IMG/VR virus record: IMGVR_UViG_3300046791_000106
Location: 1-25,603 of that record
Length of the DNA stretch: 25,603 bases
Direction: 5' to 3' (one strand)
Source of the DNA: a virus
Under the pieces are notes generated by a model. It searched no databases, had not been told where the DNA came from, and saw nothing but the letters and a program-made list of their open reading frames with translations. Positions 1 through 25,603 of the stretch are shown one piece after another; position 1 is the stretch's first letter; each line of letters opens with the position of its first letter. The position numbers and the translations under genes were made by a program.

Positions 1-52
1 GGCATCGGCGCCGCTTGACCGCGTAGGCAGTCGCAAGAGCTTGGTCATTCAT
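1..52 (-). CDS. Small phage protein, partial (3' end off window)
   Basis: Only the first 17 codons are inside the window, reading MNDQALATAYAVKRRRC and open to the left edge. The ATG lies one base after the stop of the preceding gene, matching the tight spacing elsewhere in the operon. A short helical start running into a basic stretch is common in small phage proteins that continue into a KGG-rich segment, like two others in this window, but that part is not visible. A second ATG in another frame at 46-48 also stays open, so the frame is likely rather than certain. Confidence 0.5.
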   Translation of the reverse strand, partial: MNDQALATAYAVKRRRC

Positions 53-53
53 G

Positions 54-308
54 TCATGGACCATAGTATGGAATTTTCCCGACCGTGCCATCAGGGGCGG
101 TAAATGACACATATCCTGCGACTTGGGCAGGGGGCGCGCCAAAGGTCCCAGCGGTAGCGCTGGTAGTGCGGCCACCGAACTGAATGAACGCATTTTGCAG
201 CGCCTGGATAATCAAGCCGAGATATCGCACGCCGCTCTGCTGCGTGGTGTTTAAATCCTTTAAACCCTGCTCGCTCGTCGAATTGCCGCCGAAATCGCCT
301 TCTGCCAT
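54..308 (-). CDS. Small conserved phage tail-region protein (84 aa)
   Basis: The chosen start is the ATG at 308, which overlaps the stop of the tail hub gene as TAATG. An upstream in-frame GTG at 338 would only add codons lying inside that gene. The protein has an acidic, polar N-terminus, a helical middle (about residues 27-48) and a C-terminal segment ending VGKIPYYGP. Endings of the form DGT.[AG]KIPYY are frequent in small proteins next to podovirus tail genes. No enzymatic motif is seen. It is probably a virion-associated or tail accessory protein; the role is unknown. Confidence 0.75.
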   Translation of the reverse strand: MAEGDFGGNSTSEQGLKDLNTTQQSGVRYLGLIIQALQNAFIQFGGRTTSATAGTFGAPPAQVAGYVSFTAPDGTVGKIPYYGP

Positions 309-2362
309 TACCGTCTCCCGGACGTTGCAACCCGCCACCTGATGCGCCCAAGCCGGTAAAATGACCCGAGGTCCGCACTGCTCACCGTGACGCTGGCCTG
401 CCTACCACGAAACCTCGTGAAAATAAATTGGGTGGCCTGTGTGACCGTGAACGGGCCATACTGGATCGGCGTGTCACCAGGGTAGTTGATCACGTTGAAG
501 GTCAATTGTACCTGAGCGGTCTGCGGCGAGCCGAAGAACCCCCATTTGAAGTCCGGGATGATCTGATCGACCACCACGAAATCCTCGCCCTCGCCGAGCA
601 TGAAATAACCGGTGGTGAACGACGATACCAACGGCTGCCCGGCCGCATCGTTGCTGGTCTCATGCTGGTAGATTACCCCTCCGGACACGGCCCCAATCGG
701 AGGACCGAGCACTGTCAGATCTATCCATGCCGACCGGTTTAATGTTCCATAATCCCACGGCTGCCCGGGCTCGCTGATGTTCTGCTTCACGTAGGAGTCG
801 TTCTCCCCGGAAACGCTTGCGAGCGACGGGAAGGCCCACCCGGCCTCGTTGAACGGCGTGTTCGGTTCCGCCCGCACGTTATGCATAAAGTCGGTGTTGA
901 GGTTCTGGAACACGAAGTCCCACACCGAGCACTGCAACACTTGAACGCCGGACCCGCTGTAGGAATAGAAATTCGCCTTGCCCATCCAGTAAACCGCGCC
1001 GCGCATCTGCATCGCGCCATGGCTGGAAACCAGCCCGGCCCCGGCCCCGATCTTGTTGAATCCGTATGTGTCGGGGTAGCCGATGTAGTTCATGGCCCAG
1101 AGATCAAGATCGGTCCAGATCAGGTTTTGATTCGCGACCGCCATCCCTCCGACGCATGAGGACCCGATTGGAATCCGGAAGTTGCCGGCTTGAGTGCCGG
1201 TCAGCGCCCGCCACTCGAAGAAATTACTCACATCACTCCATGCTACCAACATGGGGTCTTGATGGATGCCGATGCCGCCATTGGTTCGCTCGTCAACCGT
1301 AGACCCGAACGCAATCAGGATTTGCTGCGACGTCGAGACGAAAATGCCGCGGTTGAATGTGGGGCCGTCCGTCACCAATGTTGCGGTGAAGAAACCCCCG
1401 TCCGGGTCCCAGTAATAAATTCCGCCATCTTCCGGACAAGCCACGAGAAGCTGGCCCCAGTTATCCGATGTCCAATCGGTCGCGGTGATGTTGACGCCAC
1501 CCTGATTCGGATTGACCACACCCGTGCCATAGCCGCCGAGACCGTAGCCTCCGATGCCATACCCGACGCCGGTAGGGGGTGGCCCGAGCGAAATGTAGTA
1601 CAGCAGCTCCGCATTGCCGGCGTTCATGGAAAACGATCCGCTGGCGCTAGCGGTGCTGTCTACCGTGATGGTGAAGGCGTTCGCGCTGGATATCGTATTG
1701 ACGCTGTAGGCACCCAGGATCGTCACACCATTCCCGGTCGTCGGTATCGGAAAAACCACAGTAGCAGGCAACGCCGTAATGCCATGCGCCGTCAGGGTGA
1801 CCGAGACCACCGCGCTTGCGGCCGTGGTGGTGAAAGACGGGACTGTGCCGGCGTTGTTGACGGTGGCCGTCGCATTGGTGAGGGCCGTGATCCGATAAGA
1901 GTGCGTGCCTGCAATGGAAACAATCTGGTAAATCCCGGACAGGATAATCCCGCCCACCGAGATAGGCGTATTGTACAGCACCGCATCATATATCGTGACG
2001 TTTGAGATGTTCGGGTCGATGACAGTGACCGTCGGGGTATTGATGACGGTCGAAAAATTGGGCGCGAAATCCGACAACAGTTCTTGCGGAGTGATGTTTT
2101 CCAGAAGTCCGTTGGTGATCACGTCAAGGGCGAGCGTGGTTCCTATTGCCAGATGGTTGACCGCATTCAGATCGGCCCACGCATGCATGTCGCGGGGGAC
2201 ACCGCCAAGGGCAAGATTATAGAACTGCGTCCAGCCACCAAGCTTCTGCGCCAAACCATCGCGAAAGCGAATTAGTTGTGTCTGGGCGTAGCTGGCCTCA
2301 AGCAGCGTCGGCGTTTTTTCGACGTTGACGCCGGGGCGAAGGGTTACGGAGCCAAATGCCAT
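308..2362 (-). CDS. Tail hub / nozzle protein, P22 gp10-like (684 aa)
   Basis: This is the longest protein of the window. It begins with a pattern typical of gp10-like packaged-DNA-stabilisation (tail hub) proteins of podoviruses: GVNVEKTPTLLEA, then a SQLIRFR-like segment (TQLIRFRDGLAQKLGGW, residues 28-44). It ends with RGRQASV, a DLGSFYRLGRIRWR segment and a short basic tail. The interior is rich in Thr, Val, Gly and aromatic residues, as in a beta-propeller plus beta-sandwich. In P22, gp10 seals the portal after packaging and carries the needle and spikes. The ATG at 2362 lies 12 bases after the stop of the collar fibre gene. The family call is by motif recognition only. Confidence 0.8.
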   Translation of the reverse strand: MAFGSVTLRPGVNVEKTPTLLEASYAQTQLIRFRDGLAQKLGGWTQFYNLALGGVPRDMHAWADLNAVNHLAIGTTLALDVITNGLLENITPQELLSDFAPNFSTVINTPTVTVIDPNISNVTIYDAVLYNTPISVGGIILSGIYQIVSIAGTHSYRITALTNATATVNNAGTVPSFTTTAASAVVSVTLTAHGITALPATVVFPIPTTGNGVTILGAYSVNTISSANAFTITVDSTASASGSFSMNAGNAELLYYISLGPPPTGVGYGIGGYGLGGYGTGVVNPNQGGVNITATDWTSDNWGQLLVACPEDGGIYYWDPDGGFFTATLVTDGPTFNRGIFVSTSQQILIAFGSTVDERTNGGIGIHQDPMLVAWSDVSNFFEWRALTGTQAGNFRIPIGSSCVGGMAVANQNLIWTDLDLWAMNYIGYPDTYGFNKIGAGAGLVSSHGAMQMRGAVYWMGKANFYSYSGSGVQVLQCSVWDFVFQNLNTDFMHNVRAEPNTPFNEAGWAFPSLASVSGENDSYVKQNISEPGQPWDYGTLNRSAWIDLTVLGPPIGAVSGGVIYQHETSNDAAGQPLVSSFTTGYFMLGEGEDFVVVDQIIPDFKWGFFGSPQTAQVQLTFNVINYPGDTPIQYGPFTVTQATQFIFTRFRGRQASVTVSSADLGSFYRLGRIRWRVATSGRR

Positions 2363-2374
2363 GATGGCTCCATA

Positions 2375-3373
2375 TCACGTTTTCGTAACCCAAATGCCAA
2401 CAACCTGAGACGGCTGCACGTTCGAATGGAGCCCGCCGCCAGTATTGCCAGAAACGACGTTGATAGTGTTATTTCCGGAAATAGAATTGACTTGGGCCAG
2501 ACCAGAAGGAAGGTTAGCGCTGGAACCAAATCCACTTGAAGCGGTAAAGACAAATATTCCGGTGCCGGTAAGGATGCCGCCTTGAGCGACGGTAATGTTG
2601 TTTACTCCAGCAGAAGATATGCTTGGAATTTGAGCGGCAGTAAGAGTCACCGATTGAGTATCGATGGCTGCGCCGATTACCTGACCGTTCAGGCTACAGC
2701 CTCCCACCGTGATCCTGGCGCCGGTGCCGTCGTAGGCCAACGGCACCCGGCCGCGCAAGTCTGCAACACCGAACGTCGAGACGCCGTTGCCACCAAAAGA
2801 AGCCCCATTTCTGGCCCCTAGATACGGATAATCGCTGACATTATAGATGGAGCCATCGCTCAACAGGTATGGCTGCGGAAAACTGCTGGTCACCCACCGT
2901 GGCAGGGCTCCGAGCCCGGACCAAAGCTCCATATCCCCCGGCTTGCCCATATCGACGAATTTCACGGTAGACCCATCGTTGTAAACCGTGACGGTCGCCC
3001 CTGGAGGAAGGGCAACATAACCGGTCAGCACTGTGCCACGTATCTGGACGGTAAAAGACCCGCTCGCTGGTGTGGTTAGGTTTTCCATGACATAGCGCCC
3101 CGGCAGCGGCAGGGTGACCACGATATCCGCCGACAAAAGACCGGTGAACCGAATTACTACGTTCTGTGCTTGGGTAGGACCGGCTCCTGGCACCGGTGTC
3201 CCGGTTGGAGCCGTCAATGTCACAGGCACGCTGCTGAGGCCAACGGTAGTTACGCCGGCGAATAGCCCATCGATCGCGACAAAGTCCGCATTGAGGGGCT
3301 GGTCCCAGGTGTCGACGTCAGAGCCATGCGTGGGGACCGCCAGCAGCACATTGACAGTTGTCGGGTCGACGAT
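2375..3373 (-). CDS. Tail fibre with tail-collar domain; probable non-canonical ATC start
   Basis: The middle of the protein (about residues 155-215) carries a phage tail-collar domain: PQPYLLSDGS, SDYPYLGARNG, FGVADLRGRVPLAYD. The C-terminus (LHSNVQPSQVVGIWVTKT) is typical of such fibres. The N-terminus NVLLAVPTHGSDVDTWDQPL resembles short-tail fibre anchors, where a conserved W-D-PLN motif follows a DPTT segment. The first canonical in-frame start is GTG at 3349, about 30 bases from the only good ribosome binding site. A perfect AGGAGG (3379-3384) sits 5 bases before an in-frame ATC at 3371-3373, giving the natural-looking start (M)VDPTTVNVLL. I used ATC; the conservative start is 3349. The frame is the same as the upstream gene, which ends in TAA TAG. 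Confidence 0.8.
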   Translation of the reverse strand: MVDPTTVNVLLAVPTHGSDVDTWDQPLNADFVAIDGLFAGVTTVGLSSVPVTLTAPTGTPVPGAGPTQAQNVVIRFTGLLSADIVVTLPLPGRYVMENLTTPASGSFTVQIRGTVLTGYVALPPGATVTVYNDGSTVKFVDMGKPGDMELWSGLGALPRWVTSSFPQPYLLSDGSIYNVSDYPYLGARNGASFGGNGVSTFGVADLRGRVPLAYDGTGARITVGGCSLNGQVIGAAIDTQSVTLTAAQIPSISSAGVNNITVAQGGILTGTGIFVFTASSGFGSSANLPSGLAQVNSISGNNTINVVSGNTGGGLHSNVQPSQVVGIWVTKT

Positions 3374-3378
3374 AGCAG

Positions 3379-3384
3379 CCTCCT
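3379..3384 (-). promoter_or_regulatory. Consensus Shine-Dalgarno that decides the fibre gene start
   Basis: AGGAGG on the minus strand lies just after the upstream gene's TAA TAG. It is 5 bases before ATC (3371-3373) and about 30 bases before the first GTG, and no ATG, GTG or TTG falls in the usual window. Confidence 0.6.
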
Positions 3385-3385
3385 A

Positions 3386-4108
3386 TTACGTCCGCGCTGG
3401 CGTGGCCTCTGGGCCCGTGCTCTGCGCGCCCCAGCCTTGCGCCTGAAACTTTTTTCTAGCCTCTTCGGTGATAGCAGACTTCAACTGGCCTTGATACTTG
3501 CTCTCCCATGTCATACCAGATTTGGGGTCATCTGTGGCCGCGCCGTAGTCTTTCAAATATCCCGCGCCGATGGAAAGTCCCGCCGCCAAGAACAGATCCT
3601 CGAAATACGTACTGAGCAACGTGGTGGTGTTTGATGCCGACAGCGGCGCGGGACGCTGCGTACCAACAACCTCAACCGTATAGGCCGCGTCCGGCCACGG
3701 CCCGACCACGAAACTGTTCTGGTTGATCGGAGCGAAATACTGGGGAATGCCAGAGCCGACCGCGCTCGGGTAAAGAAAATCCAACATCTCTTTCGTCGCT
3801 GGCAATAGCGGCACGCGCGTCCCGAGATCGGGGTTGGTGGTCCCGGCCGGCGTGATGACGTTCAATTCCTGTGTCACCAGAAACGGCCCGTTGGTGGTCG
3901 ATACCGCTTCCGTGAAGTTGCGATTTCCACTTACCAGCGCTACCGACGAATCACGGTAGACCGTGTTAAGGAGATCAAGGTCACGATACAGCCGCGCCTC
4001 GGCGTCGGCGATGATGTTTGGCACCGCCGCCGTTGCTTCCGCATTCCCAGCCGGGATCACCAAGAAGTTGAAGAGGGACGCTGTAAACGTAGCGTATGTC
4101 AGTGGCAT
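3386..4108 (-). CDS. Adaptor / head-tail connector-like structural protein (240 aa)
   Basis: The N-terminal third is helical and contains IADAEARLYRDLDLL (about residues 35-49), a pattern seen in phage adaptor or neck proteins of the SU10-adaptor type. The middle is beta-rich (VPLLPATKEMLDFLYPS, then YFAPINQNSFVVGPWPD). A third part is helical again, with YFEDLFLAAGLSIGAGYLKDYG and a C-terminal helix EEARKKFQAQGW. Such proteins sit between portal and tail tube. The ATG at 4108 is 13 bases after the glycine-rich gene, with only a weak SD. Its position among fibre genes is unusual for a connector, so it could be another tail component. Confidence 0.65.
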   Translation of the reverse strand: MPLTYATFTASLFNFLVIPAGNAEATAAVPNIIADAEARLYRDLDLLNTVYRDSSVALVSGNRNFTEAVSTTNGPFLVTQELNVITPAGTTNPDLGTRVPLLPATKEMLDFLYPSAVGSGIPQYFAPINQNSFVVGPWPDAAYTVEVVGTQRPAPLSASNTTTLLSTYFEDLFLAAGLSIGAGYLKDYGAATDDPKSGMTWESKYQGQLKSAITEEARKKFQAQGWGAQSTGPEATPART

Positions 4109-4121
4109 GGCCGCGCTCTAC

Positions 4122-5165
4122 TCAGAGAGGAAAGTACCGGATAACTATTAGACCGTTCGCCCCCGCCCCGCCAACCCCGACAGTGAGGATTCCACCACCG
4201 CCGCCGCCACCACCATAAAGACCGCCGGCGCCGCCGTTGGCGCCTGGCGTTCCTTGTCCGTTAGCACCACCGCCACCGCCCGCACCATGCGTGCTGTCGT
4301 ACTCTTCGCCAATGGCACCAACGCAGCCAAAAGAGTTAGGGTTATTTCCGCCGCCGCCACCACCACCACCACCAACATTCAAGACCGGAGTGCCAGCCCC
4401 GCAGACCGGGTTACCGCCAGTGCCGCCACCAGTGCCAAGAGAATTCATACCTCCGACACCACCTACAGCGCCTATCGAAACGCCCCCGACAGTCCCGCCA
4501 GAGGCACCGCCGCCACCAGCCCCAGCGCCGCTCGATGTGGGATTTCCTCCTCCTCCAGCCGCACCGGCCCCGCCCGGGCCAGCTGCACCGCCGCCGCCTC
4601 CAGAGCCAAGTAATGCAGGCGATGCCCCTGTGGTACCGCCAGCGCCACCGGACGATTTGACGTTGCCCGTGCCCAACGCGATGCCGCTAGCGCTGGCACC
4701 ACCGATTCCTCCAGTGCCCAGGTTAGAACCTCCAGCACCACCCTTGGCGCCGGCTATAACCGCCGTGCCGCCGATGGTGGCGCAATTGGTTGTGGCGTTG
4801 CACAGCCACGTATCGCCACCAGTACCACCCGCCGCCGCGCCGACGCCGACCGCGATCCCGACCGTTCCGCTGAGGGTTTGGTTGACCGACTTGGAATAGG
4901 CCCCGGCGCCGCCGCCGCCCGGATAATTGGCCGCACCGCCATATGTGGCGCCGCCGCCGCCGGCCCCGATCGTCTCGATCGTGTTGTTGGTATTATTCCA
5001 GTCCGACGGCACCGCCCATGTGGTGCCGCTCGTCAGGAAAATAGTGACGAGAGGCTTACCAAACGGCGGCATGAATGTTCCCGGCATATTGGCAGAGAGC
5101 GGCGCGGCCACCAGCACAGCCAGTGCTATGGCCGCCACTCTTATGAGATTGCGGAACGAGATCAC
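4122..5165 (-). CDS. Glycine-rich tail fibre-like protein with signal peptide (347 aa)
   Basis: A GTG start at 5165 overlaps the upstream stop as GTGA. The N-terminus (MISFRNLIRVAAIALAVLVAAPLSAN) has two Arg, a hydrophobic core and a plausible signal-peptidase I site near residue 25. Residues 65-340 are extremely Gly/Ala-rich, and the protein ends GANGLIVIRYFPL, a closing motif common in glycine-rich phage tail proteins. Four Cys occur in the Gly-rich part (WLCNATTNC, PVCGAG, FGCVGA). The combination of tail-fibre composition and an export signal is odd. It could be a fibre, or a surface protein displayed by the infected cell or lysogen. Confidence 0.75.
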   Translation of the reverse strand: MISFRNLIRVAAIALAVLVAAPLSANMPGTFMPPFGKPLVTIFLTSGTTWAVPSDWNNTNNTIETIGAGGGGATYGGAANYPGGGGAGAYSKSVNQTLSGTVGIAVGVGAAAGGTGGDTWLCNATTNCATIGGTAVIAGAKGGAGGSNLGTGGIGGASASGIALGTGNVKSSGGAGGTTGASPALLGSGGGGGAAGPGGAGAAGGGGNPTSSGAGAGGGGASGGTVGGVSIGAVGGVGGMNSLGTGGGTGGNPVCGAGTPVLNVGGGGGGGGGNNPNSFGCVGAIGEEYDSTHGAGGGGGANGQGTPGANGGAGGLYGGGGGGGGILTVGVGGAGANGLIVIRYFPL

Positions 5166-7144
5166 TTCGCGTCTTTCGTCAGGGACGCCACACAGAACGT
5201 GGCGCTACGGCAGGAATAGCTGAGCACATCGACGGCGGTGGCTGAGCCAGTTGTGAGCGATGGCGTAACGCCGCCGGCAAATTTGAAGATCGAGTTCCAA
5301 ACCGTGGTGAAGCTGCCCGCGCCAGATTGAGTGAAGGTGATGGTCCCAGCCTTCCCGGCCGTGACGTTCGAGAGCGTTTGCGTCGTGATATTGGCGGTTA
5401 GGGTTACGTTCGTGTTGATGAAGGTCGCAAAATCGAACGTCGTGGTGGCGCCAAACGTCGTCGTGGTCTCGGCCTGATAAATGATGTTCGGCGGGATCAG
5501 CGTGGTCGACGACGTACCGGCCAGATAGTTCGCACCGGTCGCGATCGCCGCAGTCGCGATATCGGCAAATACCACCTGACCGAATGACGGGTTACCGCCC
5601 GCGTTCCCGTGCAAGAGCGTCGTCGTCGTGCCTTGGTTGGCGAACTGAGCCGAGGCCAGCGTAGCCGTGGTGCACGTTCCGGTGCCGGTCGCAGAAATGG
5701 CCGTCAGGAACTGATTCGTGCAGCTCGTTGTCGTGATGTTGAGATCTGCCGACACGACGGCCCCGAATGTCGGAGCTCCAGCGGCATTGCCATGCAATAC
5801 TGTCGTCGCGGTCCCGAGCGAGCCCAGTGTGGCTGGCGCGGTACCGGCACCGCCGCCAAGAACGAGCGCGTTGGCCGTCAGCAGCGCTGACGATGCCGCC
5901 GATGTCGCGCTATTGAAATAGATGATTCCGCCGCTGGTGCCGACGAACCCGAGCGCTCCAGTCGTGGCATTGAGCGATAGCGGGGTGGCGACGCCGACGG
6001 CGAATGTACCGGAAGTGTTTGGCAGCGTCAGCGTGGGAGACCCGGCGGTAGCCTGCGGCGTGATGGTAACCGTGCCAGACGTATTTCCCGCCAAGCCCAG
6101 CGTGCCGATCGTGGTTCCGGGAATGCCGAGCACCGGAGCCGACGAAGCAGTGACGGTGTTAGCCGTGAGGGACGCCATGACCGTGCCGGCCGCCGTGGTC
6201 GCGGGCCATACCGCCGTCGACCATGCCGGGGTCGCCGTAGCCCCGGACTGGAGCATCTGACGCGCGGTAGCGGTGCCCGCCAGAATCTGGAGTTGCGTAG
6301 CGTTGGACCAGACGATGCCGCCATTGCTCGCCGTGAGGTTGGCGTTCGTGCCGCCGAAATTCAGTGCCAGCGGAGTCGTAAGAGCTACGACACCAGCCGC
6401 GCTTACCGTAATCGGAGCCGTCCCGGTGATCGCGCCACCGCCGCTCGATGTCACGCATGTCGGGCACGTCAGGGCACCAGACGTAGCCCCGAGCACCAAG
6501 GGGCTTGAAGCGCTGACAGCGACCGTGCCAGAGGCTGCGGGGAGACTGACCGTCACGGTACCAAGCGCGCCGGCCACCGGCTGCACAGTGACTATACCCG
6601 ATGTAGCGTTACCAAAACCTAGCGACCCCAACGTACCGGAAGCACCAAGGACCGGGGTTGTCGTGAATGCCGGGCCGGCTCCCGCCAGAACCCCGCCCGC
6701 AAGCCCCGTGATAGAAGCCTGCCCAGTCACGGCGTTAATCGCCAGCGGCGCGGCTGCGGTCCCGACCAACGTGCCTGCCGCAGTCGGCAACAACGAGACC
6801 GCGGAACCCGCCGCCGATTGGGCGCGCAGGATAGCGGTGCCGCCTGTGGTTCCGGCAAGGCCGATCTGGCCCGTAGAAGTACCTGGAATTCCAAGAACCG
6901 GTGCTGTGGTGGCCACCGGAAGCGCCGAAACCGCCGTCGGGTTCCCAAGTACCGTACCGCCAGCAATCGGTGTGGTCCCACCCGGCGGGATCAGGACGGC
7001 CCCAGGAAGGCCCGTAGAGCCCCCCACGTTGCCGCAGAACCGCCCCGCACCAAACTGACCGCCGCACCCGGATTGTGCGCCAGCAGGCCCCGCAAGGGCC
7101 ACGAACAGCCCGGCCAGCGCCAGAAGTCTAGAAAGCCGCATCAT
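5162..7144 (-). CDS. Repeat-built fibre-like protein with signal peptide (660 aa)
   Basis: The ATG ATG start at 7144 overlaps the end of the upstream gene by 17 bases. An earlier alternative start at 7186 would put codons before the signal peptide and is unlikely. Residues 1-24 (MMRLSRLLALAGLFVALAGP, then AGAQ) form a classic Sec signal peptide. The body is Gly/Ala/Thr/Val-rich with at least three repeats of about 60 residues, at 82-142, 164-225 and 337-398. Each reads roughly VLGIPGT..G.LGLAG.TSG, then a short strand, then TLTLP..SGT and a PL.LNATTGAL segment. This is typical of beta-helical phage fibres. A CPTC pair occurs at 227-230. No catalytic motif was recognised. Confidence 0.8.
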   Translation of the reverse strand: MMRLSRLLALAGLFVALAGPAGAQSGCGGQFGAGRFCGNVGGSTGLPGAVLIPPGGTTPIAGGTVLGNPTAVSALPVATTAPVLGIPGTSTGQIGLAGTTGGTAILRAQSAAGSAVSLLPTAAGTLVGTAAAPLAINAVTGQASITGLAGGVLAGAGPAFTTTPVLGASGTLGSLGFGNATSGIVTVQPVAGALGTVTVSLPAASGTVAVSASSPLVLGATSGALTCPTCVTSSGGGAITGTAPITVSAAGVVALTTPLALNFGGTNANLTASNGGIVWSNATQLQILAGTATARQMLQSGATATPAWSTAVWPATTAAGTVMASLTANTVTASSAPVLGIPGTTIGTLGLAGNTSGTVTITPQATAGSPTLTLPNTSGTFAVGVATPLSLNATTGALGFVGTSGGIIYFNSATSAASSALLTANALVLGGGAGTAPATLGSLGTATTVLHGNAAGAPTFGAVVSADLNITTTSCTNQFLTAISATGTGTCTTATLASAQFANQGTTTTLLHGNAGGNPSFGQVVFADIATAAIATGANYLAGTSSTTLIPPNIIYQAETTTTFGATTTFDFATFINTNVTLTANITTQTLSNVTAGKAGTITFTQSGAGSFTTVWNSIFKFAGGVTPSLTTGSATAVDVLSYSCRSATFCVASLTKDAK

Positions 7145-7610
7145 ACCAGCCACCGGAGGCGAGAGGATTAAACCAGAAAAACCCAAACGGATTGTTGATG
7201 ACGACCTGAGTCAGTCCGTCCATAAGCTGACCGCCCGAGAATGTCACCGTGATCGGATTCACATCGGCATCGCCCTTGAGGTCCTTTACCAGAACCGGCA
7301 GAAAATACCCCGCGCTCGGTGCCAAGATGATGGACTCTGGCCCTCCTATCGTCTTGTTCACCAAAATCCGCTGGTCACTTACTAAGGAATTGTACACCGA
7401 CCCCGAGGTGATAAAGACCGGAACCCCGCCGAACAGCGCAACCAATTGCCCAAGCGTAATCGCATAGTTCACGCCCAATTCGGCGGTGCCAGGCGAAACA
7501 ATCTCCAGCAGCGCCGTCGGATCAAACGCGCCGGAGAACGGCGGCAGGTCCGTCATCTGGCCGCCCTGGAAATCGTTCAGCAGCGGGTTCTGTGCGGGGT
7601 TGAACGGCAT
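7128..7610 (-). CDS. Phage tail-region structural protein (160 aa)
   Basis: The ATG at 7610 overlaps the upstream stop as ATGA; the earlier start at 7664 lies inside the upstream gene. Residues 28-80 hold PPFSGAFDPTALLEIVSPG and NYAITLGQLVALFGG, a pattern found in fibre-base proteins just upstream of long fibres. The C-terminal half is beta-rich, with KTIGGPESIIL, ITVTFSGGQLMDG and FGFFWFNPLASGGWYDAAF. It may connect the tail to the fibre encoded next. No domain is firmly recognised. Confidence 0.7.
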   Translation of the reverse strand: MPFNPAQNPLLNDFQGGQMTDLPPFSGAFDPTALLEIVSPGTAELGVNYAITLGQLVALFGGVPVFITSGSVYNSLVSDQRILVNKTIGGPESIILAPSAGYFLPVLVKDLKGDADVNPITVTFSGGQLMDGLTQVVINNPFGFFWFNPLASGGWYDAAF

Positions 7611-7978
7611 CAGTAATCCTGCTGGGTTACGTAGTAGACCGAGGCTTGCAGCGATCTCGAGCATGACGACCGCTGCAGGTACCTCGGCTGTCCACGCTGC
7701 AATAGCCGTGGCCAGATCTCGTCGACCGGATAATTCTCAGGACGTGCCTGAGTGAGTCCGACGGGATCCGGAGACAGAATGTTGGCCCCGAGCTGCCGCT
7801 GTGGCTTGTCGATGTACTTCGGTAGAATCCGAAGATTGAGCGGCAAGAGTTTCAGACCGCGCCACTGGAATTGGTCCTGCGCATTCTCAAGGTTGCCAAT
7901 GAACCCAGTACGGTCACAGGTAAACCAGCCGCGGGGCGATGTCGGGTCGGTTCGGGCCTGTTTGGGATGTCGGCGCAT
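7610..7978 (-). CDS. Conserved small phage protein, degenerate zinc-ribbon type (122 aa)
   Basis: The start is the ATG at 7978, joined to the end of the homing endonuclease gene as TAATG. The protein begins MRRHPKQARTDPTSPRGW and continues FTCDRTGFIGN, then PQRQLGANILSPDP and ARPENYPVDE. I recognise this as a small phage family whose usual members carry two Cys pairs (C..CGF and C..C before a D.PQ.QL segment). Here only the first Cys of the first pair remains, and the second pair is replaced by PKYI, so metal binding is probably lost. The family comparison is from memory and needs an alignment. Location suggests a tail or neck accessory role. Confidence 0.7.
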   Translation of the reverse strand: MRRHPKQARTDPTSPRGWFTCDRTGFIGNLENAQDQFQWRGLKLLPLNLRILPKYIDKPQRQLGANILSPDPVGLTQARPENYPVDEIWPRLLQRGQPRYLQRSSCSRSLQASVYYVTQQDY

Positions 7979-8733
7979 TATGCAAACATCCTCTGCCCGA
8001 CATCTTCGACAAAAGCAAAGTGCTGCCCCTTTGCATGCTTCTGGCCACGATCGTAGCGGCAAACTCTACTGATGGTCCCCTTGTCTACACCAATAGATTC
8101 GGCGGCGCGAGAAGCGCTCCCGTATATAACTCCGGTGTCCAGACAAATAACAGGCTTGCCGCTACGGTTCCTCTGCCTAGGTAACCGTTCACGGGGTATT
8201 GTTGGCCTTTTGCGCCTAGCAACACCTATACTCTCGATTAAGGCGATGGAGTCACGCCGTTGCGCGCTCGTCATGGGGGCTGCAAAATATTGAAAGTGTA
8301 GCCCCCTGCAAGTCGTCGCTACCCCACGACAGATACCGGCTATATTGGAGGGAGACCCGCGTACCGCAGATGCGGCAGCCAGTACGCTCTCATAAACTTT
8401 CCCTGTCTCGAGACATATTACTGGTTTTTTTCGGCCGGCTGGAATAGGAGCCATATTCCCCCCAGCGCAAGCATTGTATTCTGGCTGCCAATCCCTGACC
8501 AAGACAAACTCATGATGGTAGGCCAAAACTCTAAAAGCAAAAGAAGCCACCACCTTCCACTCGAACGCCGACTCTCCATATTTTCTTATCGCCGCATACA
8601 GCCGCGGACATCGCACACTTCCTTGGTGGGCTTGATTGACGTGGCGCGCTTTCCGAGCAGGCAGCCCTTGACCGGTAACGCCAATGTAGCGCTTGCCATT
8701 TACTTTGTTGGTGGCAACGTAAACAACAAACAT
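7978..8733 (-). CDS. GIY-YIG homing endonuclease with two modular DNA-binding repeats (251 aa)
   Basis: The N-terminal GIY-YIG nuclease domain spans residues 1-95. It shows VVYVATNKVNGKRYIG (3-18, the GIY and YIG strands), candidate catalytic R27/R30, E75 in HHEFVLV, and the closing EYNACAGG (85-92). Two intron-encoded-nuclease repeats (NUMOD/IENR1 type) follow at 102-150 and 192-241. Each starts KPVICL[ED]TG..Y.S and ends GLHFQYF or GQHFAFV; they should bind the target site. I chose the ATG at 8733 over a TTG at 8742. This is a free-standing selfish gene inserted between a connector gene and a small structural gene, and its stop overlaps the next start (TAATG). Confidence 0.9.
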   Translation of the reverse strand: MFVVYVATNKVNGKRYIGVTGQGLPARKARHVNQAHQGSVRCPRLYAAIRKYGESAFEWKVVASFAFRVLAYHHEFVLVRDWQPEYNACAGGNMAPIPAGRKKPVICLETGKVYESVLAAASAVRGSPSNIAGICRGVATTCRGLHFQYFAAPMTSAQRRDSIALIESIGVARRKRPTIPRERLPRQRNRSGKPVICLDTGVIYGSASRAAESIGVDKGTISRVCRYDRGQKHAKGQHFAFVEDVGQRMFA

Positions 8734-8751
8734 CCGAGTCAAGCCCTTAAC

Positions 8752-9444
8752 TTATCTTCTGTAATAGGAACTTAATGTTGGCGTTATGGATAACGGTACA
8801 TTTTCGACATTTTGGGTAGCCGCCACGCTCCACGCCTCTTGTGCATCAGCCTTTCTAACAGCTTCCAGTGCCGGCGCATACTTCCTAGACAGCCTATGGG
8901 CTAATGCCGCCGCAAACCAGTCCAGCCACAAGTACGGCAGGTCCGGCGTCTCGCCCCCGGGCAAATTGGCATCCTGCATCTGAGCGCAGGCGTAATAGTT
9001 GAGCGTCCACATATTGGCTTGGTTCGGCACCGGCCACACCGTGAACGTCGGCGCTATCAGTCGGTCAAACCAGAACGACGTCGGACGGCCCGGCGTCTGC
9101 TTGTTGGACATGCTCGCATATTCGGTACGGCTGATCGGGGTGATGGTGGTGTCGGATGCGGTGACACCGGTACCGGTCGTAATCCATGCGTCGAGCATCA
9201 TCACGACACGCGCCGGGACCGTGTAGGTGAGCTGGCCGCTGATCATCGGTACCGAGATCAGTTCTACCTTCCAGAGATTGACCTGTTTGTTCGCGGCTTC
9301 GACCAGCAGCAGGTTCAGCGCACGCCGCGCGTCGACCATGTGCTCTTGGCGAATCGATGTCGGGCGCACGTTGATACGGCTGAACGCCTCTAGGACGGTC
9401 TCGCCGTTTGACATCGTGAAGTTGTATTGACCACTTGAGGTCAT
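8752..9444 (-). CDS. Head-tail connector / gp4-like tail accessory protein (230 aa)
   Basis: The ATG at 9444 has a strong AAGGAG site. The N-terminal helical part (EAFSRINVRPTSIRQEHM, then DARRALNLLLVEAANKQ, residues about 19-54) is followed by a beta section ending in QLTYTVPARVVMMLDAW, a TPISRTEYASM motif, and a PTFTVWPVPN segment. The C-terminus is helical (LDWFAAALAHRLSRKYAP). This layout matches P22 gp4-like and related DNA-packaging completion proteins that attach below the portal. The call is moderate: it could also be a tail-tube adaptor. Confidence 0.65.
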   Translation of the reverse strand: MTSSGQYNFTMSNGETVLEAFSRINVRPTSIRQEHMVDARRALNLLLVEAANKQVNLWKVELISVPMISGQLTYTVPARVVMMLDAWITTGTGVTASDTTITPISRTEYASMSNKQTPGRPTSFWFDRLIAPTFTVWPVPNQANMWTLNYYACAQMQDANLPGGETPDLPYLWLDWFAAALAHRLSRKYAPALEAVRKADAQEAWSVAATQNVENVPLSITPTLSSYYRR

Positions 9445-9503
9445 GGATTACGGCTCCTTCTAGGCCGCCGCGATCCCATGATCTCAGCATCCCAGATCTC
9501 AGA

Positions 9504-9722
9504 TCAAGTGAAAACGGCCAACTCTTCCAAGGCGATTACAGTTGGGAAGTCCGTAGAGAACGCCCCAGGCTCTCCGTCATAGGTGTTCACCACCACGGCG
9601 ATATCGTCGCTCACGGCGGCGGCCTGCCAACGGTAGCTTTGAGTCGCGGCATACATCGTGGGGGAAGTGAGGCTGGCCACGATCGCCTTGAAGTCGTTGT
9701 ATGATCCCGTTTGGATAACCAT
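9504..9722 (-). CDS. Small hypothetical phage protein (72 aa)
   Basis: The ATG at 9722 is preceded by AGAGGAG, overlapping the end of the previous gene, and is preferred over an alternative start at 9743. The sequence contains YNDFKAIVASLTSPTMYAATQ, then YRWQAAAVSDDIAVVVNTYDG, and looks like a small alpha/beta protein without signal peptide or membrane segment. It resembles small proteins found beside head-tail connector genes, but I do not recognise a family. About 60 bases with no gene separate it from the next start. Confidence 0.65.
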   Translation of the reverse strand: MVIQTGSYNDFKAIVASLTSPTMYAATQSYRWQAAAVSDDIAVVVNTYDGEPGAFSTDFPTVIALEELAVFT

Positions 9723-9727
9723 TTTAC

Positions 9728-10297
9728 TTACTCCTCTGACCACTCTGCATCAATTGCCCACGATGAGCCTGCCGAAGGTGCTGCCGCACAAATTCCATTA
9801 GCCGTTCCACGTAAAACCTGAGGCTGGTCCCAGTATACACTGAACTGAAACAGACCCTCAGAGCCCGCAACGGCCGCAGTCGTGCCGGAAAAAGTCATGT
9901 AACGATTTCTGACATTTCCAACAAGCGTCCCCGGCGTCGGGGTGGAAGTGAAATACATAGCGCTTGCAGTGGCGGCGGAGTTAAGCGGGTCACTGGCCAC
10001 GGGAGTGATGGCCGTCAATCCTCCGCCAGACCCCAAGGTGGAGCGTCTGACTATCGCCATACTCAACAAGACGGCGCCGGTTCCACCGGTGCCCGTGACT
10101 CTAATTCCCTTTACTTTTACGACCTTGGTCGCACTCCCATAAACGCAAAACAGATCGCCGATTGATGTACTGGCGAATGAATTGCTGGCGCTATAGGTGT
10201 TGATGTTGCTGACACCGGTGACCACCTGAGGATATGGCTGCGCCTCGGCTGCAGAGGTGCCCAGCATCAAAACAAAAATCAGGATCAAAGCCCGCAT
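9728..10297 (-). CDS. Secreted phage structural-like protein (189 aa)
   Basis: The ATG at 10297 has GAGGGG at a good distance; a GTG directly before it is the alternative. Residues 1-20 (MRALILIFVLMLGTSAAEAQ) form a Sec signal peptide with an AEA|Q cleavage site. The rest is Ser/Thr/Gly-rich and beta-like: SASNSFASTSIGDLFCVYG, VVKVKGIRVTGTGGTGAVL, and YMTFSGTTAAVAGSEGLFQF. Two Cys lie far apart (the FCVYG strand and GICAAAP). The body resembles phage head or tail decoration proteins, which normally lack export signals. It may be surface-exposed on the infected cell; the function is unknown. Confidence 0.7.
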   Translation of the reverse strand: MRALILIFVLMLGTSAAEAQPYPQVVTGVSNINTYSASNSFASTSIGDLFCVYGSATKVVKVKGIRVTGTGGTGAVLLSMAIVRRSTLGSGGGLTAITPVASDPLNSAATASAMYFTSTPTPGTLVGNVRNRYMTFSGTTAAVAGSEGLFQFSVYWDQPQVLRGTANGICAAAPSAGSSWAIDAEWSEE

Positions 10298-10307
10298 CAC
10301 TCACCCC

Positions 10308-10652
10308 TCAGTTTTTCGAAAGCCCCTGAACGGCCGTCATGGTCAAAGTACCGCCAGACAATGACGTTATATTGAGCCTTATCCGCGTCACCGGATTATT
10401 GATGACTGATATTTTGCTGCCTACCGTCCCGGCCGGAATATCTTGACTGTCGAACCATGTCGCGCCGGCGTCCGTTACGGTCGGAGAATCAAAATTATCG
10501 TATGTCATCTGAAGCTTGTAATTCGCCGTGGCTCCAGCGCCAACAATGCACGCAACGCTCGCCTGGAAAGGCGAAATGGAATGATCGAGATTGACGGAAG
10601 TCTGCGCGCCAGAGGACCCGGCTGGATATGTGATTGATTGCTGGTATGGCAT
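10308..10652 (-). CDS. Small beta-rich phage structural protein (114 aa)
   Basis: The ATG at 10652 has a strong AAGGA site about 6 bases away. The sequence is beta-strand rich with Ser/Thr/Ala: QQSITYPAGSSGAQTSVNLD, then KLQMTYDNFDSPTVTDAGATW, and a closing RIRLNITSLSGGTLTMTAVQG. It resembles small Ig-like or jelly-roll decoration proteins that coat phage particles. There is no signal peptide, unlike the neighbour directly downstream. Confidence 0.65.
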   Translation of the reverse strand: MPYQQSITYPAGSSGAQTSVNLDHSISPFQASVACIVGAGATANYKLQMTYDNFDSPTVTDAGATWFDSQDIPAGTVGSKISVINNPVTRIRLNITSLSGGTLTMTAVQGLSKN

Positions 10653-10674
10653 CTGCGGTCCTTTCTCCAGACCG

Positions 10675-10872
10675 CTAGTCGTCCAGCTTGATATCAGGAA
10701 ACTTGCGGTGGACTTTTGCTCTGATCTTGGCCTTCAACTCGGGATGAAACTGGCTTGCTCTCGCCATCGCATTCCGAGCATGATTCTTATCGTTGATGGG
10801 AAAGCTGCGGTCCGGTCCCGCGAAATCCTTCGCGGGTAACGCATTGCGCGTCTTGGCCGTAAGCTTCGCCAT
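10675..10872 (-). CDS. Small basic conserved phage protein (65 aa)
   Basis: The ATG at 10872 overlaps the end of the upstream gene, whose stop is at 10880, leaving a 7-base gap. A longer reading frame exists to 10965 but lies within the upstream gene. The protein shows KLTAKTRNALPAKDFAGP, then SFPINDKNHARNAMARAS and a basic C-terminal segment KAKIRAKVHRKFPDI. I recognise this as a small family common in phages and bacteria (LTA..RNALP..F..P and a P..D..HA..A motif). Its biochemical role is unknown. Confidence 0.75.
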   Translation of the reverse strand: MAKLTAKTRNALPAKDFAGPDRSFPINDKNHARNAMARASQFHPELKAKIRAKVHRKFPDIKLDD

Positions 10873-10879
10873 CGCAGCC

Positions 10880-11131
10880 TCAGTCCGCAGCCTTGCCCGG
10901 CGAGCTCGCCTTGCGGGCACTCGAAAACGGATTTTTGTCCGAACCGACCCGGCCGCCCGACGCACGGCGCGGACGATCCATCCGGTGCTTCGACTTGCCG
11001 CCCTCGGCGCTCATGACCTTGCCGCCCTTCTTCTTGCCTTCGGCTTCCTTGATCACGTCGTAGGCCGGGCTCTTCTTGACGATCTCGGTCGTGAGACCGC
11101 CGCCGCCCGCCTTGCACTTCTTGCCTTTCAT
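10880..11131 (-). CDS. Basic GGRV-motif phage protein, short form (83 aa)
   Basis: The ATG at 11131 is chosen over a TTG at 11161. The protein is Lys/Gly/Arg-rich and probably disordered: MKGKKCKAGGGG, then KKKGGKV, then SAEGGKSKHR and DRPRRASGGRV. The block SAEGGKS[RK]HR followed by DRP.RA[KS]GGRV is nearly the same as residues 51-72 of the 289-residue protein at 22387-23256 (18 of 22 positions by eye). The two proteins thus share a module although they sit 11 kb apart. Nucleic-acid binding, or a virion-internal role, is plausible but unproven. Confidence 0.7.
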   Translation of the reverse strand: MKGKKCKAGGGGLTTEIVKKSPAYDVIKEAEGKKKGGKVMSAEGGKSKHRMDRPRRASGGRVGSDKNPFSSARKASSPGKAAD

Positions 11132-11148
11132 GGCCTCAGTTCCCTTTC

Positions 11149-11649
11149 TTACGACATCCAAGCCGTGGTTTGAACGTAGCGCATCGTGATTCGGGTGGTG
11201 CCGGTTGACGTCGCCCCACTGACTGCGACAGTCGCCACAACACTCTTGTTGGTGCCTGTGTCGGCCATGGCGAGCAACTGCGCCGCAGTCGGCACGGGAG
11301 GACCAGCCGCTATGGTAGGAACCGTGGTCCGGCCCACGTCCACGCCACTGCCGGCCGTATTCTTCAGATTGAGGCTCGACATGTACTGCGTGCCAAGAGC
11401 AGCAGTACCGATCGTGAGACCAGCGCTTGTGCCGGAATTCCAGACGACACGATTGTCGATTAAGAAGTCCAGAATCTGGCAGTGCTCGGGGATGGTGAAC
11501 GTGCCCGAAACGTTGTTCGTGCTGTTCTGCACCAATTCCAGCGTCTGCGACAGAACCGCATAGCCGACGTTCGCCGGAGAACCATTGATCGAATTTTGCT
11601 GCGGACCCGAAATAAGCGGGCCTGCAAAGGATGTTCCGGGTGCCGGCAT
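11149..11649 (-). CDS. Phage structural protein, beta-rich (166 aa)
   Basis: The ATG at 11649 lies 3 bases after the HNH gene stop, with GGAG 8 bases upstream inside that gene. The protein reads FAGPLISGPQQNS, NVGYAVLSQTLELVQNST, FTIPEHCQILDFLID, then LTIGTAALGTQYM and TTRITMRYVQTTAW. This pattern is common in capsid-proximal phage proteins of about 150-170 residues, often annotated only as structural. Position a few genes after the major capsid protein supports a decoration or head-fibre role. Confidence 0.75.
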   Translation of the reverse strand: MPAPGTSFAGPLISGPQQNSINGSPANVGYAVLSQTLELVQNSTNNVSGTFTIPEHCQILDFLIDNRVVWNSGTSAGLTIGTAALGTQYMSSLNLKNTAGSGVDVGRTTVPTIAAGPPVPTAAQLLAMADTGTNKSVVATVAVSGATSTGTTRITMRYVQTTAWMS

Positions 11650-11652
11650 CGT

Positions 11653-12201
11653 TTAAGCTCCAAATCCCAAAGGTACGATCAGCGATGGGTCAACCATCCG
11701 AGGCACCAGTTCCTTCACGCTTCCGTCATGAGCGAATTCACCTTGGAGGCGCTCGGCTGCCGCAACATATGCGGCGTGGGCTGCCTCTTTGGTTCTGAAA
11801 TGTGATCCAAGGCTGATCTGCTTCATTTGATAAGTGATCGAGGCTTGCCACCGGCCCGTCCACTTTCCCTTCCGCATCACCTTGCAAGCACCCTTCAGTC
11901 CGCTTGTGTTCCGTGAGTGCCGCTTTGCATTCGCCGAGTTCTGCGAGTACGTCGCGATCCTCAAATTCTCTATCCGGTTGTCGGCCCTATCCCCGTTAAT
12001 GTGGTCGACTAACCCAACTGGGTCCTCTCCGTAATGGTAGAGCCACGCGAGCCGGTGAGCTAATTGGAGCTTCCCGTTCACTTTGATGTAGCGATAACCA
12101 TTTGCGGTTACTGATCCTGGCTCTGCCTTCCAACTAAAGCGACCCGTCTTGGGATCGTAATCAAAAATCTCTCTCAGATTATCCAATGTGGCTGCAGGCA
12201 T
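11653..12201 (-). CDS. HNH homing endonuclease with AP2 DNA-binding domain (182 aa)
   Basis: The ATG at 12201 has a strong AGGAGA site. Residues 45-90 carry the HNH core: QLAHRLAWLYHYG (H49), then VDHINGDRADNRIENLR (H67, N69, N75, N79). An AP2-type DNA-binding domain follows at about 102-155 (GLKGACKVMRKGKWTGRW, then HFRTKEAAHAAYVAAAE). A short tail DGSVKELVPRMVDPSLIVP ends the protein. This architecture is standard for free-standing phage homing endonucleases. It sits directly after the major capsid gene in an AT-richer pocket (12202-12262), as expected of an insertion. Nucleolytic residues look intact. Confidence 0.92.
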   Translation of the reverse strand: MPAATLDNLREIFDYDPKTGRFSWKAEPGSVTANGYRYIKVNGKLQLAHRLAWLYHYGEDPVGLVDHINGDRADNRIENLRIATYSQNSANAKRHSRNTSGLKGACKVMRKGKWTGRWQASITYQMKQISLGSHFRTKEAAHAAYVAAAERLQGEFAHDGSVKELVPRMVDPSLIVPLGFGA

Positions 12202-12262
12202 TTGGCTCTCCTATTTAAGATAACCAAATATGTACCAACAAAATTCACACTAGGCAACCCAT

Positions 12263-13177
12263 TCAACTCGTGGGATTTTCTCCCCACGCGGCGCGCGGAT
12301 CGTTGTACCCGAACGAATAGCGCTCGTACGCTTTTACGAGGAGGTTGTCAGTGATATTGTCCACCCACATATCGCTCTCGTAAGGAATACGAAGCATGTG
12401 GATCAGGCCCTCGATGTTCGTTGTGAGGAACCATGCGAAGTTGGACGTGAGGAAGTCCATCACCAGGAATCCTTCGGGAAGGCCGCCGGACAGCGTGAGG
12501 ATGGCGTTGACGTCGTTGTCGGCGGTGCCCGGGCGAAGCTCCGTCTTCATCAGGCGGATGGCGACTTGCTCGAGGTTCGGCGGAACGATCAGCCGTCGGG
12601 CGCGGGACAGGATACGAAGACCGCGCTCGTTCACGAACTGGGTGCGCACGTTGGTCATGTTGGCCAGCAGCGACGATTCGTTCAGGGATTTTGGCACGGT
12701 TGAAGTGTTGGCCCATGTGCCGCCGTCGAAGGGATGGGCGGTGGAGAACAGCGCGACACCGTCGCCGATCTGCGACGAGTTGTAGGTGAAGCCGAGGTTC
12801 AGAACGTTGGCGCCCTGGATTTCCTTGAACTGGGCGAACGCTTCCTGGAGCTTCAGGTTGGTCGGGTTGAATTGCGCCTTGTAGAGGTTGTCGTCGATGG
12901 CCTTGCGGGTGATCGCGTAACCGAGGGCGACCTCGATGTGCACGAAGGCCCAGGTGAAGCGCTCGCCCGCGTTGTTGTCGAACTGGGTCGCGGCGCCTTC
13001 GTCCTTCAGGAACGGCAGAGCGACGAACGCCATCTGGGTCGATCGCTCGACCGCCATCGCGGACTTGTGGGTCTTGAAAACTTTGTCCCACTGACGCGGT
13101 ATCATGTCGTAGGAGCCACGGACGTCGAAGAGGCCGGGCAGGAGTTCGGAGCGGATGCTAGCGAGGGCTACGGGCAT
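12263..13177 (-). CDS. Major capsid protein, Mu gpT-like / HK97 fold (304 aa)
   Basis: The protein has the features of the gpT-like major head subunit family. These are an N-terminal segment followed by FDNNAGERFTWAFVHIEVALGYAITRKAIDD (within residues 66-96), GVALFSTAHPFDGGTWANT (140-158), a helical RTQFVNERGLRILSR, and RRLIVPPNLEQVAIRLMKTE followed by LRPGTADNDVNAI. The C-terminus WVDNITDNLLVKAYERYSFG matches the P-domain strand and helix of the same family. Its length fits. It should form the icosahedral shell around the scaffold. The ATG at 13177 has AAGGA about 10 bases upstream. Confidence 0.88.
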   Translation of the reverse strand: MPVALASIRSELLPGLFDVRGSYDMIPRQWDKVFKTHKSAMAVERSTQMAFVALPFLKDEGAATQFDNNAGERFTWAFVHIEVALGYAITRKAIDDNLYKAQFNPTNLKLQEAFAQFKEIQGANVLNLGFTYNSSQIGDGVALFSTAHPFDGGTWANTSTVPKSLNESSLLANMTNVRTQFVNERGLRILSRARRLIVPPNLEQVAIRLMKTELRPGTADNDVNAILTLSGGLPEGFLVMDFLTSNFAWFLTTNIEGLIHMLRIPYESDMWVDNITDNLLVKAYERYSFGYNDPRAAWGENPTS

Positions 13178-13190
13178 GGATCATTTTTCC

Positions 13191-13616
13191 TTAAACTGCG
13201 CCTATTGGCATCCAGAGAGTCGAAGACACTTTACGGAAGGCTATGCCGCCACGAACGAAATCAACGTCACACCCAGCCGCATAGTTTGTGCCTGTGCTAA
13301 CCGGGCGCGGGACAATCGACTCCCCTACGTTTGGGAAAACGCGAGGGTTGGTCGCTTGCGGTGGCGGCGCATAAACCTCCACCACATCGCCTATTTCAGC
13401 ATCTGCCGGCAGTCGTGCATAAATGTTGTACCCAACCCCCGGCACCACTGAAGTCTCAACCAGAACTACGGTCACTTGGGAAACTCTCGTGATGGGAGGG
13501 GCATCATTACCCGCAGCCCCATTGAAAGCCGTACCGCCCATCATCGTCACAATGGCCGTACCCGACCGATTGTAGATCACCGTAGGCGTTCCGAGTGGGT
13601 CAACAACAGTTGTCAT
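13191..13616 (-). CDS. Small structural protein beside the capsid gene (141 aa)
   Basis: The ATG at 13616 follows the cement-like gene by 4 bases. The protein is beta-rich: PTVIYNRSGTAIVTMMGG, then VSQVTVVLVETSVVPGVGYN, GDVVEVYAPPP, and a Cys-containing end AAGCDVDFVRGGIAFRK. Proteins of this size between cement and major capsid genes often decorate or stabilise the head. I do not recognise a specific family. Confidence 0.65.
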   Translation of the reverse strand: MTTVVDPLGTPTVIYNRSGTAIVTMMGGTAFNGAAGNDAPPITRVSQVTVVLVETSVVPGVGYNIYARLPADAEIGDVVEVYAPPPQATNPRVFPNVGESIVPRPVSTGTNYAAGCDVDFVRGGIAFRKVSSTLWMPIGAV

Positions 13617-13620
13617 GGGG

Positions 13621-14211
13621 TTAAGCCGACCCCGTCATGGTCTTGAACAGCTGGTTGTTGAACGTCACCACAGCCCAGTTAAAGTTGGACGTCGGGTCGG
13701 ACCCGTTACCAATTCCTTGGTACAAACCGTAGACCTGAAACGGCAGTGTGGTGGTGACGCCGCGAGAACCTTGGTCCAACGTCGCACCCGAAAAACCGCC
13801 GCCGACTGTTGAGCCGGTGCCGATATTGTAGTTCATGTTCACGCCGATATCGGTATTGGTGACAGCGGTAAGCAGGGCTGCCGCCAAGAACAGTGCATTC
13901 GGAGCGTTGATGACGTAAGCGGTCGCATCCTGTGCGGCTGCGCCTGGCCAAAACGGAGACCACTGGGGGGTACCACCGCCTACAGGGATATAAACGCAGC
14001 CATCGAAGATGCCGGTAAGTGGGATGGTCGTCACAGCCGAGGCGCCTTGACCGATGTAAGCGGTGGTGCCGACTTTGGTGACAGGGTCACCTCGAAAAAT
14101 CTTGGTAGTATTGGCGGACGATATCAGGCGGGTTGCCATCTGATAGTCAGGAGCGCCACCGGAAAGGAACCCGATATGGCGAAATCCATAAGTTGATTGC
14201 GTGTTGGCCAT
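13621..14211 (-). CDS. Capsid cement-like / decoration protein (196 aa)
   Basis: The protein starts MANTQSTYGFRHIGFLSGGAP, then YQMATRLI and a KIFRGDPVTKVG strand. It continues GIFDGCVYIP, YVINAPNALFLAAA and a Gly-rich end. This ordering (N-terminal G[FL]RP-like segment, a [IV]F.GD.V strand, a GV..G strand and a Y.[VI].[AD][PD]...F strand) matches the Gp24-type structural cement proteins that bind between capsomers in podoviruses. It is the first gene after the promoter at 14376-14405. The AGGGAG site is about 12 bases from the ATG, longer than ideal. Confidence 0.7.
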   Translation of the reverse strand: MANTQSTYGFRHIGFLSGGAPDYQMATRLISSANTTKIFRGDPVTKVGTTAYIGQGASAVTTIPLTGIFDGCVYIPVGGGTPQWSPFWPGAAAQDATAYVINAPNALFLAAALLTAVTNTDIGVNMNYNIGTGSTVGGGFSGATLDQGSRGVTTTLPFQVYGLYQGIGNGSDPTSNFNWAVVTFNNQLFKTMTGSA

Positions 14212-14375
14212 AGCCAGAACCGCTCCCTGTTACGTGGAGGCTGTCAGGCAGGCACTGCCGGATTTGTCGCCTTGGAAACCGCCCAACGCAGGGGCAGTCA
14301 GAGGGTCAGGGAGTCGCTTCGCTGTCGTCTCGACCTAGACCAGATTTTTCCATCGCGTGATGGATGTTGGGTTCC
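14212..14375 (-). other. Untranslated leader of the capsid operon
   Basis: The roughly 160 bases between the proposed promoter and the first capsid-operon gene hold no convincing gene; the longest small frame is 15 codons. A perfect 6-base inverted repeat, tccatc-gcgt-gatgga, sits close after the transcription start (14349-14364). The rest shows no recognised riboswitch. Confidence 0.4.
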
Positions 14376-14405
14376 GCTATACAGCCTAAATAATCATCTC
14401 GTCAA
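14376..14405 (-). promoter_or_regulatory. sigma70-like promoter for the capsid/tail operon
   Basis: On the minus strand a TTGACG -35 box (14400-14405) and a TATAGC -10 box (14376-14381) are separated by 18 bases. It lies directly after the intrinsic terminator and reads toward the cement gene. Predicted start of transcription is near 14369. Confidence 0.6.
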
Positions 14406-14410
14406 TAGCC

Positions 14411-14440
14411 CAACGAAAAGCCGCCCGGCTAAGGGCGGCC
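14411..14440 (-). terminator. Intrinsic terminator ending the accessory cassette
   Basis: On the minus strand a perfect 7-base stem GCCGCCC / GGGCGGC (14433-14439 and 14420-14426) with a 6-base loop TTAGCC is followed by TTTT (14416-14419). It lies about 45 bases after the last gene of the cassette. Confidence 0.8.
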
Positions 14441-14485
14441 ATTCAACATCCCCTGCAGATGCTAGGCGAGCGATCGACGATGGGG

Positions 14486-14701
14486 CTATCGGAGTCGAAA
14501 GTTGGCGAAACCGCCGCCACCTCCAAGGACCATCTGCACGAGCCACAGGATGCAGATCAGGGCTACTATCACCCACAGGATCTGTATGACTTTCGGCGGA
14601 ATTGGCACGCCGAGCACATCCTGTAAAACCCAAATTATCAAATAAATTACCAGCGCGAGAACGCAAACGTAGATCAGGAATGTTATGACTGCCGGGAGCA
14701 T
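14486..14701 (-). CDS. Small two-segment membrane protein (71 aa)
   Basis: The ATG at 14701 has GAGG about 10 bases upstream. Two hydrophobic segments are obvious: about residues 3-27 (VITFLIYVCVLALVIYLIIW) and 38-60 (VIQILWVIVALICILWLVQM). They are joined by a short linker with PIPP, followed by GGGGG and a short basic tail FANFRLR. Two-helix proteins of this size can be holins, but no endolysin is in the window. The cassette context allows a superinfection-exclusion or membrane-anchor role. It is the last gene before the terminator. Confidence 0.7.
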   Translation of the reverse strand: MLPAVITFLIYVCVLALVIYLIIWVLQDVLGVPIPPKVIQILWVIVALICILWLVQMVLGGGGGFANFRLR

Positions 14702-14734
14702 GGCTTGGCCCTCTGATGAATGGGAGCAATGCGC

Positions 14735-14881
14735 CTACGGAACTTTGGTTCCTTCGTTCTCTTGGTGCGCCCGTATCTTCAATGAAATATCCCGCGCTTG
14801 GCAGGATCGAAGCACCGAAAGCGAGGTCAGTGCCACATTGCACAGCGCCGTCATCAAAAGAGCAACTTCGCCCCAACTCAT
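14735..14881 (-). CDS. Tiny single-pass membrane protein (48 aa)
   Basis: The short frame starts with ATG at 14881 and reads MSWGEVALLMTALCNVALTS followed by LSVLRSCQARDISLKIRAHQ and a polar end. One hydrophobic segment (residues 5-24) precedes a basic/polar helix, the layout of a small inner-membrane protein with a cytoplasmic tail. The SD is weak (CCGAG). It fills the gap between two other membrane-protein genes, which supports reality, but it is too short for certainty. Confidence 0.5.
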   Translation of the reverse strand: MSWGEVALLMTALCNVALTSLSVLRSCQARDISLKIRAHQENEGTKVP

Positions 14882-14895
14882 CTCGGTTCAATCCA

Positions 14896-15009
14896 TCACG
14901 GCAAATTTCTGCGGTCCATATACCATGCCCATAACACGATCACGAGTACCGCGCACGTGAACGTCCACCCGAATGCCTCCCACGCCCTCAATGTGCCGGT
15001 AAGTGCCAT
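14896..15009 (-). CDS. Tiny single-pass membrane protein (37 aa)
   Basis: The ATG at 15009 lies one base after the stop of the secreted-protein gene (TGA G ATG). The protein reads MALTGTLRAWEAFGWTFTCA followed by VLVIVLWAWYMDRRNLP: an amphipathic start, one transmembrane helix (about 13-30) and a positively charged C-terminus. A longer frame to 15093 would overlap the upstream gene and is not needed. Function unknown. Confidence 0.55.
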   Translation of the reverse strand: MALTGTLRAWEAFGWTFTCAVLVIVLWAWYMDRRNLP

Positions 15010-15010
15010 C

Positions 15011-15379
15011 TCAAATACCCGTAGGCTGGACGTAGCAGTAGACGTACTGCTGCCGACTAAGAAACAGGACGCCGTGCCCCGTTGGATTCCCACGGTCCCA
15101 TTTCAGCTTGTTGTCCGGCACCTCAATTTCGGTCCCGACATCGACATGCGGCCGGCGCAGCGGTCCGTCGTCCCGGTCGTCGGTAATGGTAACGTAGGTC
15201 TTGCCGCCCCGGACATGGATCTCATCCGCCCAGTAGGCATCTGCGACGCCGCAGCAACTCATGGTGGGGACATCCGGCTGCATCAGCGATTGATACCAAG
15301 CATCCTGCTCGCGGTGGCTCGGGTCGTGGGCAAACACAGGGCTGCACAGCAGCAGCACGATCAATGCGGCGCGCATCAT
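15011..15379 (-). CDS. Secreted periplasmic protein of a Rhizobiales-type family (122 aa)
   Basis: The ATG ATG start at 15379 overlaps the repressor stop as ATGA. A Sec signal peptide (MMRAALIVLLLCSPVFA, then HDPSH) is followed by AWYQSLMQPDVPTMSCCGVAD, a charged middle, and KWDRGNPTGHGVLFLS ending VYCYVQPTGI. I associate the combination WY..L..PD....SCCG..D and NPTGHG[VI]LF with small exported proteins of alphaproteobacteria, notably Rhizobiales. Three Cys (SCC and YCY) could form a disulphide or bind metal. In a phage it looks like a cargo gene acting in the host envelope. The taxonomic link is from memory. Confidence 0.7.
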   Translation of the reverse strand: MMRAALIVLLLCSPVFAHDPSHREQDAWYQSLMQPDVPTMSCCGVADAYWADEIHVRGGKTYVTITDDRDDGPLRRPHVDVGTEIEVPDNKLKWDRGNPTGHGVLFLSRQQYVYCYVQPTGI

Positions 15380-15600
15380 GGTCCTTTTGGCTTGAGGGTG
15401 ATTTCGTAGCCGAGCGCATCGGCCCACAGCTCAAGCGTTTCCAGAGTGGGGCTGCGGTGGCCGGCTTCGACGTAGTAGATTGCTCGGGGGCTAACCCCGC
15501 AGCGTTCCGAAAGGTCTTCTCTCGACAGACCCCAGGCTAAACGGATTTCTTTCAGCGCACCTATTACCTTGGGAGAAGCATTCTTTTCTCGATAGAGCAT
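15376..15600 (-). CDS. Cro/CI (XRE) family helix-turn-helix regulator (74 aa)
   Basis: A compact XRE HTH domain covers residues 13-66: ALKEIRLAWGLSREDLSERC, then GVSPRAIYYVEAGHRSPTLE and TLELWADALGYEI. Helix 2-turn-helix 3 (REDLSERCGVSPRAIYYVE) is well conserved, and there is no further domain. The ATG at 15600 is 28 bases after the methyltransferase stop. It likely controls a promoter locally or in the host. It is not flanked by a divergent promoter, so a classical lysis/lysogeny switch is not supported. Its place within an accessory cassette suggests local control. Confidence 0.85.
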   Translation of the reverse strand: MLYREKNASPKVIGALKEIRLAWGLSREDLSERCGVSPRAIYYVEAGHRSPTLETLELWADALGYEITLKPKGP

Positions 15601-15628
15601 GCCCCGTCCATGGGATTCGTGTGCAGCT

Positions 15629-16462
15629 TTACTCCGTTACAATGCGCTCTTGCGCCTTCATCCAGTTATCCTCTGGACCAAGGAACTCCGGTAGCTGAAA
15701 ACCTACCGCACTAGCCTTAGGTAGTGCAATCAGATTCGCACTCGGGACCACGCCTGGCCAGATATCCATCGGGTTGCCGAAGTGGTTATGAGGGTTGAAA
15801 TACGGCCCCAGCGACCACCACGCGCGGTAGTTGATTCGGTCCAACGCCGCGTTAATACGGCAAGATTCCTCGCCATTGTTCTCGACATAGAGAATAGGAG
15901 AATGCCGGCGGATAGTCTCGGTCGCGCCGTTGAGAACGTCGGCTTCCATCCCTTCCACATCGATCTTGATCAGCGTCGGCGCCAGACCTAGCGAATCAAT
16001 GGTGATCATGGGCGTGGTGATCATATTCGGGGTTTGGGCGAGCAACGGCACCGCCCCGTAGTTGAAGATGGTCTCATCCGGCGGCAGCGCGGCCATCGGC
16101 ACATCGCCGATATAGGGCCCCACGGCCTCCCGCAGGGCCCGCACGTTCGATGTCCCGTTGAGGATGAGGTTGGCCGCCAGGAACCGATAAAGCCGAGGCT
16201 GGGGCTCGAATGCCACGACATGGCCGGTATCCCCGACCATATGGGAAAATGCCAGCGTATGCGTGCCGATGTTGGCACCGACATCGAGGACAATAGCCCC
16301 GATGCCGACTTGGGTTCGAATCAAATCCAGCTCGTACTCGCACCACTCGCCGTATTGGTCCAGCGACCGGCCGATGAACGTGTCATTCCGGCTAAATGCG
16401 AATAGCCCATACTTGCAGCGCTTGATGGCGAAGGGCTGGTTCTGGTCATAGTGGATGGTCAC
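15629..16462 (-). CDS. FkbM-family SAM-dependent methyltransferase (277 aa)
   Basis: The GTG start at 16462 overlaps the HTH gene stop as GTGA; the longer frame to 16561 would run through that gene. The Rossmann SAM-binding motif VLDVGANIGTHTL is at 58-70, the acidic strand end VVAFEPQP at 82-89 and the FkbM signature LIKIDVEGMEADVLNGA at 164-180. The family O-methylates small molecules, sugars or lipids. It acts in the cytoplasm. Adjacent to a glycosyltransferase, it may methylate a glycan on the virion or host surface; this pairing is inference. Confidence 0.9.
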   Translation of the reverse strand: MTIHYDQNQPFAIKRCKYGLFAFSRNDTFIGRSLDQYGEWCEYELDLIRTQVGIGAIVLDVGANIGTHTLAFSHMVGDTGHVVAFEPQPRLYRFLAANLILNGTSNVRALREAVGPYIGDVPMAALPPDETIFNYGAVPLLAQTPNMITTPMITIDSLGLAPTLIKIDVEGMEADVLNGATETIRRHSPILYVENNGEESCRINAALDRINYRAWWSLGPYFNPHNHFGNPMDIWPGVVPSANLIALPKASAVGFQLPEFLGPEDNWMKAQERIVTE

Positions 16463-16677
16463 GCGGCTATTTTGGGCTTGTTGCCGGACTTGGATTGGCG
16501 CATTTTGAATTGCCCGGTTTTGCGTATCCAGTTGCGGACTGTGGACGTATTCACCTTCCATTTATACTCAATTTCGCACAGCGGTTTCCCGAGTAGATAG
16601 TCCGCGCAGGCGCCAATCCTGGTTTCATCAGAGTGATGTACTGGTGGGGCGACGCGGCGGCGCTTGCGGTTTTCCAC
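16459..16677 (-). CDS. Small helix-turn-helix protein (72 aa)
   Basis: The GTG start at 16677 overlaps the glycosyltransferase stop as TAGTG. A longer frame reaching 17076 runs antiparallel in phase with nothing functional and is discarded. The N-terminus is basic (ENRKRRRVAPP). The core RIGACADYLLGKPLCEIEYK then WKVNTSTVRNWIRKTGQ is a homeodomain-like HTH of the kind seen in small terminase-type and transposase-type DNA binders. The C-terminal tail is basic (FKMRQSKSGNKPK). It probably binds DNA. It is coupled on both sides (TAGTG and GTGA), so it is part of the cassette. Confidence 0.75.
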   Translation of the reverse strand: MENRKRRRVAPPVHHSDETRIGACADYLLGKPLCEIEYKWKVNTSTVRNWIRKTGQFKMRQSKSGNKPKIAA

Positions 16678-17390
16678 TATTCTGCCGCCTGTTGCAGCTT
16701 CTCGACCGCCGCCTTCTCTTCGGCCCACTTCGCATAGCAGGCCTTGAATGAATGCGGCCCGACATGCTCGATTTCGTACCCGCCCGCGCCCCACACCGTC
16801 CCGCCGCACTTCTCCCAGCGCCAGCAGAACGAGATGTCCTCCGACATCAGGTGGCCTTCGTCGTTCCGGCACTTCTCGAACGCGCGAATCATCCGGCCCT
16901 CGGGATGGATAGAGGGGTCCATCAACGCCGTGTCGATGATACCGGGGAATTGCTCGATGATCTGGTCGACCGCATCGCGCCGGATGAGAAAGCAGCCCAT
17001 CCCGAGACCGCGCACCTTCATGAAATGGCCCTTGCCGCCGGCATTGGGATCCTTGCCCCACCCCGAGGCCGCCCATTCGATATCCAGGCTTTTCTTCGGG
17101 TAGATCACGCCCACCATGGGTTCATTCAGTGCGAGCATGTCGACCACCACCTCAGGCGGGAAACCCATGTCCGCGTCGATCATCAGCAGATGGCTGGATC
17201 CCTTCATGCCGTCGTACCACGCCGTGAGCATGGCGTTCCTAACCTCGACAATATCCGGGCTGGATGATGTCGTGATCGCTACCGAGTGCCCCTTCTGGTG
17301 GAGCATCGGTACCATGCGATGAGTGGCCATGAACGTGGCGAGGGTGATCTGGCCGCCATATGCAGGCACGTAGCAGAGAATATTTGCCAT
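16677..17390 (-). CDS. GT-A type glycosyltransferase (237 aa)
   Basis: The protein opens with MANILCYVPAYGGQITLATF and has the nucleotide-sugar DxD element in HLLMIDADMGFPPEVV (DAD, residues 72-74). GVIYPKK follows, then a conserved C-terminal SEDISFCWRWEKCGG (around 183-197). This is the phage and bacterial GT2-like family often used to glycosylate surface or virion components. No membrane segment is seen. The ATG at 17390 lies 6 bases after the upstream stop with no clear SD, so reinitiation is likely. It is the first gene of the accessory cassette. Confidence 0.82.
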   Translation of the reverse strand: MANILCYVPAYGGQITLATFMATHRMVPMLHQKGHSVAITTSSSPDIVEVRNAMLTAWYDGMKGSSHLLMIDADMGFPPEVVVDMLALNEPMVGVIYPKKSLDIEWAASGWGKDPNAGGKGHFMKVRGLGMGCFLIRRDAVDQIIEQFPGIIDTALMDPSIHPEGRMIRAFEKCRNDEGHLMSEDISFCWRWEKCGGTVWGAGGYEIEHVGPHSFKACYAKWAEEKAAVEKLQQAAE

Positions 17391-17396
17391 TTTAAT

Positions 17397-17660
17397 TTAA
17401 GCCCCTGATTCCACGATTTTCGAAGGCCACACCTGTTCCCCCATATCAGCATTAGGAACAACCTGCCCGCAGTCACAAACTTTCCACGCAAAGTTGGGGT
17501 ACCATTCGGTTAATTTATTCAACATATCCCCATATGCCTGGACTTTCCCGCATGCAAACAGTTCTGGCTGAGGAAGCCCCCACGGCCATGATTGCCACTC
17601 AATTAAAATGCCCGAATTAAAGATTTCCTCTAATGTGGAATCGCCAGATATATCTGCCAT
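17397..17660 (-). CDS. Small hypothetical protein with CDCG motif (87 aa)
   Basis: The ATG at 17660 directly abuts the upstream TAG. The protein is tryptophan-rich (EWQSWPWGLP, LTEWYPNFAW, EQVWPSK) and carries KVCDCGQVV near residues 60-68 plus one earlier Cys (ELFACGK). The Cys spacing is too sparse for a confident zinc finger. The acidic N-terminus (MADISGDSTLEEIF) resembles small phage proteins of unknown role. It sits between the 61-residue gene and the glycosyltransferase. Confidence 0.6.
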   Translation of the reverse strand: MADISGDSTLEEIFNSGILIEWQSWPWGLPQPELFACGKVQAYGDMLNKLTEWYPNFAWKVCDCGQVVPNADMGEQVWPSKIVESGA

Positions 17661-17846
17661 CTATTTTCGCAGCCTTGTATCAAACAATTCTTTAACCGAA
17701 CCCTTCGGTTCCTTGATGGCGCTGCGGTCTTTACGCTCAGACTTTTCCGCCTCCATCTTCTCAAGAAACCGAGCCCGAGGGCTTTTCGTGGCATGGCCAG
17801 ATACGTAGTGCTTGTGACTTCCCATCCCACCACGGCCTGAATGCAT
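17661..17846 (-). CDS. Small basic hypothetical protein (61 aa)
   Basis: The ATG at 17846 has a strong GGAGGGG site in the end of the upstream gene. The N-terminus is Gly/His-rich (MHSGRGGMGSHKHYVSGH) and the remainder is highly charged: RARFLEKMEAEKSERKDR, then EPKGSVKELFDTRLRK. It looks like a short helical, possibly nucleic-acid or head-interior binding protein. No family is recognised. Confidence 0.6.
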   Translation of the reverse strand: MHSGRGGMGSHKHYVSGHATKSPRARFLEKMEAEKSERKDRSAIKEPKGSVKELFDTRLRK

Positions 17847-17849
17847 TAA

Positions 17850-18566
17850 TCACCCCTCCGGATCGATATCGTAATCGGTGTCTGGCGGGACTTCGAACGA
17901 TTTATCGATTTGCATCCGCATGCCGCTGACATCCCGCGCACGGCTGGCGTTGGCACCGGGCAGCTTGGACTGAGTAAGCCGCAGGCTGTCCGTCTGGTCA
18001 CGCAACTGAGCCTTGGCGCGGGCCTCATCTTCCCGCCGGGCCTCGTCCGTCATCGACGCCGGACGTTCCTCGAGCCTCTGGCCGCGCACGATAATAGCTC
18101 CATCGTAGCCCGCCGGCGTCCACACGCCGGGATGACGCGACGCCGGGACCGGACGCCAGCCATTTTCGTAAAGGTCGACGATCGATCCTTTGTGCAGTTC
18201 CTCGATTTCCTTGTTGACCGCGGTCACTGCATTCCACTGGTAGGACCAGCCCGGGGGCGGCTTCACGCGATCGAAGATATCCCCACCGGCGTTGGTATGC
18301 CGACGAGACAATTCCTCGCCGCCACGGCCTAGCACCACACTTGCGGCAGGTCGGGTTGGCTCCCTGGTGATCTCCCGGTTTTGGGGGCGCGGCGGCGGGC
18401 GGGGATTGTTCCGGCGCAACGGCGGTGCGGCATGCGCCTCGCTCGGCACATTCGACGGCTTCGGATTGGGTTTGCGGCCAGGCCGTCCGCGTGGCGTCCC
18501 GTCCGCCTTCAGCAACGGAACCTTGGTGATCGGGTCGTCATCCATCTTTATGTGCTTAGTCGCCAT
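17850..18566 (-). CDS. PVPASRH-motif phage protein with AT-hook-like N-terminus (238 aa)
   Basis: The ATG at 18566 has AGGAG at a good distance and overlaps the upstream gene by 11 bases; a longer frame to 18674 is not needed. Residues 20-70 are basic and Pro-rich with TPRGRPGRKPNPKP (24-37), an AT-hook-like RGRP core. Residues 107-185 hold a conserved module: WSYQWNAV, then NGWRPVPASRHPGV (135-148), PAGYDGAIIVRGQRL and RPASMTDEARREDEARAK. The module is shared with the adjacent 251-residue protein. I recognise it from many phage genomes as a protein encoded near capsid genes; its function is unknown. Confidence 0.75.
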   Translation of the reverse strand: MATKHIKMDDDPITKVPLLKADGTPRGRPGRKPNPKPSNVPSEAHAAPPLRRNNPRPPPRPQNREITREPTRPAASVVLGRGGEELSRRHTNAGGDIFDRVKPPPGWSYQWNAVTAVNKEIEELHKGSIVDLYENGWRPVPASRHPGVWTPAGYDGAIIVRGQRLEERPASMTDEARREDEARAKAQLRDQTDSLRLTQSKLPGANASRARDVSGMRMQIDKSFEVPPDTDYDIDPEG

Positions 18567-19311
18567 TGCTGGACTCCTGTTTGATTCTGCTGCGGATGGT
18601 GTTGACCGCAGTCGGGAGAACGATCGTGTTGAGGGTAGGGCCCTTGAGCAGATCAGCGTCTCGCTCAAGGGCATCGTTGTACGCCAGCGCCCAAGCGCGT
18701 TGCTGGTCCGTCAGTTCCCATCCACCATTCCAAGTGGAAACCAGTTCATCAACCAGCCGGTCCCGCTCGGCAAATATAGCGCCCATGTGCGGCATCATAT
18801 CCACCGGAACCATTATCATCGGGTTGAAGGTCTTGGTCTCTTCATTGACGTGCGCCGCACCGCCGGTCCCGATCTTGGCGGTGGTCTCAATGGCCCCGGT
18901 CTCGTCTTGGTGGCTCATGACGACCGTGCCATCAAACCCCTTGCCGACAAAGAATTTGACCGGGTCGGCCGCATCCTTCGCCTTCTGCACAGCAGCGGCC
19001 TGCGCTTCCCTCACCTCGAACTCTGGTTTATCGAACAGGCCCAAGCCATTCACTTCGATGTCACCGACAAAGCCGGCCGGCATGAAGTAGCCATCGTGAC
19101 GTGATGCGGGGACTGGGGCCCAGCCGCTGGTCCCGCCGAAAAAACCTCGATCGTGCACCAGATGCCACCACTGATATGCGCGCGTGACCGGGATCATCGC
19201 CGGGTCGATATAAAACGGGTCCGGATGCCGACGTCGCGGCAGGATCGTGTAGCCGGCGCCCCAGAGGTCGTCGATGATTTCGCGGGTGACTACTTCACGG
19301 ACCGGCTTCAT
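18556..19311 (-). CDS. PVPASRH-motif phage protein, long-insert form (251 aa)
   Basis: The ATG at 19311 overlaps the upstream stop as ATGA. Residues 45-115 contain the same module as its neighbour: AYQWWHLV, then GWAPVPASRHDGY (63-75), PAGFVGDIEVNGLGLFDKP and REAQAAAVQKAKD. The following part has AIETTAKIGTGGA, then FNPMIMVPVDMMPHMG and a helical C-terminus. No enzymatic motif is recognised. Head assembly or DNA packaging is a contextual guess. Confidence 0.72.
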   Translation of the reverse strand: MKPVREVVTREIIDDLWGAGYTILPRRRHPDPFYIDPAMIPVTRAYQWWHLVHDRGFFGGTSGWAPVPASRHDGYFMPAGFVGDIEVNGLGLFDKPEFEVREAQAAAVQKAKDAADPVKFFVGKGFDGTVVMSHQDETGAIETTAKIGTGGAAHVNEETKTFNPMIMVPVDMMPHMGAIFAERDRLVDELVSTWNGGWELTDQQRAWALAYNDALERDADLLKGPTLNTIVLPTAVNTIRSRIKQESSNGD

Positions 19312-19607
19312 TTGTCGTTTCCCTTGAAATAGGTGATGAAGCCGCGCCAAAGTGCGCGATCACCGAACCTCTTGGTATCGCCCACCGGCGTAGACATGGT
19401 GCTCCAGAATCCGAAAGGCGATGTGATATCCATTTCCCACGGAAAGCGGCCGGCAGAAACCCATCTGGTCTGGAATGTGCCATTGCCTGCGTCGTCGCCG
19501 TATGGATCGGGGAAATCACGTCGCTCCATGAACTCGGCACGCATCAGGCCGAACTTCCATGGAACAATGCGGCAGTCCCCTGTACGCTTCCATTCGGTGG
19601 GATTCAT
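19308..19607 (-). CDS. Small hypothetical phage protein (99 aa)
   Basis: The ATG at 19607 overlaps the scaffold-candidate stop as ATGA, and its own stop overlaps the next start. The protein is rich in aromatic and charged residues (VPWKFGLMRAEFMERRDF, then GRFPWEMDITSPFGFW and ALWRGFITYFKG). It has no signal peptide or membrane segment, and no family is recognised. Confidence 0.7.
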   Translation of the reverse strand: MNPTEWKRTGDCRIVPWKFGLMRAEFMERRDFPDPYGDDAGNGTFQTRWVSAGRFPWEMDITSPFGFWSTMSTPVGDTKRFGDRALWRGFITYFKGNDK

Positions 19608-20569
19608 GATTCGAATGACCGGTCGTAGTGGCCCTCCTTTTTCATTTGGACTTTCCTGCGAGCAAATTCCTGCACACCTATGGGCTGATCTTTCTTGAAC
19701 TTCCCGTTGGGATCATTGTAGTTCCACACATGAGTGCCATCGGTCGCAGCCAGCACCTCGCGCTTGGTGAGCTGCACGGTTGCGCCAGAACTGCCGTTCA
19801 TCCCGCCCCCCACATCACCGCTAGGAGCCGCCGCCGAGCTAGGCCGCACACCAGCGCCGGGCTTTTTTTCTTCCTTGGCCGGAGCCGCTGTTTTCGTCGG
19901 GTTCACACCGGCCTCGATCCGTTCGAAATATTCGGGGGTGTCAATTGGGATATCGTCCGCAACCGCCAGGTTGTGCGCCGCCAACATGCGGGCATTCTTC
20001 TTCGGGTCGGTAATACAGTCCGGATGAGCGCGGACCCAAGCCGCGCTGGCGGAAGACAGGGTACGGGCCACAGCCTCTACAGGGTCGCTGGGAGCCCGCT
20101 GGGTGGGTGTCTGGCGGCTGACGGTGGTTTTACCCGCTTCCTCCTTGAGATCGTCCTTGGCCTCTCGCAGGCGGCCTAGCCTGCCCTCAACGGCTGCCAT
20201 CTTGCGCTGCGCTCGCGCCATGGCCGGGGCGTCCCCGGCTTCGAAGGCCTGTACATACTCGGCTTCGACCGCCTTACCCTCGTTTTCCGCCGCCAAGATT
20301 CCGGCTTCGATCGTGTCGGCTTGGCTGACCACAACCTCCTTTCGGATATCGGCGATCTCGCTGTCCTTGGCCGCGATCTGCTGTTCCGCGCCGGCGAGCC
20401 GCTGCGTGGTCGACGACAAGGTGCTCTGCATGGTCTTGAACTGGCCGCGCAGATCCTCAAGCGGGTCCGTGGTGTCTACCGTTTTAGCCTCTGTCTTCTT
20501 GGCGACGGTATCGCCCTCTTCGGCACCGAGCATCACGGTGATTGCGTCGTCGTCAAGATCATCGGGCAT
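19604..20569 (-). CDS. Coiled-coil head protein, probable capsid scaffold (321 aa)
   Basis: The ATG at 20569 has GAGG 7 bases upstream; the GTG at 20581 is less likely. The N-terminus is acidic (MPDDLDDDAITVMLGAEEGD). Residues 38-145 form a long charged coiled coil (QFKTMQSTLSSTTQRLAGAE, then SEIADIRKEV and GRLGRLREAKDDLKEEAG). A flexible Pro/Ala linker (230-260) leads to a basic C-terminus ending RRKVQMKKEGHYDRSFES. This profile of acidic start, coiled coil and basic tail is typical of tailed-phage scaffolds, whose basic end binds the capsid protein. It is separated from the major capsid gene by about 6 kb, unlike the usual adjacency, so the call stays probable. Confidence 0.65.
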   Translation of the reverse strand: MPDDLDDDAITVMLGAEEGDTVAKKTEAKTVDTTDPLEDLRGQFKTMQSTLSSTTQRLAGAEQQIAAKDSEIADIRKEVVVSQADTIEAGILAAENEGKAVEAEYVQAFEAGDAPAMARAQRKMAAVEGRLGRLREAKDDLKEEAGKTTVSRQTPTQRAPSDPVEAVARTLSSASAAWVRAHPDCITDPKKNARMLAAHNLAVADDIPIDTPEYFERIEAGVNPTKTAAPAKEEKKPGAGVRPSSAAAPSGDVGGGMNGSSGATVQLTKREVLAATDGTHVWNYNDPNGKFKKDQPIGVQEFARRKVQMKKEGHYDRSFES

Positions 20570-20738
20570 CGTTCGCCTCACTAAGTTTGTAGTGGTCGGT
20601 AAGCCACATCTTTTCGGGTTTGCCTATTTTATTCATTCGCTCCCATAACCCACGGTGGTTTTCAATCGCTTCCCGCGTTACCGGCTTTCCCATCCGATAA
20701 CGTGCGATCCACCGTCGTTTTGAAACGCTGCGTCGCAT
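20559..20738 (-). CDS. Duplicated small phage protein, copy 2 (59 aa)
   Basis: The ATG at 20738 overlaps a 9-codon mini-frame as TGATG, and the frame reads MRRSVSKRRWIARYRMGKPV, then TREAIENHRGLWERMNKIGK and ending ANDAR. A longer reading to 20825 would overlap copy 1. It aligns without gaps to copy 1 over most of its length: RW[IL]A.YR.G, V...A, H..L..RM..[IF]G.PE and DH[YW]. Both copies are 59 residues and are preceded by an identical 18-base DNA repeat. Function unknown; a head accessory role is suggested only by context. Confidence 0.78.
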   Translation of the reverse strand: MRRSVSKRRWIARYRMGKPVTREAIENHRGLWERMNKIGKPEKMWLTDHYKLSEANDAR

Positions 20739-20753
20739 CAGTAAAACAAGCTC
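20736..20753 (-). repeat. 18-base direct repeat, copy 2
   Basis: catcagtaaaacaagctc on the plus strand is identical to 20944-20961, offset 208 bases. It covers the last codons of a mini-frame (SLFY, stop) and the ATG of copy 2. The equivalent at 20944-20961 covers the end of the GroES-like gene and the ATG of copy 1. Confidence 0.95.
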
Positions 20754-20767
20754 CAATAGACTGCCAT
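20738..20767 (-). other. 9-codon coupling mini-frame, remnant of the groES-like 3' end
   Basis: The frame MAVYWSLFY starts inside the copy 1 stop (TAATG) and ends in the copy 2 start (TGATG). Its last four residues and stop match the last four and stop of the GroES-like protein. It probably hands ribosomes from copy 1 to copy 2. Confidence 0.6.
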
Positions 20768-20946
20768 TAGTCCGTTTCCTTGCGACGCCAGTGATCTGAT
20801 TCGGCGACTCGCTCCGGCGTTCCAAAATCTTTCATTCTCTGCATCAGGACCGGATGCTCCACCACTGCACTATGGGGAACAAGCTCTCCCCGCCGGTAGA
20901 CGGCAAGCCATCGCAATTCATCGAAAATCGGCGGCTCTATGGTCAT
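20767..20946 (-). CDS. Duplicated small phage protein, copy 1 (59 aa)
   Basis: The ATG at 20946 overlaps the GroES-like stop as TGATG. The frame reads MTIEPPIFDELRWLAVYRRG, then ELVPHSAVVEHPVLMQRMKD and ending WRRKETD. It aligns without gaps to copy 2 at 20559-20738 (RW, A, YR, G, V, A, H, L, RM, G, PE, DH and conservative changes). The N-terminal ten residues differ and are acidic here but basic in copy 2. No known domain is recognised. Confidence 0.78.
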   Translation of the reverse strand: MTIEPPIFDELRWLAVYRRGELVPHSAVVEHPVLMQRMKDFGTPERVAESDHWRRKETD

Positions 20947-20961
20947 CAGTAAAACAAGCTC
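20944..20961 (-). repeat. 18-base direct repeat, copy 1
   Basis: Identical to 20736-20753; the bases on either side differ. It spans the end of the GroES-like gene and the start of the first duplicated gene. Confidence 0.95.
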
Positions 20962-21368
20962 GGGTCATCGACTTTCATCAAAATTCTGCTGTCCTGGAAC
21001 AGTCGGCACGGGACCTCCATGATCGCCAGCGCCACGCCGTCGGCCGGAAGGTACATCACCCAATCCCCTACTTTCAACTTGTCTCCGTGGAACTTAGCAA
21101 TGTGGTCGTCCTTGAAGGCGCCCTTGCCCAGCGCGATGACGAGGCCGCAGCCGCCCTGCCAGCGCTCCTCTTCCACGGCCTTGTCGGTCAGGAAGATGCC
21201 GCCCTTGGTCCTACTGGACGGGATGTAGCCGGCGACCAGCACCTGAGAATGCAGGACGGTAAGCCGCGTTTTCGGGACATTGCCGAGGGCGAGCAGGAGC
21301 GCCTTGTCGCGCGGCAGTGTGGATTCTGCCACTTCGCGCATCTTGCCGGAAAGATTGGATCGAGCCAT
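20946..21368 (-). CDS. GroES-like co-chaperonin (140 aa)
   Basis: The ATG at 21368 overlaps the upstream stop as ATGA; a longer frame to 21419 lies inside the upstream gene. After an extra N-terminal 38 residues comes a GroES-like beta-barrel: VLHSQVLVAGYIPSS, a mobile-loop-like RTKGGIFLTDKA (53-64), GCGLVIALGKG, KLKVGDWVMYLPADG and ILMKVDDPS. GGIFL would correspond to the GroEL-binding tripeptide region of GroES and phage gp31 co-chaperonins. No GroEL is in the window, so it would pair with the host chaperonin, plausibly to fold the capsid protein. The C-terminal SLFY is duplicated downstream. Confidence 0.78.
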   Translation of the reverse strand: MARSNLSGKMREVAESTLPRDKALLLALGNVPKTRLTVLHSQVLVAGYIPSSRTKGGIFLTDKAVEEERWQGGCGLVIALGKGAFKDDHIAKFHGDKLKVGDWVMYLPADGVALAIMEVPCRLFQDSRILMKVDDPSLFY

Positions 21369-21739
21369 CAGTGCTGTTCTCCGAATTGAAGAGGAATGTC
21401 TTCGGAAGGGTACGACCAAACTCCCGGCTCTAGCTTGTAGCTGAACCGAGTGATGCCGCGATGGTGGATGATTTTGGTGTCAAAGTCCGTATAGGACTCA
21501 GCGTCTGGCTCTACTCTAATGAATGCTGTGCGGCCCCATGCATAGACATAAAGTACGTGACGAGCCGCGTTCAGCGCGTCTAAGAGTGTCGCACCAACGG
21601 TACTGCAGTACACATAATAGAATCCATCTGTGGATGGATGAGGCGATGTAATAACCGTCGCCACCCAGTTATTGGCGTATACCTTGATCGCCGTGTCTGG
21701 CAAATCTCCGCTTACAGGCCCAAGAGGTGATTGTGCCAT
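21368..21739 (-). CDS. Small hypothetical phage protein (123 aa)
   Basis: The ATG at 21739 is joined to the upstream stop as TAATG. The protein has a beta-rich middle: WVATVITSPHPSTDGFYYVY, HVLYVYAWGRTAFIRVEPD, KIIHHRGITRFSYKLEPGVW. The short N-terminal helix and no Cys motif do not match a family I know. Position in the portal-to-scaffold run suggests a head accessory role. Confidence 0.65.
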   Translation of the reverse strand: MAQSPLGPVSGDLPDTAIKVYANNWVATVITSPHPSTDGFYYVYCSTVGATLLDALNAARHVLYVYAWGRTAFIRVEPDAESYTDFDTKIIHHRGITRFSYKLEPGVWSYPSEDIPLQFGEQH

Positions 21740-22107
21740 TAAGCGTTCCTTGGTTTGTCTGAGATGAGAAGGCGCATGTAGTAGCTATACCTTCGGGTCT
21801 TGGCGAGGAAGGCAACTTCTGGGACTATGCGCCAGTAAAGGACGCCAGATTTATCCGATGCGTACCGGCCAAAATGGTCCCGCGCGGCAGCACCTGCGCC
21901 CCCCGGACTTAGGTACCCATCGTGGAAAGGTTGGCACAACTCGGTGTATGGCTCACCGGTCAGAGAAAGATATCTGTCGGTTGGCGTCCCAACCGGAAAC
22001 GTACTCTCGCAATAGGATCGAAGTGCGTGGGCCTCTTCCTGGCATTCCGCCGTAACCACGACGGAATTGGCTGTGACCTTACCGATGCCTCGCTTGGGCC
22101 GTGACAT
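21739..22107 (-). CDS. Small conserved phage protein (122 aa)
   Basis: The ATG at 22107 follows a 49-base gap containing a hairpin. The protein reads VTANSVVVTAECQEEAHALR, then GEPYTELCQPFHDGYLSPGG, and ends VLYWRIVPEVAFLAKTRRY with YYMRLLISDKP. The ending YWR..PE and Y.RLL[IV]SDKP recurs in small phage proteins I associate with this neighbourhood, but their function is not known to me. Two Cys are not in a metal-binding arrangement. Confidence 0.68.
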   Translation of the reverse strand: MSRPKRGIGKVTANSVVVTAECQEEAHALRSYCESTFPVGTPTDRYLSLTGEPYTELCQPFHDGYLSPGGAGAAARDHFGRYASDKSGVLYWRIVPEVAFLAKTRRYSYYMRLLISDKPRNA

Positions 22108-22129
22108 TAGGGTGCACCCCTGCGTAGTA

Positions 22130-22148
22130 CCGCCCCGGCATGGGGCGG
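22130..22148 (-). other. Intercistronic GC hairpin
   Basis: A perfect 7-base inverted repeat, ccgcccc-ggcat-ggggcgg, lies between two genes. It has no T run in either direction, so it is more likely an RNA-stability or attenuating hairpin than an intrinsic terminator. Confidence 0.55.
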
Positions 22149-22156
22149 CGAATCAA

Positions 22157-22387
22157 TTAGCCTTCTACAGCTTTCTCGGCATCCGCACAAAGCGCGAGCG
22201 CGGCATTCAGCCCTTGGATAGTGCCGCGGCGCCGCTCGTAGTCCGGCCAGTCCTTGGCAGATACGAGGCCTTCGATGAGGGCCTGACGCTCGGCAATGAT
22301 TCGCCGCGCTAGATTGGTGGCGAGAGCGGGATGATCGTCACGGCTGATGGTGACGACCGACCCGCTATCGGTATGCTTGACCAGCAT
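22157..22387 (-). CDS. Small helical conserved phage protein (76 aa)
   Basis: The ATG at 22387 overlaps the AKGGRV protein stop as ATGA. Residues 25-70 form a helical hairpin: ARRIIAERQALIEGLVSAKD, WPDYERRRGTIQGLNAALAL and CADAEKAVEG. This pattern ([ILV]..RQ.L..GL....DW..Y....G.I.GL..A) is common in small proteins between portal and head genes of many phages, with no established function. Confidence 0.72.
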   Translation of the reverse strand: MLVKHTDSGSVVTISRDDHPALATNLARRIIAERQALIEGLVSAKDWPDYERRRGTIQGLNAALALCADAEKAVEG

Positions 22388-23256
22388 CAGGACCGCGCCG
22401 CCTTATGTGCCTTGGCGAGACGGCCCTTGCCGCCGCCCGCCCCGCCGGGGAGCTTCGTGGCCGGGGCCACGCCCTGCGGCGAATTGATACGACCGCCGGT
22501 CATGAACGACTTCACGACTCCCCCACTCTTAAACGTGACCACTTTGCCGCGCGGGTAGTTGGCCTTCGATAAATCGGTCTTGCCGCTGTCGTTGTGGTCG
22601 ACCTGAGTCCCATGGCGCACGCTGGCGTTATAGACCGCGTCGCCCTCGTTCACGCCCTTGGTGCTGACACGCCCACCCTTGGCGCGCTTTGTGGCCCTAT
22701 CCGAAACTTTTGCCGGTGGCCACGTATCACTCCTTACTTTAGCTTGGACGGGCGGAGAATTTGGGTCTCCAGAACTAAGTGATTTTCCACTTCTGTCCAC
22801 GACGCCACCATCTGAGCGACCTACCCGGCCGCCCTTAGCGCGCATCGGCATCGGGGGAGGCCCACCAGCACCCGGAGGCGGCATCATGGGCGGCTTTGCC
22901 ATCGGAGGCGGCATGGCGCCAGGAGGCGGGCCCATCGGGGGAGGACCGGCGATGCCACCGCCCGGGATCGGCGGAATAGCGCCAGCGGCGGGATGGCCGC
23001 CGGTGATCACATTAACTATGGTCTTGGCGTTCCCCTTCTTGACGCGGCCGCCCTTGGCTCGATTCGGCCGATCAGCTCGGTGGCGCGACTTCCCGCCCTC
23101 GGCCGACAATTCCTTGCCGATCATCTTCTTGATCAGCTTTTTGTCCTGCGCTTCGTCCTTGTGAACCGCGCCGCCCTTGGCGTAGCCCTGAACAATCTTG
23201 GAAACGCGGGACTTCTCCATTTTCGACTGCCGAAATTCATTCATCGGATGGGACAT
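22387..23256 (-). CDS. Basic AKGGRV-repeat protein with Pro/Met-rich middle (289 aa)
   Basis: The ATG at 23256 has AGAGGAAGG about 10 bases upstream. AKGGAV or AKGGRV occurs at 26-31, 67-72, 140-145 and 192-197, followed by related SGGVV (244-248) and TGGRI (253-257). Between the second and third lies a Pro/Gly/Met-rich stretch (95-137). The rest is Lys/Arg-rich and likely disordered. A SAEGGKSRHR..RP block (51-63) is shared with the short protein at 10880-11131. Related Gly/Lys-rich proteins follow portal genes in rhizobial and other alphaproteobacterial phages; their role is unknown and DNA contact in the head is a guess. Confidence 0.75.
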   Translation of the reverse strand: MSHPMNEFRQSKMEKSRVSKIVQGYAKGGAVHKDEAQDKKLIKKMIGKELSAEGGKSRHRADRPNRAKGGRVKKGNAKTIVNVITGGHPAAGAIPPIPGGGIAGPPPMGPPPGAMPPPMAKPPMMPPPGAGGPPPMPMRAKGGRVGRSDGGVVDRSGKSLSSGDPNSPPVQAKVRSDTWPPAKVSDRATKRAKGGRVSTKGVNEGDAVYNASVRHGTQVDHNDSGKTDLSKANYPRGKVVTFKSGGVVKSFMTGGRINSPQGVAPATKLPGGAGGGKGRLAKAHKAARS

Positions 23257-23425
23257 TTAAAGCGGCCTTCCTCTGGCTAGCGCACGAATCGTTTGGGGTT
23301 CGAACGGTTTCTACTTGGCACCCCACACAGGTGGTAACCCTGTCTATTAAGCCTCCGACCCGTTCAACGGCGCGTCCTATATCGCACCGTTGTAGCGTTT
23401 CCGCAACAAAATCCCGTTTTGCCAT
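23237..23425 (-). CDS. Possible small hypothetical protein (62 aa)
   Basis: The ATG frame reads MAKRDFVAETLQRCDIGRAV, then ERVGGLIDRVTTCVGCQVET, and its stop overlaps the start of the next gene by 20 bases. The overlap and the CVGC pair are mildly supportive. There is no convincing SD (GGGG about 12 bases upstream), and the surrounding DNA looks non-coding, so this may be spurious. An upstream TTG at 23461 gives a longer form. Confidence 0.35.
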   Translation of the reverse strand: MAKRDFVAETLQRCDIGRAVERVGGLIDRVTTCVGCQVETVRTPNDSCASQRKAALNVPSDE

Positions 23426-23863
23426 AGACCGCACCCCGCTGATCCTGGCTGAGTAAGCCAAGCGGTGCTGAGGACCTCACAGCGCGTATACCCACGATGT
23501 CCGATATCGGGGACCCCAGCCGCTTGGCCTGCATGACCCATGCAGAGATTTGCCATTACAAGTCGTGGATGCGGACATACCGAGAGGCGGATTTGCCCGG
23601 GCCGGGGTTAGAGCCCCGCGCTTCGCCCCTAGAATAGCGCTAGGCCGCTTTTGTAGGGAGGTTATGCGGCGCGCTCAGACGGCTAAAGCCGGGCTGCTAG
23701 GACCATGTCGGTTGACGAAATGACCACGCTGGGCCATATAGCAACTTGTGCGGCGCGCACTGCTCACTGGATCGTCCTGCTAAAGCCAATCCAGACCGAA
23801 CCCGTCCTGCTACAAACAGGGCGGGTTTCGTGTATCTAGACCAAATTTCTGATTACAGCAACG
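23426..23863 (-). other. Structured region without a convincing gene
   Basis: The 438 bases hold short frames in several phases but none with a start, SD and plausible protein. Several small inverted repeats occur: cgggg-ttagag-ccccg (23603-23618), cctag-aatagcg-ctagg (23628-23644) and a 9-base stem with one G-T pair (23801-23825). Two short direct repeats are also present: tgcggcgcgc at 23665 and 23749, and cgtcctgcta at 23773 and 23803. I tested the region for tRNA arms and found none that close. It could hold the end of the portal transcript and a promoter for the next genes, or an unknown structured RNA. Confidence 0.4.
23801..23825. terminator. Possible weak terminator hairpin
   Basis: A 9-base stem cccgtcctg / cagggcggg with loop ctacaaa has one G-T wobble as plus-strand RNA and one C-A mismatch as minus-strand RNA. 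It lies 39 bases beyond the zinc-finger gene stop. The T run is poor in either direction (TTT on plus, TT on minus). Confidence 0.3.
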
Positions 23864-24037
23864 TCACTGGAATAAGCTCCGTAACGGATCTTTCTCACCG
23901 TGTTTTTTCACCCGATGCTCCTTGGCTGTCTTTTCAGACGAGAACCTTTGTGAACAGATGGTACACTTTATGGGCAATCTCCTTCGGCGCTCCCGCTTTC
24001 TGAACTGAGCTTTCTCAATGACGAGGTCGCGTGTCAC
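23864..24037 (-). CDS. C2H2 zinc-finger small protein (57 aa)
   Basis: A GTG start at 24037 has AAGG 7 bases upstream, and the frame is closed by a stop two codons before it, so the start is well bounded. The protein is MTRDLVIEKAQFRKRERRRR, then LPIKCTICSQRFSSEKTAKE and ending SLFQ. It contains a textbook Cys2His2 finger: C25-x2-C28-x12-H41-x4-H46, with the hydrophobic F32 in the usual position. A strongly basic segment precedes it (RKRERRRR). It probably binds nucleic acid. Such single fingers are rare but known in phages and bacteria; the x12 spacing is of eukaryotic classical type rather than the Ros/MucR x9 type. The frame is easily missed because of its length and GTG start. Confidence 0.7.
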   Translation of the reverse strand: MTRDLVIEKAQFRKRERRRRLPIKCTICSQRFSSEKTAKEHRVKKHGEKDPLRSLFQ

Positions 24038-24064
24038 TTCTTACCCTTCGGCTTTACTAGAGTT

Positions 24065-24238
24065 TTAGGCAACTTGAGTTAGAACATGCTGCCTCAAGGC
24101 TTCCATGGTAGGCGCCAACCCACAGGGCATAGTTTCTGGCTTCATGGCGAAAGCCAGTTCGACATCCCCATATCTCATAGCAATAATTGCGTACTCTCCC
24201 CCGTTTGGAAGAAGCGGCCTATGTGGATCGGGCATCAT
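24065..24238 (-). CDS. Small hypothetical protein coupled to the portal gene (57 aa)
   Basis: The ATG at 24238 overlaps the portal stop as ATGA (ATGATG gives two Met). The frame reads MMPDPHRPLLPNGGEYAIIA, then MRYGDVELAFAMKPETMPCG and ending VLTQVA. It looks like a compact alpha/beta protein without motifs. The coupling and a clean stop before the next gene support it. The 27 bases to the next start contain an in-frame LPKTLVKPKGKK echo of the portal C-terminus, which may be a small duplication. Confidence 0.65.
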   Translation of the reverse strand: MMPDPHRPLLPNGGEYAIIAMRYGDVELAFAMKPETMPCGLAPTMEALRQHVLTQVA

Positions 24239-25603
24239 TTCTTTCCTTTCGGCTTCGCGGGCTCTTTCGGCAGGAATGCCTTCGCCGTCTCGGTAGTTGC
24301 TTTCTGCGCCCCTAGCGCCGCATCCGTGGCCTGCGCCTGCACATTCAGCCCGTGCTTGCGTTCCTCAAGATCGTGCGACCTCAGGTCCATTTCCTTGTCA
24401 TGCGCATGCTGGGCCACCTCAAGCTGATGCTGGGCCACATCCTTGCCGCGCTCGTGGGTCGCGTCTTCCCGCTCTCCGCCGTGGGTAACCAAGGATTGGG
24501 CCAGATCGATCGTCTTGGCCTTGATCGTGCCCGCGATCTTGGTTTGCTCGAGCTGGGCCTTCTGCTGCATCTCCGGCGCGTCGACCACCTCCAGCTTCTT
24601 GGCCTTGGTCTGGGCGTCAAGCAATTTGGCCTGCGCCGTGATCTCGTCCGGATTTGGTTTTCCATCCGACGGCGGCAGTGGCTTGATGAGCCCTTTCGTG
24701 TCTTCTCGCATCGCGCCGAGCACCCGCTTGAGTACTTCCATCGGGTCCATGAGTTGGCCGAGCGGACCGGCCTGCAGCTCGACCAGCGCCACCGCCTTCA
24801 TTTGTCGGTGGATATGGCTTGGGATATTCGGGTCCGACTTCGGCACCAGCGTGAAGGTGTCGAGCGCCTGCATGAGCTTGTCGATCGACCAGAAGTTCTT
24901 CTGCTGCTTGTTGCCCTTCCAGAACGATTCGGGGGCCTCTCGGAACAGATCGGCATAGAGGCTCAGCTCTTCGTCTTGCGCGGTGTGCATCCCTTTATGC
25001 GTCGCCGCCATAAGCTTGGTAGCAGTCTCGATATGCGCCAACATGGTCCCGACCGGGACATTCTGGATACCCTCGCCGACTGGGATCTCTGCCGACGCGC
25101 CGGCGGCCTTGGCCTGTTCCGTGATCTTGTCGATCAGCGCCATCATGCCAGGGCCCGCCTCCTTGTACGGGAGATCCATGATCACGTCTTTGATCGGCAT
25201 GCCGTTAGTTTCAACACCGGTGCCAGTAGCCGGATTGATCGTGATGTCGCTGGAGTTCTGGCGTCCGGCCAGCTTCGCATAGAGGAACCCCGGAAAGGCC
25301 GCGAGCATCGCGCTATCCAGCGAAATCCGCCATGCCGCCGTCATCGCCGCCGTGGAGTTGCCCAAGATATTCAGCAATCCCGTGCCATAGAATCCGGGAC
25401 CTGGGACATACGGATATTTGACGTACATCCGCTTGCGCTCGCATTCCTCGTCCTCCGGCTTCCAGTCCCGGCGGATCGACAGGATCTCCATCGTATCCTT
25501 GTCCATCGTGACCAGATACGGCAGCGCGATGCCACGGCCCTTGTATTCTTTGGGGGCAAATTCATCGAGATCAAGTTCGCACTGGGTTTCCCACAACGTG
25601 TAA
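24235..25603 (-). CDS. Portal protein, 5' end off window (455 aa visible)
   Basis: The frame is open to the right edge; the visible part starts YTLWETQCELDLDEFAPKEY. A TTG at 25596 is not a real start. Portal-type features are seen: KYPYVPGPGFYGTGLLNILG (a conserved Y.P.....F.G.G..... motif of podovirus-type portals), then AAMTAAWRISLDSAMLAAFPGFL, and helical segments over residues 180-330. The C-terminal 130 residues are a charged coiled coil (KLLDAQTKAKKLEVVDAPEM, then HERGKDVAQHQLEVAQHAHD) ending PAKPKGKK. The portal forms the dodecameric ring through which DNA is packaged. The long helical C-terminus resembles the P22 barrel-type extension. Confidence 0.82.
   Translation of the reverse strand, partial: YTLWETQCELDLDEFAPKEYKGRGIALPYLVTMDKDTMEILSIRRDWKPEDEECERKRMYVKYPYVPGPGFYGTGLLNILGNSTAAMTAAWRISLDSAMLAAFPGFLYAKLAGRQNSSDITINPATGTGVETNGMPIKDVIMDLPYKEAGPGMMALIDKITEQAKAAGASAEIPVGEGIQNVPVGTMLAHIETATKLMAATHKGMHTAQDEELSLYADLFREAPESFWKGNKQQKNFWSIDKLMQALDTFTLVPKSDPNIPSHIHRQMKAVALVELQAGPLGQLMDPMEVLKRVLGAMREDTKGLIKPLPPSDGKPNPDEITAQAKLLDAQTKAKKLEVVDAPEMQQKAQLEQTKIAGTIKAKTIDLAQSLVTHGGEREDATHERGKDVAQHQLEVAQHAHDKEMDLRSHDLEERKHGLNVQAQATDAALGAQKATTETAKAFLPKEPAKPKGKK

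Follow-up and report, generated by a model that had tools for sequence, protein, structure and literature searches.

Sugar-modifying genes lying among the head genes of an uncultured virus raise the question of whether they and the small genes around them form one functional unit, and of what such enzymes would modify. In the window, i.e., the whole 25,603-nucleotide stretch analysed here (IMG/VR record IMGVR_UViG_3300046791_000106), a sequence-only reading had described eight genes among head genes, the first three (GT, HTH and methyltransferase) tied by TAGTG and GTGA overlaps and the block closed by a strong terminator, and this description is borne out: all eight are confirmed at their positions, on the minus strand. 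The variable interval in fact holds ten genes, with two further small ones upstream, and is flanked on that side by scaffold-position and groES-like genes. The features are:

17846-17661, minus strand: small basic protein of the variable interval, no relatives found
17660-17397, minus strand: small protein of the variable interval, with a 44% relative elsewhere in the L101 locus
17390-16677, minus strand: GT, a GT-A-fold glycosyltransferase, 237 aa, C-terminal end ...KLQQAAE
16677-16459, minus strand: small HTH protein, 72 aa, GTG start, located between GT and FkbM
16462-15629, minus strand: FkbM-family methyltransferase, 277 aa, GTG start, partner of GT
15600-15376, minus strand: XRE/Cro-type regulator, 74 aa, passenger (HTH_3, 54.7 bits)
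15379-15011, minus strand: SEC, secreted protein, 122 aa, N-terminal signal-like segment, passenger
15009-14896, minus strand: M1, hydrophobic ORF, 37 aa, single segment, weak gene call
14881-14735, minus strand: M2, hydrophobic ORF, 48 aa, single segment, weak gene call
14701-14486, minus strand: M3, membrane protein, 71 aa, strongly hydrophobic, glycine-rich tail, cargo family
14440-14419, minus strand: intrinsic terminator closing the variable interval, 8-bp stem with 7 G-C pairs, then TTTTCGTT
14405-14365, minus strand: promoter-like TTGACG-N18-TATAGC box of the cement/capsid operon, starting at -194
14211-13621, minus strand: capsid cement (decoration)-like protein, 196 aa, candidate glycan acceptor
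13177-12263, minus strand: major capsid protein, Mu gpT-like, 304 aa, alternative acceptor

In all 34 related loci spanning the interval, GT is flanked by the same two head genes, and its distances correlate with those of head genes (r 0.64-0.76) about as those of head genes do with each other (0.58-0.79). By this position and divergence, GT is a core gene of the phage clade, not cargo, and its divergence keeps pace with that of the head genes. Its AlphaFold2 model (pLDDT 92.3, pTM 0.90) has a confident GT-A fold, and a fold search returned 981 chains at Z of at least 5, with glycosyltransferases in the top rows and the best matches being STIV A197 (Z 17.1), LH3 (16.4), Mnn9 (14.5) and COLGALT1 (14.3); the absence of a family from these lists was not counted as evidence. 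At the sequence level, no Pfam or NCBIfam glycosyltransferase family scored above cut-off, and the only PHROG matches were phrog_1574 (function unknown) and one weak glycosyltransferase PHROG. D72, D74, S183-E184-D185 and H209 are invariant across 46 homologues, and on the model D72-A-D74 would be the conserved DxD metal motif, accompanied by putative acidic catalytic residues.

The methyltransferase is well above family thresholds (PF05050, 61.7 bits against a cut-off of 22.7; TIGR01444, 98.2 bits against 37.7) and retains the SAM motif VLDVGANIG as well as IKIDVEGME. GT-linked FkbM proteins form one clade (support 100/96, recovered in 100% of 200 bootstrap trees), and the two enzymes are a single ORF in about five relatives (L004, L005, L006, L007 and L008/L009), with the domain confirmed for L006. 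This phylogeny and these fusions make GT and FkbM a genuine pair, co-inherited and repeatedly fused. FkbM enzymes methylate varied small molecules as well as sugars, so the methylation target here is only putative.

The GT polypeptide often ends in Ala-Ala-Glu (AAE), which was unexpected, and in the GT-FkbM fusions this motif is found at the end of the methyltransferase part. A role of the tail as a DNA-level signal was rejected, since it is encoded by 17 codon combinations.

What the pair modifies can be approached from its surroundings. The cement-like protein (AlphaFold2 pLDDT 83.3) matches the phage capsid cement proteins of HFTV1 (9.3), Sf11 (8.1), TW1 (7.8) and T1 (7.6), and the major capsid protein matches PF10124 (27.6 bits) and the major head protein phrog_371. 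In three other phages a P22-type coat gene is followed by a member of the same GT family, which has a methyltransferase as its neighbour in one case and may be fused to one in another. Relatives in Xanthobacteraceae adjoin genes for type I secretion and for a giant RTX adhesin, a pointer to protein acceptors. Distant GT relatives also lie near replication genes, including clamp-loader genes in large T4-like phages, so that head modules are not the only setting of the family.

We consider it likely that the interval is a virion-glycosylation locus with added passengers, in which GT glycosylates a capsid protein and FkbM O-methylates the sugar. The soluble GT-A enzyme would act in the cytosol during head-gene expression, using an NDP-sugar, and FkbM would then methylate the sugar added by GT. 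The acceptor would most likely be the cement-like protein or the major capsid protein, a guess made from gene position alone, the mirror-tree correlation of GT with the cement protein (r 0.64) being no better than with other head genes. We infer a capsid acceptor, a donor sugar, methylation of sugar rather than of protein, and a virion glycan that may benefit the phage through shielding or adsorption. Capsid glycosylation is favoured by the core status of GT, its pairing and fusions with FkbM, its place beside the cement and capsid genes and after P22-type coat genes, the A197, LH3 and COLGALT1 folds, the precedent of Cluster O mycobacteriophages, the apparent solubility of both enzymes (a membrane segment was looked for in each and none was found), and the sugar-donor genes in the hotspots of relatives. 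Counting against it are the distant GT relatives near replication genes and the lack of a GT at this place in cultured distant relatives that share the head module. Overall, every relative examined retains the first enzyme of the pair, so that sugar decoration of the phage's own shell is probable for this family.

Glycan modification of either the virion or the host envelope had been proposed from the sequence; the virion half gains from the core GT, its partner and fusions, the capsid-side placement and the recurrence in unrelated phages, and the envelope half has become less likely. It is indeed unlikely that GT and FkbM modify host LPS or capsule against superinfection or re-adsorption, in the manner of serotype conversion. 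FkbM together with heptose and amino-sugar genes is typical of surface polysaccharide loci, HldE-, GmhA-, DegT- and NeuD-like genes do occur as further sugar cassettes in the hotspots of relatives, and an envelope role is conceivable for SEC and M3. However, the block has neither a flippase nor a membrane-bound GT, M1-M3 (37-71 aa) being too short for either, and a superinfection block expressed from among head genes would come late. Moreover, no tyrosine integrase was found in four relatives of ~70 kb, fold comparison places GT closest to protein glycosyltransferases and to a viral enzyme with a proposed capsid target, and the same GT family follows coat genes in P22-like phages.

A still less probable target is hypermodified phage DNA, glycosylated to evade restriction. 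Phage glycosyltransferases are often DNA-modifying (PMC12619734) and the T4-like relatives near clamp-loader genes would fit, but GT sits with the cement and capsid genes, an FkbM partner and heptose cassettes are a misfit, and no base-modifying gene of the thymidylate synthase family was found in four ~70 kb relatives, which bears on that route only.

The remaining question is whether all eight genes belong together. The interval is a hotspot of very variable content that extends, by comparison across loci, as far as the promoter serving the cement and major capsid genes: a terminator ending -206 to -223 of the cement gene is also present in L093, L098, L101, L105 and L128, and TTGAC occurs upstream of that gene in 53 of 59 loci as opposed to 18% in shuffles. 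A sigma-70 scan of the window gave no promoter, owing to its strict -10 rule. No related phage was found to carry HTH, XRE, M1 or M2; M1 and M2 have no relatives that we could find, and HTH has none in viral_contigs and sub-threshold family matches throughout. That HTH might be a remnant of a GT-FkbM linker was considered and rejected, as the linkers of the fused proteins, read by eye, are unlike it. Relatives of SEC (57-77%) occur in 13 unrelated phage contigs, in one adjoining an endolysin, all without other interval genes, and relatives of M3 (69-79%) directly precede the cement gene in a few related phages, and M3 relatives are also present in 15 contigs without other head genes of the window. 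Judged by this distribution, HTH, XRE, SEC, M1, M2 and M3 were inserted independently of one another and have built up in the space from GT to the capsid promoter. GT (0.605), FkbM (0.579) and SEC (0.610) have a base composition like that of head genes, and the lower values (0.489-0.556) of HTH, XRE, M1-M3 and the two small upstream genes are weakly suggestive of later insertion.

It is accordingly very improbable that the eight genes are one co-adapted cassette, with HTH and XRE as regulators and SEC and M1-M3 exporting or anchoring the product. The start of HTH overlaps the stop of GT (TAGTG), that of FkbM overlaps the stop of HTH (GTGA), XRE and SEC share ATGA, and a single terminator serves all, but overlaps are common in compact phage genomes and the search for recurrence found GT and FkbM alone together. 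The eight genes are, on this comparative evidence, not one unit, in disagreement with the sequence-only reading, and the GTG starts, which it had noted as not used in the neighbouring head genes, were rejected as a mark of foreign origin of GT because the cement gene is also GTG-started in many relatives. Equally improbable is its opposite, a chance collection of eight unrelated passengers, which the sequence-only reading had named as its own refutation and which the very variable hotspot content would allow. By gene distribution it holds for the other six genes, but it is clearly contradicted for GT and FkbM by the presence of GT in all 34 spanning loci, the fusions and the dedicated FkbM clade.

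A broader reading, which we offer tentatively, is that a soil phage clade carries a fixed virion-glycosylation hotspot, in which an always-present core capsid GT is combined with interchangeable tailoring cassettes to give switchable glycan "serotypes", the AAE motif docking GT on the assembling head. The cassettes would be none, FkbM methylation (often GT-fused), HldE/GmhA/transketolase/radical-SAM heptose-like, or DegT/cupin/NeuD-like amino-sugar. To our knowledge, phage virion glycosylation has been demonstrated in few systems, chiefly mycobacteriophages. In the present soil phage clade, which is widespread, a GT-A enzyme belongs to the core of the head block and is accompanied by its own methyltransferase and by exchangeable donor-sugar cassettes; if confirmed, this would mean that many uncultured phages build and vary their own sugar coat. 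Loci with GT only, GT and FkbM, a GT-FkbM fusion, or GT and heptose genes offer natural comparisons on the role of the coat, and the AAE motif that recurs at the C-terminus is a practical starting point for asking how GT finds its target.

Among known systems, HTVC023P-type pelagiphages, Roseobacter phages CRP-901/902 and Planktothrix phage Pag-Yong1 are cultured distant relatives that share the GroES-like/scaffold/cement/gpT-like capsid gene order without GT or hotspot at that position; in HTVC023P a distant relative of GT is encoded at another place in the genome. The collagen glycosyltransferases LH3 and COLGALT1, whose substrates are proteins, and mimivirus R699 share the fold neighbourhood (Z 14-16), but are multidomain, eukaryotic or giant-virus proteins at about 6-17% identity. 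The closest fold, STIV A197 (PDB 2c0n), is likewise a minimal GT-A enzyme, from a virus with a glycosylated capsid protein, and is essential and proposed to glycosylate that protein, so that its acceptor is also only proposed (PMC10551542); however, identity is 18%, STIV is an archaeal double-jelly-roll virus, and the available portion of that source mentions no methyltransferase partner. Although no described system was known to the sequence-only reading for the exact gene set, an analogue exists in Cluster O mycobacteriophages, where the available portion of the description gives the order portal - O-methyltransferase - glycosyltransferases - protease - capsid (PMC4351075), and capsid or tail-tube glycosylation is reported for Corndog, Che8 and Myrna (Freeman 2023, as cited in PMC12363180). 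As here, the head genes of Corndog and Catdawg enclose genes for soluble GT and O-methyltransferase enzymes; for those enzymes the addition of (methylated) glycans to the capsid is proposed or shown, and here it is predicted. The head lineage is different, and the same portion of PMC4351075 describes neither GT-FkbM fusions nor swappable donor-sugar cassettes for Cluster O. In a comparison with Catdawg proteins, by sequence only, three Catdawg GTs did not match GT profile A1 (hhalign probability <1%) and the Catdawg methyltransferase, of TylF type, had no BLASTP similarity to FkbM. With enzymes that have no detectable sequence similarity to theirs, the locus would have a mode of action like that of Corndog and Catdawg.

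Gene calls and the sequence itself bore out the eight-gene block at 14486-17390 that the sequence-only reading had described among the head genes, including its coordinates, gene overlaps and closing terminator. Upstream of it lie the portal, a groES-like gene (Cpn10), a gene in the scaffold position and two conserved head-block genes, and downstream a 196-aa protein, a small protein and the gpT-like major capsid protein. The window itself is a 25.6-kb piece of an IMG/VR virus record, and the block and its flanking genes all read from the minus strand.

16677-17390, minus strand, glycosyltransferase (GT)
15629-16462, minus strand, FkbM methyltransferase (Pfam match to PF05050)
14365-14405, promoter-like TTGAC box some 195 bases ahead of the cement gene, directly after the terminator
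13621-14211, minus strand, 196-aa putative cement protein
12263-13177, minus strand, gpT-like major capsid protein
7978-8742 and 11653-12201, GIY-YIG- and HNH-homing-endonuclease-like ORFs (by eye), flanking head-tail genes

The 196-aa protein gave a fair-confidence structure model (pLDDT 83), whose structural neighbours are cement proteins of phage capsids (HFTV1, Z 9.3; Sf11, 8.1; TW1, 7.8; T1, 7.6).

A scan with the capsid protein retrieved 80 loci at 88-94% identity, many on ~70-kb contigs and some near-duplicates, onto which the window genes were mapped with genes called by a simple script; one matching contig (L174) is binned as Rhizobiales. All 34 loci that span the two flanking head genes have the GT between them, 212 bases to 6 kb from the cement gene, and its divergence follows that of the head genes. 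This constant placement, variable spacing and parallel divergence indicate that the GT is a core gene of the clade, set within a hotspot for insertions. The GT is absent from this position, within the same head order, in the cultured distant relatives HTVC023P, CRP-902, QDWS535 and Pag-Yong1 and in the environmental genome MW202675 (60% capsid identity).

The proposal that the gene set recurs as a unit holds for the GT and FkbM but not for the other six genes. Some dozen contigs have FkbM next to the GT, either fused with it in one ORF (L004, L005, L006, L007, L008/L009; the FkbM domain of L006 was confirmed by Pfam), preceding it (L003, L010, L011, L012), overlapping it in a broken form (L022) or, in the window, separated from it by HTH. 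The GT-linked FkbM sequences (n=13) form a single clade (support 100/96; 100% of 200 bootstrap trees), and gene order and phylogeny together argue that the two are a pair. HTH, XRE, the secreted protein SEC and the small membrane ORFs M1, M2 and M3 fall outside it: a search for relatives of HTH found none, and XRE, M1 and M2 had none in related phages. The SEC family (L254-L266) occurs in 13 unrelated phage contigs, once adjoining an endolysin, and has a possible envelope or lysis role, and M3 occurs in 15 contigs devoid of other window head genes; in a few relatives it directly precedes the cement gene.

The window GT and 28 of 53 GT ORFs end in Ala-Ala-Glu, and many others in LPAA or QSAA. 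In GT-FkbM fusions it is the FkbM part that ends in this tail (QAAE; QSAA in L006), which 6/6 fused but 0/6 unfused FkbM rows carry (Fisher p 0.002), although two fused rows are near-copies and five versus five is the fairer count. The Ala-Ala-Glu tail is encoded by 17 codon combinations, which places selection at the protein level. Of the 1550 open frames with 120 codons or more near the capsid gene, 31 have this ending, all GT or fusion; away from that region, a handful of unrelated frames in two ~70-kb genomes share it.

In relatives, the hotspot carries a second GT, SAM methyltransferases, HldE-like and GmhA-like enzymes, transketolase or TPP enzymes and radical SAM proteins. The HldE-like, GmhA-like, transketolase/TPP and radical SAM set, found between the GT-flanking genes in L092, L097, L112, L117, L148 and L166, looks like a pathway to a heptose-like sugar, carried by ~70-kb soil phages. 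Alternative content (L110, L118, L163) is amino-sugar-like, comprising a DegT aminotransferase, a cupin-like protein (labelled by eye) and a NeuD-type acetyltransferase. Since the matches for all these hotspot genes fall below NCBIfam equivalog cut-offs, no exact sugars are claimed. No such tailoring genes appear in 15 of the 34 spanning loci. L105 (4181-8700), the closest FkbM-carrying relative, counts among the 15 owing to its broken FkbM gene, and its hotspot has a transposase-like insertion further downstream. A TROVE (Ro60-like) domain protein lies in the hotspot of L120 (7081-8385). Of 59 loci, 53 have the TTGAC box ahead of the cement gene, usually between -185 and -205, against a frequency of 18% in shuffles; terminators end at -206 to -223 in six loci including the window. 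The hotspot thus ends at an apparent operon boundary, a plausible explanation for its tolerance of insertions.

The GT model is confident (pLDDT 92.3, pTM 0.90), with a predicted GT-A fold closest to STIV A197 (Z 17.1), the LH3 GT domain (16.4), Mnn9 (14.5), mimivirus R699 (14.4) and COLGALT1 (14.3). The DxD (D72, D74), S183-E184-D185 and H209 residues are invariant across 46 homologues. A197 is described as essential and proposed to glycosylate the STIV capsid protein (PMC10551542). Sequence and comparison establish the GT as a core gene with a dedicated, sometimes fused FkbM partner, and with cement-like and capsid genes and their conserved promoter-like box downstream; both enzymes are predicted to be soluble. 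The GT would transfer a sugar to a capsid protein in the cytosol, and FkbM would then O-methylate it; here we infer the capsid acceptor, the sugar donor and the benefit to the phage. Action on the host surface, which the sequence-only reading had also envisaged, is argued against by two absences: the block encodes neither a flippase nor a membrane GT, and four ~70-kb relatives have no tyrosine integrase. Action on DNA is disfavoured by the lack of a thymidylate-synthase-family gene, the only base-modification route searched, in the same four.

In Xanthobacteraceae/Bradyrhizobium (L175 2643-16712, L176), distant relatives of the GT sit next to genes for a type I secretion system, for a BTLCP protease and for a giant RTX adhesin. 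Three other phages carry a GT relative behind a P22-type coat gene: L085 (5647-8711), of an unrelated lineage, together with an MptE-like (DUF115) gene; MW202573 with a methyltransferase; and MW202691 within an ORF bearing a weak, sub-threshold methyltransferase match. The same GT association is thus seen with an unrelated coat-protein lineage. Cluster O mycobacteriophages are described as having the order portal, O-methyltransferase, GTs, protease, capsid (PMC4351075), and phages including Corndog are reported to have glycosylated capsids or tails (Freeman 2023, cited in PMC12363180 and PMC12619734). Sequence tests detected no homology between the window enzymes and those of Catdawg (Cluster O; hhalign probability under 1%), whose methyltransferase is TylF rather than FkbM. 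Judged from its genes, the window locus nevertheless appears to work like the Cluster O system, with a GT and a methyltransferase among the head genes.
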